Notes under the pieces: generated by a model | Seen by the model: the letters and a program-made list of their open reading frames with translations, nothing else | What the model was told of the DNA's origin: nothing | Databases searched by the model: none | In this document: in pieces, positions 1-64,000 of the stretch | Layout: every line of letters begins with the position of its first letter | Position numbering within the stretch: the stretch's first letter is position 1 | NCBI RefSeq assembly: GCF_009858175.1 | Contig: NZ_CP047393.1 | Location: 992,001 to 1,056,000 of the forward strand | Reading direction: 5' to 3' | Length of the DNA stretch: 64,000 bases | DNA from: Pontibacillus sp. HMF3514 | GTDB taxonomy: Bacteria; Bacillota; Bacilli; Bacillales; BH030062 | Program-made: the position numbers and the translations under genes

Positions 1-1413
1 TCCATTCTCTTTACAATGTCTGCTGTATTTATTGGGATTTTAATTTTCTTTGAGAATCGCCAACCTTCTCAGACAGTAACTTGGCTTCTTGTATTGGCTG
101 CTTTTCCGATAGTAGGCTTCTTCTTTTACATTATATTTGGTCAGAACTATCGTAAACGGAAAATGTTCCAACAAAAAGGCGAGCTAGATGAGCAAGCTTT
201 TCGCAAAATTGAAGGGGATCAACATATCGAACACGAACAAATGGCTCAAATGGGAGATCACCAAAAGCTTTTGTTTCGTCTAGCTCAAAGACTTGGTCAT
301 TCACCTATAACGTTCAATACAGAAACAAAAGTATTAACAAATGGAGAAGAGACGTTCCGTTGGTTACTCCATGAACTACGCAAAGCAAAGCACCACATTC
401 ATATGGAATATTATATTGTCCGTCATGATGAAATTGGTAAAGAGATAAAAGACATTCTGATTGAAAAAGCTCAAGAGGGTGTTGAGGTACGGTTTTTATA
501 TGATGCAGTTGGTAGTTGGAAGTTATCAAACGACTACAAACAAGAAATGAAAGAAGCAGGGGTTGAAGTTGTTCCGTTCTCTCCTGTGCGATTGCCGTTT
601 TTAAACAACAAGATTAACTTTCGAAATCATAGAAAAATCGTAGTTGTTGATGGGGATGCTGCGTTTGTCGGAGGGTTAAATGTTGGAGATGAATATTTAG
701 GACGGCACGCTTACTTTGGTTTTTGGCGCGATACGCACTTATATGTAAAAGGTGAGTCAGTAAGAAGTTTGCAATTGATCTTTTTGCAAGACTGGTATTA
801 CATGACAGGCCATGCCCACTTAACATCCGAATATTTATCACCTACCCTAGTTGATTATGAAGGTTTAGGTGGGGTCCAAATGATTGCGAGTGGACCGGAT
901 AATGAATGGGAAGTTATAAAGCATGTTTTCTTTTCCATGATTGTATCGGCAAAGCATTCGATTTGGATTGCCTCTCCATACTTCATACCAGACGATGATA
1001 TTTTAGAAGCGTTAAAAGTAGCAGCATTAAGCGGCATCGACGTAAGGATTCTTGTCCCAAATCGCCCTGATAAACGCATTGTTTATTATGCATCTCGTTC
1101 TTATTTTACAGAGCTATTGGAAGCGGGGATTAAAGTCTTTGCTTATAAAGAAGGTTTCATGCACGGGAAAATCATGATTGTTGATAGTGAATTAGCTTCG
1201 ATAGGTACTTCCAATATGGACATGAGAAGTTTTCATTTGAACTTTGAAGTCAATGCATTCTTATACCGCACAAAGAGCACACACACGCTAGTAAATGATT
1301 ATTTAAATGATCTAACTTGTTCAGAGGAAATCGTGCTTGAAACGTTCCGAAAAAGACCAATATGGAAACGAATGCTGGAATCAACTTCACGATTATTATC
1401 ACCGTTATTGTAA
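1..1413 (+). CDS. cls: Cardiolipin synthase (5' end cut by window edge)
   Basis: Membrane phospholipase-D-superfamily enzyme that condenses two phosphatidylglycerols into cardiolipin. The frame is open from base 1 and the first ATG (16) lies inside the usual N-terminal membrane region (SVFIGILIFFENR is internal in relatives), so the true start is upstream of the window. Counting from that ATG, a second membrane helix runs to about residue 42, and two HKD motifs follow: HRKIVVVD (205-212) and HGKIMIVD (383-390), both with intact His/Lys/Asp. The C-terminus is complete and a strong terminator follows. The two HKD boxes, the FFENR N-terminal motif and the usual ~480-500 aa family length make the family call secure. 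Confidence 0.93.
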   Translation, partial: SILFTMSAVFIGILIFFENRQPSQTVTWLLVLAAFPIVGFFFYIIFGQNYRKRKMFQQKGELDEQAFRKIEGDQHIEHEQMAQMGDHQKLLFRLAQRLGHSPITFNTETKVLTNGEETFRWLLHELRKAKHHIHMEYYIVRHDEIGKEIKDILIEKAQEGVEVRFLYDAVGSWKLSNDYKQEMKEAGVEVVPFSPVRLPFLNNKINFRNHRKIVVVDGDAAFVGGLNVGDEYLGRHAYFGFWRDTHLYVKGESVRSLQLIFLQDWYYMTGHAHLTSEYLSPTLVDYEGLGGVQMIASGPDNEWEVIKHVFFSMIVSAKHSIWIASPYFIPDDDILEALKVAALSGIDVRILVPNRPDKRIVYYASRSYFTELLEAGIKVFAYKEGFMHGKIMIVDSELASIGTSNMDMRSFHLNFEVNAFLYRTKSTHTLVNDYLNDLTCSEEIVLETFRKRPIWKRMLESTSRLLSPLL

Positions 1414-1442
1414 AGCTCTCTTTTATAAGAGAGCTTTTTTGT
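1412..1442 (+). terminator. Rho-independent terminator of cls
   Basis: An AAGCTCTC / GAGAGCTT stem with a short TTTATAA-type loop is followed by a run of T. It starts at the stop codon of the cardiolipin synthase gene. Confidence 0.85.
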
Positions 1443-1490
1443 TTTGGTTATTATAGAGATTAGTTGGTGAATCATTATAGCCCCTAATAC

Positions 1491-1930
1491 GGAAGACTTG
1501 GAATCGAGATAAGTTGAGAGCAGTCCGTTGCTTTTATGAGAGGTAGGGGTTCAGTGAAACGGCAATACTCCTGCGGAAGACCAGCTGAGCCTCCTCGTTC
1601 ACTCCGTTCTCTGTGGAGTCTCATCTGCCCTTTCTACCGCGGGAGTTTGCCGTTTCCCTCACCCTTTTGCTTTTATGGAGATTAACGGACCCTAGTTACT
1701 TGAGCTCTAAACGTTACGGACATCTGTTCCGTTATTTTGAACTTTTAAGGCATTTCGAGAGTCGTTACGGACATATGGTACCTTATTTGTGACAAAATGG
1801 GCTTTTTCAAGGTGATTTGAAGCAAATAACGGAATGAATGTCCGTAAGATCTTCATAAAAGTCATATTAAGATCAAATAACGGAACTGATGTCCGTAAGC
1901 ATCTCCTCTCCATATCACTGCGGTTCCGTT
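1491..1930 (+). repeat. 440-bp composite intergenic repeat, copy 1
   Basis: Nearly the whole gap between cls and coiA is a cassette that recurs in inverted orientation at 29058-29494 with the same internal order. First comes a hairpin module (1557-1655) with near-perfect inverted ends AAACGGCAA..ACTCC / GGAGTTTGCCGTTT and a core containing GAGCCTCCTCGTTCACTCCG. Then come four copies of a TTACGGACAT.nGTTCCGTTAT unit, two in one orientation (about 1713, 1763) and two inverted (about 1828, 1878). No protein-coding signal or ribosome site is visible. The GAGGAGGCTC/GACCCCGC-type core resembles small hairpin repeats common in Bacillaceae genomes. Confidence 0.85.
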
Positions 1931-2095
1931 CCACAGCCCGCCGATCTGCATAAACGTAACGGAACCACTCCGCACAAGCTTATTCAACATAACTGCCATA
2001 TTGCTGAATAACTTCCAATCCCAAAACCGAAAACATTAATTGAACATATCCTTGTTTTTAAGAAGGAATTTATGACTGTGAGGAGAATAAAAAGG

Positions 2096-2105
2096 GAGGA
2101 GGTGA
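2096..2105 (+). promoter_or_regulatory. Strong RBS fixing a TTG start of coiA
   Basis: GGAGGAGGTG lies a few bases upstream of TTG 2110. No ATG or GTG in frame is similarly placed, so the TTG is taken as the start. Confidence 0.75.
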
Positions 2106-2109
2106 TCTA

Positions 2110-3273
2110 TTGCTTAGAGCATTAGATAGACATGGACAATCCATATTATTGTATAGCCAGTCCAAAAAACATATTGAGCTAATGAGAGACAATTCGTATT
2201 ATTGTCCAAGCTGTCGAGAGAAGGTTATGATCAAAGCCGGTCCTCGGATGCTTCCACATTATGCGCATCGTCCTGGTTCAAATTGTAGCGTTGCAAAAGG
2301 AGGAGAAGGACCCTATCATGAACTCGGTAAGCTGCAGTTGTTTTCCTGGTTAAAACAACAAGGGTACGAGGTGGAGTTAGAGAGCTATATTCCATCAATT
2401 CAGCAACGTCCAGACATTCTGGTTAAAGCAAAAAGGAAACGGATCGCAATCGAATATCAATGCTGTCGTATTTCCTCGGAAATAATCGAAAAAAGAATAG
2501 CTGGATATCATAATGAAGAGATCATTCCTTTATGGATCTTAGGAGGAAATTTATTAAACCGTAAAAAACCACACACCTTATCGCTTTCTCCTTTTGAACA
2601 ACTTTTCTTTCATCAATTCCATGATCAGTATCCCCCATCATTATTTTTCTACTGTTCCAACGCTCGACAATTTGCAGTATTTCAGAACCCCTATTCAATC
2701 AGTACAACTAAAATGCTAGGGTCCCTAAGCTTTATGCAAGCTTCCCAATTAAACCTTTCTTCACTCATCTCACCTAAAAGAAATATCACACCCTCTTTTT
2801 TATGTGCTTATTGGTTACGGGAAAAGCAAAAACTCCGAAAAAGCCCAGTAGGACATTCAAAAAATCCAAACGATATACAGTTTCGCCACTGGTTGTATAT
2901 CAACCGTCTTCACCCAAGTACGTTACCCGCTTATACACATCTTCCTGTGCAATCTCAATTTTCATTATCTCCCGTGCCTTCTGTGTGGCAAACAAGATGG
3001 TTAGTGGACCAACTCCATCCTGTGCAAGTAGGAGACACCATTTCTATATCTTCTAAACAACTTTCTTCCCAACAAAGATCATTTCCACTTATTCGCTATA
3101 CCTTTGAGCCATTGAAGGAATATGCAGATTTGCTGTGTGCATTAGGTGTACTAGAGTTTCAACAAGAAGGGATGTATAAGAAAGTGTGTGATGTCCCTTT
3201 TCCCACATCTGTTCCAGAAGCTTTAAGACAAGATCGAGAGGTGATGGAAAAGTTGTCGGAGACGCTTGAGTAA
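2110..3273 (+). CDS. coiA: Competence protein CoiA
   Basis: Competence-associated nuclease-like protein required for efficient recombination of imported DNA in B. subtilis and streptococci. The N-terminus has a CPSC...HYAH cluster (residues about 36-57) typical of the CoiA zinc-binding segment. It is followed by the nuclease-like core PDILVKAKRKRIAIEYQC (about 101-118), whose D...E.Q pattern resembles PD-(D/E)xK enzymes. Its length (387 aa) is normal. It starts at TTG behind GGAGGAGG. Position directly upstream of pepF matches B. subtilis yjbF (coiA)-yjbG (pepF). In Bacillus coiA belongs to the ComK regulon; I did not identify a ComK box here. Confidence 0.9.
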   Translation: MLRALDRHGQSILLYSQSKKHIELMRDNSYYCPSCREKVMIKAGPRMLPHYAHRPGSNCSVAKGGEGPYHELGKLQLFSWLKQQGYEVELESYIPSIQQRPDILVKAKRKRIAIEYQCCRISSEIIEKRIAGYHNEEIIPLWILGGNLLNRKKPHTLSLSPFEQLFFHQFHDQYPPSLFFYCSNARQFAVFQNPYSISTTKMLGSLSFMQASQLNLSSLISPKRNITPSFLCAYWLREKQKLRKSPVGHSKNPNDIQFRHWLYINRLHPSTLPAYTHLPVQSQFSLSPVPSVWQTRWLVDQLHPVQVGDTISISSKQLSSQQRSFPLIRYTFEPLKEYADLLCALGVLEFQQEGMYKKVCDVPFPTSVPEALRQDREVMEKLSETLE

Positions 3274-3283
3274 AAGGTACAAA

Positions 3284-3319
3284 AACAACGCTTTGAAGAT
3301 TTAAATTCAAAGCGTTGTT
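3284..3319. terminator. Long hairpin after coiA
   Basis: A perfect 14-bp stem (AACAACGCTTTGAA / TTCAAAGCGTTGTT) with an 8-base loop follows the coiA stop. It is not followed by a T-run, so it may stabilise the 3' end rather than act as a classical terminator. Confidence 0.55.
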
Positions 3320-3465
3320 GCACATCACAAACTTAGCATGTTCAATCTAGAATCGTATATAATAGATAACGATAAATCTTATAACATTTTTTCTTGAAAA
3401 GAAGGTATTTCGGCTTTCGAAAGAGAAATGTATGGAAGAAGATAAGATAAAAGGAGGAGTACGAC

Positions 3466-5268
3466 TTGGCTAAAGAATTACCTAAACGCGAAGAGATACC
3501 AGAGGAACGCACATGGAGATTAGAAGATATCTTTGAGTCTGATGAGGCTTGGAATAAAGAGTATGACGCAGTAAAAGAACTAGTTCCACAAATTACAGAG
3601 TATCAGGGTAAATTACATGAATCAGCAGATACACTATATAACCTATTAAAACTCCAAGATGAGGTAGCGTCTCGTTTCGGCAAATTGTTTACATACGCAC
3701 ACATGCGCTACGACCAAGATACGACCAATTCCCATTACCAAGAAATGAACACTCGTGCTGAGAACCTACTAACTCAAGTAGGAAGTGCCATGAGTTACAT
3801 TGATCCTGAAATTCTTGCAATGGAAGAGGGAACGGTTGAAAAGTTTTTACAAGAAAAAGAAGAGCTGAAGTTGTACGAGCACGCATTAAATGAAATTACA
3901 CGAGGCCGTCCTCACACGTTAAGTGAAAAAGAGGAAGCATTACTAGCACAAGCTGGTGAAGTAATGGGGAATCCAGCTCAAACATTCGGTATGTTGAATA
4001 ACGCTGACTTAACATTCCCAACAATTAAAGATGAAGAGGGAAATGAGGTAGACCTTACACATGGTCGCTACATTCGCTTCTTACAGTCGAAAGATCGTTC
4101 CGTACGTAAAGCAGCTTTCGAAGCGATGTATGACACGTTTGGTAAGTTCAAGAATACGTTTTCTTCAACATTGAGTGGGGCAGTAAAAAAGCATAACTTC
4201 TCAGCAAATATTCGTAACTATGATTCTGCGCGCCATTCTGCGTTAGATAAAAACAATATCCCTGAAAAAGTGTATGATAACTTAGTTGAAGCTGTTAATG
4301 ACCGCTTACCAGCTCTTCATCGCTACGTAGAATTACGTAAAGAAGTGCTAGGTCTTGATGAGCTTCATATGTATGACTTATATGCGGATCTTGTGCAGGA
4401 TGTTGATATGGACATTCCTTATGAGGAAGCAAAGGAGCTTGTGTTAAAAGGTCTTGAGCCATTAGGGGAAGAATACACGAACATTCTTAAAGAAGGTTAT
4501 AAAAATCGCTGGATCGACGTGGATGAAAACAAAGGAAAGCGTAGTGGAGCGTATTCTTCAGGTTCTTACGGTACAAACCCTTACATCCTGATGAATTGGC
4601 AAAATAACCTGAACAACTTATTTACATTAGCTCACGAGCTAGGTCATTCCTTACACAGCTACTATACAACGAATAATCAGCCTTATCGTTATGGAAACTA
4701 CTCGATTTTCGTAGCAGAGGTAGCCTCAACGTGTAATGAAGCATTGTTAAATGACTATCTGCTAAAAGAAACAACAGATAAAAAGCGTAAACTTTATCTT
4801 CTTAATAACTTCTTAGAAGGCTTCCGTGGCACGGTGTACCGTCAAACCATGTTCGCTGAGTTTGAGCATGATATTCATAAGCGTGAACAAAACGGGGAAG
4901 CCCTAACAGCTGATAAACTGACTGAACTCTATCATGATTTAAATGAAAAGTACTTCGGTAAAAATATCGTAGTGGATGACGAAATTGGCCTGGAATGGGC
5001 TCGTATTCCTCACTTCTATTACAACTACTATGTTTATCAGTATGCGACAGGATACTCCGCAGCAACAGCATTAGCGGACCAAATCCTTAAAGAAGGTGAC
5101 TCAGCAGTTGAGCGTTACAAAGGCTTCTTAAAAGCGGGAAGTAGCGATTACCCAATTGAAGTGTTGAAGCATGCTGGAGTAGATATGACATCGAAAGATC
5201 CAATCGAAGCAGCTCTTGATGTATTCGAAGAAAAGCTTGCTGAATTTGAGAAATTAGTAAAAGAATAA
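3466..5268 (+). CDS. pepF: Oligoendopeptidase F (M3 family)
   Basis: Cytosolic zinc endopeptidase that cleaves peptides of roughly 7-17 residues. The zinc-binding HELGH motif is at residues 390-394, inside FTLAHELGHSLHSYY, and a downstream glutamate helix (VAEVASTCNEALL) supplies the third ligand expected for M3 peptidases. Length (600 aa) fits the PepF/M3B group. The start is TTG 3466 with AAGGAGGAG eight bases upstream. It has its own terminator and sits between coiA and the oppositely oriented spxH block, as in Bacillus (yjbG). In B. subtilis overexpressed PepF affects sporulation by degrading signalling peptides; no such role can be read from sequence alone. Confidence 0.95.
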   Translation: MAKELPKREEIPEERTWRLEDIFESDEAWNKEYDAVKELVPQITEYQGKLHESADTLYNLLKLQDEVASRFGKLFTYAHMRYDQDTTNSHYQEMNTRAENLLTQVGSAMSYIDPEILAMEEGTVEKFLQEKEELKLYEHALNEITRGRPHTLSEKEEALLAQAGEVMGNPAQTFGMLNNADLTFPTIKDEEGNEVDLTHGRYIRFLQSKDRSVRKAAFEAMYDTFGKFKNTFSSTLSGAVKKHNFSANIRNYDSARHSALDKNNIPEKVYDNLVEAVNDRLPALHRYVELRKEVLGLDELHMYDLYADLVQDVDMDIPYEEAKELVLKGLEPLGEEYTNILKEGYKNRWIDVDENKGKRSGAYSSGSYGTNPYILMNWQNNLNNLFTLAHELGHSLHSYYTTNNQPYRYGNYSIFVAEVASTCNEALLNDYLLKETTDKKRKLYLLNNFLEGFRGTVYRQTMFAEFEHDIHKREQNGEALTADKLTELYHDLNEKYFGKNIVVDDEIGLEWARIPHFYYNYYVYQYATGYSAATALADQILKEGDSAVERYKGFLKAGSSDYPIEVLKHAGVDMTSKDPIEAALDVFEEKLAEFEKLVKE

Positions 5269-5276
5269 AATAAAAG

Positions 5277-5314
5277 AAAAGCTGCTCACCTCATTGGGGG
5301 AGCAGCTTTTCTGT
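5277..5314 (+). terminator. Terminator of pepF
   Basis: AAAAGCTGCTC / GAGCAGCTTTT hairpin. It is A-flanked on the left and T-rich on the right, so it can serve pepF and the leftward small gene ending at 5328. Confidence 0.85.
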
Positions 5315-5327
5315 TTTACAGAGTTTT

Positions 5328-5501
5328 TTATCGCAATCCCCGAAAGGATTTCCGATGTGTAAAACTAAAAATTGTGAAGTAAATCGAAACAAATAAAATC
5401 GGCATACTAAGTATAAATGGAACAAGCCTCATCATCCCAAGCAAGTTAAAAAGGAAAGCTAACACAGTCATAACGAGCCAAAAAATAGGGATCCACTTCA
5501 T
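5328..5501 (-). CDS. Small two-helix membrane protein, unknown function
   Basis: 57-residue hydrophobic protein with two predicted transmembrane helices (about residues 2-24 and 28-49) and a basic tail (HRKSFRGLR). The start is set at the MKW ATG (5501) because AAGGAG lies eight bases upstream; two further upstream in-frame ATGs would overlap that site. It is a monocistron between pepF and spxH. I do not recognise a named family, and short membrane proteins of this kind are common and poorly conserved. That it is expressed is inferred from the good RBS and clean hydrophobic pattern. Confidence 0.6.
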   Translation of the reverse strand: MKWIPIFWLVMTVLAFLFNLLGMMRLVPFILSMPILFVSIYFTIFSFTHRKSFRGLR

Positions 5502-5602
5502 AACCATCGCTCCTTCCATAAACTCTTTTTACTTAAGTATATGCTCGCCCATAAAAAATAGATGTCCAATCACTTGTTGGTTTTCAACAAGCGAGAGAAC
5601 AC

Positions 5603-6493
5603 CTAAATATAGCGCCAGAATGTACCGTATTTAACGGGGTATTCTTCAACTTTTTGTTTGAGACGAAGCTTCTTCATCTCGCATTTTGTTTTTTGTTCCG
5701 ACCAATCGAAGACGACGGATATTTCTTTAGAGCCAACAAATCCATAATGTTGTAAAAACTCTTCTAATGTCGGTTTCGAAGCTGGCTTAGGATACTTTTG
5801 AAGCATTTCCTGTAAAACACTTACATAAATATCGTACGGATATAACCCTGTAACCTTCAATCCCTCATCCTCTTCCTGTTGATTAAACAATACAATGGCA
5901 GGGATTTGGTCTACGTCCATTTCACGTGTAAGTTTTAGATCGCATTGAAGTGCTCTTTTGGCTGAATCGGATTTTAAATCACGTTTGAACTCGTCGATGT
6001 CCAACTTCGCATCTTTAGCACACTGAAGTAATACGTCTTCCTTTGAAACATTTTGTTTATTCAAGAAAAGGTATTCCTGTACCTTACGTAAAAAGCGCAC
6101 CCCAGCTTTTCGACCTTGTAATTCAGCTGCTTTAATGGCTAAAGCTGCAAGCCAAGGAGAGGAAATTGGATCTTCAAACCAGAGGTCACCGTCACAACTC
6201 ATCCCAGTTCGAGAAGCTATCTTTTCCCATCCTTTCGCTAAATCTTCAGGTTTCTCAAATGTTTCAGCGTTCAAGGAGGTGAGCTTCCCACTTACGATTG
6301 GTCTAATCGTGAAATATCGTCCATATTCCAACGTGAGCTTTTTAAGAAAAGGCTCTAAAGACCAACATTCAGGACAAAGGGGATCGATAAAGACATAGAT
6401 CTCTACCGGCTTATTTAAAAGGTCGAAAAAACCATACTGGGCATTTGAAGTTTCATTCGTGTTGTTTTGGTCCCCAGTCATTTTCCAACTCAC
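5603..6493 (-). CDS. spxH: SpxH (YjbH), ClpXP adaptor for Spx degradation
   Basis: DsbA/FrnE-like thioredoxin-fold protein that presents the stress regulator Spx to ClpXP in Firmicutes. A CPEC redox-type motif sits near residue 36 in [17 protein letters not shown], and the length (~297 aa) matches. The longest frame opens at 6499 and would overlap the yjbI stop by 4 bases. A GTG at 6493 has better spacing from AAAGGAG (7 bases), so it is used here; both give the same protein core. It is co-transcribed with the upstream truncated haemoglobin gene, as in B. subtilis yjbI-yjbH. Confidence 0.9.
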
Positions 6494-6495
6494 GG

Positions 6496-6894
6496 TCATT
6501 CTCCTTTCCTGTCTTCTGGTGTGTTCATCATGTGTTGAGCAGTGTGGGTTAGCCTTTCAAAAATGGCACTTCTAAAGGGTTCATCAACTTCTGCTTCCTC
6601 TAATGCCTCACTCATACATGCTAACCAGGCGTCTTTACGGGAAGGAGTAATTTCAAACGGTAAATGTCGGGCTCTTAACATAGGATGCCCGTGCTCCTCG
6701 GTGTAATATGCGGGACCACCAAGAAACTGACTTAAAAATTGCTTCTGCTTCCGCGCCGTTTCCGTCAGGTCATCAGGGAAAATCGGATATAAATCAGGGT
6801 GTTCAGCAACCCTTGCATAAAAGGCCTCAACTAAATGATGAATTGTTGCAGATCCTCCAATAGCTTCGTATAAAGTGCCTGGATAATCGTTCAT
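6496..6894 (-). CDS. yjbI: Truncated haemoglobin, group II (YjbI/GlbO-like)
   Basis: Small haem protein (132 aa) of the trHb family that binds O2/NO and is linked to nitrosative or oxidative stress; in Bacillus it is always paired with spxH. Visible family marks are the N-terminal YEAIGG, the [15 protein letters not shown] helix, LGGP, and [14 protein letters not shown] with the proximal histidine. Length and motifs fit group II. The stop overlaps or abuts the spxH start, implying translational coupling. ATG 6894 is the only sensible start. Confidence 0.92.
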
Positions 6895-7046
6895 ATGCAG
6901 TCCTCTTTCACGTCATATTTATCATAATCATTCACGATACTTGTCATTTTTCTAGAAAAAGGTGTTCATAATTTTTTTATTGTAGCTAGCCTATCGGCAG
7001 CGTTGACTTTTGTTATATTGTAGCAACGCTTTGAACAAAAACTCAA

Positions 7047-7628
7047 TTAATATGATTTTGAGACAGTTGAGAAGAAGCGTTGAATCTTATTCGGTGTTTC
7101 TCTTTTAGGGATCGAGTATTGCTCTAAAATCTCATTGAAAACATGCTCACCATGTTCTTTTTCTTTAGCCTCTAGCTCCAACTCATAATCAGTTTGTTGG
7201 TTATAATGGCTACGGTCGAGGACGAGTAGCGTATTCTGATAAGGTACTTCCATTCGTTCTGTGATGAGAGCCCCTTTAAATTGGACATCAGAAAACGAAA
7301 GCCCCATGTTTTGCAACCTTAACTCGATGTTAGGTGCTGGGGATGGTGCGTCGTTCATCCAAGCACGAACTTCTTCCTCGGTAAGGGTATCATGCGTTTC
7401 AAGCAAGCCATCAACATGAGGCTCTTTTAAAGTTGCTGTCCAGGAGTCTTTTTTCTTACGGATGCGAAGCGCACAACCACGCTCTTTTAAATCAAATTCT
7501 TCTGTCTCGAAGTAGTAATTGGTTTGGGTGAAGCGGTTATCTGTATTAAAAGGTAGTTCCTCTGTTAACTGCTCATACTCCGTTTCAGTTAGAAGATTTT
7601 TAAATTCAATTTCAATCTCTTGTGACAT
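7047..7628 (-). CDS. yjbK: CYTH-domain phosphohydrolase (YjbK-like)
   Basis: CYTH/triphosphate-tunnel-metalloenzyme fold protein, 193 aa. The signature EIEIEFK (ExExK) is at residues 4-10, and alternating charged beta strands follow (RIRKKKDSWTATLKEP, ELRLQNMG, ALITERMEV, YELELEAKEKEHGEHVF), as expected for a beta tunnel binding a triphosphate and divalent metal. It is divergent from the alarmone synthetase gene yjbM, the same neighbourhood as B. subtilis yjbK-yjbL-yjbM, with the TPR-type yjbL absent. Whether the activity is inorganic triphosphatase or something else cannot be decided here. Confidence 0.85.
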   Translation of the reverse strand: MSQEIEIEFKNLLTETEYEQLTEELPFNTDNRFTQTNYYFETEEFDLKERGCALRIRKKKDSWTATLKEPHVDGLLETHDTLTEEEVRAWMNDAPSPAPNIELRLQNMGLSFSDVQFKGALITERMEVPYQNTLLVLDRSHYNQQTDYELELEAKEKEHGEHVFNEILEQYSIPKRETPNKIQRFFSTVSKSY

Positions 7629-7685
7629 GCTGATTCCTCCAATAAAACGTTCGATTTAGCCGTACCTATTATTGATGATGTTAAA

Positions 7686-7728
7686 GGATAATGCAATCAT
7701 TATCCATTTTTTCTATTTGTGATACAAT
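7686..7728 (+). promoter_or_regulatory. Promoter region with perfect palindrome, upstream of yjbM
   Basis: GGATAATG-CAAT-CATTATCC (7686-7705) is a perfect 8-bp inverted repeat. A TACAAT -10 box lies at 7723-7728. If the -35 is TTATCC (7700-7705, 17-bp spacer) the palindrome covers it, so it may be an operator. The half-sites resemble the GATAAT of iron boxes but the spacing is wrong for Fur. Confidence 0.4.
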
Positions 7729-7732
7729 TGAA

Positions 7733-7848
7733 GCTAAAGCATAAGCGCGAATTTAGCGATGTATGGGCTGGAGTAAACCGCAGCAAGATAAGGGAAACAA
7801 AAGAATACTCTTTTGCCTTAATTCTAATCGTCATAAGCGCTGAAGCAG
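7733..7848 (+). repeat. Degenerate copy of the TAAGAAAGGCGTAAGCG hairpin element
   Basis: The segment from CTAAAGCATAAGCGC through GCTGAAGCA aligns in order with the element at 14153-14328: gcgtaagcg, ttagc.a.gatg, gggctggagt, gtagtaagata, ggaaac, then cgctgaagc. It is shorter and heavily diverged. It occupies the yjbM leader. Confidence 0.55.
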
Positions 7849-7948
7849 TATTTGGTCTTATCAGAAAATATGGAGACCAACTAAGATTTCATGAAAAATA
7901 TTGCGTGATCGATACACGTTTGGATCGACAAAAGGTGGTGCCGGAATA

Positions 7949-8584
7949 GTGAATTGGGATATGTTCTTAGCGCCTTACAATCAGGCGGTAGATGAACTTA
8001 AAGTAAAACTAAGAGGAATGCGTGCCCAGTATGAATATGGTTCCATGCATTCGCCGATTGAATTCGTAACAGGTCGGGTAAAACCTATTAAAAGTATTTT
8101 ATCCAAGGCAAAAAAGAAACAAACACCTCATAACCATCTCGAATATGAAATCCAGGATATAGCAGGCCTGCGCGTTGTATGCCAATTTGTTGATGATATA
8201 TACACCGTTGTCGATATGCTGAGAAGACGTAAAGATTTTGAGATTATTGAAGAAAAGGATTACATTACAAAAAAGAAAGATAGCGGTTATCGCTCTTTTC
8301 ATGTCATTATTGAGTATCCTGTTGAAACCATTCATGGAGAGAAGATGTTGCTAGCTGAAATTCAAATCCGTACGTTGGCGATGAATTTTTGGGCTACAAA
8401 TGAGCACTCTTTAAACTATAAGTACAGTGGACAAATTCCTATAGATGTTCAATCTCGTTTGAAGAGAGCATCAGAGGCAGCGTTTCAGCTTGATGAAGAA
8501 ATGTCTAAAATTCGAAATGAAATTCAAGAAGCACAAGCTATATTCAGACATAAGCACGATGATGAATCAGAAGATGATTCTTGA
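7949..8584 (+). CDS. sasB: Small alarmone synthetase SasB/RelQ (YjbM), GTP pyrophosphokinase
   Basis: Single-domain RelA/SpoT-type synthetase (211 aa) that makes (p)ppGpp from ATP and GTP/GDP without a hydrolase domain. Family motifs are [45 protein letters not shown] (substrate-binding Tyr loop) and [23 protein letters not shown], all close to B. subtilis YjbM. The start is GTG 7949, giving [15 protein letters not shown] aligned with the B. subtilis N-terminus; AAAGGTGG lies about ten bases upstream. The longer frame from 7901 would add 16 residues encoded by repeat-like leader. It is followed tightly by nadF. Confidence 0.93.
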
Positions 8585-8619
8585 AAGCAATTTATAGAAA
8601 CGAAGAGGGGGTAATGAGA

Positions 8620-9420
8620 GTGAAATATGCACTCACATCAAAAGGCGATTCAGTTTCAGATGAAATATTAGCGAAAATGAAAAATTACTTAACTGAATTT
8701 AACTTAGTTTTGGATGATGAAGAACCCGATTTAGTTATTTCAATTGGAGGAGATGGGACGTTATTAGAGGCGTTTCATACGTATATCCACCGCTTGGATA
8801 AAACTGCATTCATTGGTGTACATACAGGACATTTAGGGTTTTATGCGGATTGGATGCCCAAAGAACTTGAAAAGCTTATTATCGAAGTTGCTCGTACACC
8901 TTTTCAAGTGGTGGAATATCCATTACTTGAAATTACGATTCGTCCAAAAGGGGATGAGGAAGAAGATCGCTTTTTAGCACTTAATGAATGTTCTGTAAAA
9001 ACGGCAGAAGGTTCTGTCGTACTTGATGTCGAGATTAAAGGTGAACATTTTGAAACCTTCCGTGGAGATGGATTATGTATTTCAACCCCTTCTGGAAGTA
9101 CTGCGTATAACAAAGCCCTTGGTGGCGCCATAATTCATCCATCATTAGAAGCGATACAAATTACAGAAATGGCATCCATCAACAACCGTGTTTTCCGTAC
9201 AGTGGGATCTCCCTTGATTTTACCTAAACATCACACTTGTTTATTAAAACCACTGCATGATCGGAGCTTTATGATCACACTAGATCACATTACGCGTCAA
9301 TATTCTGATGTGAAGTCTATTCAATGCCGGGTAGCCCGAGAGAAAGTCCGTTTTGCAAGATTCCGTCCATTTCCATTCTGGAAACGAGTTCATGACTCGT
9401 TTATTACGGATGAGCAGTAG
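8620..9420 (+). CDS. nadF: NAD kinase
   Basis: Cytosolic ATP-NAD kinase that produces NADP. It carries the [11 protein letters not shown] nucleotide motif (about residue 44) and the [17 protein letters not shown] region, both intact. The C-terminus [19 protein letters not shown] matches B. subtilis NadF. The frame is open from TTG 8581, which overlaps the sasB stop. GAGGGGG at 8603-8609 is well spaced from GTG 8620 and yields the canonical [10 protein letters not shown] start and 266 aa. It is probably an operon with sasB and the following pseudouridine synthase. Confidence 0.95.
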
Positions 9421-9438
9421 AGGAAAGGGGCCATCGCG

Positions 9439-10320
9439 TTGAAGTGGATCATTCAAGAAGAACAGGATGGCATGCTCGTACGAGACTACTTAATGTCTGT
9501 ACGAGCTTTTTCACGTTCGTTAGTGAAAACAGTCAAAATGGAAGGCCAAATCTTATTGAACGAAAATCCTGTTACAGTACGTTCTTATTTGGCGGAAGGT
9601 GATCGGTTAGAAGTTCGATTTCCCCCAGAAAAACGAGGGAGACATTTGCAACCCGTTCATAAGCCGGTTGAGGTTTTGTATGAAGATGATGAGGCCATTG
9701 TTTTAAACAAACCTGCTTGTCTTGCCACAATACCTTCTATTCATAACTTAGAGGACACGTTGGCGAATCGGTTGATGGCCTATTATGACCAACAAGGAAT
9801 TCAATCTACAGCTCATATCGTTACAAGGCTTGATCGAGATACATCGGGGATTGTGTTAGTAGCCAAAAACCGATATATCCACTCTATTTTAGGTAGGGGT
9901 CAAGAGAATAATGAAATTCACCGAACTTATTTAGCAGTTGTTGAAGGGCAGCTAAAGGAAAAGGAAGGCACAATCCGTTATCCAATTGGGCGAAAGCCTG
10001 GATCCATTATTGAACGAATGGTTGATTTAGAAGAGGGTAAGTTAGCTGTTACCCATTACCAGGTGCTTCAAAGCATTGGGGAGCGGTCATTGGTTCAAGT
10101 ACGACTTGAGACAGGACGCACCCATCAGATACGTGTACATTTTTCACATATAGGGCATCCATTGCTCGGAGATTCCATGTATGGTGGAAAGTTGGGGGAG
10201 ATCGAGAGGCAAGCTTTGCATTGCTGTTCGATTTCGTTTGTTCATCCTTCGAGTAAGGAAACTATTGAGATTGAAGCTGAAAGCCCTGAGGATATGAATT
10301 TATTGAGGGATATTTTGTAG
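9439..10320 (+). CDS. yjbO: RluA-family pseudouridine synthase (YjbO)
   Basis: RNA pseudouridine synthase, 293 aa. An S4-like N-terminal segment (VRDYLMSVRAFSRSLVKTVK) precedes the catalytic domain with RLDRDTSGIVLVAKN (about residues 134-148; the second Asp is the nucleophile) and the ETGRTHQIRVHFSHIGHPLLGD motif. TTG 9439 with AGGAAAGGGG upstream is the start. It follows nadF by 18 bases, the same order as B. subtilis yjbN-yjbO. The target uridine (rRNA or tRNA) cannot be assigned from this subgroup. Confidence 0.92.
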   Translation: MKWIIQEEQDGMLVRDYLMSVRAFSRSLVKTVKMEGQILLNENPVTVRSYLAEGDRLEVRFPPEKRGRHLQPVHKPVEVLYEDDEAIVLNKPACLATIPSIHNLEDTLANRLMAYYDQQGIQSTAHIVTRLDRDTSGIVLVAKNRYIHSILGRGQENNEIHRTYLAVVEGQLKEKEGTIRYPIGRKPGSIIERMVDLEEGKLAVTHYQVLQSIGERSLVQVRLETGRTHQIRVHFSHIGHPLLGDSMYGGKLGEIERQALHCCSISFVHPSSKETIEIEAESPEDMNLLRDIL

Positions 10321-10354
10321 AGACCTGAGAGAACCCACCCACCTCCCAAACAAT

Positions 10355-10393
10355 AAAAAAGAGCTGAGTTCCCATATGGGGACTCAGCTCTTT
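10355..10393 (-). terminator. Terminator between yjbO and prpE
   Basis: A 10361-10390 hairpin (GAGCTGAGT... / ...ACTCAGCTC) has six A on its left side, which read as a T-run for the leftward prpE transcript. It may also stop yjbO transcripts. Confidence 0.8.
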
Positions 10394-10407
10394 ACAAACA
10401 TTCAATA

Positions 10408-11151
10408 TCAATCTTCAAACGCCCGAAACTTTTCCGGAACTTCTTCCTGTTTAGAAGGTACCATTACTAGCTTTTCCTCAGGAAGTCTAAATGCTGTTAA
10501 TGCTCCTCCAAATACGCAGCCTGTGTCGATATTGACGGTTTTGTTTTTAAAGCGAGGCTCACGTACAGGTGTGTGACCATACACGATCCATTTATCTCCT
10601 TTATAATGAGCCGCCCAATCTCGGCGAACAGGCATTCCATTCTCGTGAAACTCTCCTGTCGTATCACCATAAAGTACAAAGGATTTTACCTTTTTCCCTG
10701 ATTGTCCTATGTAGCGCTCTTTAATCCCCGCATGAGCGATCACTGCGTTCACTTCAGGGATCTCCAAATAAAGAGGACATTCATCATACAATTTCATAAA
10801 CATTCTCTTTATGTCGACTTGCTGTTCCTTAGAGAGAGCCTCATACTCTTCTACTGTGGTCTCAAGTCCGTGCTTATGTGTCACAGGATTCCCCAGGAAA
10901 TACCGATAAAGCTTATCACAGTGATTACCTGGGACATATCGTGCGACATCCTTCTCGATTACTAGGCGGTAGACAAGCCGTATCACATCAATTGAATAAG
11001 GTCCGCGATCTGTTAAGTCTCCTACAAAAACAGGGGTACGTCCTTCAGGGTGAAGCGGTACATCCCCATCGTTCTTATAACCCATTTTTTCAAAAAGCTC
11101 CAACAGTTCTTCTAAGCATCCATGAACATCCCCAATTACATCAACCTTCAA
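10408..11151 (-). CDS. prpE: Bis(5'-nucleosyl)-tetraphosphatase PrpE
   Basis: PPP-family metallophosphatase hydrolysing Ap4A symmetrically, also reported as a Ser/Thr/Tyr protein phosphatase. The metal motifs [14 protein letters not shown] and GNHCDK are all present; GNHC rather than GNHE is typical of PrpE. The frame opens at ATG 11157, but GGAGG is only two bases from it. TTG 11151 has an eight-base spacing and gives [11 protein letters not shown], close to the B. subtilis N-terminus, so it is preferred. Monocistronic, between yjbO and rodA. Confidence 0.92.
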
Positions 11152-11171
11152 TTGCATCGCCTCCTAATATG

Positions 11172-11218
11172 AAAAAAGTGAAGGGCCAATCCCGTGGTTT
11201 GGTGATGGCCTCTTCACT
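11172..11218 (-). terminator. Terminator of the rodA/ftsW gene
   Basis: AGTGAAG.GGCCA / TGGCC.TCTTCACT hairpin with A6 on its left side, i.e. a T-run for the leftward transcript. Confidence 0.75.
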
Positions 11219-11260
11219 GAAGTCTTTTATCACTAAGTTTTATAGTAACCAATGTTTCGG

Positions 11261-12436
11261 TTAATCAAACATAAATGATTTGGTTCGTGAGCGGACGTTG
11301 AGAATGATTCCAATGGCAATTAAATAGGTTAGCGTTGAACTTCCTCCGTAACTTAAGAATGGAAGAGGCAAACCTGTGATAGGAAGTAGTTTAATAGACA
11401 TCCCGATGTTTTGGAAGATCTGGTACGTAAACATGCCGATCATCCCAACACATAAATAACTCCCAAATGGATCATTACTTTCAAGTGCTGTATGAATAAT
11501 GCGATAGATCAGTAAGAAGAATAACGTTAACACAAGACTTGCACCGATAAAACCGAATTGTTCTGCTATGGCGGTGAATATCATGTCTGTATGCCTCTCT
11601 GGAATATAGACTTGCATATCCATGAGACCTTTACCTAACAGTTGACCTGACCCAATGGCCATCATGGCACGAATAAGCTGATAACCGTAATCCTTATATT
11701 CTTCAGGTTGTAACCAGCCGTAAAAACGTTCCGTAACGTGGCCAAAGTTTGATTCAACGAGAATTTGCTCTGTTTCATTTGGAAATAGAATGAACATAAA
11801 GATGATAACACTTGCGATAATAGAGATGGCACCTGTAATCGTTAAAAGGATGCGCCAACGTATGCCTGAAACAAGAATCAGAGCTCCTGTAATAGCAGCA
11901 AGGACTAAAAAGGTTCCTAAGTCTGGTTGTTTTGCTATTAATGCCATTGGTGGAAGGGCGACTCCGATGATCTTAGCAAGTAGCCATAAATCATCTTTCA
12001 CTCCCCGATAAACAGGTCGCTTTTCGTTGTGACGTACGATGATATGACTCTGAATAATGACCAGAAATACTTTCATGAATTCCCCAGGTTGAACCGTACC
12101 GATTCCAGGAAATTTGAACCAACTGACCGCGCCGTTGTTTCCATGGACAAAAGTAGCGGGAATATTCAATTCAAGCATTAAGAGTAACAACACACCAAAA
12201 CCGTATATGAACCAGGCGAACTGACGCAATCGATCATAATCAATCAGCATCACCATCGCAATCACAAATGATCCGAGCCCGTACCAAAAGATTTGTTTTT
12301 CTAAAAAATTCGATCCATCATATTTTGACGGTAACGAAGGTGTTATTGTATAAAGGGCGAAAAAGCTCACGCAAGCAAGCCCTAAAACAATCATAATTAA
12401 TGTGAAATCTAAATTGATGCCTTGATTTTTACTCAT
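11261..12436 (-). CDS. rodA: SEDS-family peptidoglycan polymerase (RodA/FtsW type)
   Basis: Polytopic membrane glycosyltransferase polymerising lipid II (391 aa, about ten helices). SEDS marks are TVQPGEFMKVFLVI, the long extracytoplasmic loop before YGYQLIRAMMAIGSGQLLGKG, IPERHTDMIFTAIAEQFGFIG, and the C-terminal GLPLPFLSYGGSSTLTYLIAIGI. The sequence resembles RodA paralogs more than FtsW/SpoVE, but the distinction is by impression. Start ATG 12436 has AAAGGG eight bases upstream. It does not belong to the conserved yjb neighbourhood of B. subtilis, so this may be an extra SEDS paralog. Confidence 0.85.
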   Translation of the reverse strand: MSKNQGINLDFTLIMIVLGLACVSFFALYTITPSLPSKYDGSNFLEKQIFWYGLGSFVIAMVMLIDYDRLRQFAWFIYGFGVLLLLMLELNIPATFVHGNNGAVSWFKFPGIGTVQPGEFMKVFLVIIQSHIIVRHNEKRPVYRGVKDDLWLLAKIIGVALPPMALIAKQPDLGTFLVLAAITGALILVSGIRWRILLTITGAISIIASVIIFMFILFPNETEQILVESNFGHVTERFYGWLQPEEYKDYGYQLIRAMMAIGSGQLLGKGLMDMQVYIPERHTDMIFTAIAEQFGFIGASLVLTLFFLLIYRIIHTALESNDPFGSYLCVGMIGMFTYQIFQNIGMSIKLLPITGLPLPFLSYGGSSTLTYLIAIGIILNVRSRTKSFMFD

Positions 12437-12656
12437 GGGATATTCCCTTTCTCATGCAATGGATGTTATAAAGCTTTAAAGCGATTGTAATATAAAATAT
12501 CAATCTATAAGGAAAGATGTGACTTATGTAACGAAATTGAAATTGAAAAAATACGTTCCAATGAAAAGTGTACACCATTCTATGGTATTTTTTAAGAACT
12601 TCATTTCGACTATATTAAAATAGGAAGAAAGTTTATAGGAAAATGATTTACATCCG

Positions 12657-12685
12657 TTGACAAAGCAATGGTTGGACTTTACGAT
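12657..12685 (+). promoter_or_regulatory. Sigma-A promoter of mgtE
   Basis: TTGACA (12657-12662), 17-bp spacer, TACGAT (12680-12685), about 94 bases before the mgtE ATG. The 340-bp gap upstream of mgtE shows no M-box (ykoK) Mg2+ riboswitch that I can recognise. Confidence 0.7.
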
Positions 12686-12778
12686 TAAACGGTCTTAGAC
12701 GAAAATTGTTGTACAATCTATCATTGCTTATGAGGATCATCTATTACATACCTATGATGCGGGTAAGGAGGAATTTCC

Positions 12779-14152
12779 ATGGAATACCTTGAAGAACATG
12801 AAAGACGAGAGCTCTGGGAGAAAATACAAGATGCTCTTTTTAATGATCAAATTGATCAATTTCGTGCAGAGTTCCTCGAGATGCATCCTTATGATCAAGC
12901 GAAGATTTTTGAAGAGCAAACACAAGACATTCGAATGCAGATTTATACGTATTTGTCGCCTGAAGAAATGGCAGACGTTATGGAACACATTGACCTAGAG
13001 GAAACCGAGGCCTATTTTACAGAAATGGACCCTCGTTTTGCTGCTCAAGTGTTATCAGAGATTTCAACGGATGACGCGGCAGATATTTTAAATGAACTCG
13101 ATAAAAATCAAGTAGCTAGCTACCTTACAATCATGGATGATGAAGCGGCTTCTGATATTAAAGAGTTGTTATATTACGAAGAAAAAACAGCTGGAAGTAT
13201 TATGACGACAGAATTTGTTGTCGTTCACGCCAACCAAACCGTACGTGAGGCCATGCTTCATTTGCGAAAAGAAGCACCAGATGCTGAAACGATCTATTAT
13301 ATCTTCGTGATAGATGAAGAAAAGCATTTAGTTGGCGTTATTTCATTACGAGACCTTATTATAGCTGAAGATGATTGGTATATTTCCGAAGTTATGAGTG
13401 ATCGGGTTGTATCGGTTCAAGTGGGAGAGGACCAAGAAGAGGTTGCACGAATGATGCGTGATTACGATTTTCTAGCCCTACCTGTTACCGATTTTCAAAA
13501 TCATCTACTTGGGATCATTACCGTCGATGACATTATGGACGTAATGGAAGAAGAAGCAAACGATGACTATTCCAAGCTTGCTGGTGTTTCGGATATGGAG
13601 CGACCAGATGAACATGCGTTTCAAGCGGCGAAAAAGCGCCTACCTTGGCTTGTGATTTTGCTGTTCTTGGGTACATTAACAGCGAATCTCATCGGACAAT
13701 TTGAACATACTTTAAACGAAGTTGCTATACTAGCCGTATTTATCCCCCTTATTGCCGGAATGGCTGGAAACACAGGCACCCAAGCACTAGCCGTTGCGGT
13801 AAGAAGTATCGCAACTGGGGATAATGAAAAAGATGGCATCTTCAAGCTTGTCCTACGTGAAGCGGGGACAGGTCTCATCACAGGTACGACGTGTGGAATA
13901 TTAATTACAGGCATTGTCTACGTGTGGAAAGGAGACTTTTTCCTTGGTTTACTCGTAGGCATTTCCATTATGGCTGCATTAATCGTAGCGACACTGGCAG
14001 GGGCATTGGTTCCATTAATAATGCACAAGCTTAATGTGGACCCAGCTGTAGCCTCAGGGCCATTTATCACAACGATTAACGACATCATATCGATTTTAAT
14101 TTATTTTGGTATGGCTTCAACCTTCTTGAAGCTACACCTGCTCATTTCTTAA
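12779..14152 (+). CDS. mgtE: Magnesium transporter MgtE
   Basis: Mg2+-gated Mg2+ channel of the cytoplasmic membrane, 457 aa. The N-terminal acidic superhelical domain (residues 1-130) contains repeats such as LEETEAYFTEMDPRFAAQVL. A tandem CBS pair follows (about 140-255: YEEKTAGSIMTTEF..., ISEVMSDRVVSVQ...IITVDDIMDVMEEE), then a five-helix pore domain with the conserved PLIAGMAGNTGTQALAVAVRS selectivity segment and DPAVASGPFITTINDI. TAAGGAGG lies just upstream of ATG 12779. Monocistronic. A repeat element begins immediately after the stop codon. Confidence 0.95.
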   Translation: MEYLEEHERRELWEKIQDALFNDQIDQFRAEFLEMHPYDQAKIFEEQTQDIRMQIYTYLSPEEMADVMEHIDLEETEAYFTEMDPRFAAQVLSEISTDDAADILNELDKNQVASYLTIMDDEAASDIKELLYYEEKTAGSIMTTEFVVVHANQTVREAMLHLRKEAPDAETIYYIFVIDEEKHLVGVISLRDLIIAEDDWYISEVMSDRVVSVQVGEDQEEVARMMRDYDFLALPVTDFQNHLLGIITVDDIMDVMEEEANDDYSKLAGVSDMERPDEHAFQAAKKRLPWLVILLFLGTLTANLIGQFEHTLNEVAILAVFIPLIAGMAGNTGTQALAVAVRSIATGDNEKDGIFKLVLREAGTGLITGTTCGILITGIVYVWKGDFFLGLLVGISIMAALIVATLAGALVPLIMHKLNVDPAVASGPFITTINDIISILIYFGMASTFLKLHLLIS

Positions 14153-14328
14153 TAAGAAAGGCGTAAGCGCCTGTTTAGCAACGATGGGAGTGGACTGAGC
14201 CCGTAGTAAGATATAGGAAACACGATGAGCTTGCGAATCGATGTTGACTTATCGAACGGAGGCGATGGAACTCCCATCGTTGCTAGGCGCTGAAGCTAGA
14301 CAACAATGAGCTACAACTTATACTTTCT
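14153..14328 (+). repeat. 176-bp hairpin element, copy 1 (after mgtE stop)
   Basis: Begins TAAGAAAGGCGTAAGCG directly after the mgtE stop and contains AGCAACGATGGGAGT ... ACTCCCATCGTTGCT, a perfect 15-bp inverted repeat about 80 bases apart, then GGCGCTGAAGCTAGACAAC and ATGAGCTACAACTTA. The same sequence order occurs inverted at 19871-20045. It may fold into a long hairpin at the mRNA 3' end. Confidence 0.85.
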
Positions 14329-14354
14329 CTATTTTTAAAAAGGAGGGCGATTGA

Positions 14355-16223
14355 ATGGAGCACTCATCAGCTTCTGTAACATCACTTGTTATCGTTATTC
14401 TAGCAGCATTTATCACGCCCATAATCCTTCATCGGTTTCGTTTGAAAACCATACCGGTTGTCGTTGCGGAAATCATTGTTGGTTTATTGATAGGTAAGAG
14501 TGGATTAGACGTCGTGGAAGAGGGCATGTGGCTCGAGACGTTATCCACACTAGGATTTATTTTTCTTATGTTTTTAAGTGGACTTGAGATCGACTTTTCT
14601 GCTTTTGTAGGTGGGAAGAAGCGAGATAAGGAGAAACTTCCGTCAGGCAAAACAGCCCCGAATACACTGGCTGTTGCGGGAAGTATGTTCTTATTTATTT
14701 TGACGTTATCACTAGGGCTTTCCTATATATTTGACTTAGCTGGGCTGATTGATAATGTATTCTTAATGACGTTAATTATCTCAACGATTTCCCTTGGGGT
14801 TGTCGTGCCAACATTGAAGGATGCTCAAATGCTCAAAAGTAATATTGGTCAAATCGTGTTACTTGTTACAGTTATTGCTGACTTGAGTACCATGATCCTC
14901 CTGGCAGTTTTCGTTTCCTTGTATGGAGAAGGACACGGCAGCATGTGGTTGCTTCTCATTCTATTTGCTGCAGGTATCCTGATTTACTTTGTTGGGAAGC
15001 ATTTTCAAAATCGTTCATTTGTTGAAACCATGTCTCAGGGAACCATTCAGATTGATACACGTGCCGTTTTTGCGATTATTATGGTACTGGTGGGAATCTC
15101 AGAAACCGTTGGGGCTGAAAATATTCTTGGTGCCTTCCTTGCGGGTGTGGTAGTCGCATTACTTTCACCAAACCGCGAAATGGTTGAGCGTCTTGATAGT
15201 TTTGGGTACGGGTTTTTAATTCCGATTTTCTTCGTGATGGTCGGGGTTGGGATTGATATTCCTTCCTTATTCCAGGATCCAAAAATTCTTGTACTCATGC
15301 CGCTATTATTCTTAGCACTTGTTGTGGCAAAAATGCTTCCAGCGCTGATAATGAAACGTTGGTATTCATGGCGAGAAGTTTTTGCAACAGGATCAATCTT
15401 GACTGCAAAACTCTCACTCGTAATAGCTGCAGCTACAATTGGAGAGAAAATGGGGGTTATCTCACCTGAAGTATCAGGTGCATTAATTCTTGTTTCCGTG
15501 CTCTCCTGTTTGGTAGCGCCGGTTGTATTTAAAAAGCTTTATCAAAACGAAGAAGAGGTAGAGTATCAGCAAACCGTTGCGTTCATTGGTTCCAACCGCA
15601 TGACATTGCCGGTTGTCCGTGAATTAGATCCGAAGCTATACGAAACCCACTTATATCACACCAAGGTAGATAAAATTGATGACAAAATTAGTAGCTCATG
15701 CTTCGAAATTAACGAAGTCGAATCGTATGATACGGAACAATTAGCGGAATACGGTGTGTTTGATGTTGATTTACTTGTAGCTTCTACTGGTGATGAAAAG
15801 CTGAACGCAGATATTGCCATGTACGCAAAAGAACACGGTGTTGCTCGTGTTATATCCCGTTCTGAATCGCCTGATCTTGATCAACAGTTGAAAGCACACG
15901 GAATTGAAGTATTCTCCGTATTCTTATCATCAAAAGCTTTATTAAAAGCTTTAATCGTCGCACCAAGCGTTGTTAATATTTTAACGAACCAGGAAAGCCA
16001 GTTGTATCAGATTAACATGAACAACTCTGAATACGATGGTATGTATTTACGCAACTTCCCATTCACTGGCGATGTGATCATGGTTCGTATATTCCGAGGC
16101 AAAGACTCCATCGTTCCACATGGAGACACTGAACTTTTACTCGGCGATCGCCTTGTCGTGACAGGTTCAACTGAATATGTAGATGAACTCCGCATGGATC
16201 TCGAATTCTGTGATTGGTGTTAA
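14355..16223 (+). CDS. yjbQ: CPA2-family cation:proton antiporter with TrkA-type domain (YjbQ-like)
   Basis: Membrane antiporter exchanging Na+ or K+ for H+, 622 aa. About 12 helices occupy residues 1-390 (for example FIFLMFLSGLEIDFSAFVGG, VGAENILGAFLAGVVVALL, GYGFLIPIFFVMVGVGIDI, typical of KefB/YjbQ). A cytosolic part follows: a TrkA-N/RCK-like domain (QTVAFIGSNRMTLPVVREL, then FDVDLLVASTGDEKLNADIAMYAKE) and a TrkA-C-like tail ending LLLGDRLVVTGSTEYVDELR. AAAGGAGGGC precedes ATG 14355. Its place between mgtE and fabI matches B. subtilis yjbQ. Cation specificity is not deducible. Confidence 0.9.
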   Translation: MEHSSASVTSLVIVILAAFITPIILHRFRLKTIPVVVAEIIVGLLIGKSGLDVVEEGMWLETLSTLGFIFLMFLSGLEIDFSAFVGGKKRDKEKLPSGKTAPNTLAVAGSMFLFILTLSLGLSYIFDLAGLIDNVFLMTLIISTISLGVVVPTLKDAQMLKSNIGQIVLLVTVIADLSTMILLAVFVSLYGEGHGSMWLLLILFAAGILIYFVGKHFQNRSFVETMSQGTIQIDTRAVFAIIMVLVGISETVGAENILGAFLAGVVVALLSPNREMVERLDSFGYGFLIPIFFVMVGVGIDIPSLFQDPKILVLMPLLFLALVVAKMLPALIMKRWYSWREVFATGSILTAKLSLVIAAATIGEKMGVISPEVSGALILVSVLSCLVAPVVFKKLYQNEEEVEYQQTVAFIGSNRMTLPVVRELDPKLYETHLYHTKVDKIDDKISSSCFEINEVESYDTEQLAEYGVFDVDLLVASTGDEKLNADIAMYAKEHGVARVISRSESPDLDQQLKAHGIEVFSVFLSSKALLKALIVAPSVVNILTNQESQLYQINMNNSEYDGMYLRNFPFTGDVIMVRIFRGKDSIVPHGDTELLLGDRLVVTGSTEYVDELRMDLEFCDWC

Positions 16224-16235
16224 GAGATTTTGAAG

Positions 16236-16272
16236 ACGTCTAGGGATTGGTTCCCTGGGCGTTTTTTGTTTT
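16236..16272 (+). terminator. Terminator of the antiporter gene
   Basis: ACGTCTAGGGA / TTCCCTGGGCGT hairpin with G-U pairs, followed by T6. Confidence 0.75.
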
Positions 16273-16282
16273 AGGAGAGGGG

Positions 16283-16345
16283 GGAGGATGCTCCGCACGC
16301 AATGGAGAGAGCTCCTCGCGTTAAGGAGAAAGATCACACTCTCGA
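16283..16345 (+). repeat. 21-nt repeat remnant (about 3 units)
   Basis: Three consecutive 21-base blocks begin GGAGGATGCTCC, GGAGAGAGCTCC and GGAGAAAGATC at 16283, 16304 and 16325. The unit resembles the 57.7-kb array (GGAGGGAGCTCCGCCC). It is degenerate and short. The remaining gap to fabI holds only AT-rich sequence and the fabI promoter. Confidence 0.5.
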
Positions 16346-16502
16346 TCCCCAAATGTATAACCACCACACCATAGCCCCATACTTATAATGGATTACCATG
16401 ATTAACCTCAAGAAAAGAGGGGAATCTTAATTTTTATACAGACTATATGACAAAATCAGGTTGTAACCTAGCTCCTTAGATTGAAACCGATACATTATGG
16501 CT

Positions 16503-16548
16503 TGTGTTTTGAATGGGTTTTGTATAAAATAGTATCAGGTACTAATAA
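16503..16548 (+). promoter_or_regulatory. fabI promoter with FapR operator
   Basis: TAGTATCAGGTACTAATA (16531-16548) reads ATTAGTACCTGATACTA on the other strand, a close match to the Gram-positive FapR box. It directly follows a -10 candidate (TATAAA/TAAAAT, 16524-16531) with TTGTGT at 16503. The placement fits repression of fabI by FapR relieved by malonyl-CoA. Confidence 0.85.
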
Positions 16549-16601
16549 CAAATACTAATTCTAAAAATAACTTTTAAATGCACGTTGAGGAGGGCGAATT
16601 C

Positions 16602-17378
16602 ATGAATTTTTCACTCGAAGGTCGTACATATGTAGTCATGGGTGTTGCAAATAAACGCAGTATTGCGTGGGGGATTGCTCAATCGCTTCACAATGCGGGA
16701 GCGCGTCTGATTTTCACGTACGCTGCTGAGCGCTTTGAAAAATCTGTTCGTGATCTTGCGGGTACACTTGAGGGACAAGATGCATTGTTCTATCAATGTG
16801 ACGTAACGGATGACGATAATATTGAATCTACATTCCAGCAAATCCAAGAGGACGTTGGTGTCATCCACGGTTTAGCACACTGTATCGCATTTGCTGATAA
16901 GGAAGAGCTAAAAGGGGATTACCTGAACACGAGCCGTGATGGTTTCTTAACAGCTCACAACATCAGCTCTTACTCACTAACAGCTGTTACACGCGCTGCA
17001 ACGCCACTTATGAAAGAAGGCGGAAGCATCGTAACCCTAACGTATCTTGGTGGCGAACGTGTCGTTCAAAACTACAACGTTATGGGTGTTGCCAAAGCAA
17101 GCCTTGACGCAAGCGTGAAATATCTAGCTGAAAGTGTTGGTCAGCACGGAATCCGTGTTAATGCGATCTCAGCTGGTCCAATCCGAACACTATCTGCAAA
17201 AGGTGTTGGAGACTTCAACTCTATCCTTAAGCATATTGAAGAACGCGCACCATTACGCCGTCCAACATCTCAAGAAGAAGTTGGCGATACAGCTTACTAC
17301 CTAATGAGTGATCTTTCTCGCGGTCTAACGGGTGAAATTCTACACGTTGACTCTGGATATCACATTATTGGAAGATAA
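16602..17378 (+). CDS. fabI: Enoyl-[acyl-carrier-protein] reductase FabI
   Basis: NAD(P)H-dependent enoyl-ACP reductase, the last step of the type II fatty-acid elongation cycle (258 aa). It is an SDR-fold enzyme with the GVANKRSIAWGIAQ dinucleotide loop near residue 13 and the FabI-type catalytic Y-x6-K in YNVMGVAKASL; the SAGPIRTLSAKG substrate loop is also present. The frame opens at 16578, but GAGGAGGGCG at 16586-16595 points to ATG 16602 and the MNFSLEGRTYVVMG start. A strong terminator follows. A FapR box overlaps the promoter. Equivalent to B. subtilis yjbW/fabI. Confidence 0.96.
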   Translation: MNFSLEGRTYVVMGVANKRSIAWGIAQSLHNAGARLIFTYAAERFEKSVRDLAGTLEGQDALFYQCDVTDDDNIESTFQQIQEDVGVIHGLAHCIAFADKEELKGDYLNTSRDGFLTAHNISSYSLTAVTRAATPLMKEGGSIVTLTYLGGERVVQNYNVMGVAKASLDASVKYLAESVGQHGIRVNAISAGPIRTLSAKGVGDFNSILKHIEERAPLRRPTSQEEVGDTAYYLMSDLSRGLTGEILHVDSGYHIIGR

Positions 17379-17384
17379 AAAGTA

Positions 17385-17424
17385 AAAAAAGCAGCTAACA
17401 CATTTGTGTGAGCTGCTTTTTTTG
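17385..17424 (+). terminator. Terminator of fabI
   Basis: AAAGCAGCT.ACACA / TGTGT.AGCTGCTTT hairpin followed by a T-run. Confidence 0.9.
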
Positions 17425-17455
17425 TTTGATTATATTATTTCCTGAGAGAACGTGT

Positions 17456-17560
17456 CTCTATCCGAAATTATAAGGTCCCTATCCAGAATTAAAACGAGTC
17501 TATCCAGAATCAAGTCGTCCCTATCCAGAATTAAAACGCGTCTATCCAGAATCATAGACT
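17456..17560 (+). repeat. 21-nt tandem repeat, five units
   Basis: Five adjacent 21-base units of the form CCCTATCCAGAATTAAAACGA; alternate units differ (TTAAAACG versus TCAAGTCGT), suggesting a 42-base super-period. The array lies between the fabI terminator and cotO and has no gene signal. A half unit (CTGGATCCAG) follows. Confidence 0.85.
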
Positions 17561-17757
17561 CTGGATCCAGTGTCTGTCTTAGAGATGGCATCACAATCCA
17601 TAATCAAGCCCCCTCAGCCCCCAGTCAGTGTGTCATATCCTAAACGTACTTACTGATATAATAACTCTCGATTATAAAAGCCTTCTAAATCATCTATGAA
17701 AGCTTTGAGAATGAGCCCTTACCATTACATTTTGTGCAAGAATTTTTAAAAATGGGC

Positions 17758-17785
17758 ACAATCTCCAGGTTCCTTGCATATACTA
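17758..17785 (+). promoter_or_regulatory. Sigma-K-like promoter of cotO
   Basis: CATATACTA (17777-17785) matches the sigma-K -10 CATANNNTA, with AC 17 bases upstream (17758-17759). It lies 36 bases before the cotO start. Confidence 0.65.
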
Positions 17786-17820
17786 GTTTGAAGAATATCA
17801 CCATAGGGGAGTGTATGTTT

Positions 17821-18462
17821 ATGGCGAAACAAAAAAGTGTAGCTCGTGAGCCAATGCTCTATATTACGCAGCCTGAATTCCAAGCTGCAAAACCTAGGAT
17901 GCAATCCACATACCGTTCCGTTCCAGAAGATAAAGTAGCAAAACAAGAAGAGATGAAAGAACCTAAATCGAAAGAAGAAACGAATTCTACATCGCAAAAA
18001 AAAGAACGGAGTCGAAGTTGGGAAAAACGAAATAAAGCACAGGATAAATTCGGTTTAAAGACATCTGAAGTGGAAAACGTGAAATCTAAGAAGCAAAGTG
18101 TGTGGGACACTGATGAAAAAGAAGAAACTGAAACAGAAGAACCTGAATCAGTAGAAGAAGAGGTTCAGGAAACTGAGGAAGATGAGGACAGCGAACAAGA
18201 ACGACCTAGAGTGTCTTTTTCGAATCGTAAAAGACGGGATCGTTTTAAAGATATGAATTTAGAAGAAAAAGTCGAGTATTTTGTTAATCTTCCATCCAGT
18301 GTTCCTAGAATGAAGTGTGAAGTGTTTACAGGTGAAAAAAGCTATAGAGGATGGATTCAAGATTATCAGGATGGTGTAGTATCCATGAAAATTTTGCAAC
18401 GTCCATTCAGAGTTGAGATTCCATTTGATTCTATTGAAAGTATTGAATTGAAAGGATTTTAA
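17821..18462 (+). CDS. cotO: Spore coat protein CotO (YjbX-like)
   Basis: Morphogenetic outer-coat protein made in the mother cell, 213 aa. The N-terminus REPMLYITQPEFQAAKPRMQ resembles the CotO start (PLMYIQQP-type). The middle (about 45-140) is a low-complexity Lys/Glu-rich linker, and a C-terminal domain runs FKDMNLEEKVEYFVNLPSSV to FDSIESIELKGF. The frame begins at 17734, but the first 29 codons are promoter sequence; AGGGGAG at 17805-17811 selects ATG 17821. Position after fabI is the same as in B. subtilis, and a sigma-K-type promoter lies in front. Divergent linker length is usual for this family. Confidence 0.85.
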   Translation: MAKQKSVAREPMLYITQPEFQAAKPRMQSTYRSVPEDKVAKQEEMKEPKSKEETNSTSQKKERSRSWEKRNKAQDKFGLKTSEVENVKSKKQSVWDTDEKEETETEEPESVEEEVQETEEDEDSEQERPRVSFSNRKRRDRFKDMNLEEKVEYFVNLPSSVPRMKCEVFTGEKSYRGWIQDYQDGVVSMKILQRPFRVEIPFDSIESIELKGF

Positions 18463-18603
18463 GTCTAATTAAATTTTCCCGTTTGAACAAAATAGTTATT
18501 GGGTATAAATGCTTATGAAAATTATTTTTTGTATGTTTTTGTCGAAATCATTGGTATTAAGTCCTATTTATATTATACTAATTAACATAGAAATGTGAAT
18601 ATA

Positions 18604-18688
18604 CTGACAAAGGCAAACTTATTGATAAGATAAGGACGCAAAGCCACGGGCCTAAGGAGCAATCTATGGTAGCCGGGTTACCGAAGAA
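18604..18688 (+). ncRNA. Cyclic di-GMP-I riboswitch (GEMM-I)
   Basis: Aptamer with the conserved GEMM-I pieces in order: GGCAAAC (about 18612), GACGCAAAGCC (18635), ACGGGCCTAAGG, TATGGTAGCCGGGTTACCG. The GCAAAGCC and GCCGGGTT.CC elements form the c-di-GMP pocket between P1b and P2. A terminator follows 20 bases later, so c-di-GMP binding probably controls readthrough into the diguanylate cyclase gene. Confidence 0.93.
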
Positions 18689-18708
18689 ATAGTAGAACCT
18701 AAATTTAA

Positions 18709-18741
18709 AGTGGTTCCGATTTTTTCGGGCCGCTTTTTTTG
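18709..18741 (+). terminator. Expression-platform terminator of the c-di-GMP riboswitch
   Basis: AGTGGTTCCGA / TCGGGCCGCT stem (with G-U pairs) followed by seven T. It lies between the aptamer and the RBS of the GGDEF gene. Confidence 0.8.
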
Positions 18742-18775
18742 TATGGATGCATTTGTCATTTAGGGAGGTAAGGAT

Positions 18776-19720
18776 GTGGAGTTGTTAGAGCTTAGTCTGA
18801 CATTGATCGGGTCAATGGCGGGATTAGTCGGTTTATATTACTTAGGTTGGGTCAAGATTAAAGAAAGGTTAACGAATGAGAAAAGAATCTATCAATTGGT
18901 GGAAAACTCAAAAGATATCATTTACATATGTGATGTTGAGCCTGAAATGAAGTTTCATTACTTAAGTCCTTCCATAGAACATATATTAGGGGGGAATATT
19001 GTTCAAAAAAGTTTTGAAAACCCATACATTATCTTTGAACGAATTCATCCAGAAGACTTTCCCATGTTGTACAAAAAAGTAACAGGTGACCTCGATTATA
19101 GTAAGCCTATTTTACAGCGATGGAAAGATGATTATGGGGAATTCCATTGGTTTGAGGAATACTGCACACCGATTTTTGAAAAAGGAATCATGACCGGAAT
19201 ACAGGGGATTATTCGTAATATTGATGATAAGGTGAAATTACAGAGGGAATTGGAATACAAGGCAAATCATGATTCATTAACAGGTGTTTATAATCGAGAT
19301 TATTTCGAGCGAATGATGAAACAGTTTGATCAGAAAGAAGATCGTTCGGTTGGTATCATCCTTTGTGATATGGATGACCTAAAATTAATCAATGATCAAT
19401 ATGGTCATAAAAAAGGGGATGAAGTGATCAAAGTTATCGGTCAACTGTTAGATCAATTTTCTTCGCCGTATGTTACAGTGACAAGAATTGGTGGAGATGA
19501 GTTTGCTATTTTTATAGAAGGTAAGGAACAAGATGTGGATCGAATACGCCAACAAATTAATGAAACCTTTTATCAGTTTAACGAACAGAAAGAAACCATT
19601 AAGATTAATATGTCGATTGGCATGGCTCATGTCCCTTCATCTTTTTCTAACATGGAAATGCTATATGTGTTAGCTGACCAACATATGTATAAAATTAAGA
19701 ACGCTAGAAAATCAGTTTAA
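18776..19720 (+). CDS. Membrane-anchored PAS-GGDEF diguanylate cyclase
   Basis: Predicted to make c-di-GMP from two GTP (314 aa). One N-terminal helix (about residues 5-24) precedes a PAS domain (VENSKDIIYICDVEPEMKF...IIRNIDDKVKLQREL, about 40-160) and a GGDEF domain with DSLTGVYNRDYF, LCDMDDLKLINDQYGH and an intact RIGGDEFAIF near residue 239. The usual RxxD product-inhibition site upstream of GGDEF is absent. The start is GTG 18776 with AGGGAGGTAAGG upstream. The c-di-GMP riboswitch in front gives transcriptional feedback in place of the allosteric one. It is inserted between cotO and cotY/Z, unlike B. subtilis. Confidence 0.92.
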   Translation: MELLELSLTLIGSMAGLVGLYYLGWVKIKERLTNEKRIYQLVENSKDIIYICDVEPEMKFHYLSPSIEHILGGNIVQKSFENPYIIFERIHPEDFPMLYKKVTGDLDYSKPILQRWKDDYGEFHWFEEYCTPIFEKGIMTGIQGIIRNIDDKVKLQRELEYKANHDSLTGVYNRDYFERMMKQFDQKEDRSVGIILCDMDDLKLINDQYGHKKGDEVIKVIGQLLDQFSSPYVTVTRIGGDEFAIFIEGKEQDVDRIRQQINETFYQFNEQKETIKINMSIGMAHVPSSFSNMEMLYVLADQHMYKIKNARKSV

Positions 19721-19749
19721 AAAAACAAACCATCCTAAATGACAAAATA

Positions 19750-19785
19750 AAGCCAGGTCCCTCATGTGAGGTGCCTGGCTTTTTG
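19750..19785 (+). terminator. Terminator of the diguanylate cyclase gene
   Basis: AAGCCAGG.. / ..CCTGGCTT hairpin followed by T5. Confidence 0.88.
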
Positions 19786-19795
19786 TAGTCCTCAG

Positions 19796-19850
19796 ATGTC
19801 TAGCTCCGGCGCCTAGCAATGAAGGGACTTTGGCCCACAAAACGGGCGCT
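19796..19850 (-). repeat. Fragment of the hairpin element
   Basis: TGTCTAGCTCCGGCGCCTAGCAATGAAGGGACTT-type sequence aligns with the start of the adjacent full element (TGTCTAGCTCCAGCGCCCAGCAACGATGGGAG), then stops, giving a partial tandem duplication. Confidence 0.65.
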
Positions 19851-19870
19851 GGCTCTTTTCTTAAAAGTAA

Positions 19871-20045
19871 AGAAAGTAAGTTGTAGCTCATAGTTGTCTA
19901 GCTCCAGCGCCCAGCAACGATGGGAGTTCCCTCGCCTTCGTTCGATAAGTCAACATCAAATTGTTTCACAATTTGTGTTTCCTTTATCTTACTACGGGCT
20001 CAGTCCACTCCCATCGTTGCTAAATAGACGCTTACGCTTTTCTTA
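19871..20045 (-). repeat. 175-bp hairpin element, copy 2 (at cotY/Z stop)
   Basis: Inverted copy of 14153-14328. Read on the minus strand it begins TAAGAAAAGCGTAAGCG, and that first TAA is the stop codon of the coat gene. It contains the same AGCAACGATGGGAGT / ACTCCCATCGTTGCT inverted repeat and ends with ATGAGCTACAACTTACTTTCT. Confidence 0.85.
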
Positions 20046-20495
20046 TGCCATTGCATCAATTGCTGGAAGGCAAGTGATGTGGCAGAAGCATCTAAGGTCA
20101 ACTGTGATGCAGATGCCTGTTGCAGTTAGGTCGTCAGTTTTTTGGCATGAAGGAGAATCTGGTTTGTCATCTTTCGCTGATGGATCAAGAAGCAGCTCGA
20201 GAAGTGCACATTCGCAATCTTCGTCTACCTCTTTTACACGGAAGATGAAGCTTTCGCGAATATCTCCAATTTCCCCGCGGCGAGCGCCAAACCCTTTGAA
20301 TGGTTTGCAATCTTTGCAGTATAGGATAACTGGTACTGTATCTAAGCTGTTACCTCCAACGTCACCCATTAGTTCATTAATAGATTGTTCACAGCTGGAG
20401 TTACAATCATCTGTAACATCGTTTTGAGCATCAACGATCTCTTTTAATATGTCACACACACAGCTACCAGTGTCGTGTCTTTTTCCACAACCCAT
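20043..20495 (-). CDS. cotZ: Spore coat crust/exosporium protein, CotY/CotZ family
   Basis: Cysteine-rich self-assembling outer spore protein (150 aa, 15 Cys). N-terminus CGKRHDTGSCVCDILKEIVDAQN and the blocks VPVILYCKDCKPFKGFGARR, FIFRVKEVDEDCECALLELL and DLRCFCHITCLPAI are characteristic of CotY/CotZ/ExsY. CotY and CotZ are paralogs and only one copy is seen, so the symbol is nominal. GAAAGGGGAAATG precedes ATG 20495. A near-perfect sigma-K promoter is upstream. The stop codon is formed by the start of a dispersed hairpin repeat. Confidence 0.9.
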   Translation of the reverse strand: MGCGKRHDTGSCVCDILKEIVDAQNDVTDDCNSSCEQSINELMGDVGGNSLDTVPVILYCKDCKPFKGFGARRGEIGDIRESFIFRVKEVDEDCECALLELLLDPSAKDDKPDSPSCQKTDDLTATGICITVDLRCFCHITCLPAIDAMA

Positions 20496-20538
20496 GTGTC
20501 ATTTCCCCTTTCTCGATTTATTGACTTATTGTCCTTAA

Positions 20539-20565
20539 TAGAATATGTGCTCGAGCCCTGAATGT
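20539..20565 (-). promoter_or_regulatory. Sigma-K promoter of cotY/Z
   Basis: On the minus strand: AC, 16 bases, CATATTCTA (20547-20539), exactly the AC-N16-CATANNNTA sigma-K consensus, 44 bases from the start codon. Confidence 0.8.
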
Positions 20566-20692
20566 GTGGGCATAAGCCCGTATTTTGATATTTTAAATGA
20601 GGATGGCAGTAATTCAGGTTTTACAACTGAAATATTATTTTTCACGAAATGTCACTGGCATTTCTTTTTTACATACAAGGGCTTTAGCCTAT

Positions 20693-20720
20693 ACACGTTC
20701 TAGGTGTTGGTCATAGGATA
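20693..20720 (+). promoter_or_regulatory. Sigma-K-like promoter of the 72-aa gene
   Basis: CATAGGATA (20712-20720) preceded by AC at 15 or 17 bases. It lies 114 bases before the start codon. Confidence 0.55.
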
Positions 20721-20833
20721 TTATCGATAAACGTGTTATGTGATGTATTCGCCTTTTCTCTGTGTTAGGTGAAGTAGCGTTACAAACCTAATCACTTACA
20801 TCACCACGGAAGAATTTGAAGGAGTGAAATGGC

Positions 20834-21052
20834 ATGTCAGATAGAAAGAAAGTCATCAATGTGGATAACTTAGTCATTTATGCGGATAACGTAACTTTAG
20901 AGCCAAGGCGTCGTCCTCATGACCGCCCTCCATTTGATCCGTTTTTCGGGCCACGTGGTCAAGAGGTAGAAGAAGAACAAGAAGAGAAAGTTGAAGAGGT
21001 GGAAGAACAAGAAGAGGAAGAAGATGATCGTCCACCATTTTCATGGATCTAG
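20834..21052 (+). CDS. Small acidic protein, probable spore-associated
   Basis: 72-residue protein: N-terminal SDRKKVINVDNLVIYADNVT, a Pro/Arg/Phe stretch (PRRRPHDRPPFDPFFGPRG), then a run of Glu and ending DDRPPFSWI. The two PPF motifs and extreme Glu content look like a structural or surface protein. GGAG nine bases before ATG 20834, a CATANNNTA box upstream and a good terminator behind suggest a real mother-cell-expressed gene. I do not recognise a named family; a coat-associated role is inference from position between cotY/Z and yjcA. Confidence 0.65.
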   Translation: MSDRKKVINVDNLVIYADNVTLEPRRRPHDRPPFDPFFGPRGQEVEEEQEEKVEEVEEQEEEEDDRPPFSWI

Positions 21053-21062
21053 CTTCAAGCGC

Positions 21063-21095
21063 AAAAGCTGACCTTTAAAGGGGTCAGCTTTTTGT
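21063..21095 (+). terminator. Terminator after the 72-aa gene
   Basis: AAAAGCTGACC / GGTCAGCTTTT hairpin with T5. Confidence 0.88.
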
Positions 21096-21179
21096 ATGGA
21101 GAGGTGTTAAACCATGCGCACCCCTTCCCCTATTTTTTAATTAATTTAATAAATTCCCACAATCTCCTCGTCCTAGAAA

Positions 21180-21188
21180 CATAAACTA
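21180..21188 (+). promoter_or_regulatory. CATANNNTA box upstream of yjcA
   Basis: CATAAACTA 23 bases before the yjcA start. The nearest AC is 19 bases upstream, so the -35 is off-spacing. Confidence 0.35.
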
Positions 21189-21210
21189 TGAAAAAGGAGG
21201 GAGGAGAAGG

Positions 21211-21555
21211 ATGTCTGTGTCATGGATGGAACTATTAATCTTAGTTTTTGCAAGTTTTCGAATTACTCGATTGTTCGTGTACGATTCAATTACAGAGTGG
21301 ATAAGAAGACCGTTTCATAGATATGTAGAGCATGAAACAGAAGATGGGGAAACGGAAACCTACATTGAAATAAAAGGTCGTGGGGTCCGTGCTTTTATAG
21401 GAGAGCTATTGAGCTGCCATTGGTGTACTGGTTTTTGGGTTTCGGCAGTCGTTCTGATAAGTTTTTTATATGTTCCGATCCTGTATCCTTTATGGATCAT
21501 TTATGCGATTAGTGGCGTGGTGGCACTCATATTTGAAATTTTTCAAGGGAAGTAG
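21211..21555 (+). CDS. yjcA: DUF1360 sporulation membrane protein (YjcA/SpoVN-like)
   Basis: 114-aa membrane protein with an N-terminal helix (WMELLILVFASFRITRLFVYD), a polar central segment (FHRYVEHETEDGETETYIEIKGRG), and the family hallmark LLSCHWCTGFWVSAVVL leading into a second hydrophobic region. DUF1360 proteins include B. subtilis YjcA, needed for spore resistance, which also follows the cotXYZ cluster. ATG 21211 is preceded by AAAGGAGGGAGGAG. The role is by homology and position. Confidence 0.85.
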   Translation: MSVSWMELLILVFASFRITRLFVYDSITEWIRRPFHRYVEHETEDGETETYIEIKGRGVRAFIGELLSCHWCTGFWVSAVVLISFLYVPILYPLWIIYAISGVVALIFEIFQGK

Positions 21556-21567
21556 GACACTACCCAT

Positions 21568-21595
21568 ACAGATATCTCATCTTTTTCATACGTTA
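21568..21595 (+). promoter_or_regulatory. Sigma-K-like promoter of the Lys-rich peptide gene
   Basis: AC (21568-21569), 17-base spacer, CATACGTTA (21587-21595). The start codon follows 39 bases later. Confidence 0.55.
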
Positions 21596-21633
21596 TAGAG
21601 AAGGTTTAGTTTGTGTGAAAGGATGGGGTGATT

Positions 21634-21744
21634 GTGAAATCGTCAGACTCCAAAAAATATAAACCTGTTAAAACAAGCAAGAAATCTTCAAAATCAGGAG
21701 TTAAGAAGAAAAAAGGCTGCGGTTGCGGGAAGAAAAAGCGATAA
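21634..21744 (+). CDS. 36-aa Lys/Cys peptide, probable sporulation product
   Basis: Short frame starting at GTG 21634 (an upstream GTG at 21628 is also possible) and encoding KSSDSKKYKPVKTSKKSS then SGVKKKKGCGCGKKKR. Nearly half of the residues are lysine, with a CGC pair near the end. It follows AAAGGATGGGG and a CATANNNTA box with correct AC spacing, and the next gene begins one base after its stop. The composition resembles small basic coat or cortex-associated peptides. No named family recognised. Coding status rests on the RBS, promoter and tight linkage. Confidence 0.5.
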   Translation: MKSSDSKKYKPVKTSKKSSKSGVKKKKGCGCGKKKR

Positions 21745-21745
21745 A

Positions 21746-21973
21746 ATGAGCAGACAACCAAGAGTATTTCACCCACATTGGATGAAAACATTTCATGATA
21801 TTCATAAACACTTGGACAACAAAGAGCATTGGTTTCAATTTCCTGAAAAGAAGCATGAAAAATTCGAGAAAGAGTTTAACTCCTGGCATGAGGATTGGCA
21901 TAAGTCATTTATAAATGGAATTGGGGAAATCGAAAAGGTCATGAAGGAATTAGAAAAAAAGATAGAAGATTGA
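21746..21973 (+). CDS. Small His/Lys/Glu-rich helical protein, unknown
   Basis: 75 aa: SRQPRVFHPHWMKTFHDIH... rich in His, Trp and Phe, then a charged amphipathic helix ending IEKVMKELEKKIED. It starts one base after the stop of the Lys-rich peptide gene and ends at a hairpin terminator, so the two form a bicistron. No membrane segment or signal. Probable sporulation gene by position; function unknown. Confidence 0.6.
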   Translation: MSRQPRVFHPHWMKTFHDIHKHLDNKEHWFQFPEKKHEKFEKEFNSWHEDWHKSFINGIGEIEKVMKELEKKIED

Positions 21974-22005
21974 ACTTCTCGTGCCTATGCATGGGAAGTT
22001 TTTAA
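21973..22005 (+). terminator. Terminator of the small bicistron
   Basis: AACTTC..GTGC / GCATG.GAAGTT imperfect hairpin followed by T5. Confidence 0.65.
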
Positions 22006-22182
22006 TGTGTACCTTTAGTTCAACTTCCCTATCCTAAAAAACACCTAGTTAATTGGTAATGCAACCACCTCCTACCAATAACCTAATTTAATAAAAAATA
22101 GGTTGACACCCTATGAAACATAGATGTTTACACGAATACATATGCTAATTAAAGGGTAAGGAATAAATAGGAGGGATGAAAT

Positions 22183-22464
22183 ATGGGTTATATATTACCT
22201 GTGGCGCATTATCAATATCAAGATTATCGTGAACGTGTGCAACCAATTGAAAATGATCCCTTTTACATTGATCCAGTATTTAAAGCAAACTTAGAAGAAA
22301 AATTACGTGATCGAGAACCAAGAGAAGAAGACCGTAAAGATTATCAAGATTATAAACAAGAACAAGAAGAAATCTATACACCCAAAACGATACATGCATC
22401 AAAAGTTCATGAAATTTACTCAGAGTTAACAGGAATAGGGCGGCATTTTAACGAAAGTATTTAG
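22183..22464 (+). CDS. Conserved hypothetical, charged 93-aa protein
   Basis: Begins GYILPVAHYQYQDYRERVQP, followed by a strongly acidic/basic segment (residues 45-68, DREPREEDRKDYQDYKQEQEE) and a C-terminus KTIHASKVHEIYSELTGIGR. AGGAGGGATG lies just upstream of ATG 22183, and a CATATGCTA box is at 22139-22147 without a well-spaced AC. The MGYILPV..YQY start recalls a short Bacillaceae hypothetical family, but I cannot name it. Confidence 0.65.
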   Translation: MGYILPVAHYQYQDYRERVQPIENDPFYIDPVFKANLEEKLRDREPREEDRKDYQDYKQEQEEIYTPKTIHASKVHEIYSELTGIGRHFNESI

Positions 22465-22496
22465 TAAATGTTTTAATGCCTAAGGAGTCGATTTCG

Positions 22497-23399
22497 ATGC
22501 AGCTCACCCAAATCAACCAAAACCTTTTTTATTTTAAAGGTCCAGTCAACATCGGTTATATCTGGCAAGGAGATTCAGGTATGCTTGTTGATGCGGGAAT
22601 TGATGCGCAAACTATGAAAAAAGTGCTAAAGCAGCTCGATGAACAAAATTATCCTGTCACGCATCTATTTATTACCCACGCACATTCCGATCACTACGGA
22701 GGTGGGTCATATCTGCAGCAGGATCGACCGGTTTATACGTTTGCTCCGTTTTATGAGGAGGCGATTTTACGAAATCCTTCATTAGAGCCTCTGTATTTAT
22801 TCGGAGGAAATGATCCTATTCCAGAGTTACGAAACAAATTTTTAGAAGGAAAGTCCATCTTTATTGATGAAGTATTGCAAGAAGGTGTTTATGAACGTGA
22901 TGGCTTTAACTTCACAACGTACTTACTTCCTGGTCACAGCTATTATCAATTAGGAATTTTCATTCATGATTGTTTATTTGCAGGGGATAGCTACTTTAGT
23001 GAGGAGTTGCTTCATAAACATAAAATTCCTTTTCTAACCGATGCGCATTTGGCGATTCAATCCTTGTACAAGCTTAAGGATATTCCAGCGCAAGGTGCTC
23101 TGCCAGGACATGGCGTATATGAAGAAGATTTTCATCAAACGGTAGATGCTAATATTGCTTATCACCATGAGCTTCTACATATGCTGAGAGAGTTTATTAA
23201 AGAAAATGAACCTGTGGCCCATGAAGATCTAATCGTATATATGTGCGAGGAGTATGAAATTCAAACGCCTCAGCTATCACAATGGCTTATGTTTCGTACA
23301 GCTGTTACAGCTTACCTCCTTGCATTGGTTAAGCAGGAGCAAGTGGAGCATAAGATTGAACATTACAGATGGATATTTAAAATAAAAGGAGAAGCCTAG
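22497..23399 (+). CDS. Metallo-beta-lactamase-fold hydrolase
   Basis: Zinc hydrolase of the MBL superfamily (300 aa) with the HAHSDHYGG motif (about residues 61-69), GHSYYQLGIF and LFAGDSYF metal ligands, and a helical C-terminal domain (NIAYHHELLHMLREFI onward) like those of MBL hydrolases with a winged tail. The frame opens at 22476, but TAAGGAGT points to ATG 22497, giving MQLTQINQNLFYFKG. Substrate unknown. It converges with the DUF421 gene; the two stop codons overlap by four bases. Confidence 0.85.
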   Translation: MQLTQINQNLFYFKGPVNIGYIWQGDSGMLVDAGIDAQTMKKVLKQLDEQNYPVTHLFITHAHSDHYGGGSYLQQDRPVYTFAPFYEEAILRNPSLEPLYLFGGNDPIPELRNKFLEGKSIFIDEVLQEGVYERDGFNFTTYLLPGHSYYQLGIFIHDCLFAGDSYFSEELLHKHKIPFLTDAHLAIQSLYKLKDIPAQGALPGHGVYEEDFHQTVDANIAYHHELLHMLREFIKENEPVAHEDLIVYMCEEYEIQTPQLSQWLMFRTAVTAYLLALVKQEQVEHKIEHYRWIFKIKGEA

Positions 23400-23430
23400 T
23401 ATGGTTGTACATGTAGGGCTTCTCCTTTTT
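23385..23430. terminator. Bidirectional terminator embedded in convergent stop codons
   Basis: AAAGGAGAAGCCT / AGGGCTTCTCCTTT stem spans the ends of both the MBL hydrolase and the DUF421 gene, with A-rich left and T-rich right flanks, so each gene's last codons form one arm. Confidence 0.8.
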
Positions 23431-24070
23431 TGTATTCAGCATAGAGTACCTCTTTGGCTGAAGTGAATTGTTGTTTTTGCAGTTCTTTTTCTAGCCATCC
23501 TTCATCTAATCCTTCTTCACTTAAGTTATCCCACACGATTTCACCATCACTAATTAACGTTCGGGCTAATTCAACAGTTTGTGGAGTTAAGTTAAGGTCT
23601 CCTCGACTCGGTGTTTGTTCAAGTGATTTTCGTAAGACTGATACAGTCCCATCTGTTTCAAGGACGGCATATTCTACATCCTGTATTGAAAAAACTTCTT
23701 TGGAACGAAGAAGGTGCTGGAGTTGGTTGATATCCAGTCTCCCTTTTTTCATGTTTTGATATTGTAATTTTCCTTTATATATAATCACACTAGGTCGTCC
23801 TTCTAGAAGTGCCCTGGATCCTTTGAACTTTTGCGTAACCCACTCGGTTATGTAGATCAACAATCCCCATAAAAAGACAGCATAGAGTACTTGGAATATG
23901 CCCACCTCTTTATCGTATAAAGCATTACCAACGAGCTCACCAAGAACAAGCGCTGCAATAAAATCGAATGCCGTAATTTGTGTGATTTGAGTTTTACCAA
24001 GTACTTTGGTTAGGACAAATAAGCATAAAAAGCCGATGATCGTTTCAATTAAAATTTGAGAATAAACCAA
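23396..24070 (-). CDS. DUF421 membrane protein (YetF/YkjA family)
   Basis: 224 aa, three N-terminal helices (IETIIGFLCLFVLTKVLG, FDFIAALVLGELVGNALY, FQVLYAVFLWGLLIYITEW) and a cytosolic domain with PSVIIYKGKLQYQNMKKGRLDINQLQHLLR, diagnostic of the YetF/DUF421 family. The same family occurs in several copies in Bacillus and has been linked to spore germination membrane complexes in some members. The start is read as TTG 24070 behind GAGGGGAG (spacing tight), so the exact start is uncertain. Confidence 0.88.
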   Translation of the reverse strand: MVYSQILIETIIGFLCLFVLTKVLGKTQITQITAFDFIAALVLGELVGNALYDKEVGIFQVLYAVFLWGLLIYITEWVTQKFKGSRALLEGRPSVIIYKGKLQYQNMKKGRLDINQLQHLLRSKEVFSIQDVEYAVLETDGTVSVLRKSLEQTPSRGDLNLTPQTVELARTLISDGEIVWDNLSEEGLDEGWLEKELQKQQFTSAKEVLYAEYKKGEALHVQPY

Positions 24071-24222
24071 ACTCCCCTCATCCTTTCTATCAGTTCCTTA
24101 CCATCATTGACAGAAAGGGGGAAAGTCATACTAGGGAAATAAGCTGAAACATCGGGTTTTTATTATGGTTAAATTTAGTTAATGGAGGTGTGACGGGGAA
24201 GATGATGTGGGGAGGAGTAGTG

Positions 24223-24339
24223 ATGAAAATGAACGTTAGAGAAGTAGTAATTCTATTCAACTTAAGCGCCTCAATAGTCACACGATTGCATAGGCATCAA
24301 TCTAATTTCCTGAAAAAGCAAGTGCAGTTAGATACATAA
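24223..24339 (+). CDS. Possible 38-aa peptide
   Basis: ATG 24223 follows GGGGAGGAG with good spacing and opens a frame encoding KMNVREVVILFNLSASIV then TRLHRHQSNFLKKQVQLDT. A short hydrophobic stretch sits between basic ends. It lies in a ~1-kb gene-poor region (24071-25120) that otherwise holds only AT-rich sequence, a second possible peptide on the other strand, and a truncated repeat. Only the RBS supports it. Confidence 0.3.
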   Translation: MKMNVREVVILFNLSASIVTRLHRHQSNFLKKQVQLDT

Positions 24340-24606
24340 AATTGAAGTCATTAGGCATAGCAATTGTGTAGTGTATATATTAAGAATGAGAAGCGATTTG
24401 GTGAGATTCTGGTTAAAATACACGCTACACCTAGATTGTTTATGAAGAGATATGGTGAACTATTGTTTTTTGCGTTTTGTGAGTTCTCAGGATAAATTCG
24501 TTGGAAAGTATTATAAGGTAAGAGTGTTACTTATTATAATTATGAAGGTTTGAGTAGGTTAGTAGATTTAATATTTGCTTGGTTGCATAGGTTTTCGTTA
24601 AATACA

Positions 24607-24726
24607 TTAAACTCTTTCAACAAGCTGGCGCTGGAACTTGGAACGTTGACTAATGGCTCGTAACAGAAACATTTTGTCCTGATTCGTTAGCATACTCCAA
24701 CTTCGAGCTTTGATCTTCACTTTCAT
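24607..24726 (-). CDS. Possible 39-aa basic peptide
   Basis: On the minus strand ATG 24726 (or GTG two codons on) follows GGGGAGGA and opens KVKIKARSWSMLTNQDKMFL then LRAISQRSKFQRQLVERV. The composition is basic and amphipathic. No family recognised. It may be a real small protein or chance. Confidence 0.3.
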   Translation of the reverse strand: MKVKIKARSWSMLTNQDKMFLLRAISQRSKFQRQLVERV

Positions 24727-24924
24727 TCCTCCCCATTAAAGATTGTTTGAATCAAGCGGAGTTCTGTGATGAATGATTTACTTATCTATACCACCGTTAA
24801 ACAGGGTTAAACAACAAAGTGTTCTACAAAAACTGCATGTACTAGGGGTTTTAGGATAATCTTCATCGAAATATGTCAAAAAGGGTAGAATCTAAGTTGG
24901 TTTTGTTGAGGGAATGTAGATATG

Positions 24925-24960
24925 TGAGAAGGGGTTGCTTTCCCCAACCCACCTTAGCTT
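24925..24960 (+). repeat. Internally deleted copy of the GGTGGGCTTGGGAACGGGTT repeat
   Basis: GGGGTTGCTTTCCCCAACCC then ACCTTAGC joins the left inner part (GGGTTGCTTTCCCC) and the right end (CAACCC..CACCTTAGC) of the 28919-29040 element, with the roughly 80-base middle missing. Confidence 0.6.
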
Positions 24961-25120
24961 ATCTATAAGTCATCAACTTCTGTAATAATGGTTCAGCCAT
25001 TTTTCAGTAACATGATTAAAAAATACAATTAAATGTAAGTTTGAAGGTAAAATTTATACCATATTATGTTAATATTATCGATAGACGAATGAATTGTAAT
25101 AAAGGGGGGGAGGAGCCCTG

Positions 25121-25702
25121 ATGAAAAGGTTGAGCATTTTAATAGCTTTTATGCCAGTTTTAATCTCAGAATGTTCAGAAGGAAAAGCGAAAGAAAGTGT
25201 TCTTGATGCTTTAACTGAAATAAAAGAGTATGAGGCCATTTTTCATCATGAAAAGGTGAAGAATGGAGTAGTGGTTTTCTATGAGCCAAAGAGTGATGGC
25301 TCGAATGGTCCCTCGCCTTTGTCTACGACTTTTATACAAGAGACTTCAGATGGGTGGGAGAGTACTTTAGATAGAGGTGGACACACAAAGACATCTAGAC
25401 CATTTACTTCCCACCAATTGTTGGTGCAAGCGGATGAAAACTCTCCATTTCCAATGCTATATGGAAACGTTACAAATCCAGATGTGAAACACGTGAGAAT
25501 AACACTTGGAGATAAGAAAATACGTCCTAAAACCATTCACTCTCAAGGAAACCATATTTGGTACGCATTTGTGGATAAACCTACTGATAGTTCACCTTTT
25601 ATCATCAAAGGGTTATCTGAAGACTTTGAGGTTGTTGAAACGGTGGAGCATAAAGTTGGTCAATCTAGTTTTGCTGGTGATGAAGTGGTGGATGATGAGT
25701 AG
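25121..25702 (+). CDS. Secreted or lipoprotein-like hypothetical
   Basis: 193 aa with an N-terminal hydrophobic segment (KRLSILIAFMPVLISEC) that looks like a lipoprotein signal whose -1 position is Glu instead of Gly/Ala/Ser. The rest is a soluble beta-rich domain (AIFHHEKVKNGVVVFYEPK, HVRITLGDKKIRPKTIH, WYAFVDKPTDSSPFIIKGL). GGGGGGGAGGAG precedes ATG 25121. A peptidase E gene follows after 20 bases. No family recognised; the broken lipobox may mean loss of lipidation. Confidence 0.7.
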   Translation: MKRLSILIAFMPVLISECSEGKAKESVLDALTEIKEYEAIFHHEKVKNGVVVFYEPKSDGSNGPSPLSTTFIQETSDGWESTLDRGGHTKTSRPFTSHQLLVQADENSPFPMLYGNVTNPDVKHVRITLGDKKIRPKTIHSQGNHIWYAFVDKPTDSSPFIIKGLSEDFEVVETVEHKVGQSSFAGDEVVDDE

Positions 25703-25722
25703 TTTTGAGAACAAGAGGTATT

Positions 25723-26406
25723 ATGAAGATGACTAATTTATTTCTTTCTGGTGGAGGAGATGAAATCCAAACGAAGGATATCGATCAAGCTTTTGTTCAA
25801 TCCATTAACAAGCACAAACCAATGTTATATATTCCAATAGCAATGGATGAAAAACACATTCCCTATGAATCTTGTTATGAGTGGATTACAAATGCGTTTA
25901 AATCTATTGGGGTTAATCACATTACAATGTGGACGGATTTGTGCGGGAAGTCTCTTGAAGATTTACAGGGGGTCTCTTCTGTTTATATAGGTGGAGGGAA
26001 TACATTTAGTTTACTGCATGAGCTAACCCAAACAGGTTTTATTGATGTTCTCAGTCTTTATATTGCCAAAGGTGGCATCGTATATGGAGGAAGTGCGGGG
26101 GCCATTGTTCTAGGAAAAGATATTAGAACTTGCGCCCATATGGATACAAATAAAATAGGATTAAAAATGACAGAGGGGTTAAATCTGGTAGATGAATACG
26201 CCATTTGGTGTCATTACCATCCTGAACAAGACGAACTTATTCATACGTATCAAAAAGATTATCAACAAAATGTCATTGCTTTAACTGAAGAGACGGGACT
26301 TAAAATAACAGAGCAAGGAATCAAAGTAATTGGGAGTAAAAAAGCTTATTGTTTCTCTAGGGAAGGGAAGAGTGTTTTGGAGGTCTCACATTACATAAAC
26401 ATATAG
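25723..26406 (+). CDS. Peptidase E (S51 family)
   Basis: Type-1 glutamine-amidotransferase-like serine peptidase, 227 aa. It has N-terminal LFLSGGGDE, then VYIGGGNTFSLLHEL, and the nucleophile elbow VYGGSAGAIVLG (catalytic Ser near residue 126), typical of PepE/cyanophycinase relatives that cleave Asp-X dipeptides. The frame opens at 25705, but AAGAGGT is spaced for ATG 25723. It is in a run of small genes with the next frame 13 bases downstream. Confidence 0.88.
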   Translation: MKMTNLFLSGGGDEIQTKDIDQAFVQSINKHKPMLYIPIAMDEKHIPYESCYEWITNAFKSIGVNHITMWTDLCGKSLEDLQGVSSVYIGGGNTFSLLHELTQTGFIDVLSLYIAKGGIVYGGSAGAIVLGKDIRTCAHMDTNKIGLKMTEGLNLVDEYAIWCHYHPEQDELIHTYQKDYQQNVIALTEETGLKITEQGIKVIGSKKAYCFSREGKSVLEVSHYINI

Positions 26407-26419
26407 AAAAGGTGAGAAG

Positions 26420-26800
26420 ATGATTGATCTTGAGCAAGTAAAAGAAGAAATCTATGCATTAGAGACAAAGCTGTTAAAACCAGAAACTCGTGCTTCTAGA
26501 GATGAGTTGGATCAATTATTAGCGGATGATTTTTTTGAGTTCGGCAGTTCAGGTCATTCTTTTGATAAAGAGAATGTATTAAACCGTCTCCCAAAAGCTA
26601 AGCAGGCTGAAGGGTTCTCATTAACAAATTTCGATGCAAGACTACTGGCTTCTGACGTAGTTCTTACTACATTTAAAACGTACAAAGCGTCCAAAGACCA
26701 GTACGCTTTACGCAGTTCCATCTGGAAAAAGAATAACGGTAGATGGCAAATGACGTTTCATCAGGGAACGCTGATTGAGCGGTTGAAGAAAGGACGTTAA
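26420..26800 (+). CDS. DUF4440 / NTF2-like protein
   Basis: 126-aa cytosolic protein: an N-terminal helix EQVKEEIYALETKLLKPETR, LLADDFFEFGSSGHSFDKENVL, then strands ARLLASDVVLTTFKTYK, LRSSIWKKNNGRWQMTFHQGT. This cone-shaped alpha/beta pattern is that of DUF4440/SnoaL-type NTF2-like proteins. GGTGAG lies before ATG 26420. No substrate can be deduced. Confidence 0.82.
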   Translation: MIDLEQVKEEIYALETKLLKPETRASRDELDQLLADDFFEFGSSGHSFDKENVLNRLPKAKQAEGFSLTNFDARLLASDVVLTTFKTYKASKDQYALRSSIWKKNNGRWQMTFHQGTLIERLKKGR

Positions 26801-26804
26801 ATCT

Positions 26805-27416
26805 ATGAAAAAGATCTACTTCGTGTTTTTATCACTTTTCCTATTGATCTTGGTGACCAGTTGTTCAAATGGAAGTGATAGCAAAATAACAATTAAGCCT
26901 ACCCCTAATTCAGATTACGTGACTACGTTCGAGGATTTAAATCTAGGTCACTTGTTTGATTTTGAGTTTCGTCTACCTGAAGCGGATCAAAGATGGGTGA
27001 AAGTGTGGGTTGAAAGGTATAAGGACGGGGAGAAGGTACCAGGTCGTGTGACAGAACTTTCTTATGGCAAGAGTCCTCAAAATCTTGATAAAGGGCATTT
27101 GGGGTTTGGAGTTATTAGTCCGGATCGCAAAGACAATCTATTTTTTTTATATGCTCCAGGTGTTAAGGAAAGTCCAAAAAAGAGCCAGCTAACCGTGAAT
27201 TTTGAGGGGATGCAAGGGTGGCGCTATGCTATTAGAGAGGAAGAAGAAACCGAACTCAAATTAGGTGAAACTAAGTTGTTAGCCGTTTACCGATCCTCTA
27301 TAAATAATTCCATGAGAAATTATGATTTTCAAGATGAAGAACAGTTGGATCGGATGCTAAAGGAAGATAGTGAAAACCTCTTACTGAAGATAAAAGTTGA
27401 AAAAATTGAGGAGTGA
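26805..27416 (+). CDS. Hypothetical lipoprotein
   Basis: 203 aa with a clear lipoprotein signal: KKIYFVFLSLFLLILVTSCS, lipobox VTSC. The exported part is beta-rich (FDFEFRLPEADQRWVKVWVERYKDG, GFGVISPDRKDNLFFLYAPG). Function unknown. It starts 4 bases after the DUF4440 stop and overlaps no gene; the next lipoprotein starts 4 bases after its stop. The tight run of genes from 25121 to 27750 looks like an operon of accessory membrane-surface genes. Confidence 0.78.
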   Translation: MKKIYFVFLSLFLLILVTSCSNGSDSKITIKPTPNSDYVTTFEDLNLGHLFDFEFRLPEADQRWVKVWVERYKDGEKVPGRVTELSYGKSPQNLDKGHLGFGVISPDRKDNLFFLYAPGVKESPKKSQLTVNFEGMQGWRYAIREEEETELKLGETKLLAVYRSSINNSMRNYDFQDEEQLDRMLKEDSENLLLKIKVEKIEE

Positions 27417-27420
27417 TGAT

Positions 27421-27750
27421 TTGAATGCCAAATGGGTAATTCCGATATTTATGGTCATTTCTTTCATGCTCAGTGGATGTAATCTATTATCGGAAAATAA
27501 ATTACCGATAGAGATGATAGCCTTTAATAGTTTAAATGAAAATGAGGTTGATCGAATCCTTGTAAGTCCTAAGGATTCGATTGTCAAAAAGATAAAGGTA
27601 GATGACGACTTAGCTAAGGTGATTGGTGAGGATTACAAAGGTGAAGAGTTATTTTCAGTTACATTTAATCATACAGAAACGGAATCGAAAGGAAATTTAA
27701 TTGTGTATGTGAGCCATGATAAAAGCAGGGTTTTGGGTAAGAGAAATTAA
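27421..27750 (+). CDS. Small hypothetical lipoprotein
   Basis: 109 aa beginning at TTG 27421, selected because GAGGAG lies six bases upstream and because it puts NAKWVIPIFMVISFMLSGCN (lipobox LSGC) at the N-terminus; the longer frame from 27397 would start inside the upstream gene. The mature domain SLNENEVDRILVSPKDSIVKKIKVDD..LFSVTFNHTETESKGNLIVYVSHD looks like a short beta sandwich. Unknown function. Confidence 0.72.
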   Translation: MNAKWVIPIFMVISFMLSGCNLLSENKLPIEMIAFNSLNENEVDRILVSPKDSIVKKIKVDDDLAKVIGEDYKGEELFSVTFNHTETESKGNLIVYVSHDKSRVLGKRN

Positions 27751-27921
27751 TATTAAGTTATGAACATGTCCCCAATAGTTGAAGACATAGGGGGTTGTCA
27801 CGTATATTGGATTTGAACTTTTAAAAAAGTGTTTATATCGGTAAACGCTACAATAATTTGCTATATTGTGAGAACATTGTCCTAAAGCGATTTCTAACCT
27901 TAATAGAATACTATTAGAAAA

Positions 27922-27946
27922 GGGCGTATAGGCTCTTTTTTTTATT
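27922..27946 (+). terminator. Possible weak terminator
   Basis: Short AGGGC / GCTCT hairpin followed by eight T, in the 236-bp gap before the MerR-type gene. The rest of the gap is AT-rich without other features I recognise. Confidence 0.4.
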
Positions 27947-27986
27947 CCAAAAAACCTTCATATTTAAAAGAAAAGGAGGCTCGATA

Positions 27987-28718
27987 TTGCGACACGATAT
28001 ACGACCAAATGAACGAGCTTATTCTACGAAGGAAGTTGCTGAAGAAGTTGGACTTGCCACCACGACTGTTCGAAAGTATGGACAAATCTTGGAGCGAAAT
28101 GGATACGAGTTTTTTAAAGACGGAGACCGCCGTATCTTTGTGCGATCTGACATCGAAGCCATTATAGCGATACGTGATACGGAGAATCCGAAAGACGATA
28201 CGGCGCAAGAAGTAATGAAGAAGCAGAAAGAAAGGCTTGATAGTGGGAATGAAACAAGTGTAACGACCCCCGATACATATGACAATTCACTACAAGACCC
28301 TGGTCAGCTTAAAGAGTTGTTAAAAGTATTAGCGAATGAATTAGCTGCAACAAATGAGATGAACACTCAACTGAGAAATGATGTGTCTCATCTTAAAACA
28401 GCCGTTTCCCAACTTCAGCAAGATCACCATGCCATTAGTTCCGGTGTAGGAAACTTCTCGCAGAAAACGCATACCAACATGGAAAAATTAATGGAACAAC
28501 AAAAGACTCAGTATGAAGAATTATTGGAACAAGAAAAGGAAAAAAGTGAATTCTTGTTAGAAGAAATACGAAATATGCGAGAAGATCAAAATAAGGAATG
28601 GCAATTACAGAGTGATTTTAATAAGCGCTTAGAAGAAAACGTGCAAAAGGAACAAAAGGAAAGCATCGAAAAGCCTAAAGGTTTTTGGGCAAAGCTTTTA
28701 TTCTTACTTCGTAATTAG
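27987..28718 (+). CDS. MerR-type HTH / coiled-coil protein (DUF3967, RacA-like layout)
   Basis: 243 aa. An N-terminal MerR-like winged helix (YSTKEVAEEVGLATTTVRKYGQIL, then GYEFFKDGDRRIFVRSDIEAI; residues 11-60) is joined by a Gln/Glu/Lys-rich predicted coiled coil (about 110-215) to a tail NKRLEENVQKEQKESIEKPKGFWAKLLFLLRN, the DUF3967 pattern. The layout recalls RacA and related chromosome- or plasmid-anchoring proteins, in which the HTH binds DNA and the coil oligomerises; that role is inference. TTG 27987 with AAAAGGAGG eight bases upstream. Confidence 0.75.
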   Translation: MRHDIRPNERAYSTKEVAEEVGLATTTVRKYGQILERNGYEFFKDGDRRIFVRSDIEAIIAIRDTENPKDDTAQEVMKKQKERLDSGNETSVTTPDTYDNSLQDPGQLKELLKVLANELAATNEMNTQLRNDVSHLKTAVSQLQQDHHAISSGVGNFSQKTHTNMEKLMEQQKTQYEELLEQEKEKSEFLLEEIRNMREDQNKEWQLQSDFNKRLEENVQKEQKESIEKPKGFWAKLLFLLRN

Positions 28719-28765
28719 ATAACTCGTTTTGAGTAGAGGGAATTAAAAAGACAAAGAACTGGTGA

Positions 28766-28822
28766 GTAGTTCAGTTTTGGATGCAAAGGGCAAATTGTAT
28801 CCTTAATTGAACTGCTTTTTTT
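28766..28822 (+). terminator. Terminator with long bipartite stem
   Basis: AGTTCAGTT..GGATGCAA / TTGTATCC..AATTGAACT hairpin followed by T7. It closely resembles the terminator at 37667-37720 (GTAGTTCAGTTT ... AATTGAACTAC). Confidence 0.8.
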
Positions 28823-28918
28823 ATGAGTGGATGATGAATTGTGTTATTCATGTATTTGGCAGTTATCTTGAATAACTGTTTAAGTGAGAGAGGCGGTTCC
28901 GTTGCTATTGTGGAGTGC

Positions 28919-29040
28919 GGTGGGCTTGGGAACGGGTTGCTTTCCCCGGACGAACGATCGAGCCTCCTCATACGCTACGCTTCTTGCGGGGTCTCGCTCG
29001 CCCGTTTTTCCGGAGGAGTCAACCCGTTCCCAAGCCCACC
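28919..29040. repeat. 122-bp palindromic-ended repeat
   Basis: Perfect 20-bp terminal inverted repeats GGTGGGCTTGGGAACGGGTT / AACCCGTTCCCAAGCCCACC flank a core with GAGCCTCCTCATACGCTACG and GCGGGGTCTCGCTCGCCCG, related in layout to the 1557-1655 module. An outer pair GCGGTTCCGTT / AACGGAACCGC encloses it. It sits beside the 440-bp cassette. Miniature-element-like, without coding capacity. Confidence 0.8.
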
Positions 29041-29057
29041 TTAGCCGAATGGTGATT

Positions 29058-29494
29058 AACGGAACCGCAGCGATAATGTGAGGAAATGCTTGCGGACATT
29101 TGTTCCGCTATTTCACCTTAAAATGGTTTTTGAGTTTACGGACATTCATTCCGCTAATTGCTGCAAATCACCTTAATAAAGAGCAATCTGTCACAAATAA
29201 GGTACCATATGTCCGTAACGACTCTCGAAATGCCTTTAAAGTTCAAAATAACGGAACAGATGTCCGTAAGGTTTAGAACCCACACACTAGGGTCCGTTAT
29301 TCTCCATAAACGCAAAGGGGGGAAGGAAACGGCAAACTCCAGTGGTAGAAAGGGCAGATGAGACCCCACAGAGAACGGAGTGAACGAGGAGGCTCAGCTG
29401 GTCTTCCACAGGAGTATTGCCGTTTCACTGCCCCCCTTACTCTCATACAAGCAACGGACTCCTCCGAACCTATATCTCGAATCCAAGTCTTCCA
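29058..29494 (-). repeat. Composite intergenic repeat, copy 2 (inverted)
   Basis: Reverse-complement counterpart of 1491-1930. From right to left it carries GGAAGACTTGGA.TCGAGAT, CAGTGAAACGGCAATACTCC, the GAGCCTCCTCGTTCACTCCG core, GGAGTTTGCCGTTTCC, TAACGGACCCTAG, and the four TTACGGACAT..TTCCGTTAT units, ending AACGGAACCGCA. Several blocks of 30-60 bases are identical or differ by one or two bases. Confidence 0.88.
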
Positions 29495-29550
29495 GATAAG
29501 GGGGCTTATATGGAAGAAAGTCACTTTCAATCTGAAAAGCCTCTCTTAAC

Positions 29551-29853
29551 TTATATAGTTTTAACCTCAAATCTATCTCCTTCTAATGACCACGTACGAT
29601 CTAATTCATTAGAAAAAACGGTAACTTCAAGCTTCTGACCTAATTCATACTCATTAGCATTTTGAACAGGGATTTCATATTTACTAGTATAGCTATCCTC
29701 AACATCGTGCTCCATAATCATTAATTTTTTCTCATCAAGCAATTCAATAACCGTACCAGTGAAGACACGTTGAACCTGATCTTGACTTTTCTTCCACTTA
29801 TTTAGTGTTATGGCATTAAAGATTTCAGCAAGTAATGCGAGTATAGCTTGCAT
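29551..29853 (-). CDS. Hypothetical 100-aa protein with short N-terminal hydrophobic segment
   Basis: Starts QAILALLAEIFNAITLNKWKK (possible signal or anchor), then a beta-rich domain FTGTVIELLDEKKLMIMEHDVEDSYTSKYEIPVQ and KLEVTVFSNELDRTWSLEGDRFEV, resembling a small OB-like or DUF3221-type domain. ATG 29853 is chosen since AAGGAG sits eight bases upstream; the frame extends to 29862. No named family assigned. Confidence 0.6.
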   Translation of the reverse strand: MQAILALLAEIFNAITLNKWKKSQDQVQRVFTGTVIELLDEKKLMIMEHDVEDSYTSKYEIPVQNANEYELGQKLEVTVFSNELDRTWSLEGDRFEVKTI

Positions 29854-29913
29854 GTGGAACACTCCTTCGTCATGTGTAAAATATTACAGTTATAATAACA
29901 TAATCTGGAAAAC

Positions 29914-29962
29914 AAAAGAATCCCTCTTCTGGCCTGCTAAATCAGAAGGGGGATTCTTTTTA
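29914..29962. terminator. Terminator of the yjcH-yjcG-yjcF group
   Basis: AAAAGAATCCC.CTTCTG / CAGAAGGGGGATTCTTTT hairpin with A/T runs on both sides. It ends at the yjcF stop. Confidence 0.82.
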
Positions 29963-30385
29963 CTTGATTTCCTTTGTCATGGTTACATGTGGAATTCCAG
30001 CATCCATAAACTCTTCAGAAACAACTTCATATCCAAGGTTTTTGTAGAAGTCTAGTGCTTGTGTTTGAGCGTTAAGCTTGGACTTTTCATAGCCTTGATC
30101 ACTGACTTCTTGTTCCATGTGTAGAATCATTTGCTTACCATAGCCTCGACCGCGGTATTTTTTTAAAATACAAATGCGTTCAAGTTTTCCATAGCCTTCT
30201 ACATAACGTAGACGGCTTGCAGCCACTGGAAGATTGTCCTCATACCCAACAAAATGGGTTGCGATATCATCGAATTGGTCCATTTCTTCTTCAAGTGAAA
30301 CGTGCTGTTCCTCTACGAATACTTTTTGGCGAACAAAATAGGCATCTTTTTGTTCTTGTTCGTTTGATACTTTTATAATGTTCAC
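29960..30385 (-). CDS. yjcF: GNAT N-acetyltransferase (YjcF)
   Basis: 141-aa acetyl-CoA-dependent acetyltransferase. It has the ElaA/YjcF-type N-terminus DAYFVRQKVFVEEQHVSLEEE, the motif A pyrophosphate loop LKKYRGRGYGKQMI (R-G-x-G-Y-G; about residues 75-88) and the C-terminal LDFYKNLGYEVVSEEFMDAGIPHVTM. Substrate unknown. The start is a GTG six bases after the yjcG stop; the RBS GGTGAGGG lies in the end of yjcG. Same order as B. subtilis yjcF-yjcG-yjcH. Confidence 0.9.
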   Translation of the reverse strand: MNIIKVSNEQEQKDAYFVRQKVFVEEQHVSLEEEMDQFDDIATHFVGYEDNLPVAASRLRYVEGYGKLERICILKKYRGRGYGKQMILHMEQEVSDQGYEKSKLNAQTQALDFYKNLGYEVVSEEFMDAGIPHVTMTKEIK

Positions 30386-30391
30386 TTCTTT

Positions 30392-30904
30392 TTAACCCTC
30401 ACCTAAATGGAATGTTTCATACACAGTCCACATACCGTTTTCTAGTTGATATAACAGTTGAAAACGATCTACGGTTTCTTCGAATTCATGGTCCATCATT
30501 TTTAATGATCCATAAACATCCGAATGCTCATCATCTGAAAGCTTTTGAGCAATCGTAATATGTGGCACAAACTGATATGTTTTTTCGTTCGGTATATCTT
30601 CTGCATGTAGACGCTCATGAAGTTTAACCAATTCTTCTACTGGTTCAACCTTCATGTAAATAGCATTTGTTACAGGAGCAAAAGTACTCAGCTTATTAAC
30701 ATTCATAGTGAAAGGCTCTGTTTCTTTTGCAATTTTGGATAGCTTCTGAACAAGTTGATCTGTGTTTTCTTCGTCTTCTTCAAAAGCTTCCTTTAACGTT
30801 ACATGTGGAGGAATTAGCGCGTAATGTGGATCGTAACGTTTTCTGTAAGAGTTCGCGACGTCTTGGATTTTTTTTGATGGAAAAATTGCTATACCGTACT
30901 TCAT
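30392..30904 (-). CDS. yjcG: 2H phosphoesterase / 2'-5' RNA ligase-like protein (YjcG)
   Basis: 170 aa with two HxT/S catalytic motifs, [10 protein letters not shown] (about residue 34) and [10 protein letters not shown] (about residue 116), placing it in the 2H phosphoesterase superfamily. The N-terminus [25 protein letters not shown] matches B. subtilis YjcG. AAGGAGG lies before ATG 30904. Physiological substrate not established from sequence. Confidence 0.92.
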
Positions 30905-31006
30905 CTTTGTACCTCCTTAATATGAAAAAACTATATAAGATACGGGTTATTGATTATAGATGTATCTGCATTATATCAAATTTTCTGACATTTCGCTTGG
31001 GGAAAT

Positions 31007-31741
31007 TTAATGAGATTCATTCCCAAACATTGTAGGAATTGCTCTTTTTAGGTCTTTTTGCCAATGTTTCCATGTATGATTTCCATCTAATTCATGGTAG
31101 ATGTATTCGGAACATTGGTTTTGTAGAAATTCTTTAAGTTTACGATTCGGTGTTAGAAAGTCTTGCACAGCACCGTTTGTCGTTTCCACTTCGGTTTCTT
31201 CAGTACCGATTGTATGATAGATCTCCATGGATTGTACACTTGTGCTATCTTTAACTTGTTCCATTACAAAGTCATCAACATACGGAGACTGCATAATAAC
31301 TTTGCCGAATGTGTTTGGATATTTCACTGCCGTCATAAGTGCCATTGTTCCTGCCAGTGAGTCTCCCATTAGTGCTCGACAACCACCCATGTGATACGTT
31401 GGCAATTTCTCATCCAACATAGGAACAACCTCATTCGCTAAAAACTTCATATAATCAACGAACTGTTCTCCTTCTGGGTGATACTTATTACGACGATCGT
31501 GCTTGTCTTGATAATGAATGCCTACAAAAATCGTATTTTCAATCGTCCCATCTTCATGATAACGATCACTTAACGTGGCAACACGACCCAATTGTAAGTA
31601 GTCATTTCCATCCTGCATGATGCAGATGTGATATTTATATAAGGGGGAAAACGAGGATGGCTTATAAATTTTCACCGTCATCGTTTCATCTAAGTAAATA
31701 CTATTAATTGATTCTTCTTCCATTGTGCCTTTTCTACCCAT
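31007..31741 (-). CDS. yjcH: Putative esterase (YjcH), alpha/beta hydrolase
   Basis: 244-aa esterase-D/enterochelin-esterase-like hydrolase. Nucleophile elbow ALMGDSLAGTMAL (Ser near residue 125), N-terminal YKYHICIMQDGNDYLQLGRV (typical of this family), and C-terminal ELDGNHTWKHWQKDLKRAIP with the catalytic His. The frame opens at 31750, but AGGAGGT is spaced for ATG 31741. It precedes yjcG and yjcF in the same orientation with a 102-bp gap. Confidence 0.88.
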   Translation of the reverse strand: MGRKGTMEEESINSIYLDETMTVKIYKPSSFSPLYKYHICIMQDGNDYLQLGRVATLSDRYHEDGTIENTIFVGIHYQDKHDRRNKYHPEGEQFVDYMKFLANEVVPMLDEKLPTYHMGGCRALMGDSLAGTMALMTAVKYPNTFGKVIMQSPYVDDFVMEQVKDSTSVQSMEIYHTIGTEETEVETTNGAVQDFLTPNRKLKEFLQNQCSEYIYHELDGNHTWKHWQKDLKRAIPTMFGNESH

Positions 31742-32236
31742 ATTGTACACCTCCTAGTTGTAAAGGAAGATTTCCTTTCGATTACCCCAATAAAATTTCC
31801 GCAAAACTTCAACATGACTAGTGTATCATAAACTATTAGCAAAAGTGGAATAAAGCGTTTTCTACATCAACCGTCAAAATCTAAAAAAAATATGAGAATA
31901 TTATTATAGGTTTTTCTCAGTCTTTAGCACTTAGTGATTTCTTATTAATGGATAATAAAGTTAAAATGTGGAATTGTTTTATTTGATATACAAATAAGGT
32001 GATTGTGAGCTATGTCTTCCTCTTTAAAAAATGCAACATTTGTAGGTTGCTTTGGAAAGGAAAGATGATAAATAATTAAGTAAAAATATGATAAAGATAA
32101 GAAATGTAAAAAATTTTAGTTTATGTATTCCTTTAACGTGGGAATGTAGGAAAGAGAAAACAATTGTGTTTTCAAGTAGGACTTGCTAAAATGTTTTACC
32201 GAAGTGAAAAAAATTATGAACATGGGGGTAAAAAAC

Positions 32237-33232
32237 ATGAACATGAAAAAAGGTTTATTGTCTATGGCGCTTTTGTTAGCGCTTTCCACAATCCTTGCTG
32301 CTTGCGGAGGCGGATCTGCTGACGGCGGTAACGGCGGTGAAGGAGAAGATGGTGGAACACAGTTCTTAGGAATTTTAACGGGTGGATCTCAGGGTACATA
32401 TTATCCACTTGGCGGTACTTTCCAAACAATCATCAATAATAACGTTGATGGTGTTGATGCAACAGCAAACTCTTCAGGCGCATCTGTAGAGAACATGAAA
32501 AAGCTTGCTGATGGTAGTGGTGAAATGGCGTTTGTTCAAACGGACATCGCAGCTTATGCAGCTGAAGGTAAGCTAATGTTCGAAGGTAACAAGATCGATA
32601 ATGTACAAGCAATTGGATCTCTTTACCCTGAAACGATTCAAATTGTAACGACTAAAGGATCTGGAGTTAAATCTGTAGAAGATTTAAAAGGTAAAACGGT
32701 TTCACTAGGTAATATCGGTTCTGGTACAAGAGCAAATGCTAAAAATATTCTTAAAGCTCATGGTTTGAGTGAAGAGGATATGACGGTACGTAACCTAAGC
32801 TTTGGTGAGTCTACAGACGGTATTAAAGACGGATCTATCGATGCAGCGTTCATCACATCTGGTACTCCAACTGGCGCTGTTGAAGGACTTGCTGCAACAC
32901 AAGATATTTCGATCGTTCCAATTAAAGAAGAGAAGATCAATGAGCTAAAAGAAGAGTACCCTTACTATGCTAAGGATACGGTTAAAGAAGGTACGTATGG
33001 TCTTAAAGAAGACGTAACAACAGTAGCTGTTCAAGCGATGCTTGTTGTAAAGAAAGACCTTAGTGAAGAGGTTGTGTATAACGTAACGAAAGCAATCTTC
33101 AACAACACAGATAAAGTTACACACTCTAAAGGTGAGTTTATTTCTGCTGAATCTGCTCTTAACGGTGTAGGTATTGAATTGCACCCAGGTGCGAAGAAAT
33201 ACTTCGACGAAAAGGGTATCAGCAAAGACTAA
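32237..33232 (+). CDS. TRAP transporter TAXI-family solute-binding lipoprotein
   Basis: Extracytoplasmic substrate receptor, 331 aa. Lipoprotein signal NMKKGLLSMALLLALSTILAAC, then the TAXI-type core FLGILTGGSQGTYYPLGG, ANSSGASVENMKKLADGSGEMAFVQTD, VSLGNIGSGTRANAKNIL. The frame opens at 32183, but GGGGGT seven bases before ATG 32237 and the signal peptide decide the start. The following hairpin, then a DUF1850 protein and a fused permease, complete a TAXI-TRAP operon. Substrates of TAXI systems are often glutamate or other carboxylates; not assignable here. Confidence 0.92.
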   Translation: MNMKKGLLSMALLLALSTILAACGGGSADGGNGGEGEDGGTQFLGILTGGSQGTYYPLGGTFQTIINNNVDGVDATANSSGASVENMKKLADGSGEMAFVQTDIAAYAAEGKLMFEGNKIDNVQAIGSLYPETIQIVTTKGSGVKSVEDLKGKTVSLGNIGSGTRANAKNILKAHGLSEEDMTVRNLSFGESTDGIKDGSIDAAFITSGTPTGAVEGLAATQDISIVPIKEEKINELKEEYPYYAKDTVKEGTYGLKEDVTTVAVQAMLVVKKDLSEEVVYNVTKAIFNNTDKVTHSKGEFISAESALNGVGIELHPGAKKYFDEKGISKD

Positions 33233-33260
33233 TTGAACAACGTTAAGTGGCTTAATTTGA

Positions 33261-33292
33261 GATAGGCCAATGCCTTTATTGGTCTATCTTTT
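33261..33292 (+). terminator. Intra-operon hairpin after the TAXI receptor
   Basis: GATAGGCCAAT / ATTGGTCTATC hairpin followed by TTTT. It probably attenuates readthrough so that the receptor is made in excess over the permease. Confidence 0.7.
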
Positions 33293-33324
33293 CCTATTTA
33301 ATTATGTTCAAAGAAGGGAATAGG

Positions 33325-33861
33325 ATGAACACATTAAAGCGAAAATCAATCGTTACAATCGTAATCATTTCCCTCACCTTAATAGCGGGTTTAACCGCGC
33401 TCATCTTTTATCCAAACCACTATGTATTAACCTTTCAAAATCAACGGACAAACGAGCTTTTGTCCTATATCCCTGTTAATGAACATGATGTAATTGAACT
33501 GCGGTACACGCATTCTGTGCATTTATCTGAAGTTCGGGAGTTGTATCGGGTGAAAGAGGGAATGATGAAACCAGAGAAGCTTATATACGAAGATACAGCA
33601 ATTGGAATGCCCTCAGATGCCCATGGTGGTGACACATTCCGAACTGAGGATGGTAAATATATTATAGAAAAAAGCAAAGATGCAAAGGCTTTTCCTTACA
33701 TAAACCTCTCAGTCGGACAGGTGAGAGCAAAGCACAAAATCATCTATCAAAATCAGAAATTTTTATTAAAGAAATTCGTCGGAGCAGGAACCAATATTCA
33801 AATCAAAGCAAAGCATTTGAGTAGGTGGCAGCTCTTGGAAGGAGTGAATATGCTTGAGTGA
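33325..33861 (+). CDS. DUF1850 protein of the TRAP operon
   Basis: 178 aa with an N-terminal membrane anchor (SIVTIVIISLTLIAGLTALIF) and an extracytoplasmic DUF1850 domain: VIELRYTHSVHLSEVRELYRV, DTAIGMPSDAHGGDTFRTEDGKYII. DUF1850 genes sit almost exclusively between TAXI receptor and TRAP permease genes and are presumed accessory subunits. ATG 33325 follows AAGAAGGGAATAGG. It overlaps the permease start by eight bases. Confidence 0.85.
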   Translation: MNTLKRKSIVTIVIISLTLIAGLTALIFYPNHYVLTFQNQRTNELLSYIPVNEHDVIELRYTHSVHLSEVRELYRVKEGMMKPEKLIYEDTAIGMPSDAHGGDTFRTEDGKYIIEKSKDAKAFPYINLSVGQVRAKHKIIYQNQKFLLKKFVGAGTNIQIKAKHLSRWQLLEGVNMLE

Positions 33862-35959
33862 ACAAGAGAAGAACTTATCCCAAGAAGAACAACAAGCACT
33901 AATGCAGAAGTATGACCCTGAATCAGGTGTCAGACAACTCTCAGGTATCGTAGCCAAAATTGTCTTTTTTGGTTTACTAGCCTTTTCAGTTTATCAACTT
34001 TATTTTACAGTTGTGCATCGACTGCCAGCTCAAATTCATAGACCTATTCACCTTGGTTTTGCTTTAGCTCTTATCTTTTTACTTTTTCCGGCTACAAAAA
34101 AGCTGCGAGAAAAAGGGAAATTAAGTTGGATTGACTACCTATTATCCATACTAGGTGTAGGAGTAGGGCTATATTGGCCTTTACAATATGACGAACTTGT
34201 TGTTAGAGCAAGCTCGATTAACCAAACGGACTTTTATGTCGGTATTCTTGCTGTGATTCTAGTTTTAGAAGCAACAAGAAGAGCGGTAGGACTCCCAATT
34301 ACTGTTATTGCCGGATTATTTTTAGCGTATGCTTATTGGGGCCGTCAAATGCCGGGGTTTCTGAAACATAGAGGAGTGGACTTGGATAACCTTGTTCAAT
34401 CCATGTATTTCACAACAGAAGGTATTCTAGGTACGCCACTAGCCGTGTCAGCTACGTTTATTTTCCTCTTCCTATTATTTGGATCATTCCTGGTTCAAAC
34501 AGGAGTAGGACAGTACTTTAATGACCTTGCTGTAACCATAGCAGGTAAACGTACTGGTGGACCTGCGAAAGTGGCGATTTTCTCAAGTGCTTTACAGGGA
34601 ACTATTAGTGGTAGTTCCGTAGCAAACGTTGTAACATCAGGTTCTTTTACAATTCCGATGATGAAAAAACTCGGCTATCGTAAAGAATTTGCTGGTGGCG
34701 TTGAAGCAGCAGCCTCTACAGGTGGACAGCTCATGCCGCCAATTATGGGTGCAGCTGCATTTCTTATGATTGAATTTATCGGAATCGATTATTGGACGAT
34801 TGCAAAAGCTGCAGCGATCCCAGCGATTCTATACTTTACTGGTATTTATATCATGACGCACTTTGAAGCGAAGCGTAATGGCTTGGAAGGCTTAAGTGAA
34901 GAAGAAATGCCCGATAAAAAAGAGGTATTCAAAAGACTTTACTTATTATTACCTCTTGTGGCGATCGTTGTCTTCTTGGCTTCAGGTTTAAGTGTTATCA
35001 TGGCGGCATTCTTAGGAATTCTAACGACTATTTTAGTTGGTTTATTACGTCCTGAGCGTTTCCGTAAGCTTTACATCGCAACATTTGTAGTAGGGGCCAT
35101 TGGTTACCCAGTCTTGCAATTGATGCTTGATGGAGCATTACCAAACAAGCTGCTTCAAACAGCATTTGTTGGTGCAGCGATCTTAACGATTCTAGTTAGT
35201 TACTTATTCGATGGTAACTTTGCTGATACAATTGATGCTCTTGTTGATGGTGCTCGCACTGCGCTAGGCGTAGTAGCAGCAACAGCTGCTGCAGGTATTA
35301 TCGTGGGCGTTGTGACGAAAACAGGATTGGGTCTGAAGCTCGCTAACAGTCTTGTGGCATTAGCAAATGAACAGATTCTATTAACGTTGTTCTTTACAAT
35401 GATTGCAGCGATTATCCTTGGAATGGGATCGCCGACAACAGCGAACTACGTTATCACATCAACGATCGCAGCACCAGCGATTATTCTGCTAGGTGTTCAA
35501 GATCTACCTGCGCACTTATTCGTGTTCTATTTCGGTATTATTGCCGATATTACACCACCAGTTGCCCTGGCTGCCTTTGCTGCATCAGGTGTATCAGGTG
35601 GAGAACCAATACGAACCGGAGTCAACGCCGCAAAACTTGCCATTGCAGCGTTTATCATCCCGTACATGTTCGTATTGCAGCCTCAGTTGCTCATGATTGA
35701 TACGACATTCTTGGAGCTTATCTGGATTTTATTCACGGCGGTAACAGGTATGATTGCCATTGGAGCCGGCATGATCGGTTACTGGTATCGCAAAACGTAT
35801 TGGATCGAGCGTATCCTAGCTGTAGCTGGCGGACTCGCATTGATCTATCCTGGCTGGCAATCTGACACAGCTGGACTTATAACGTTCGGTGCTCTTATCG
35901 GAGCTCAGTTCTTGTTCAAGCGTGATATGATTGGTAAGCCGGTTACGAAAGCTTCATAA
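33854..35959 (+). CDS. TRAP transporter fused permease (4TM + 12TM)
   Basis: 701-aa polytopic membrane protein combining the small DctQ-like and large DctM-like subunits, as usual for TAXI systems. The large-subunit signatures ALQGTISGSSVANVVTSGSFTIPMMKKLGY (about 236-265), STGGQLMPPIMGAAAFLM and ILGMGSPTTANYVITSTIAAPA are intact. TTG 33854 is used, with GGAAGGAG upstream and an eight-base overlap with the DUF1850 gene. A terminator follows. Confidence 0.93.
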   Translation: MSEQEKNLSQEEQQALMQKYDPESGVRQLSGIVAKIVFFGLLAFSVYQLYFTVVHRLPAQIHRPIHLGFALALIFLLFPATKKLREKGKLSWIDYLLSILGVGVGLYWPLQYDELVVRASSINQTDFYVGILAVILVLEATRRAVGLPITVIAGLFLAYAYWGRQMPGFLKHRGVDLDNLVQSMYFTTEGILGTPLAVSATFIFLFLLFGSFLVQTGVGQYFNDLAVTIAGKRTGGPAKVAIFSSALQGTISGSSVANVVTSGSFTIPMMKKLGYRKEFAGGVEAAASTGGQLMPPIMGAAAFLMIEFIGIDYWTIAKAAAIPAILYFTGIYIMTHFEAKRNGLEGLSEEEMPDKKEVFKRLYLLLPLVAIVVFLASGLSVIMAAFLGILTTILVGLLRPERFRKLYIATFVVGAIGYPVLQLMLDGALPNKLLQTAFVGAAILTILVSYLFDGNFADTIDALVDGARTALGVVAATAAAGIIVGVVTKTGLGLKLANSLVALANEQILLTLFFTMIAAIILGMGSPTTANYVITSTIAAPAIILLGVQDLPAHLFVFYFGIIADITPPVALAAFAASGVSGGEPIRTGVNAAKLAIAAFIIPYMFVLQPQLLMIDTTFLELIWILFTAVTGMIAIGAGMIGYWYRKTYWIERILAVAGGLALIYPGWQSDTAGLITFGALIGAQFLFKRDMIGKPVTKAS

Positions 35960-35971
35960 TGTTGATCAGGT

Positions 35972-36004
35972 AGGAGTCTCCTTTTTAGGGGGCTTCTTTT
36001 TTTT
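35972..36004 (+). terminator. Terminator of the TRAP operon
   Basis: AGGAGTCTCCT / AGGGGGCTTCT hairpin (with G-U pairs) followed by a long T-run. Confidence 0.8.
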
Positions 36005-36019
36005 ATGGGGTATGGAGCG

Positions 36020-36262
36020 GATAGTGTACTTGTGATGAAACTGGGTGAATAAGTGAGGAAGGAGAGCGGATTAGTGTTGAAGCTGGGTGAATAAGTGAGG
36101 AAGGAAAGCGGGTTAGTGTTGAAGTACAGTATATAAGTGAGGGAGGAGAGCAGATTAGTGTTGAAGTACAGTAGATAAGTGAGGAAAGAGAGTGGATTAG
36201 TGTTGAAGTACAGTATATAAGTGAGGAAAGAAAGCAGATTAGTAGTGAAGTTCATCAAATAA
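36020..36262 (+). repeat. 42-nt tandem repeat (2 x 21), about 5.5 units
   Basis: Units of the form GATTAGTGTTGAAGTACAGT followed by ATATAAGTGAGGAAAGAGAGCA. Each 42-mer divides into two 21-mers (GTGAGGAAAGAGAGCAGATTA and GTGTTGAAGTACAGTATATAA) that share about 12 of 21 positions. Sits between the TRAP terminator and the symporter gene. No coding evidence. Confidence 0.85.
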
Positions 36263-36467
36263 GAAGGTGTATCTAGAACTTCAATTTACCAATCTCCTCT
36301 TGGATGCAAAGGATATTAATGTGAACCCCACCGCATTCTTCCTAGTATTGAAAACGCTATTAAGATAGAAAATTCCGAATAACGCTCATGACCTTCACAA
36401 ATCCTTTTTCAGGGGCTATACTATATCCATCAATAAAGAACAGTTGTTCATATGAGGAGGACAAAAC

Positions 36468-37661
36468 ATGAAGATAGGATTATTACCTCGTTTATTAATA
36501 GGCATCGGACTAGGCATTGTGAGTGGACTGTTTCTTCCTCAATGGTGGATAGAGTTATTCGCTACATTCAATGGATTATTCGGTAACTTTTTAAACTTTG
36601 TGATTCCACTGATTATCCTTGGTTTCATTGCACCAGGAATCGGTGAACTAGGAAAAGGGGCTGGCAAACTTGTAAGTCTAACAGCCTCCGTCGCATATGG
36701 ATCTACGATTATGGCAGGTTTATTAGCATTTTTTGCTGGAAGCATGATCCTACCTAAAATGCTAGGAGCAAGTGGGAGCGGTGAAAGCTTTGAAAATCCA
36801 GAAGAGTTCTTGCTTGAAGGTTTTTTCAAGGTAGACATGCCACCTGTCATGAGCGTTATGACAGCATTAATTCTAGCGTTCATATTGGGACTTGGACTTG
36901 CTTCTATTCAAGGAAACACACTCCAAAAAGCATTTGAAGACTTCCGTGGTATTATTGAAAGAGTCATTCAAGTGGTCATCATTCCACTTTTACCTGTACA
37001 CATTTTCGGAATTTTTGCGAACATGACACACGGTGGTCAGGTTGCAACAATCATGTCTACATTTATTAAAGTTTTTGCTATGATTATTGTTTTACATCTT
37101 GTCATGTTGTTGCTTCAATACACGACAGCTTCTGCTCTTTCTGGGAAGAACATTTTAGGCTCTTTACGCAATATGGTTCCTGCATACTTCACAGCACTTG
37201 GAACGCAATCATCAGCGTCGACAATTCCAGTAACGCTGAAGCAAACCAAGAAAAATAAAGTTGGAGATAAAATAGCAGAATTTGTTGTGCCGCTTTGTGC
37301 AAACATTCATCTATCTGGTAGTACAATTACAATCGTAAGTGCAGCGATGGCGGTTATGACGCTTAACGGAATGGATCTTTCTTTTGCTAATATCTTTCCA
37401 TTTATCTTAGCGCTCGGCCTGACAATGATTGCTGCACCGGGCGTACCGGGAGGCGCAGTTATGGCAGCTCTTGGACTCCTTCAATCTATGCTTGGATTTA
37501 ACGAAGCTATGCTTTCCTTGATGATTGCTCTCTATCTGGCACAAGATAGCTTCGGAACAGCAACGAACGTAACAGGTGACGGCGCGATTTCTATTATTGT
37601 GGATAAATTAATGGGAAAAAAAGTAAATGAAGTAAATGTGGATGAGAAACAGTCTGCTTAG
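36468..37661 (+). CDS. Dicarboxylate/amino acid:cation symporter (DAACS family)
   Basis: 397-aa secondary transporter for dicarboxylates or acidic amino acids with Na+ or H+. Family marks: FVIPLIILGFIAPGIGELGKGAGKL, GTQSSASTIPVTL (serine-rich hairpin), VPLCANIHLSGSTITI, MIAAPGVPGGAVMAAL and DSFGTATNVTGDGAISIIVDKL. GAGGAGG lies before ATG 36468. Monocistronic, with its own terminator. Exact substrate not deducible. Confidence 0.92.
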   Translation: MKIGLLPRLLIGIGLGIVSGLFLPQWWIELFATFNGLFGNFLNFVIPLIILGFIAPGIGELGKGAGKLVSLTASVAYGSTIMAGLLAFFAGSMILPKMLGASGSGESFENPEEFLLEGFFKVDMPPVMSVMTALILAFILGLGLASIQGNTLQKAFEDFRGIIERVIQVVIIPLLPVHIFGIFANMTHGGQVATIMSTFIKVFAMIIVLHLVMLLLQYTTASALSGKNILGSLRNMVPAYFTALGTQSSASTIPVTLKQTKKNKVGDKIAEFVVPLCANIHLSGSTITIVSAAMAVMTLNGMDLSFANIFPFILALGLTMIAAPGVPGGAVMAALGLLQSMLGFNEAMLSLMIALYLAQDSFGTATNVTGDGAISIIVDKLMGKKVNEVNVDEKQSA

Positions 37662-37666
37662 GTAGA

Positions 37667-37720
37667 GTAGTTCAGTTTGGGAGTACGATGATTTAGTACC
37701 CCGAATTGAACTACTTTTTT
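37667..37720 (+). terminator. Terminator of the symporter gene
   Basis: GTAGTTCAGTTTGGG.. / ..CCCGAATTGAACTAC hairpin followed by T6. Confidence 0.85.
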
Positions 37721-37878
37721 GTAATATTAGGGGTATTAATGTGACGAAAGTAACCATGATGTTATATGGGTTCATAGGTATTTATGGTTATTATTATGAA
37801 AATGTATTTATATCCCTTCGTTCCTTATCGATAAATAGAGTGTGATCACAAATACCTCAGTAGAAGGGAACGTACAAT

Positions 37879-39288
37879 TTGAAAATTAAAGTGACATTGC
37901 GGTCTTTATTTATGTTGTTGTTAGGATTCGGATTATTGGGAGCAATGGTAAACGAAGTTGCATTTGGAGAGAGTGCCATAACATCTCAGGATGAAGTGGT
38001 TTGCGAAAGTTGTTGGGAGTTTACATATGTGGATAACCAATCGAACGTTTTTATTGATGGCAAAGAAAGCGGAGACTACCTACCTGTTTCTTCTTTCATT
38101 GCAGAATCAGCTGCAGGAGACGCCTATAATCATTATCGAGTAACGGATGTAACCGAGACGGCTACAACGATTCAGTCATCTTCTGAAGTAAGCAGAGATA
38201 TTACGACAAATGTATCTGTTTTAGGTGAAGAAGGGACAACGGTAAGTACTACGATTAAAGGAAATAACCCTACGCTTAAAAGCATGATTCAGAAACACCT
38301 AGAGATGAATGGCTTTCAAGCAACGATTAGTTCAGAAACAACTAGTCAGTCTGGTGTGTCCATTGTGTACACAGATGATCAAGCAGCACAATTTTTTGAT
38401 GGAGGAGACCTTACGTCCCTATCCTCAATTTCAAAATCTGTGAAAACGGCTAAATTTACGAGTTATAGTGAAGCGATAAGAAATGCACTTAATGAATATA
38501 ATACACAAAAGAACGTATGGTTATGGGAGAGTAGTGCGGTTAGAGATACACCTGATGAAACGATTGATTTCTTAACAAAACATCATGTGGATAATGTGTA
38601 TCTGCATTATAACCCGTTAGTTGAAGAAAGCTACCCATACTTTATTTCAAAATTAACCGAACAAGGTATCAAAGTTCATGCACTAATGGGAGCACCTAAG
38701 TGGGCGCTTGAAAAGAATATTTCAATCGGAACACATCGCATGGATTTAGTGATGGAATACAATGCTAGTGTTTCAGATGAAAACGCGAAATTTATCGGGA
38801 TTCATTTCGATGTCGAACCGCACGTGCTAGACGAGTGGGATACAGACCGGGCAGGCACGATACAGCAGTGGTCGAACACATCGCAAGAATATATCAATTA
38901 TGCTAAGCAAAACGGGTTCATCGTTGGATCAGACTTACCTTTCTGGACAGACGGAAAAAGTGTAGAACCCTATTACCCTGGATTCTATAAAGAAATGATT
39001 GATCGCAACGATTACGTGACAGTCATGGCTTATCGTAACACTGCACTTGGATCGAATAGTATCACTTCTCTATCTGAAAATGAGGTCCTTTATGCGAACT
39101 CTCCAAAAGTCGAAATCGGTGTAGAGGTAAAGCCTCACTATTTAGATTATGTGAGTTTCGATGACAAGACGTATCTAGAAATGGAACAAGAGCTTTCCAA
39201 AGTAAGAAGCTTCTATCAAAAAGCGACTGGATTCAATGGAATTACGTATCATAGCTTTTCAGAATGGAAGGCTTTAGAAGAGAGATAA
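37879..39288 (+). CDS. Secreted protein with GH18-like TIM-barrel domain
   Basis: 469 aa starting at TTG 37879 with a signal peptide (LRSLFMLLLGFGLLGAMVNEVAFG). The N-terminal part (about 35-190) is beta-rich, Ser/Thr-rich and unrecognised. From about 210 the sequence looks like a glycoside-hydrolase barrel: KNVWLWESSAV, NVYLHYNP, GIKVHALMGAPKWAL, KFIGIHFDVEPHVLDEWD (candidate acid in DVE), YVTVMAYRNTAL, KVEIGVEVKP, FNGITYHSF. The FDVEP and VMAYR positions echo the DxE and MAY motifs of GH18, but the family is unsure. A terminator follows. Part of a local group of secreted proteins. Confidence 0.7.
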   Translation: MKIKVTLRSLFMLLLGFGLLGAMVNEVAFGESAITSQDEVVCESCWEFTYVDNQSNVFIDGKESGDYLPVSSFIAESAAGDAYNHYRVTDVTETATTIQSSSEVSRDITTNVSVLGEEGTTVSTTIKGNNPTLKSMIQKHLEMNGFQATISSETTSQSGVSIVYTDDQAAQFFDGGDLTSLSSISKSVKTAKFTSYSEAIRNALNEYNTQKNVWLWESSAVRDTPDETIDFLTKHHVDNVYLHYNPLVEESYPYFISKLTEQGIKVHALMGAPKWALEKNISIGTHRMDLVMEYNASVSDENAKFIGIHFDVEPHVLDEWDTDRAGTIQQWSNTSQEYINYAKQNGFIVGSDLPFWTDGKSVEPYYPGFYKEMIDRNDYVTVMAYRNTALGSNSITSLSENEVLYANSPKVEIGVEVKPHYLDYVSFDDKTYLEMEQELSKVRSFYQKATGFNGITYHSFSEWKALEER

Positions 39289-39310
39289 TTATATTCAAAA
39301 AAATATAATA

Positions 39311-39341
39311 AAAAAGCTCACGGTTGCGTGAGCTTTTTTAT
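39311..39341. terminator. Bidirectional terminator
   Basis: AAAAAGCTCACG / CGTGAGCTTTTT hairpin between the convergent barrel protein and glucoamylase-like genes. Confidence 0.88.
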
Positions 39342-39415
39342 TTACATAAAGTCTAAAACGAAATATTCCATTCGATTACTTAATAAATTTTATTAAATAA
39401 TTAACGAGCAAAGTT

Positions 39416-40768
39416 TTATTTTATAGAGAATTCTTCTTTGATCAGTAACTCCTCTGGTGTTTCACCAATTTTATCTTCATGGAAGTAATCTCTGATGACG
39501 CCATCTTTTAAATAGTTAGCGATTGATACCATTATCATACCTTGATCTAAAGCAAGATATGCCTGGGTTACTTCTCCTGTTTCTACATTAACAGAATCAA
39601 GGAAACCGTATTTATCATAAGTGTCGAAACGTTTCAATGTATTGATATTTTTTAAAGCTTCCATCGGTGCGTATTCTAGAGCTAAAAATGTAGCGTGTGG
39701 AGTAACAGTGCCATCCGATTTGTAACCGTCCATTCCTAATGGAGTGGCTGCAAATTCAGAATACCCCTCAGGTGTAGCAGCCGGTGACATTCCCCAGGCT
39801 TCAAACCCTTGCTCCTCAGCATATTGAATTTGTATATCAACATGACGTTGATTATTTAATCCAAGCGCATCTTTACCAAGTTCTTTTTCTTTTAGAACGA
39901 GTTGGGGCATTAAAGCTTCAAACATACTTCCACCCCAACTAGGGACATATTTTTTCCCTTTATAGCTATAATGTCCTTCGAATAATTCTACCCCATCGTA
40001 GGTTTCTGTGTAGCCTTCAGGAGTTTGAGCTTGCCAATCCCAAGTCTCAGGCATAGTACGGTACATTTTCCACCAATGCTCTTTTGGAACATCTTCTTTC
40101 CCTATTGAGATATAGCTTGCCACACGAGGTTCTGTATAAAAAGCTCCATAATGGTGGGCTGTATAGCTACCAGCTTCTACATCATATCCACCTCTCATTT
40201 GACCAACTTCTGGTGTATAAAGAGTGGAATAATCCATACTGTCTACAATTGAACTCGTTTGATCATTTAGCTCAGGATAAGCTTGTCCTACAACGATTAA
40301 CCCTGCAGAAAGCCATCCATTATCAACTGTTGATATGAATTGTCCCCAATCAGTCATTAATGAACCATCTTTTGTGTAATACCAGTTGTAAAACAAACCA
40401 TTCCACGTTTTCATATCTTCTAAGGAGTCTAAGGTTTTTTCAATTTTTGCAACAGCTTCTTTACGGGAAATGATCCCCATTTCGTCGGCAGAAATGGTAC
40501 TCATCATATACATCCCTATATTGGTAGGAGAAGTATATTTCTTTTCATTTAGATCATCGTTATTCATTCGAACGGCATCATAAGTAAGTCCAGTATTATC
40601 GTTAGTGAAATCTTCAAAGTAACGATAGGTCTTACCTGAAATCGCTTTCAATTGTTTCGATAAAGTAATCTCTTTTCCAATGTGTTTCGAGCTTGCAAAA
40701 GTGCTAGTGGGAAGAGTAGCTGTAAAAACTAACACCAAAGTTAAAAGGGAAAATAGAAATTTTTTCAA
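39416..40768 (-). CDS. Secreted glucoamylase-like (DUF3131/PF10091-type) protein
   Basis: 450-aa exported alpha/alpha-barrel protein. The start is TTG 40768, since AAAGGA is spaced nine bases from it and it yields the signal peptide KKFLFSLLTLVLVFTATLPT..FAS; the frame opens at 40777. The domain shows YRYFEDFTNDNTGLTYDA, DNGWLSAGLIVVGQAYPEL, WGGSMFEALMPQLVL, then GFEAWGMSPAATPEGYSEFAA and DGTVTPHATFLALEYAPMEAL, the pattern of the glucoamylase-like domain found in beta-1,2-glucan-active and cyclic-glucan enzymes. Substrate is not proven. The promoter carries a LacI-type palindrome. Confidence 0.78.
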   Translation of the reverse strand: MKKFLFSLLTLVLVFTATLPTSTFASSKHIGKEITLSKQLKAISGKTYRYFEDFTNDNTGLTYDAVRMNNDDLNEKKYTSPTNIGMYMMSTISADEMGIISRKEAVAKIEKTLDSLEDMKTWNGLFYNWYYTKDGSLMTDWGQFISTVDNGWLSAGLIVVGQAYPELNDQTSSIVDSMDYSTLYTPEVGQMRGGYDVEAGSYTAHHYGAFYTEPRVASYISIGKEDVPKEHWWKMYRTMPETWDWQAQTPEGYTETYDGVELFEGHYSYKGKKYVPSWGGSMFEALMPQLVLKEKELGKDALGLNNQRHVDIQIQYAEEQGFEAWGMSPAATPEGYSEFAATPLGMDGYKSDGTVTPHATFLALEYAPMEALKNINTLKRFDTYDKYGFLDSVNVETGEVTQAYLALDQGMIMVSIANYLKDGVIRDYFHEDKIGETPEELLIKEEFSIK

Positions 40769-40799
40769 ATAATGCACTTCCTTTCAAAAAGAATTTAGT

Positions 40800-40845
40800 G
40801 AAACGTTTCGAATAAAAGTATACAAGTGCATTGAAAAGTCGTAAA
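40800..40845 (-). promoter_or_regulatory. Promoter with LacI/GalR-type palindrome for the glucoamylase-like gene
   Basis: On the minus strand: TTTACG (40845-40840), 17-base spacer, TATACT (40822-40817), then GAAACGTTTC (40809-40800), a perfect palindrome centred on CG just after the start point. It has the AAACGTTT core of LacI-family operators but one base fewer between TG and CG than the CcpA cre consensus. Confidence 0.65.
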
Positions 40846-41121
40846 TGAACGAAAAGTCACAATTATCTAAAAAATGTTTTGGAAATTGATAAAAGATAGA
40901 AACATGGATGAATGTGAAAATTTTTCATCTTTCCATTTTCATATATATAGATTGATATATTTTTTATCTCTATAAACCTACAAAAAAACCTTAAGTTACC
41001 AAAATGAGAGCCTTAAGTACCCTTTTACATTAATGATTCGTAAATTATGAAAATTCAATCCATTCCTGTGATACCTTAGGAAATGTGAGGTAAAAATCCA
41101 AAAAGGAGTGGGGAATTCAGT

Positions 41122-43071
41122 ATGAAAAACAGAAAATGGCTTGTACTTATGGTGGTTTTTAGTCTTTTAACGACGATGTTTCCAACACCACAAAATTCTC
41201 ATGCAGCAACGACGAATGATGTTGTTGTAAGTGAGATAGCGTGGATGGGGACAACTTCAAGCTACAATGATGAGTGGTTAGAGCTTTATAACAACACAGG
41301 TTCAACGATTTCTCTTGATGGATGGACGTTAAGTGCAGCAGACGGTTCACCTGATATTCAACTTTCTGGAACAATTCCAGCAGGTGGGTATTATCTTCTT
41401 GAACGAACCGATGACACAACGGTATCCGAAGTTTCTGCAAATCTTATTTATTCAGGCTCCCTAAGTAACTCCGGAGAAACACTAGAATTACGCGATGATA
41501 GCCAAAAAGTGATTGATAGCGTGGATGCTTGGTATGCTGGTGATAATGATACAAAAGCAACAATGGCACGCCAAGACACAACAGCTAGTGGAACGAATGC
41601 TAGTAATTGGTTCACCTCAACTGCTACATACGCAGAAGGATACGGTACGCCAAATGCGGCAGAAAAAGGTTGCACGACTACAGAAGAGCAACTGAATAAC
41701 GTATCCAACACAGCTGGCAGTATAAATGTATATTTTAACAAATGTGCTTATGATCAATATGCGACTTCAGGAAATGAAGCGAACTATAATGTGAATTTAG
41801 AGGATAGACTGATCAAGCGTATTAACAATGCAACAGAATCAATCGACATGGCAACATACGAAATCAACCTTCCAAATATCATCGATGCACTCGTTACAAA
41901 AGCAGCAGAGGGTGTAGATGTTCGTATAATAGCCGATGCGAAAGATGGAAGTGACCCACACTACACGGAACGTTATCGAAAAATGCGTCTTTACGTAGAA
42001 CAGTTACTTAGAGGAGAAGATGGCACGATTGGTACAAGTGACGATGTTCATGTTTTCTCTGACTCCATTATGTTTGCCGTAGAAGATCAAACGTTACGCG
42101 AACAATATGGTTTACCTTCATCTGTAACAGGCATGGAGCAGGTAACAGTTGGAGTAGGTAATGATACGCAGTCCGGATATCGTTTAGCGGATGCTGAACA
42201 GAAGGATGATGGAAGCTACTACTCTCCTGACAACCAAATGCATAATAAATTTGCAGTCGTAGATGGAAAGTGGGTTTTCACAGGTAGTTGGAACTTCACG
42301 GTTACAGGGCTTTATGGGTCTGAAACCAATATGCAAAATGATGTACTAGGTGGAAACACGCAGCACGTAGTTGAGCTTAACTCTACGGATCTATCAGATG
42401 TATTCAAAACTGAATTTGATGAAATGTGGGGAAGTGCAGGATTAACACCTGACCCAGCTGTTTCAAACTATCACGGTAGAAAGACCGATAATACCATTCA
42501 TACAGTAGATGTGGGTGGAACTCCAGTGGATGTGTATTTCTCAGCTGGAGATGACGCAGTTGGCCAAATGGCTTCTTATGTTAAAAATGAAGCGGATTAC
42601 AGCAGCTACTTCACGATTTTTGCATGGAGTGATCAGACCCTAGTAAATGAATTGAAGTATAAATGGGAAGGTTCCTACAATGATCTAGAAGGTTCTCGTA
42701 CAGGTTTTGAAGTGAAAGGTGTATATGATGAGAGCTTCTGGAATCAGTGGTGGTCAGCTTCAATCGAAATGACAGGACGTACTGCATCACAGGAATCTAC
42801 CAATAACCCAAACATCCGGTGGAATAACGTAGCACCTGTTTATGAAGATAATGAGGACCGTAAAATGCATGCCAAAACGATGCTCATTGATGCTGGGTAC
42901 GCAAGCAGTGATCCAACAGCAATCGTAGGATCTACGAATTGGAGCACGAACGGAAACGAGATTAATGATGAGAATATGTTATTTATTCATAACGATGACG
43001 TAACGAATCAGTTTTTACAAGAATTCTATGCGCGATATGAAGCGGCAGGCGGTATGGTGCCGGCACAATAA
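41122..43071 (+). CDS. Secreted lamin-tail-domain (LTD) phospholipase-D-like nuclease
   Basis: 649 aa. Signal peptide (KWLVLMVVFSLLTTMFPTPQNSHAA), an LTD domain (about 33-155: VVVSEIAWMGTTSSYNDEWLELYNNT, GGYYLLERTDDTTV), then a PLD-type domain with two HKD boxes, HNKFAVVDGKWVFTGSWN (about 374) and HAKTMLIDAGYASSDPTAI VGSTNWS (about 577, with an unusually long insert after the Asp). The arrangement suggests an extracellular nuclease or phosphodiesterase. AAAAGGAG lies before ATG 41122; a strong terminator follows. Confidence 0.85.
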   Translation: MKNRKWLVLMVVFSLLTTMFPTPQNSHAATTNDVVVSEIAWMGTTSSYNDEWLELYNNTGSTISLDGWTLSAADGSPDIQLSGTIPAGGYYLLERTDDTTVSEVSANLIYSGSLSNSGETLELRDDSQKVIDSVDAWYAGDNDTKATMARQDTTASGTNASNWFTSTATYAEGYGTPNAAEKGCTTTEEQLNNVSNTAGSINVYFNKCAYDQYATSGNEANYNVNLEDRLIKRINNATESIDMATYEINLPNIIDALVTKAAEGVDVRIIADAKDGSDPHYTERYRKMRLYVEQLLRGEDGTIGTSDDVHVFSDSIMFAVEDQTLREQYGLPSSVTGMEQVTVGVGNDTQSGYRLADAEQKDDGSYYSPDNQMHNKFAVVDGKWVFTGSWNFTVTGLYGSETNMQNDVLGGNTQHVVELNSTDLSDVFKTEFDEMWGSAGLTPDPAVSNYHGRKTDNTIHTVDVGGTPVDVYFSAGDDAVGQMASYVKNEADYSSYFTIFAWSDQTLVNELKYKWEGSYNDLEGSRTGFEVKGVYDESFWNQWWSASIEMTGRTASQESTNNPNIRWNNVAPVYEDNEDRKMHAKTMLIDAGYASSDPTAIVGSTNWSTNGNEINDENMLFIHNDDVTNQFLQEFYARYEAAGGMVPAQ

Positions 43072-43078
43072 AAGAGAA

Positions 43079-43107
43079 GCGAAGTCCCTTGGGGCTTCGC
43101 TTTTTTT
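43079..43107 (+). terminator. Terminator of the LTD-PLD gene
   Basis: GCGAAGTCCC / GGGGCTTCGC hairpin with T7. Confidence 0.88.
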
Positions 43108-43111
43108 AATG

Positions 43112-43147
43112 TAAAAAACCGCATTGGAAAAGTTCCAACACGGTTTT
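43112..43147 (-). terminator. Terminator of tRNA-Val
   Basis: AAAACCG.TTGGAA / TTCCAA.CGGTTTT hairpin with an A-run on the left, read as a T-run by the leftward tRNA transcript. Confidence 0.8.
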
Positions 43148-43154
43148 GGGAAAA

Positions 43155-43227
43155 TGATTCCGATTGGGCTCGAACCAACGACCTCATGCCTGTCAAGCAT
43201 GCGCTCTCCCAACTGAGCTACGGAATC
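43155..43227 (-). tRNA. tRNA-Val (anticodon GAC)
   Basis: 73 nt on the minus strand. Acceptor stem GATTCCG / CGGAATC, D arm GCTCAGTTGGGAGAGC, anticodon stem CATGC / GCATG with loop TTGACAG (anticodon GAC, codons GUC/GUU), T arm GTTGG-TTCGAGC-CCAAT, discriminator A. The 3' CCA is not encoded (ATTTT follows). It is a lone tRNA gene with its own terminator. Confidence 0.93.
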
Positions 43228-43452
43228 GTATGTATTGTATTTGAAGACAATTCTTAATATACCCTTAACATGGATTTTTGTCAATATCCCTACACAAGGG
43301 GATTGAGAGACTTATTTTTAAATATAAGTAATGGTTTTGTTAATATTGTAAGAAAAATGCTAAAAATTAGTAAAATATGATAATTATCCTATTTTTTCTG
43401 TAAAAAAATGATAGGATAATAGTGTTGTAATCAATAGAAAGGGGAGAGACTT

Positions 43453-45444
43453 ATGGGAAAGGTATATACCAAGTTGCTAGCCGGTGCCATGACAGCGGTT
43501 ATGGGGCTAGCTCCATTCACAGCTCAAGCAGCTGATGAAGGGAATGTGGAGGTTCAGCTTTTATTCATGAATGACCTTCATGGAAAAATTGACTATGAAT
43601 CTTCAGAAAAGGACGTAAATGGAGACGGAGTAGAGGATTCTGTTGGAGGCATGCCTTATCTTGCAACCTATCTTGAGCAACGAGAAGCAGAAAATGAAAA
43701 TACGCTTCTTCTTCATTCTGGGGACATGATTGGAGGCAGTCCTTTAGTAAGTGCATATTTTCAAGATGAGCCAACTATAGAAATCATGGAGGCAATGGGC
43801 TTTGATGTAGGTACATTAGGGAACCATGAATTCGACGAAGGTGTTGAGGAGATGCTTCGCATGATTAATGGTGGCGAGCATCCGGATGGCACTGAAGGCT
43901 ATGATGGCATGAACTTCCCAGTTGTTGCAGCAAATGTTCAGTATAAGGACACGAAAGATCTAGTGATTGATCCTTATACCATTGAAGAAATTGGCGGACA
44001 AAAAATTGGTTTTATTGGTGTTGTTACAACTGAAACACCGGAAATGATTATTAAAACAGGAAACGAAAATGTTGAATTCACTGATGAAGCAGAAGCCATT
44101 AACAAGTATGTTCCTGAATTACAAGCACAAGGCGTAGAAGCAATCGTTGTTTTAGCTCACAACCCAGCATTTCAAGAGGGAGAGACCATTACAGGTGACG
44201 CTGCTGAAATCGCGAAAAACACTGATGATGCGGTAGATGTGATTTTTGCTGGACACAATCACGTGTATAACAATGGTCTTGTAGACAACAAATTAATTGT
44301 ACAAGCACTAGATTATAGTCGTGCTTTTGCTGACGTAGATTTAGAGATTGATCCAGAAACAGGAGATATCGTGAAAAAGTCAGCAGAAATTGTAAATAAT
44401 ATTCGTGGAGATGTAGAGCCAGATCAAGAGGTTTCTGAGATTTTGAACAAATATCAAGAAAAAGTAAAAGAAGCAAAAGAAGAAGTTGTCGGTAATGCAG
44501 CTGTTAAGCTGGATGGCGGCTATGCTGCTCGCGGTGAAGTGGGAGACAATGCACTAGGTAACCTTATTGCTGATGGCATGGTTGAGGCAATGGATGCTGA
44601 TTTTGCGCTAATGAATGGTGGCGGAATTCGTGATGTGATTGACCAAGGTGAGATCACGTTCGGAGAGGTTTTCGCCGTTCAACCATTCGGTAACACACTA
44701 AATAAAGTTGAGCTTACAGGTAAAGACCTTCGCAAAGTGCTAAACGCACAGATTAGTGAAAAATATGGTCCAGACGTAAGTGTATCTGGTTTCTCTTACA
44801 CTTGGAATGGTAAAACAAATGAAGTTGTGAGCATGAAGCTACCTGATGGATCAGCTGTAAAGCCAAATGAAACATACACGGTTGTTGTAAACAACTATAT
44901 GTATGGTGCTGAAGATTATCGTTTAGCTGAACTTGGTGAAAACATGGTAGTAGGTCCAAACGACTTGGATGCAACGATCGAGTACATCCAATCCTTTGAT
45001 GAGCCGATTATCTATGAAGCGGAAGGCCGTATTTCTGAAGTAACGGCAAAAGCGGATGAGAATAACGGAAAAGATCAGTCTGATAAATCTGATGAAACTA
45101 CTTCTGATGAAACAACAGATTCAAAAGCAAACGATCATAAATACACGGTTAAATCAGGTGACACACTTGGCAAAATCGGTGCTAAATTCGGAGTAAGCTG
45201 GAAGAAGCTTGCCGAGTATAACAATATCGAAGACGTACGTAAGTTAATGTCTGGTCAAACGCTTTCGATCCCAGTTCCAGATGGCAATGCTGGCTATGAA
45301 GTGTACCTTGTTAAACAAGGCGATACAATCGGTAAAATTGCTGCAAAATATGATGTGAACTGGAAAGATCTAGCGAACTATAACAAGCTAGCCAACCCAC
45401 ACTTTATCTCAATCGGGCAAGAAATTAAAATTCCGAAGAACTAG
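43453..45444 (+). CDS. Secreted 5'-nucleotidase/metallophosphatase with two LysM domains
   Basis: 663 aa. Signal peptide (TKLLAGAMTAVMGLAPFTAQAA), a calcineurin-like phosphoesterase domain (LLFMNDLHGKI, HSGDMIGGSPL, LGNHEFDEGV, VFAGHNHVYNNG), a 5'-nucleotidase C-terminal domain (GNLIADGMVEA, MNGGGIRD, VQPFGNTL), a Ser/Thr/Asp linker, and two C-terminal LysM modules (YTVKSGDTLGKIGAKFGVSW and YLVKQGDTIGKIAAKYDVNW) that would hold it on peptidoglycan. Probably scavenges phosphate or nucleosides from external nucleotides. AAAGGGGAGAG lies before ATG 43453. Confidence 0.92.
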   Translation: MGKVYTKLLAGAMTAVMGLAPFTAQAADEGNVEVQLLFMNDLHGKIDYESSEKDVNGDGVEDSVGGMPYLATYLEQREAENENTLLLHSGDMIGGSPLVSAYFQDEPTIEIMEAMGFDVGTLGNHEFDEGVEEMLRMINGGEHPDGTEGYDGMNFPVVAANVQYKDTKDLVIDPYTIEEIGGQKIGFIGVVTTETPEMIIKTGNENVEFTDEAEAINKYVPELQAQGVEAIVVLAHNPAFQEGETITGDAAEIAKNTDDAVDVIFAGHNHVYNNGLVDNKLIVQALDYSRAFADVDLEIDPETGDIVKKSAEIVNNIRGDVEPDQEVSEILNKYQEKVKEAKEEVVGNAAVKLDGGYAARGEVGDNALGNLIADGMVEAMDADFALMNGGGIRDVIDQGEITFGEVFAVQPFGNTLNKVELTGKDLRKVLNAQISEKYGPDVSVSGFSYTWNGKTNEVVSMKLPDGSAVKPNETYTVVVNNYMYGAEDYRLAELGENMVVGPNDLDATIEYIQSFDEPIIYEAEGRISEVTAKADENNGKDQSDKSDETTSDETTDSKANDHKYTVKSGDTLGKIGAKFGVSWKKLAEYNNIEDVRKLMSGQTLSIPVPDGNAGYEVYLVKQGDTIGKIAAKYDVNWKDLANYNKLANPHFISIGQEIKIPKN

Positions 45445-45472
45445 TTTTAAAGGGGAAAATAATTGTTTTTAT

Positions 45473-45513
45473 AAAGGAGTACAAACGATAGATGTTTGTG
45501 CTCCTTTCTTTTT
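45473..45513 (+). terminator. Terminator of the nucleotidase gene
   Basis: AAAGGAG.ACAAAC / GTTTGT.CTCCTTT hairpin followed by CTTTTT. Confidence 0.85.
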
Positions 45514-45578
45514 GTGAAAGGTTAAAACTATTCCATTTGCATGGAAAGATTTTTTCAAAAAAGAAAAAATAAGAAATA

Positions 45579-45645
45579 TTGACACATTTATTATGTCGTC
45601 TGTATAATATAGTGCATATAATCCCGATAAAACAAATAGGAATTA
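45579..45645 (+). promoter_or_regulatory. Promoter and CymR-like box of the ABC operon
   Basis: TTGACA (45579-45584), 18-base spacer, TATAAT (45603-45608). Downstream, at 45619-45645, TAATCCCGAT..AACAAATAGGAATTA resembles the B. subtilis CymR sulfur-regulation box (TAA..C..A ... AT.GGAATT as I recall it), with one extra spacer base. It would act by roadblock after the start point. The assignment is tentative. Confidence 0.5.
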
Positions 45646-45666
45646 TCATAAAAGGACTGAAGCGAT

Positions 45667-46452
45667 ATGTATTTACACATAGATCAACTAGCTAAGACTT
45701 TTCCGCATGAAGAAAGCGGAACATGGGAGGTCTTTTCTGAAGTAGATCTTTCCATACAAGAAAATGAATTTGTCTCAATTCTCGGTCCATCTGGGTGTGG
45801 GAAATCTACACTTTTATCGATGGTAGCCGGCCTTGAGTCTATATCAGAAGGTTCTATCAAACTTGAACATGTAGATGTGAAAACACCTGGACCTGATCGT
45901 GGTATGGTGTTCCAACAGCCTGCTCTTTTTCCTTGGTTGAGTGTAATCGAGAACGTAAAGTTTCCATTAAAACACTTATCCAAACAGGAACAAGAGGAGC
46001 AAGCTACAAAGTATCTTCAGATGGTGCACTTAAGTCGCTTTAAGCAAGCCTATCCTCATGAATTATCCGGAGGTATGCAACAACGCGTGGCTATTGCGAG
46101 AGCACTAGCTATGGATCCCAAAGTTCTTTTGATGGATGAACCCTTTGGTGCTTTAGATGAGCAAACTCGACACATTTTACATGATGAATTGATGAAAATT
46201 TGGAAGGAAACCAAGAAAACTATATTATTTGTCACCCACAGTATCTCGGAAGCTATTAAACTCTCAGATCGTGTTGTTGTTATGGGCACGCGGCCTGGTC
46301 GTATTATTGCAGATATCCCAATTGATATATCCAGACCACGCCAACGAGATGATGAGAAGGTCATTGCAAAAGAACGAGAAGTCATGAATCTTCTCGAAGG
46401 TGAAATCAATAAAGTGTTGAAGGAAGAGTTGCAGTATGAAAATCGCGCTTAA
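45667..46452 (+). CDS. NitT/TauT-type ABC transporter, ATP-binding protein
   Basis: 261-aa cytosolic ATPase with Walker A GPSGCGKST, signature LSGGMQQR, Walker B VLLMDEPFGALD, and switch His in TILFVTHSISEA, closest in style to SsuB/TauB/NrtD ATPases for sulfonates, taurine, nitrate or pyrimidine precursors. AAAGGACTGAAG precedes ATG 45667. The permease gene overlaps it by 17 bases. The sulfur-type operator in front makes organosulfur compounds a reasonable but unproven substrate. Confidence 0.9.
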   Translation: MYLHIDQLAKTFPHEESGTWEVFSEVDLSIQENEFVSILGPSGCGKSTLLSMVAGLESISEGSIKLEHVDVKTPGPDRGMVFQQPALFPWLSVIENVKFPLKHLSKQEQEEQATKYLQMVHLSRFKQAYPHELSGGMQQRVAIARALAMDPKVLLMDEPFGALDEQTRHILHDELMKIWKETKKTILFVTHSISEAIKLSDRVVVMGTRPGRIIADIPIDISRPRQRDDEKVIAKEREVMNLLEGEINKVLKEELQYENRA

Positions 46453-47194
46453 ACGGATTGTATTCCTTGCCGCTGTGGTAGGGATTTGGCAAATAGTATT
46501 TTCTTTAGGTCTATATCCAGAAATAGCATTCCCTTCACCTGTAGAGGTTTATCATGCGATGGTCGGAGGGTTTCAAGATGGCACTTTAACAAAAGCCATT
46601 TTGAATAGTTTTAAACATATCCTCATTGGTCTACCGATAGCTATAGCGATCGGTACATTAATTGGAGTTTTGTTGGCAAAATCTCGTAATGCTGATGAAA
46701 CGGTAGGAATGTATTTAGTATCGCTTCAGTCTATTCCTAGTATTGTTTGGGTTCCGTTAGCTATTTTGTTGTTTGGCTTTAATGAAACAGCGGTGTATTT
46801 CGTTATCGTAATGGGCGGTACATTTGTGATGGCTCTTAATGTACGCACGGCCCTTATAAGTGTACCTAGTCAAATGATTCAAGCTGCAAGAACCATGGGG
46901 GTAAAAGGGCTGAAGTTATTTTTTAAAATTGAAATTCCAGCTAGTCTTCCCCATTTTGTTACTGGACTTCGCCTTGCTTGGGCCTTTGGATGGCGCGCAT
47001 TAATGGCAGGAGAGTTGCTTACTAATGGTCCAGGTCTGGGATACTCAATTAGATATGCCATGGACTTTGCTGTGATGGAAACGGTAGTCGCAATTATCAT
47101 CATCATTGGTTTTATTGGAGCCGTTATTGATCAGCTAGTCTTTTCAAAAATAGAACGATCCGTCATGAAACGATGGGGACTATTAAAAAATTAA
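46436..47194 (+). CDS. NitT/TauT-type ABC transporter, permease
   Basis: 252-aa membrane protein of the BPD_transp_1 family, about six helices. N-terminal VFLAAVVGIWQIVFSLGLYPEIAFPSPVEV is typical of SsuC/TauC, and the EAA-type coupling loop is AARTMGVKGLKLFFKIEIPASLP. Start ATG 46436 lies inside the ATPase gene behind AAGGAAGAG, indicating translational coupling. The receptor gene follows 13 bases later. Confidence 0.9.
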   Translation: MKIALKRIVFLAAVVGIWQIVFSLGLYPEIAFPSPVEVYHAMVGGFQDGTLTKAILNSFKHILIGLPIAIAIGTLIGVLLAKSRNADETVGMYLVSLQSIPSIVWVPLAILLFGFNETAVYFVIVMGGTFVMALNVRTALISVPSQMIQAARTMGVKGLKLFFKIEIPASLPHFVTGLRLAWAFGWRALMAGELLTNGPGLGYSIRYAMDFAVMETVVAIIIIIGFIGAVIDQLVFSKIERSVMKRWGLLKN

Positions 47195-47207
47195 TGAGGT
47201 GAATTTG

Positions 47208-48200
47208 ATGAAAAAAATACTTATGACAGCGGGAATGCTTTTGCTAAGTCTAGCATTAGTTGCATGCGGAAACACAGGTCAATCGAAATCAACGGACGAA
47301 ATCACAATTGGTTATTTTCCGAACATTAACCACGTAGCTGGAATGGTCGCTGAAGAGAAGAAGATGTATGAAGAAACCCTCCCAGATGGAACAAAAGTGA
47401 ACTACAAGTACTTTCCGGATGGATCAGCTTTTATGACGGCTATTGAAACAGGAGAGATTCAAGGTGGCCTTGTTGGACCAGGGCCAGCAATGAACCACTT
47501 TACTAGTGGAGCCAAAATAAACGTCGTTGCAGCAGGTTCAACGGGTGGAACGGTAATCATGGCACGAAAAGGTGCAGGAATTGATTCCGTTGAAGATATT
47601 AAAGGCAAAACCTTTATTTCCCCACGAGTTGGGTGCACACACGATGTTCAGTTTGAAACGCTTATGATGCGTGAATTCGGTATGAAGTCAGATCGTCTAG
47701 ACGGAAGCTTAAAGCACGTTACGGGTAAGCCAGCAACTTATGCCCAACAGTTCGCACAAGGTCAGGTTGATATAGCTACAGTACCAGAACCATGGGCTTC
47801 TAAAATTGAAGAGGATGGTTACGGTAAAGTATTGATCGACACGAAAAACGTGGCATTTGGTGAAACTCTACCAGCAGCTGTGTTCGTAACATCATCAGAC
47901 TTAGTGAAAAACAATAAAGACCTTGTACAAAACATTGTAGACGCTCACAAGGAAGCGACAGAATTTATCCAAAACAACCCAGAAGAAGCAAAACAAATCG
48001 CTATTAAAAAGATCAAAGACATTACGAATCAAGAACTTTCTAAATCGGTAATTGATAATGCTTGGAATCGCATCGACTTCACTTATCAGGTAAAAGAATC
48101 AACTCTTCAAGCTTTTGCAAATGCATCACATGAGCTAAAGTTCTTGAAGGAACAGCCTGATTTGAGTGGGTTAGTAGATCGTAGTTTTATAGAGGAATAA
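47208..48200 (+). CDS. NitT/TauT-type ABC transporter, substrate-binding lipoprotein
   Basis: 330 aa. Lipoprotein signal KKILMTAGMLLLSLALVAC (lipobox LVAC) and an NMT1/SsuA-like periplasmic-binding fold: ITIGYFPNINHVAGMVAEEKKMY, GLVGPGPAMNHF, ISPRVGCTHDVQFETLM, VDIATVPEPWASKI. The frame opens at GTG 47199, but GAGGT spacing and the signal peptide favour ATG 47208. Ligand uncertain: sulfonates or another small anion or heterocycle. Its terminator separates it from the cobalamin riboswitch. Confidence 0.9.
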   Translation: MKKILMTAGMLLLSLALVACGNTGQSKSTDEITIGYFPNINHVAGMVAEEKKMYEETLPDGTKVNYKYFPDGSAFMTAIETGEIQGGLVGPGPAMNHFTSGAKINVVAAGSTGGTVIMARKGAGIDSVEDIKGKTFISPRVGCTHDVQFETLMMREFGMKSDRLDGSLKHVTGKPATYAQQFAQGQVDIATVPEPWASKIEEDGYGKVLIDTKNVAFGETLPAAVFVTSSDLVKNNKDLVQNIVDAHKEATEFIQNNPEEAKQIAIKKIKDITNQELSKSVIDNAWNRIDFTYQVKESTLQAFANASHELKFLKEQPDLSGLVDRSFIEE

Positions 48201-48205
48201 TATGG

Positions 48206-48238
48206 AGAACAGCAGCTTTCGGGTTGCTGTTCTTTTTT
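48206..48238 (+). terminator. Terminator of the ABC operon
   Basis: AGAACAGCAGC / GGTTGCTGTTCT hairpin followed by T6. Confidence 0.88.
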
Positions 48239-48249
48239 AAGGAAAATGA

Positions 48250-48447
48250 TATACTAGAAAAAAGTGAATATAACACTGCCTGATGGTGACTTTTGAATAA
48301 AGTTGAAAAGGGAAGCTGGTGCGAATCCAGCGCGGTCCCGCCACTGTAATGACGAGATCTGTCTTGATTACCACTGTTTAAATGAAACGGGAAGGGAAGA
48401 CGGATCTATGACTCAAAGCCAGGAGACCTGCCATGAGGAAGAACATC
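48250..48447 (+). ncRNA. Adenosylcobalamin riboswitch with its own -10 box
   Basis: The B12 element core is clear: GGGAAGCTGGTGCGAATCC, then AGCGCGGTCCCGCCACTGTA, and the B12 box AGCCAGGAGACCTGCC (48417-48432), in canonical order and spacing, followed by a candidate kissing-loop partner. A TATACT -10 (48250-48255) just upstream suggests independent initiation, though no good -35 is seen. The next gene encodes an acyl-CoA thioesterase, not a known B12-regulated function. Confidence 0.93.
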
Positions 48448-48486
48448 ATTTCCTACGGGAGATAGGAGGGTGTTACGTTAATCGTG

Positions 48487-48560
48487 TACTCATGAACCAT
48501 GAGTGTATTTCGTGATGAATGTAACCTAAGCATCTTCTCTTTGGAGGAGGTGCTTTTTTT
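48487..48560 (+). terminator. Expression platform of the cobalamin riboswitch
   Basis: A first hairpin ACTCATG-AAC-CATGAGT (48488-48504), then AAGCATCTTCT / AGGAGGTGCTT (48528-48554) followed by seven T. The T-run ends about 13 bases before the thioesterase RBS AAGGAGG, as expected for a transcription-attenuation switch. Confidence 0.85.
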
Positions 48561-48587
48561 AGTGGACTAGGATAAGGAGGATAATGA

Positions 48588-49058
48588 ATGGAAACCAGAA
48601 CGTGTGCACATTCCAAAACTGTTCAAACAAGGTTGGTATTACCGCCTGATACCAATCATTTAGACTCTATTTTTGGCGGCAAAATTTTAGCCTATATCGA
48701 TGAGATTGCGGCACTGACAGCAATGAAGCATTCGAACAGTGCCGTCGTAACCGCATCTATTGATTCAGTAGATTTTTTATCTTCTGCAAAAGTAGGGGAT
48801 TCCCTCACGTCAGAAGCATTTGTTACCTATACCGGAAAAAGTTCGATGGAGGTATATGTTAGAGTGACAGCTCATAACTTGTTGGAAAATGAGCAAACAC
48901 TTACAACTGAATCTTTTTTGACTATGGTGGCAGTTGATGAGAATGGAAAGCCAAAACCTGTGCCGAGTGTTGTACCTGAAACAAATGAAGAAAAACGTTT
49001 ATTTGAAACAGCCCCAGATCGAAAAGAAAATCGAAAGAAGCGGGCAATGATTAGGTAG
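48588..49058 (+). CDS. Acyl-CoA thioesterase (hotdog fold, YkhA-like)
   Basis: 156-aa cytosolic thioesterase hydrolysing acyl-CoA. The hotdog signature is VLPPDTNHLDSIFGGKILAYIDEIAALTAMKHS (about 18-50; catalytic Asn/Asp region), then VDFLSSAKVGDSLTSEAFVTYTGKSSMEV. The C-terminal tail is basic. AAGGAGG eight bases before ATG 48588 fixes the start. It lies directly behind the terminator of a cobalamin riboswitch with nothing between, so its transcription is probably B12-responsive. It is followed by trhO after 185 bases. Confidence 0.88.
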   Translation: METRTCAHSKTVQTRLVLPPDTNHLDSIFGGKILAYIDEIAALTAMKHSNSAVVTASIDSVDFLSSAKVGDSLTSEAFVTYTGKSSMEVYVRVTAHNLLENEQTLTTESFLTMVAVDENGKPKPVPSVVPETNEEKRLFETAPDRKENRKKRAMIR

Positions 49059-49194
49059 TTTTGAATGAATAATTTGACAGAATTTCGAATTTTAATCAAT
49101 AAGGCCAGATCAACTTGACGCCATTCATCATCCCAATTAAAATATAGTGTTGTAGTATATAGATGAATAAGGTTATATCGATGAATTACTCATC

Positions 49195-49232
49195 AGCCTA
49201 ATTTTTGTATCCTGCAAATATAAAAAGATAGG
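49195..49232 (+). promoter_or_regulatory. Leader block conserved in front of both trhO copies
   Basis: AGCCTAATTTTTGTATC, then AAATATAAAAAGATAGGTGG, ends at the RBS. The same two blocks precede the second trhO at 57993-58032. Identity extends well beyond the RBS, so it was either duplicated with the gene or kept for regulation. Confidence 0.6.
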
Positions 49233-49243
49233 TGGAATACAAC

Positions 49244-50215
49244 ATGTCACAAAAAGAGTATCGAGTATTATTGTATTACCAATATGTAACGATTGAGGAT
49301 CCAGAAACGTTCGCTCAAGAACATTTGGCTTTCTGTAATGAACTTGGATTAAAAGGCCGTATTTTGGTAGCGAATGAAGGAATCAACGGAACGGTTTCCG
49401 GTACGGTTGAGCAAACGCAGAAATATATGGATGCAATGCATAACGATCCGAAGTTTGAAGATATGCCGTTTAAGATCGATGAAGCGGATGGTCATGCATT
49501 TAAGAAAATGCACTGCCGTCCACGTCCGGAGCTTGTTACGCTTCGCTTAGAAGATGACATTAACCCACATGATCTAACAGGCGAGTATCTAGAACCAAAA
49601 GAATTCTATAAACGTATGCAAGATGAAAATACAATTATTTTAGATGCCCGTAACGATTATGAATATGATCTAGGCCATTTCCGCGGTGCTATTCGCCCAG
49701 ACGTTCGCACGTTCCGTGATCTGCCAGATTGGGTCCGTGAAAATAAAGATCAATTAGAAGGAAAACAAATCCTAACGTACTGCACAGGCGGTATCCGTTG
49801 CGAGAAATTCTCTGGCTGGTTGAAAAAAGAAGGCTTCGAAAATGTAGGTCAGCTACATGGTGGAATCGCAACGTACGGTAAAGACGAAGAAGTTCAAGGC
49901 CAACTGTGGGACGGTCAAATGTACGTATTTGACGAGCGCATTTCCGTACCCGTAAACCAGGTGGAGCACGTGGTTGTCGGAAAGGATTACTTTGACGGCG
50001 AACCATGCGAACGCTACGTAAACTGTGCTGAACCAAGCTGTAACAAACAAATCATCTGCTCTGAAGAAAACGAGCATAAATATATGCGCGGCTGCACACA
50101 CGAATGCCGCACAAGCGAGCGCAACCGTTACGTTGAAGAACACGGACTAACGGAAGAAGAAGTACAAGAGCGCTTGAAACGAATTGAAGAAGAAGATGGC
50201 GTGAAAACGTCATAA
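49244..50215 (+). CDS. trhO: tRNA uridine(34) hydroxylase TrhO, copy 1
   Basis: Rhodanese-domain oxygenase making 5-hydroxyuridine at tRNA wobble position 34 (323 aa). N-terminal YbfQ/YceA-type domain ([36 protein letters not shown]), then the rhodanese domain with the active-site loop [15 protein letters not shown] (Cys near residue 182), and a C-terminal Cys-rich segment. The frame opens at GTG 49232; ATG 49244 is chosen from AGGTGG spacing. A second copy at 58039 is highly similar along the whole length. A terminator and a 21-nt repeat array follow. Confidence 0.93.
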
Positions 50216-50225
50216 TGATATTATG

Positions 50226-50268
50226 AACTGCCCAGTGAGGAGAGGATCCTTGCTGGGTAGTTTTTTTG
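50226..50268 (+). terminator. Terminator of trhO copy 1
   Basis: AACTGCCCAG / CTGGGTAGTT hairpin with T7, immediately before the repeat array. Confidence 0.85.
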
Positions 50269-50270
50269 TG

Positions 50271-50698
50271 GAAAGAGAATTCCACGCCCAGGAAGGAGAA
50301 TCCCACGCCCAGGAAGGATAATCCCACGCCCGGGAGGGAGAATCCCACGCCCGGGAGGGAGAATCCCACGCCCGGGAGGGAGAATTCCACGCCCAGGAAG
50401 GAGAATCCCACGCCCGGGAGGGAGAATTCCACGCCCAGGAAGGAGAATCCCACGCCCAGAAAGGAGAATCCCACGCCCGGGAAAGAGAATCCCATGCCCA
50501 GGAAGGAGAATCCCACGCTCAAGAAGGAGAATCCCACGCCTGGGAAGGAGAATCCCAAGCTAAGGAAGGAGAATCCCACGCCCAGGAAGGAGAATCCCAC
50601 GCCCGGGAGGGAGAATCCCACGCCCGGGAAAGAGAATCCTACGCTCAGGAAGGAGAATCCCACGCTCAAGAAGGAGAATCCCCCGCTCAAAAAAAGAG
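50271..50698 (+). repeat. 21-nt tandem repeat, about 20 units
   Basis: Units GAGAATCCCACGCCCAGGAAG with variants (CGGGAGG, CGGGAAA, CTCAAGAAG). Because 21 is a multiple of 3, all frames stay open and produce spurious heptapeptide ORFs on both strands. The array fills the space between the trhO terminator and the abgT terminator. Confidence 0.93.
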
Positions 50699-50726
50699 AA
50701 AACCAAGGCCAAGCCTTGGTTTTCTC
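50690..50726 (-). terminator. Terminator of abgT
   Basis: GAGAAAACCAAGGC / GCCTTGGTTTTCTC hairpin. The A-run at its left is a T-run for the leftward transcript. Confidence 0.88.
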
Positions 50727-50736
50727 CTCACAAAAT

Positions 50737-52287
50737 CTATTTATTCAAATACATATCAACACCAGGTCCTACCGGAATCCCTAGCAATGCAAACCCAAGC
50801 AATAGCACGATCCATACACTCAAGAACGCAATACTATAAGGAAGCATTAATGAAATCAGTGTACCCAGCCCAGCTTTTTTATCGTATTCCTTCATAAAGG
50901 CTAGCACGATAATGATATATGGGTTCATTGGTGTGATGATGTTCGTTGATGAATCCGCAATACGGTATGCTGCCTGAACGAAAGCAGGGTGGAAATCCAT
51001 GAAATAGAACATCTTTAGGAAGATTGGAGCTTCTAATGCCCATTGTGCGGAACCACTAAAGACTAGTAGGTTCATCAGCGCAGTTAGGAACACAAATCCT
51101 AAAATAATAATGATCCCATTGAGTTCGAGACCACCAAGGAAGTTCGCACCACTAACAGCAATCCAAGTCCCAATGTTTGTCCAATCAAAATAAGCGATAA
51201 ACTGTGCTGCAGCGAAGATCAGGACGATAAAGCCTGACATGTCCTTCATTGCTTCGCCCATGTATTTCGATACATCAGCAGGTGAATTAATTTTGCTTAC
51301 CGTTACACCATATGCCACACCGATAACGATGAAGAAAATTAAAATAATTGGCACAATTCCATCTAAGAATGGAGAAGGGATAATGCCACCTTCATCGTTA
51401 CGAAGGGGAGACCCAGGCCAAGCTAGAGCAATGCCAAGTAGAGCAACATAACCTAAACCAGCTAGAAATGCATTGCGGAAACCACGTTTCTCAACAAAAG
51501 ATGTCTGTTCAAGTTCACCTTTTGCATCACCTTCATAGTTTCCTAGTCGCGGCTCAACAATTTTATCTGTAACAAGTGCACCTGTAACAGAAAGTACAAC
51601 TACAGAAACAACCATGAAGTACCAGTTATCTACTGGAGTTACAACAATGTCAGCATTCGGAATGCTTTGCATAACTTCTGTTGAAATCCCGGAAAGTAAT
51701 GCGTCTGTACCTGCAATAATAACGTTCGCTGTAAAACCAGATCCAACTCCGGCGAAACCTGCTGCTAAACCAGCTAATGGGTGACGTCCTATTGTGTAAA
51801 AGACCATCGCCGCAAGAGGAGGAATGATTACGAATGCTGCGTCTGAAGCTAAGTTACCTAAAATACCTGTGAAAATAATCGCGTATGTTGTTAATGCTTT
51901 AGGAGCTTTTAAAATGGTACTCTTAATCGCTGTTTCAAGCAATCCAACTTTATCTGCGATACCAATACCAAGCATCATAGCCAAGACAAGTCCGAGCGGC
52001 TTAAATCCAGTGAAGTTCTCGAGCATCGACGTTAACATGTAGCGTAATCCTTCACCTGACATTAAGCTTTTAATCGGAATTTCTTCACCTGTCCCTGGCT
52101 GAACAACGGTTACTCCAAGACTTGATACAAACCACGACAAAAGAATCGTGAATAATGCCAAATACACAAACAACATAAATGGGTCTGGAAGCTTATTCCC
52201 CACTCTCTCAATTCCATTTAAAAACTTGGATAAACCTTTGTTCGACTTTTCGTTTACTTCTGGTTCCAATTTCATACTTGGCTCCAT
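50737..52287 (-). CDS. abgT: AbgT-family transporter
   Basis: 516-aa polytopic membrane protein of the AbgT family (p-aminobenzoyl-glutamate uptake in E. coli; some members export sulfonamides). Typical segments: NGIERVGNKLPDPFMLFVYLALFTILLSW, KPLGLVLAMMLGIGIADKVGLLE, GFAGVGSGFTANVIIAGTDALLSG, AYRIADSSTNIITPMNPYIIIVLAF. The frame opens at GTG 52296; AAAGGGTG selects ATG 52287. It is the last gene of a leftward cluster with M20 peptidases, fitting uptake of an acylated amino acid or peptide-like substrate. Its leader carries the same palindrome as the cluster promoter. Confidence 0.9.
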   Translation of the reverse strand: MEPSMKLEPEVNEKSNKGLSKFLNGIERVGNKLPDPFMLFVYLALFTILLSWFVSSLGVTVVQPGTGEEIPIKSLMSGEGLRYMLTSMLENFTGFKPLGLVLAMMLGIGIADKVGLLETAIKSTILKAPKALTTYAIIFTGILGNLASDAAFVIIPPLAAMVFYTIGRHPLAGLAAGFAGVGSGFTANVIIAGTDALLSGISTEVMQSIPNADIVVTPVDNWYFMVVSVVVLSVTGALVTDKIVEPRLGNYEGDAKGELEQTSFVEKRGFRNAFLAGLGYVALLGIALAWPGSPLRNDEGGIIPSPFLDGIVPIILIFFIVIGVAYGVTVSKINSPADVSKYMGEAMKDMSGFIVLIFAAAQFIAYFDWTNIGTWIAVSGANFLGGLELNGIIIILGFVFLTALMNLLVFSGSAQWALEAPIFLKMFYFMDFHPAFVQAAYRIADSSTNIITPMNPYIIIVLAFMKEYDKKAGLGTLISLMLPYSIAFLSVWIVLLLGFALLGIPVGPGVDMYLNK

Positions 52288-52307
52288 CCTATTCACCCTT
52301 TCGTTTT

Positions 52308-52339
52308 TTAAGGAAAAAGTCCTTTAATGTTCCGTAAAT
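52308..52339 (-). promoter_or_regulatory. Putative operator upstream of abgT
   Basis: TTAAGGAAAAAGTCCTTTAA then TGTTCCGTAAAT, nearly identical (28 of 32) to 57503-57534. It combines an inverted pair TTAAGGA/TCCTTTAA with a third half-site TTCCGTAAAT one helical turn on. It ends about 20 bases before the abgT start. Confidence 0.7.
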
Positions 52340-52426
52340 ATCCATAAACTAACCAATCGTCTTTTCTTTTATATATATAAGGTTTACGTCCAGTGCACGG
52401 TGGCTAGCTGGACGCCACCGCTCTTT

Positions 52427-53737
52427 CTATGCTTCTTGCTTAAACTGAAATACTTTACGTGGACGACCGCGTTCTCCTGATTGAACTTCTCCGCATTGTT
52501 CTACTAACCCAACGCGTTCCATTTCGGATAAAATGCGGCGGCCATTTCTCTCTGTACTTTTGAGCCAACGGGAGAGGTCTTGTGAAGAAAATTGTTCCCG
52601 TCCGTATTGTTTAGAGTACGAGAGCATTTTCGATACGATCCCTGGACTTAGGGCTGCATCTTTCAATTTCTCTTTCCATACAGAGCCAGTTTCACCAGAT
52701 TTATAGACCATATCCTGCTGAGAAGGTTGCTTACGTGTGATCGTTTGATTTTCATCCATTATTAAAATCGTAGGATGTTCCTCTTCACCAATGTGACGGA
52801 AGCCAAGCCTTACATTCTGCTCTGCCTGAGAAACCGTTTCGCCAAAACCGATCGACACATTCGCTTGCAAGTTCGTTTCAAGCTTAATCTCTTCCATTAA
52901 GTTATAGAGGTCATGCTCTGATTCCTGACTTAACTCTCCTCGAGTGGTGAAAACAAAGAACAATCCATCGCCAAAATGCATGACAGTTCCATTTGTTTTT
53001 TCAGCTATCACGAGCAGGTGACGTTTTACATCAAGTTCGTGATACTTGGATTTAAAAGAGTAATAGAGTTCTTCTAAGTGATCTGAGTTAAGCTCAACAC
53101 GGCAACCGATAATCGCAACCTGGGAATTTCGGTAGTGATTGGATTGCGCGCGTTCCTCTAAAAATTGAATCACTAGTTTAATGGAAAGATAGGACGGCGT
53201 TACACGAAATACAGGGACGCCGAGTTCTTTCAACCCGTGATACACATTTTTAATCGAGGTAATCACAACTTCTGTTTTACCTTCTTCATAGAGGTTTTTG
53301 TGAAAATCGATTAACGTTTCAGCCTTCACACCATTTCGGAAAGGATGGTTGTAATACTCTAATGAATCGAGTTGATAGTAGGACAAAATCTTATCAAACT
53401 CTTCGTTTGCAATGGTATCGATGCTGACACTTTTAATAACCTTGTCCATCTTAAGCTGTGCTTCTAGTAAAATTCCGAAGAAACTAGATCCGTGAAGAGG
53501 GGGATAGCCTGCTTCTTCTTCCGTGATCAGTTCGTTATCCATTGCGTAGGTGTGATTTAAAACACCTGAGAAAAACCATTGATCCACTTCATGTCGATGT
53601 TTTGCTAAAATCTCATCTATATCGGATAATGTTTGATAAGGAAAAGGAAGAAATGTAATATCATCAAATTCCTCTGCTACGTACATAATGCGCTGGATTG
53701 AGTCATGCGGTCCGATTACGCCAATTTTTGTTTTCAT
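52427..53737 (-). CDS. Transcriptional regulator with degenerate GGDEF-like domain and C-terminal winged helix
   Basis: 436 aa, probably the regulator of this cluster. The N-terminal ~180 residues (KTKIGVIGPHDSIQRIMYVA...VFRVTPSYLSI) look like a PrpR-N/binding-protein-like sensor. Residues ~205-325 follow a nucleotide-cyclase layout (VAIIGCRVELNS, VMHFGDGLFFVFTTRG in place of GGDEF, VSIGFGETVSQAEQNVRLGF) with catalytic residues lost. The C-terminal ~75 residues form a winged helix (FSSQDLSRWLKSTERNGRRILSEMERVGLVEQCG...GRPRKVF). Start ATG 53737 from AGGTG spacing, overlapping the upstream gene. I do not recognise a named family for the whole protein. Confidence 0.75.
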   Translation of the reverse strand: MKTKIGVIGPHDSIQRIMYVAEEFDDITFLPFPYQTLSDIDEILAKHRHEVDQWFFSGVLNHTYAMDNELITEEEAGYPPLHGSSFFGILLEAQLKMDKVIKSVSIDTIANEEFDKILSYYQLDSLEYYNHPFRNGVKAETLIDFHKNLYEEGKTEVVITSIKNVYHGLKELGVPVFRVTPSYLSIKLVIQFLEERAQSNHYRNSQVAIIGCRVELNSDHLEELYYSFKSKYHELDVKRHLLVIAEKTNGTVMHFGDGLFFVFTTRGELSQESEHDLYNLMEEIKLETNLQANVSIGFGETVSQAEQNVRLGFRHIGEEEHPTILIMDENQTITRKQPSQQDMVYKSGETGSVWKEKLKDAALSPGIVSKMLSYSKQYGREQFSSQDLSRWLKSTERNGRRILSEMERVGLVEQCGEVQSGERGRPRKVFQFKQEA

Positions 53738-54983
53738 ATTCATCACCTGTTTCTATTCGTAAATACTCCGCAATCATGCGGGTGCCTTTTTCTAAATCTT
53801 CTATAGAGGCATATTCTTTAGGGTGATGGCTGATTCCTTCTTGACACGGGATGAAAATAAGTCCAGATGGCCATCTTGTTGCCATGTTCATCACATCATG
53901 ACCAGCGCCACTATCCATGGTGAGCGGCTTATAATCAAGCTGTTTTGCGACTTTTGTGAGTGTTTCTTGTATATTTGGGTCGAGAAAGACAGAGTCATTA
54001 TCTACCAGAGTTTTTACTGTTACCGTTACAGAACGTTCACGCTCGATTTCTTCACAGAAGCTTTTAATTCGTTTCGCTAACTCGATCTTCAATTGATCTT
54101 CAACGCTGCGAATATCGATCCCAAGCGTTACTTCGCCAGGAATAACATTCATTACATTTGGACTGAGCTGCACCGTACTTACAGTTGCGACGAGAGGGAG
54201 TGGGGCATCCTTGTTGATTTTTTTAGCCTCCTCCTCAACAAAAGGGATAAGAGGAGCACTCGCTACAAAAGCATCAGCACGTTTATTCATCGGTGTTGTA
54301 CCCGTATGATTGGCCATGCCTGAGAATTTAACCTGAAGGCGGATTGGACAAGCAACGCCTCGAACAATTCCAATATCTGCTCCGTGATCCTCGATTTGAG
54401 TTCCTTGTTCAATATGAAGCTCAAGGAAACTTTCTAGATCATCTGGTCGTAATTCTGCATTCGGGAGATTCTCCCAAGTAAGACCGTATGATTCAAGCGC
54501 TTCTCGAACAGTAACGCCATCTGAATCTCTTACTTCAGCTAAATCATCTTCCAAAAGTCCAGTCAGTGCTTTACTGCCAATGGTTGATACACCAAATCGT
54601 GCAGACTCTTCAGAAGCAAAGCAGATAACGGTGATATTTTTAGAAGGCACAAAAGCTCGATCCTTTAAGAGTTTAATAGATGCGAGGCCAGTTAAAACTC
54701 CAGCAACACCGTCGTAACCACCACCTGAGCGGACCGTATCCACATGAGAACCAACTGCGACAGTAGGTGCAGCGCCATCTACTTTCCAAGTCGCCCATTG
54801 GTTTCCGGCTTCATCTCTATTCACCTCTAAACCGAGGGAGAGGGCAATATGCCGGAATGTTTCATGGGCTTGTTTTTCTTCCGGGGTATAGCTGAGTCTT
54901 GTGAATCCAGTATCATAATCCATCTCATCCACTAGATTCAGTTTTGTTAAATGTTCCGAAAGCCATTCCTGCATGTTTGTCAT
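53703..54983 (-). CDS. M20 Zn-dependent carbamoylase / allantoate amidohydrolase family
   Basis: 426-aa binuclear zinc hydrolase of the hydantoinase/carbamoylase branch (AmaB/AllC/UreG-beta-ureidopropionase type). Metal and substrate motifs: VAVGSHVDTVRSGGGYDGVAGVL (His-Asp bridge), CFASEESARFG, ELHIEQGTQIED, and AGHDVMNMA near the C-terminus. GGAG lies ten bases before ATG 54983. It overlaps the AbgA-like gene by four bases upstream and the regulator gene downstream. Exact substrate (N-carbamoyl or other ureido acid) unknown. Confidence 0.88.
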   Translation of the reverse strand: MTNMQEWLSEHLTKLNLVDEMDYDTGFTRLSYTPEEKQAHETFRHIALSLGLEVNRDEAGNQWATWKVDGAAPTVAVGSHVDTVRSGGGYDGVAGVLTGLASIKLLKDRAFVPSKNITVICFASEESARFGVSTIGSKALTGLLEDDLAEVRDSDGVTVREALESYGLTWENLPNAELRPDDLESFLELHIEQGTQIEDHGADIGIVRGVACPIRLQVKFSGMANHTGTTPMNKRADAFVASAPLIPFVEEEAKKINKDAPLPLVATVSTVQLSPNVMNVIPGEVTLGIDIRSVEDQLKIELAKRIKSFCEEIERERSVTVTVKTLVDNDSVFLDPNIQETLTKVAKQLDYKPLTMDSGAGHDVMNMATRWPSGLIFIPCQEGISHHPKEYASIEDLEKGTRMIAEYLRIETGDEYENKNWRNRTA

Positions 54984-56281
54984 CGTGTGTTTTCTCCTTT
55001 TACAAGATGGATGTACGTATCGACCGCCACGGCCAACGCATCCTCTTCAAAATCGAATGAAGGGTGATGGTGATTGTAGGGGAGACTTGTCCCAAATAGC
55101 ATGTAGGTTGCTAGGCCACCATTCGCTTGTACCTCATTCATCATAAAACTTGCATCCTCTGATCCGGAAATATCAGCAGTGGGGAGCACCTCTTTTATGA
55201 AAGAACTCGATTCACAGTGTGAGCTGATTGAATCGATTAACTCCTCATCACAATCCATGCCTTCTGTTTCACCAACAAAATCAATTGAGGCCTCAACGTT
55301 GTGCATGTGAGCAGAAGCTTGAATCATTCGTATAGCTTCATCAAGCATAAACTGATTAATCTCACCCGTTTCTCCTCGCGTTTCAAGTTCCAAATAACTT
55401 CTGTCTGCTATGATGTTCCTGCCGCTACCGGCATCGAGCTTCCCAACGTTTACTCTGCTGACTCCTTCACTATGCCGTGGGATCGAGTAGAGCTGTGTTG
55501 CTGTTGTAGCTGCGGCAAGCAAAGCATTGCGACCATCCTCTGGTTTCATCCCAGCATGAGAAGATTCTCCGTTGAAATGAACATTGAGCTTAGATGAAGC
55601 AAGAAAGCCTTTTGTGGTCGCAGCTACTGTCCCTACTTCTAGGTCACGTAACCCAAGGTGACCTGTGTAAAAAGCATCCACATCTTGAAGCCAACCTTTA
55701 TCGGTCATAGCTTTTGCACCCCGACCACCTTCTTCAGCTGGTTGAAAAAGAAGCGTGAATTTGCCGTTTAAGTCATGTGCATTTTCAGCGATATACTGAG
55801 CTAGACCGAGTCCGATCGTAATGTGACCGTCGTGACCACAAGCATGCATCACATTCTTTTGGGAAGAGGAGAATCCTTGGGCAAAAGGAAGGTGATCCTC
55901 ATGTTCTGTCTCATGTATAGGAAGCCCATCGATATCAAAGCGGAAGGCAAGATGTTTGCCTGGAGATTTTGTATCCCATATTGCTACTAATCCTGTATTT
56001 CCACCATGCATGTGTAAGAGCCAATCTCCTTCAACTCCTTGAAAGTAGGCTTCAGACTCCTTTTTTTGCAAAAGCTCTTTGGATGGTACACCGTAGCGAG
56101 ATTCACTTTTGAGTGCATGCTGACCAACATAGAGCTTGAATCCTAAATTCTCTAATTCTTTTCCAATTTTGTAAGTCGTGTAGTACTCCATAAATCCTAG
56201 CTCAGGTTGTTGGTGAAAGGACCGGCGCCAGGACTGTAACTTAGGTTTGATCGATTCTGTGAAGCCATTCTTAAGAAGCAT
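54980..56281 (-). CDS. M20D amidohydrolase, AbgA-like
   Basis: 433-aa peptidase resembling the A subunit of p-aminobenzoyl-glutamate hydrolase. N-terminal WRRSFHQQPELGFMEYYTTYKIGKELENLG, an insert absent from the shorter M20D paralog next door (about 60-95), then HACGHDGHITIGLGLAQYI, LLFQPAEEGGRGAKAM, and SGSEDASFM..YMLFGTSLPYNHHHPSFDFEEDAL, giving all metal ligands. The frame opens at 56290; AGGA spacing selects ATG 56281. Pairing with AbgT supports hydrolysis of an imported N-acyl amino acid such as an aminobenzoyl-glutamate-like folate fragment. Confidence 0.85.
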   Translation of the reverse strand: MLLKNGFTESIKPKLQSWRRSFHQQPELGFMEYYTTYKIGKELENLGFKLYVGQHALKSESRYGVPSKELLQKKESEAYFQGVEGDWLLHMHGGNTGLVAIWDTKSPGKHLAFRFDIDGLPIHETEHEDHLPFAQGFSSSQKNVMHACGHDGHITIGLGLAQYIAENAHDLNGKFTLLFQPAEEGGRGAKAMTDKGWLQDVDAFYTGHLGLRDLEVGTVAATTKGFLASSKLNVHFNGESSHAGMKPEDGRNALLAAATTATQLYSIPRHSEGVSRVNVGKLDAGSGRNIIADRSYLELETRGETGEINQFMLDEAIRMIQASAHMHNVEASIDFVGETEGMDCDEELIDSISSHCESSSFIKEVLPTADISGSEDASFMMNEVQANGGLATYMLFGTSLPYNHHHPSFDFEEDALAVAVDTYIHLVKGENTR

Positions 56282-56286
56282 TCGTA

Positions 56287-57483
56287 TCATTCCTTTTCTT
56301 GCAAGTTTTCCAATGTTTCAATAGCGAGTTGTGCCATGTACATACTGCCCTGTGGTAAAGCTTTTTCATTTAGCTTGAAGGCTGGATCGTGAAGCGGTTT
56401 CTGATTTTCGGCATCCTCGATTTGTGTCCCAAGCCATATGAATGCACCAGGATATTGATTGAGGAAGCGGGAAAAATCTTCACCGGCCAAAACAGGGTCT
56501 AGCGTTGGTGTCGCCTCTTCTCCAAGCATGTGCTGAGCTGTGGCGCGAGCCTGCTGTGCCCATTTTGGTGTATTAATGGTAGCAGGGTATCCATCTAGGT
56601 ATTCAATCTCAACTTCAGCGTCAAAAGCTTCAACGGTCTGCTTGATAATTTGATGGAATCGCTTTTTAACCTTATCTTTCACTTCTGATTTGTAGGTTCG
56701 AACGGTTCCTTCAAAATAAACCTGATCCGGAATGACGTTGTAGCGATAACCACCTTCAATTCGGCCAACTGTTACCACTGCTGAATCGAGCGGGTTAACA
56801 TTTCTGCTCACGATCGTTTGAAGGGATGAAATAACCTGATTAGCGATAATAATCGCATCATTGCCATCCTGTGGCATACTCGCATGACCACCTCTTCCTT
56901 TAATCGTGACCGAAAACCGATCTGAGGCACCCATCATTTCTTTATTGCGTATGCCAATCTGTCCTACTGGAAGGGAAGGCCATACATGCTGTCCGTAAAT
57001 AACGTCAGGTTGGTATTGAGCAAAAACCCCATCATACATCATTTTTTGAGAACCACCATGAGGAGCGTTTTCCTCAGCAGGTTGGAATACTAGAAGAACA
57101 GTTCCTTGAATTTGATCTCTCATTTGCTGAAGAGCGTATCCAGTTCCAAGTAACATCGCTGTATGAGCATCATGCCCACAAGCATGCATTTTTCCTGGAG
57201 TTTTAGAGATATGATCATGTTGGTTGGTCTCCTGAATAGGAAGAGCATCCATATCAGCCCGCAGCGCTACCGTCTTACCTGGCTTGGCCCCTTTAATAAT
57301 GCCGAGTACCCCAGTCTCAGCGAAACCGGATTGAAACTCAATTCCGTATTCCGTTAGTATCTCTTGAACAAGTCTAGAAGTTTCATACTCTTCATTACTC
57401 AGTTCAGGGTTTTGATGTAAAGTACGTCGAATCGTTATGATATCGCTTTCAATGTTCTTGATTAAATCTAGGATGTTACTCAT
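56287..57483 (-). CDS. M20D amidohydrolase (IAA-amino-acid hydrolase-like)
   Basis: 398-aa zinc amidohydrolase with LHQNPELSNEEYETSRL, RADMDALPIQETN, MHACGHDAHTAMLLGTGYAL, VFQPAEENAPHGG, GRGGHASMPQDGNDAI (dimerisation domain) and DPVLAGEDFSRFL...PLHDPAFKLNE. This is the hippurate hydrolase/N-acyl-amino-acid deacylase group. AAAAGGAGAAATGC lies before ATG 57483. It is the first gene of the leftward cluster, four bases before the AbgA-like frame, behind a promoter covered by a palindrome. Confidence 0.9.
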   Translation of the reverse strand: MSNILDLIKNIESDIITIRRTLHQNPELSNEEYETSRLVQEILTEYGIEFQSGFAETGVLGIIKGAKPGKTVALRADMDALPIQETNQHDHISKTPGKMHACGHDAHTAMLLGTGYALQQMRDQIQGTVLLVFQPAEENAPHGGSQKMMYDGVFAQYQPDVIYGQHVWPSLPVGQIGIRNKEMMGASDRFSVTIKGRGGHASMPQDGNDAIIIANQVISSLQTIVSRNVNPLDSAVVTVGRIEGGYRYNVIPDQVYFEGTVRTYKSEVKDKVKKRFHQIIKQTVEAFDAEVEIEYLDGYPATINTPKWAQQARATAQHMLGEEATPTLDPVLAGEDFSRFLNQYPGAFIWLGTQIEDAENQKPLHDPAFKLNEKALPQGSMYMAQLAIETLENLQEKE

Positions 57484-57502
57484 CTAGCATTTCTCCTTTT
57501 AT

Positions 57503-57544
57503 TTAAGGAAAATGTCCTTTAATATTCCGTTAATCAATAGTATA
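57503..57544 (-). promoter_or_regulatory. Promoter and putative operator of the AbgT/M20 cluster
   Basis: On the minus strand TATACT (57544-57539) is a -10 box, followed by the 32-base block 57503-57534 (TTAAGGAAAATGTCCTTTAA then TATTCCGTTAAT on the plus strand). The same block precedes abgT. Location just after the -10 suits a repressor. Confidence 0.72.
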
Positions 57545-57685
57545 ACAGAATTTCATGAGAAGTCACCCTATTCTAGTTAAATTTTTCGAAAATTTAGACT
57601 GGTTTATTTTGGATAGATGCAGTGCGTGGACATGGTTGGGGGCTGCGCGCATATGGGGAGGTCCGTGTGGAAGAGGGTGAGCTGC

Positions 57686-57915
57686 GCACCGCCCGCAAAG
57701 GAGGGAGCACCGCCCGAAAAGGAGGGAGCACTGCCCGAAAAGGAGGGAGCACCGCCCGAAAAAGAGAGAGCTCCGCCCGCAAAGGAGGGAGCACCGCCCG
57801 AAAAAGAGAGAGCTCCGCCCGCAAAGGAGGGAGCACCGCCCGAAAAGGAGGGAGCTCCGCCCGCAAAGGAGGGAGCTCCGCCCGAAAAGGAGAGAGCTCC
57901 GCCCACAAAGAGAGA
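57686..57915 (+). repeat. 21-nt tandem repeat, about 11 units
   Basis: Units GCACCGCCCGAAAAGGAGGGA with variants (GCTCCGCCCGC, AAAGAGAGA). It lies between the divergent cluster promoter and trhO copy 2. Long ORFs on both strands here are heptapeptide repeats caused by the period of 21 and are not considered genes. Confidence 0.93.
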
Positions 57916-58038
57916 GTACTCCCTAAATGAATTCTTGATTTCACCCAAAATCCCCATTAAAATTAACTGTTGTATTCAATCAAAACTCAGAGCCTAATTT
58001 TTGTATCTGGGAAATATAAAAAGATAGGTGGATATACT

Positions 58039-59004
58039 ATGGAACAAAATTATCAAGTGCTGCTTTACTATCATTACGTTACAATCGATGATCCAGAGCA
58101 GTTCTCAAAAGATCACTTGAAATTCTGTAAGGAGCTTGACCTGCGTGGTCGCGTTCTTGTTGCAGAAGAAGGCATTAATGGCACGGTATCTGGAACCGTT
58201 GAGCAGACGCAAGCCTACATGGATGCGATGAACAATGATCCACTTTTTAAGGACATGACCTTCAAAATTGACGAGGCTGATGGGCATGCGTTTAAGAAAA
58301 TGCACGTTCGCCATCGTCCCGAGCTTGTTACAATGCGCTTGGAGGACGATATCAATCCTCACGATTTAACAGGGGAATACCTTGAGCCAAAAGAATTTTA
58401 CGAGCGTATGCAACGTGAAGACACGGTTGTACTTGATGCTCGAAATGACTATGAATATGATCTTGGCCACTTCCGTGGTGCGATTCGTCCGGATATTGAG
58501 ACGTTCCGCGAGCTACCGGATTGGGTTCGAGAAAACAAAGATAAATTAGAAGGAAAACAAATCCTCACGTACTGTACAGGCGGAATTCGTTGTGAAAAAT
58601 TCTCCGGCTGGCTGAAACGTGAAGGTTTTGAAAACGTAGGTCAATTACACGGTGGTATTACAACGTACGGAAAAGATCCCGAAGTTCAAGGGAAGCTTTG
58701 GGATGGGCAAATGTACGTATTTGACGATCGTATCTCCGTACCTGTTAACCAAACCGAGCATGTTGTTGTTGGTGAGGACTATTTCACAGGTGAACCTTGC
58801 GAACGTTTTGTAAACTGTGGAAACCCAGACTGCGACCGCCGCATGCTGTGCTCAGAGGAAAACGAGTATAAATACATGCGAGGTTGTACGCACGAATGCC
58901 GTGTTCACCCACGTAATCGTTATGTTGAAGAGCATGGCTTAACAGAAGAAGACATCCAACAGCGCCTTGAAAAAATAAAAGAAGAAGACGGTGTCGAAGC
59001 CTAG
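58039..59004 (+). CDS. trhO: tRNA uridine(34) hydroxylase TrhO, copy 2
   Basis: 321-aa paralog of the 49244 gene with the same domain order: [39 protein letters not shown], rhodanese loop [15 protein letters not shown], and C-terminal [31 protein letters not shown]. Most differences are conservative, so both enzymes look functional. The leader (AGCCTAATTTTTGTATC ... AAATATAAAAAGATAGGTGG) is shared with copy 1. ATG 58039 is set by that RBS. Both copies read rightward and enclose the leftward AbgT/M20 cluster. Confidence 0.92.
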
Positions 59005-59008
59005 TCAT

Positions 59009-59037
59009 AAAAGCTGCCTCTCCTGAGGTGGCTTTTG
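59009..59037 (+). terminator. Terminator of trhO copy 2
   Basis: AAAGCTGCCTC / GAGGTGGCTTT hairpin followed by TTGTGTT. Confidence 0.75.
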
Positions 59038-59079
59038 TGTTCTACATATAGATGATTTATCCGATAGCCATTATGATAG

Positions 59080-59175
59080 TATTATCTATATCCAGATGAA
59101 GAAATAATCGATTTTATTGGAATCGATGTGTGTAGCAACAACCCAAATTATCATGAATATTTATCAAAAAATTAA
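59080..59175 (+). pseudogene. Possible 3' remnant of a protein gene
   Basis: An open frame without a start encodes YPDEEIIDFIGIDVCSNNP then NYHEYLSKN before TAA 59173. It reads like a natural protein C-terminus but has stops upstream and no RBS. Family unknown. It sits in the 320-bp gap between trhO copy 2 and the DMT gene, which also holds a degenerate AAAGTGCCTGCCCCC sequence at about 59190. Confidence 0.25.
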
Positions 59176-59324
59176 ATAAGAATAAAAGTGCCTGCCCCCT
59201 CTTTAACGCGCTACCGCAATGGTGCTCAAGCACTTCTTGGAGGCGCTTTTCAAGGAACTTTTGTGTTTAATCGAAAAAAATTTTGGGGAATGTTCCTAAA
59301 AATATGTTTGATTGGAGTTTTTAA

Positions 59325-60197
59325 TTGAAAAATTTCGGTGTAGGGTTTGTAGTCCTGGCGGCTGTTCTTTGGGGTGTTTCCGGCGGTTTGGCGGGTATAT
59401 TAATGGAAAAAGGGTGGGATCCTCTTGTAATCTCATTTTATAGAGGAGCTGTAGGGTTAATTTGTTTATTAATATGGATGATTATCCGCACTAAATATTA
59501 TTCCTACGGTAGTCTTAGAAAGATGCTTCTCTGGTCAGCGTTAGCTGGAGTAGGGGTCACTGGTAATTTCAGCTTTTATTTCATCAGCATCTCTCATACC
59601 GGGGTAGCAATAGCATCGGTCTTGATGTACACAGCCCCCATTTTTGTTTTCATCATATCCTTTTTACTTAGGATGGAACGAGTCACCGCATTTAAAGTCA
59701 TTTCGATGATTATTGTGTTAGGTGGGATTGGATTATTAACAGGGGTGTACCAAAATGGACTTGAACAATTGAATGTGTTAGGAATTTCTACAGGCTTATT
59801 GTCAGGCCTTTCTTACGCCATTTACATTTTCAGTTTTAACTATGCCCTTAAGTACGGAGAACCTCCAGCTATTTTAAGTACAGCGCTTGTTGCCTTTACG
59901 CTGATATTACTTCCGTTTATTGATCAGAAGCAAGCTATTTCTGTGCTTTCTTCTGAAGATATCTTCTGGTTTATAGTACTTGGCATAATCGGAGCTGGTA
60001 TTTCATTCTTCTTTTATGTAAAAGGCTTGAGAAATACATTGCCTTCTGTGGCCTCTATAGTAGCTATGATAGAACCTGTTACAGCTTCTTTATTTGGAGT
60101 TGTGATTTTAGGGCAATTCCTCTCACTAACCCAAACCATGGGTATGTTAGTAATATTAACTACCATCACGATTTTAAGTACAAGAAAAAGAGCCTAA
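59325..60197 (+). CDS. EamA-family (DMT) transporter
   Basis: 290-aa drug/metabolite transporter with ten helices in two EamA repeats: FVVLAAVLWGVSGGLAGILMEKGWDPLVISFYRG...TAPIFVFIISFLL and ISTGLLSGLSYAIYIFSFNYAL...ASIVAMIEPVTASLFGVVILGQ. Such proteins usually export amino acids or other metabolites. The start is TTG 59325, with a poor RBS, so its exact position is uncertain. The gene ends at a long perfect hairpin. Transported compound unknown. Confidence 0.85.
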   Translation: MKNFGVGFVVLAAVLWGVSGGLAGILMEKGWDPLVISFYRGAVGLICLLIWMIIRTKYYSYGSLRKMLLWSALAGVGVTGNFSFYFISISHTGVAIASVLMYTAPIFVFIISFLLRMERVTAFKVISMIIVLGGIGLLTGVYQNGLEQLNVLGISTGLLSGLSYAIYIFSFNYALKYGEPPAILSTALVAFTLILLPFIDQKQAISVLSSEDIFWFIVLGIIGAGISFFFYVKGLRNTLPSVASIVAMIEPVTASLFGVVILGQFLSLTQTMGMLVILTTITILSTRKRA

Positions 60198-60254
60198 AGT
60201 GCCTGCCCCCACTGCGGTATTGCGTTAAAGCAGTGGGGACAGGCACTTTTTTGT
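60196..60254 (+). terminator. Terminator built from an AAAGTGCCTG.CCCC repeat
   Basis: AAAGTGCCTGCCCCCACTGC / GCAGTGGGGACAGGCACTTT stem of about 19 bp with a 15-base loop and T-run. The first arm recurs in degenerate form at about 59190 upstream of the same gene. Confidence 0.85.
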
Positions 60255-60303
60255 GTTTTCACAGGACGGCGCATTAGTTCTAAAGTCATTAAAGCTTAAT
60301 CTC

Positions 60304-60765
60304 TTATTGTTCTTCCCCACTAATACGAATTGCTGAGATTTCTTGTGACAAGATCTCGAAGGAGGTGTTAGTAGTTGTGAAGTTCGATATCTGATAAGTG
60401 TATGTAATGGGGGGATTGACGGTATCTTCTAAGCAATCACAGAAGTTTAATACTAATGGTTCAATGGTTTTAATCGTTTCGACTGGAGTTGGGATGATCT
60501 CAGAACCGCTAAAAAGCCATTCATCGAGGAGCGTTGTTTGATTTGTAATGCTTCGTACGAGTTGATATGTAATGCTAATTTCTGGGTTTTCAGCCATAAT
60601 TTGAAACGTAAAGTTCTTTGAGTAGTTTATGAGAAAACAAGAATTTTTTATGTTCGAGGGCTCAACTGTCACTTCGGCTAATTTTATAGGGGCTTTTCTT
60701 GAAGAAGACACTTCTCGAAACACTCTTCCGCACGTTAAAGTTGGTAAAACTGTTTTTTCCTTCAT
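60304..60765 (-). CDS. DUF4489-type protein, paralog 3
   Basis: 153 aa, soluble, beta-rich: TLTCGRVF near the N-terminus, APIKLAEVTVEPSNIKNSCFLINYSKNFTF, ISITYQLVRSITNQTTLLDEWLF, VLNFCDCLEDTVNPPITYTYQI, ending ISGEEQ. The CG, NPC/NSC, LVRS and FCDC positions are shared with the two genes upstream. DUF4489 proteins are known mainly from spore formers; function not established. The frame opens at 60771; ATG 60765 fits GGAGGG spacing. A CATANNNTA box is at 60790-60782. Confidence 0.68.
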   Translation of the reverse strand: MKEKTVLPTLTCGRVFREVSSSRKAPIKLAEVTVEPSNIKNSCFLINYSKNFTFQIMAENPEISITYQLVRSITNQTTLLDEWLFSGSEIIPTPVETIKTIEPLVLNFCDCLEDTVNPPITYTYQISNFTTTNTSFEILSQEISAIRISGEEQ

Positions 60766-60785
60766 GAACATCCCTCCATTCTACT

Positions 60786-61295
60786 TTATGAATCATGTTT
60801 ATTATACATTTGTGCTGTCAGGCTTTTGTTTGTAATGTCATACATAGAGCGTTGGGATAATTGTACGCTAACAAGCTCTAATGTATAGGTACATATGGAT
60901 TTTTTGATGGGAGATGCATCACAAAAATTATATACGACAGGTTCTTTGACATTGGTGTCACTCCCAAACTCCCGCCTAAAGGGATATTCTTGAAGAACTT
61001 TTCGGCTTCCCTTCTTACAAGAACGAACTAGACGAAACGTCAAACTATTGAAGGCCTCTTCCCTTAAAATTGATGTAACAAAAGAGGAGTACGTAATAAG
61101 CACAGCAGGGTTTATGATCTTTTTTGTATCGATACTTACACTTGTTAATACGATAGGACGGTTGCTGGGATCCAAGTTTAAAGGCAAACGTGGGCTAAAG
61201 GCGACTCCACACTTTAAGAAGGGAAACTGCTTTTTAGGTTGTATCGAACCTTCTTGGTTAATATAAAGTTTCGGCTTATCACTACGATTTTTCAT
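60786..61295 (-). CDS. DUF4489-type protein, paralog 2
   Basis: 169 aa: FLKCGVAFSPRLPLNLDPSN, RPIVLTSVSIDTKKIINPAVLITYSSFVTSIL, LTFRLVRSCKKGSRKVLQEYPF, VVYNFCDASPIKKSICTYTLEL. It shares the order of conserved blocks with its neighbours but has lost the second Cys of FCDC (FCDA). GTGAGGTG lies before ATG 61295, 30 bases after the first paralog; the third starts 20 bases after it, so the three form one operon. Confidence 0.68.
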   Translation of the reverse strand: MKNRSDKPKLYINQEGSIQPKKQFPFLKCGVAFSPRLPLNLDPSNRPIVLTSVSIDTKKIINPAVLITYSSFVTSILREEAFNSLTFRLVRSCKKGSRKVLQEYPFRREFGSDTNVKEPVVYNFCDASPIKKSICTYTLELVSVQLSQRSMYDITNKSLTAQMYNKHDS

Positions 61296-61325
61296 CCGAA
61301 CACCTCACTTTAATATACTTAGAGA

Positions 61326-61814
61326 TCAAGCTCTTTCCTCTTCGCCACATATAGCCGTTGCTGTAATGTTTTTATTTAGAATCGAGAAATTTTGAGTGTT
61401 ATTCGTAGCAATTCTCGCGATTTCTATCCGGTAGATGATTGGGGATTGGACATTGGATTCAAGGCAATCACAGTAATTTAAAACGGTGGGTTGATTGGTA
61501 TCAAGGTTTCCTATTTCCTGCGGTTCAGGGGATTCAAATTCAAAGACCCATTCATCCAAAGTTCTTTGAGCAAGAAAGTTCTGAGTGGATCGAACAAGTC
61601 GATAGGTGATGGATAGTAAAGGTTGAAATCCCAATAGGGTGAACTGAATGAATTCAGAGTACTTAATCAGAATACACGGGTTCTCTAAGGACTGTGGATC
61701 GATTTGAACTTCTGCAAGGACAATGGGACGTTGATTAAAAGATAATTGGTTTGGGAGTGAGGGATTGAAAGTCTTCCCACATCTTAAAAAGGGAACACAA
61801 TCTTTTGGTTCCAT
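61326..61814 (-). CDS. DUF4489-type protein, paralog 1 (first of operon)
   Basis: 162 aa: VPFLRCGKTFNPSLPNQL, QRPIVLAEVQIDPQSLENPCILIKYSEFIQF, LSITYRLVRSTQNFLAQRTLDEWVFEF, VLNYCDCLESNVQSPIIYRIEI, ending AICGEEERA. The frame opens at 61841; GCGAGGT spacing selects ATG 61814. A CATAGGATA box (61856-61848 on the minus strand) matches the sigma-K -10, although the nearest AC is 19 bases upstream. Likely sporulation-stage surface or coat proteins, by inference only. Confidence 0.7.
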   Translation of the reverse strand: MEPKDCVPFLRCGKTFNPSLPNQLSFNQRPIVLAEVQIDPQSLENPCILIKYSEFIQFTLLGFQPLLSITYRLVRSTQNFLAQRTLDEWVFEFESPEPQEIGNLDTNQPTVLNYCDCLESNVQSPIIYRIEIARIATNNTQNFSILNKNITATAICGEEERA

Positions 61815-62011
61815 ACACATACCTCGCTTTAATATAGTCATTGATATTATCCTATGTACGCAATAGCAAGAAAATGTTGAGTGGATCAGGACAGATTAGG
61901 TAACTAGGTTTTCTAGAAATAGATGTACGATTTGAGCAAATTTATTCAATTTCCACTTTTATATGAAACCTTATTCTCCTGAATCCGTCAAACCCTATAG
62001 GAGGGATAGAT

Positions 62012-62419
62012 GTGTTAAGAAGAACGCTTATTTTCATCTCATTTATAATACTTCCTTCAGCATGTAATCCAAGTGTATCGCATACTCAAAACCTCTCATT
62101 AGAAGAGGTCACAGAAACCTTTAATAAACAAGGACTATCATTGGAAGACATAGATTTACCAAAAAGAAATGTCTTTACCAGAGAGTACAACGGTGTAACA
62201 CCAAAAACCTACTCCTTACAAAATCGAGCCTTAACAATTTACATATATCAAACGACTCATGATCGTATAAAAGGAATGGAAGCCTTTAAGAATGCCACTG
62301 CAGCAGCGAGCTTAGAATCCTATGAAACCTATACAGCAAAAAATGTACTCGTATTCCACGGAGGAGAGAGCGAGTCGGTTAAGCAAACGTTACAAGAAGT
62401 GTTTCAAGATATCAGGTAA
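62012..62419 (+). CDS. Small hypothetical lipoprotein
   Basis: 135 aa with signal LRRTLIFISFIILPSAC (lipobox PSAC) and a short mature domain LEEVTETFNKQGLSLEDIDL ... RALTIYIYQTTHDRIKGMEAF ... KNVLVFHGGESESVKQTLQEVF, which looks like a compact alpha/beta module common in Bacillus lipoproteins. It starts at GTG 62012 behind TAGGAGGGATAG. Unknown function. Confidence 0.75.
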   Translation: MLRRTLIFISFIILPSACNPSVSHTQNLSLEEVTETFNKQGLSLEDIDLPKRNVFTREYNGVTPKTYSLQNRALTIYIYQTTHDRIKGMEAFKNATAAASLESYETYTAKNVLVFHGGESESVKQTLQEVFQDIR

Positions 62420-62468
62420 TTCATGTATGCTGTATATACAAAATTTTGCCAAGGTAGGTCCGTCTTAA

Positions 62469-63161
62469 ATGAAAAAGTCTATTGCTTACATACTTATAGC
62501 TCTTGTTGTGATTAGTGCTGGAACTGTACTCTATAACATCTTTCTTAATAGCCCAGGACAAAAAGTGAAATGGGAAAAGGTAGAGTTGGAGAAGAAGGCT
62601 CTTCCGAGTAAGGATGTAGATGTGAGTGGAATTGTTACTTTATGGAGTGACTCTGATAATGAAAAACTTTATCTATATGATCAGGGTACAGATAAAGTTT
62701 TTGGCGTGTTTTTTATTCATGGAAAGGAGTATCCATTAGGACAGGTTTCCATGAAACTAGGTCATCTTCATAATGATATCAAGCACGAAACGTTGTTTGG
62801 TGATGGCTCCTATCGGGTTGATGGTGTTATGGGAATAGACTATCCGATTATCACTTACTACAAAATCGAGAATAAACAACCCTATGAGATTCTATCTATT
62901 GAAGCAAAAGTGCAAGAATTGGATGTAAATGGCGACGGGCAAAAAGAACTCATTTCTGCTCGAGGGACACCTACAGAAACCAAAATCTATAGCTATAAAA
63001 ATAAAACATTAAAGGTAGCCCAATTGAATGAACAACTAGATGCTATTTCAGTTACATTTGAAAATCCTTATCGCTTTCTCGTTTATAGCGAGGAACAAGG
63101 TCAAGCGATTTATGAACTTAGAGATGATCATTTAGTAAAAGTAAAAGAAGAAACAGAATAG
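62469..63161 (+). CDS. Membrane-anchored hypothetical protein
   Basis: 230 aa: one N-terminal helix (SIAYILIALVVISAGTVLYNIF), then an extracytoplasmic beta-rich domain containing VQELDVNGDGQKELISARG, an FG-GAP/VCBS-like calcium loop (DVNGDGQKE), followed by TKIYSYKNKTLKVAQL. This suggests a beta-propeller-like or single-blade domain. ATG 62469 lies 50 bases after the lipoprotein gene in the same direction. Unknown function. Confidence 0.72.
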   Translation: MKKSIAYILIALVVISAGTVLYNIFLNSPGQKVKWEKVELEKKALPSKDVDVSGIVTLWSDSDNEKLYLYDQGTDKVFGVFFIHGKEYPLGQVSMKLGHLHNDIKHETLFGDGSYRVDGVMGIDYPIITYYKIENKQPYEILSIEAKVQELDVNGDGQKELISARGTPTETKIYSYKNKTLKVAQLNEQLDAISVTFENPYRFLVYSEEQGQAIYELRDDHLVKVKEETE

Positions 63162-63173
63162 ATCCTTTAAATT

Positions 63174-63211
63174 CTGTCTTGTAGGCTAAAGTCTATAAGG
63201 CAGTTTTTTTT
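63174..63211 (+). terminator. Terminator of the anchored protein gene
   Basis: CTGTCTTGTAG / CTATAAGGCAG hairpin followed by T8. Confidence 0.8.
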
Positions 63212-63214
63212 ATG

Positions 63215-63243
63215 GTAAGGACATCTATTCCGTTATTTGCTCA
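63215..63243 (+). repeat. Solitary TTACGGACAT..TTCCGTTAT unit
   Basis: TAAGGACATCTATTCCGTTATTTG differs at a few positions from the unit at 1713 (TTACGGACATCTGTTCCGTTATTTT). It stands alone just after a terminator. Confidence 0.6.
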
Positions 63244-63459
63244 AAGTCATGCCTTATTCACACCTCAAATACATTCAATTGATGTGCCAGTACATTTCAC
63301 CCACAAACATTAAATTAGTTTGAATATTACAACCATTACCTTAATACAATAGACTAGCTAGAAAACATCTCACAGCCAGTTTAATAGAAGACGAGGTATG
63401 AGGTGTGAAAAACATGGGTTTAATCAAATTTATCAATATATCAATTGAGGGGGAGTTAC

Positions 63460-64000
63460 ATGAAACGTAAGTGGTTTGGAATTTTGGTTGTAGTGTTGTC
63501 GTTGTCGGTTATGTTGATGGGATGTAATAGCGAGGAGAGTGCTGAGGAAACGTCTCTGCTTGATACCGTCAAAGATAGGGACTTGCTTATTGCAGGTGTA
63601 AATGGTGAGTTGCCTGGATTTAGTTACTTAGATTCAGAAGGAAATTACTCTGGTTTTGATGCTGATTTTGCACGAGCAATCGCAGCTGCAGTATTAGGAG
63701 ATGCAGACAAAGTTGAATATCGTCCGCTTTCCTCTAAAGAGCGTTTTACAGCAGTTCAGACTGGTGAAGTTGATGTGTTAACGCGTAACACAACGTGGAC
63801 ACTTACACGTGATACAAGCGTGGGACTGAACTTTGCCCCTGTAACGTTCTATGACGGTCAGGGTATTATCGTGCCAAAAGATAGTGGAATCACATCTATC
63901 AAAGACCTTGAAGGTACGCGCATTGCAGTAGAATCAGGTACCACAACTGAATTAAACCTGGCTGACCAAATGAGAAAGCATGGTATTAATTACGAAGCGG
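63460..64000 (+). CDS. Amino-acid ABC transporter substrate-binding lipoprotein (3' end beyond window)
   Basis: 180 codons visible. Signal KRKWFGILVVVLSLSVMLMGC (lipobox LMGC), then a SBP_bac_3 domain: LLDTVKDRDLLIAGVNGELPGFSYLDSEGNYSGFDADFARAIAAAV, VEYRPLSSKERFTAVQTGEVDVLTRNTTWTLTRD, GITSIKDLEGTRIAVESGTTTE. The TRNTTWTLTRD segment is characteristic of AapJ/general L-amino-acid-type receptors. GAGGGGGAG lies just upstream of ATG 63460. Permease and ATPase genes would be expected beyond the window. Confidence 0.88.
   Translation, partial: MKRKWFGILVVVLSLSVMLMGCNSEESAEETSLLDTVKDRDLLIAGVNGELPGFSYLDSEGNYSGFDADFARAIAAAVLGDADKVEYRPLSSKERFTAVQTGEVDVLTRNTTWTLTRDTSVGLNFAPVTFYDGQGIIVPKDSGITSIKDLEGTRIAVESGTTTELNLADQMRKHGINYEA

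Follow-up and report, generated by a model that had tools for sequence, protein, structure and literature searches.

A cobalamin riboswitch directly upstream of an acyl-CoA thioesterase gene in Pontibacillus sp. HMF3514 and in many other Bacillales

Layout of the locus and the encoded thioesterase

The window analysed here is a stretch of 64,000 nucleotides from Pontibacillus sp. HMF3514 (contig NZ_CP047393.1, positions 992,001 to 1,056,000). Between an SsuA-type ABC-transporter operon and trhO, it carries a cobalamin riboswitch followed by a gene for a predicted acyl-CoA thioesterase (hereafter TE). The features of this locus are the following, in window coordinates:

48205-48238, + strand: intrinsic terminator at the end of the preceding ABC-transporter operon, a 13-pair hairpin (-18.6 kcal/mol) followed by T6
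48247-48255, + strand: putative TG-extended -10 (TGA TATACT), read from the sequence
48267-48449, + strand: cobalamin riboswitch aptamer (RF00174), 120.9 bits, E 8.4e-30
48334-48347, + strand: GGTCCCGCCACTGT motif of the aptamer, read in the window sequence
48336-48340, + strand: L5 loop stretch TCCCG, five bases exactly complementary to L13
48417-48432, + strand: B12 box AGCCAGGAGACCTGCC, read in the sequence, within the Rfam match
48452-48466, + strand: P13 hairpin CCTACGGGAGATAGG with loop L13 (CGGGA), kissing partner of L5
48528-48560, + strand: intrinsic terminator of the expression platform, 12 pairs and a T-run, about -16 kcal/mol
48588-49058, + strand: acyl-CoA thioesterase (4HBT, YciA/ACOT TE6 type), predicted regulated gene; Pfam 4HBT 5.6e-18, PDB 1vpm 249 bits

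The match to the Rfam model is full-length (model positions 1-189 of 189) and far above the cut-off of 31.5 bits; on the strength of this score and of the conservation in relatives described below, a chance match was rejected. Both motifs from which a reading of the sequence alone (the sequence-only reading) had recognised a B12 element lie inside it. The -10 that this reading had also assigned to the element is readable in the sequence but absent from the output of a sigma-70 consensus scan, so the promoter is a putative one, read from the sequence. Its terminator before the TE gene is present as described, with a different spacing: 27 nt, containing the ribosome-binding site, separate the end of the T-run from the TE ATG, an interval with hardly any space for a further promoter.

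The two neighbouring transcription units were considered as the real target of the switch and rejected. The terminator at 48205-48238 separates the upstream SsuA-type operon from the switch and, as read from the sequence, insulates the one from the other. As for trhO downstream, the TE strand showed no TrhO-like frame, nor any SsuA-like one, at the best 80 loci of the named-genome scan presented below. Both neighbours are retained around a solo switch-TE unit in a genome of the same genus (G002).

TE is a 156-aa hot-dog protein matching PF03061 (4HBT) with 65.5 bits against a cut-off of 20.6, and its closest solved structure by sequence is PDB 1vpm, aligned over query residues 7-156, so that the label of acyl-CoA thioesterase first given to the gene is upheld. 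TE did not reach the NCBIfam YciA equivalog cut-off (56.5 vs 162 bits), which places it in the same superfamily and not in YciA proper. Almost all of the listed relatives with a solved structure bear the name of acyl-CoA hydrolase or thioesterase. Asp44 is described as catalytic in Haemophilus influenzae YciA (PMC2698920), and Phe35 of the same protein (PMC10560148) gives a landmark for the spacing of this residue. The equivalent position, nine residues after the Phe of FGG, is D38 in the window TE and is an Asp in 182 of 182 TEs (loci among the matches listed); a switch-linked TE outside these 182 (L133) has a His.

The protein of 1vpm is a Bacillus halodurans acyl-CoA thioesterase of the TE6/ACOT type, crystallised with CoA (PMC10560148, PMC2698920). 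It shares the catalytic Asp position with the window TE, and the Halalkalibacterium halodurans locus (L038) carries a switch, whereas B12 control and natural substrate are both unmentioned in the available portions of these two papers. YkhA of B. subtilis is by label the same kind of enzyme, and is described as a target of the RoxS sRNA (PMC10433868). "YkhA-like", applied below to a group of paralogous TEs, serves as a label only and does not reflect a comparison placing B. subtilis YkhA in that group.

Kissing loop, terminator and proposed switching

The L5-L13 kissing loop, a feature of the cobalamin riboswitch class, is completed outside the Rfam match. Its core was complementary in 72 of 73 switches, as CCCG/CGGG (n=60) or as CGCG/CGCG (n=12), both sides having changed together in the latter 12; the lone exception (L021) has kept CCCG and has no perfect L13 partner. 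Behind the B12 boxes examined, the P13 motif (at most 3 mismatches) was retrieved in 35 cases out of 51, and a hairpin of -9 kcal/mol or lower before a T-run likewise followed 35 of the 51 boxes of relatives. Such a hairpin was absent or merely weak behind 16 of 51, including those of Halobacillus, Salimicrobium and two Alkalibacillus loci; these relatives may use another expression platform, or the terminator search may have missed theirs.

Cobalamin switches usually act by a choice between an antiterminator and a terminator. The fold predicted without the terminator 3' arm has the terminator 5' arm paired to the 3' side of P13, and in that predicted for the full leader the terminator forms. 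This antiterminator complementarity is weak by itself, as 50 of 500 shuffles were equally strong, and the L5-L13 covariation, as it appears from the sequences compared, is the stronger evidence for switching. By analogy with known cobalamin switches, bound adenosylcobalamin would stabilise the L5-L13 contact and free the terminator, stopping transcription; without adenosylcobalamin, the 3' side of P13 would pair with the terminator 5' arm and allow readthrough into TE. With ample coenzyme B12 the thioesterase would be off, and it would be made during B12 shortage. PMC8390425 describes switches of this class as turning expression down when cobalamin is abundant.

Linkage of the switch and the thioesterase among Bacillales

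A TE search in 61 genomes repeatedly placed the best matches directly behind a cobalamin switch. Among the neighbourhoods examined, the switch-TE order was found in 12 genomes including that of the window, with continuation into nrdE-nrdF at three loci (L012, L014, L016), and a switch followed by metE and then TE at three others (L019, L020, L021), an extra gene standing between metE and TE in L020. One TE of the same clade (L018) has no switch. The TEs of L020 and L021 fall outside the window TE clade on the tree, which suggests a separate recruitment behind switch-metE. At L019 (3095-4045), the TE behind metE is shortened (about 130 aa) and lies beside a transposase-like frame (named by eye). 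In the window genus, a high-identity TE is present in 2 of 8 genomes (the window strain and G002), and the unit is therefore patchy at short range; the identical solo arrangement in G002 speaks against a recent deletion of a metE or btu gene from between switch and TE in the window strain.

The named-genome scan was evaluated on its best 80 TE loci among the matches listed, upstream of which a model (R1) built from 16 switches was run. A switch was detected upstream on the same strand in 39 of these 80, standing directly before TE in 30 of them, in the order switch-metE-TE in 4, before metE and TE in one frame in 4, and in the order switch-nrdE-nrdF-TE in 1. The R1 scores of the direct cases ranged from 103.6 to 148.2 bits for 29 and reached 77.6 for the remaining one (L033). 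RF00174, applied to 12 of the 80 loci, agreed with R1, with a switch found in L027, L033, L057, L061 and L105 and none in the other 7. At four Cytobacillus-like loci (L044, L051, L057, L058), MetE and TE share one open frame behind the switch; these fusions measure 942 aa in L044 and 924 aa in L057, and that of L044 combines Meth_synt_1, Meth_synt_2 and 4HBT in one protein according to Pfam. Operons containing metE or nrdEF occur on several branches that split early in the TE tree.

Among the 41 unlinked loci of this set, 36 form one tree group, mostly from Lysinibacillus, Sporosarcina, Planococcus and Psychrobacillus. Five remain: L028, where neither a switch match nor metE is left before TE, L031, whose upstream sequence of 253 nt is too short for its missing switch to count, L064, L065 and L094. 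The paralogous, YkhA-like group of the first set has 2 linked rows out of 8 (L020 and L021), both through switch-metE.

An order-wide search covered 397 genomes, from which 80 TE loci were picked mostly by rank among the matches listed (rows of at least 60% identity left out of these 80 include G195, G244, G291, G292, G333 and G414). A switch was linked to TE in 58 of the 80, always upstream on the TE strand: 35 have the order switch-TE, 13 switch-TE-nrd, 4 switch-nrd-TE and 6 switch-metE-TE. Assigned to clades by best BLAST score rather than by tree, the linked loci amount to 58 of 65 window-clade TEs vs 0 of 15 paralog-type TEs. The idea that linkage is common to the thioesterase family at large was therefore rejected, though L020 and L021 were linked in the first set. 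With all sets combined (among the matches listed, and with some overlap of species between them), 112 linked loci represent 94 distinct TEs, for which the solo switch-TE unit is the commonest arrangement (58 of 94); the partners vary from TE alone to TE-nrdEF, nrdEF-TE, metE-TE, TE-nrdD and the MetE-TE fusion. A switch stood before TE in 39 of the best 80 named and 58 of the 80 order-wide loci, on which ground a promoter capture confined to the window strain was rejected.

An extra switch search was made in 17 chosen genomes, with loci seen for 30 of the matches listed. It revealed a second, linked TE copy in two cases in which the main copy is unlinked, as switch-TE-nrdE (L109) and as switch-TE-nrdD (L133). 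Two Lysinibacillus switch loci (L124, L125) precede MetE-like frames (named by eye), and in Bacillus sp. MUM 116 (G062; L120/L131) two cobalamin switches stand in tandem, about 300 nt apart, before one operon.

Searches of open-licence papers gave no account of a cobalamin switch controlling a thioesterase, supplementary files being outside their scope. The cobalamin riboswitch regulon of Priestia megaterium includes B12-independent isozymes (metE, nrdEF; PMC8390425), and "isozymes of B12-dependent enzymes" form a regulon category in PMC3766115, the main text of which contains the word "thioesterase" 0 times (supplements outside scope). As far as the available parts of these sources go, such regulons share with the present one the RNA family, and metE and nrdEF are also partners in the TE operons of relatives; they differ in that their targets are replacement isozymes, while the target here is a thioesterase.

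B12-dependent enzymes and the possible role of the thioesterase

The 3.98-Mb window genome has three cobalamin switches: the one before TE, a second directly preceding nrdE-nrdF, which encodes a B12-independent ribonucleotide reductase, and a third before a gene pair that we take to encode an ECF-S-like transporter and a DUF4430-like protein. Two Lysinibacillus genomes (G087 and G091) have 12 and 14 of these riboswitches, respectively. The window genome also encodes the class II NrdJ and two PF01642 proteins of 559 aa and 1099 aa, a methylmalonyl-CoA mutase and, presumably, given its length, an IcmF-like mutase. Searches of this genome gave no match for MetE or EutB and, for MetH, weak partial matches alone (best E 4.1e-14, below the cut-off). 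When MetE and MetH types were sought in other linked genomes, G002, G028 and G033 resembled the window genome (G000) in having neither a MetE match nor an over-cut-off MetH match, so that none of the four showed a methionine synthase of the B12-linked kind; G028, which is used in the elimination argument, also has EutB. Judging by gene content, the acyl-CoA mutases are the only ones of the B12 enzymes tested (NrdJ, MetH, EutB and the PF01642 mutases) that lack a switch-controlled counterpart. Because the other switch targets cover MetH and NrdJ, TE is by elimination the candidate counterpart of these mutases.

In the order-wide sample, PF01642 was found in 337 of 397 genomes vs 73 of 73 linked genomes (the 73 read by eye from the table), an association with a Fisher value of 2.4e-6 that is uncorrected for relatedness or general B12 use. 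For the named set, the mutase search took in 50 of the best 80 loci and covered 49 genomes (L059 was left out); PF01642 was present in 47 of them, and the two lacking it are both Salibacterium with an unlinked TE. As Sinobaca has the mutase and nonetheless an unlinked TE, the Salibacterium-Sinobaca comparison is uninformative. The genomes searched for the unlinked 36-TE group, which is of Lysinibacillus/Sporosarcina type and belongs to the window TE clade, all have mutases. The mutase association is consistent with a mutase-relief role for TE and is not proof of it.

We consider TE highly likely to be part of the B12-shortage regulon in many Bacillales. Very probably, TE expression is tied to B12 status, because TE immediately follows an intact-looking switch and many genera have kept the two together. 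On this point the sequence-only reading stands; the reason it offered, an idle mutase, fits the 73 linked genomes of the order-wide sample, each with a PF01642 match, and is unproven. Within this regulon, metE would bypass MetH and nrdEF or nrdD would bypass NrdJ, and TE would be the counterpart for methylmalonyl-CoA mutase and IcmF, hydrolysing the short acyl-CoAs that pile up behind the cofactor-less mutases, so that coenzyme A is set free and the acid is released. Relief of the acyl-CoAs stranded when B12-dependent mutases stop is, by elimination, the most likely role of TE. Taken as a whole, an explanation in which a terminating cobalamin switch limits TE to B12 shortage and TE relieves the stalled mutases seems to us probable, with considerable room for doubt. 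More tentatively, and with the balance leaning slightly against it, TE could be a dedicated B12-shortage thioesterase of Bacillales acting as an acyl-CoA mutase bypass (for methylmalonyl-, propionyl- or branched acyl-CoA) that protects the CoA pool, in parallel with the acid excretion of human B12 deficiency, the MetE-TE fusion then being a two-function B12-shortage protein.

The reason for the B12 control of TE might instead lie outside the mutases, for example in general CoA or fatty-acid housekeeping during B12 stress, or in a non-CoA thioester connected with the supply of methionine or deoxynucleotides. The presence of TE in operons with metE, nrdEF and nrdD, its fusion to MetE in four loci and the unlinked copy kept by mutase-bearing Lysinibacillus- and Sporosarcina-type genomes all point in this direction. 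The four linked genomes that have neither MetE nor an over-cut-off MetH match, the predominance of the solo unit and the names of the solved relatives, nearly all acyl-CoA hydrolases or thioesterases, argue the other way, and we regard such a reason as rather unlikely. Less probable still is a hitch-hiking TE that happened to lie in an operon of the switch-metE or switch-nrd type and later lost its partners, leaving a link of little function. The early tree branches with metE or nrd operons, the patchiness of the unit in the window genus and the L028 TE, which retains neither switch match nor metE, would agree with such a history. It accords poorly with 58 solo units among 94 distinct linked TEs, with the scores of the direct switches (29 of 30 at 103.6 bits or above), with a kissing pair preserved in all switches but one and with the lack of linkage in the 15 paralog-type TEs of the order-wide set. 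The sequence-only reading had envisaged the loss of a metE- or btu-type gene: a recent accident is disfavoured by the frequency of solo units, and the metE and nrdEF operons of relatives, several of them on early branches, agree with an older version of this idea, so that some solo switch-TE copies may derive from operons that shed metE or nrdEF.

A leader of about 300 nt, terminated at high B12, would be expected at this locus, and the same reading had proposed such a stand-alone regulated RNA as an alternative product. That the switch is decayed, or is mainly the source of this RNA with incidental control of TE, appears very improbable, since the TE gene is what persists behind the switch across genera; the aptamer, the L5-L13 pair and the terminator are moreover all intact in the window. 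The linkage extends one of the best-known riboswitch regulons by a conserved target of a kind new to it, a hydrolysing rather than a replacing enzyme. It also gives a directly testable answer to the fate of acyl-CoAs once B12-dependent mutases stop, and provides a physiological context for the protein of PDB entry 1vpm. A switch-linked TE would, if the bypass holds true, mark genomes burdened by mutase substrates under B12 limitation.

Elsewhere in the window, a 21-nt G+C-rich unit, GGAAGGAGAATCCCACGCCCA, is repeated in tandem about 20 times at 50270-50686, between trhO and the next gene; the corresponding position of the same-genus genome (L007 3660-4256) holds another repetitive reading frame. 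Further arrays with a 21/42-nt period lie at 36048-36263, 57686-57910 and 17457-17570, so that repeats of 21-nt period may form a family in the window genome. A c-di-GMP-I riboswitch was found at 18602-18685 on the + strand (78.2 bits), and a PAS-GGDEF-like protein (18776-19720; domain names by eye) is encoded directly after it.
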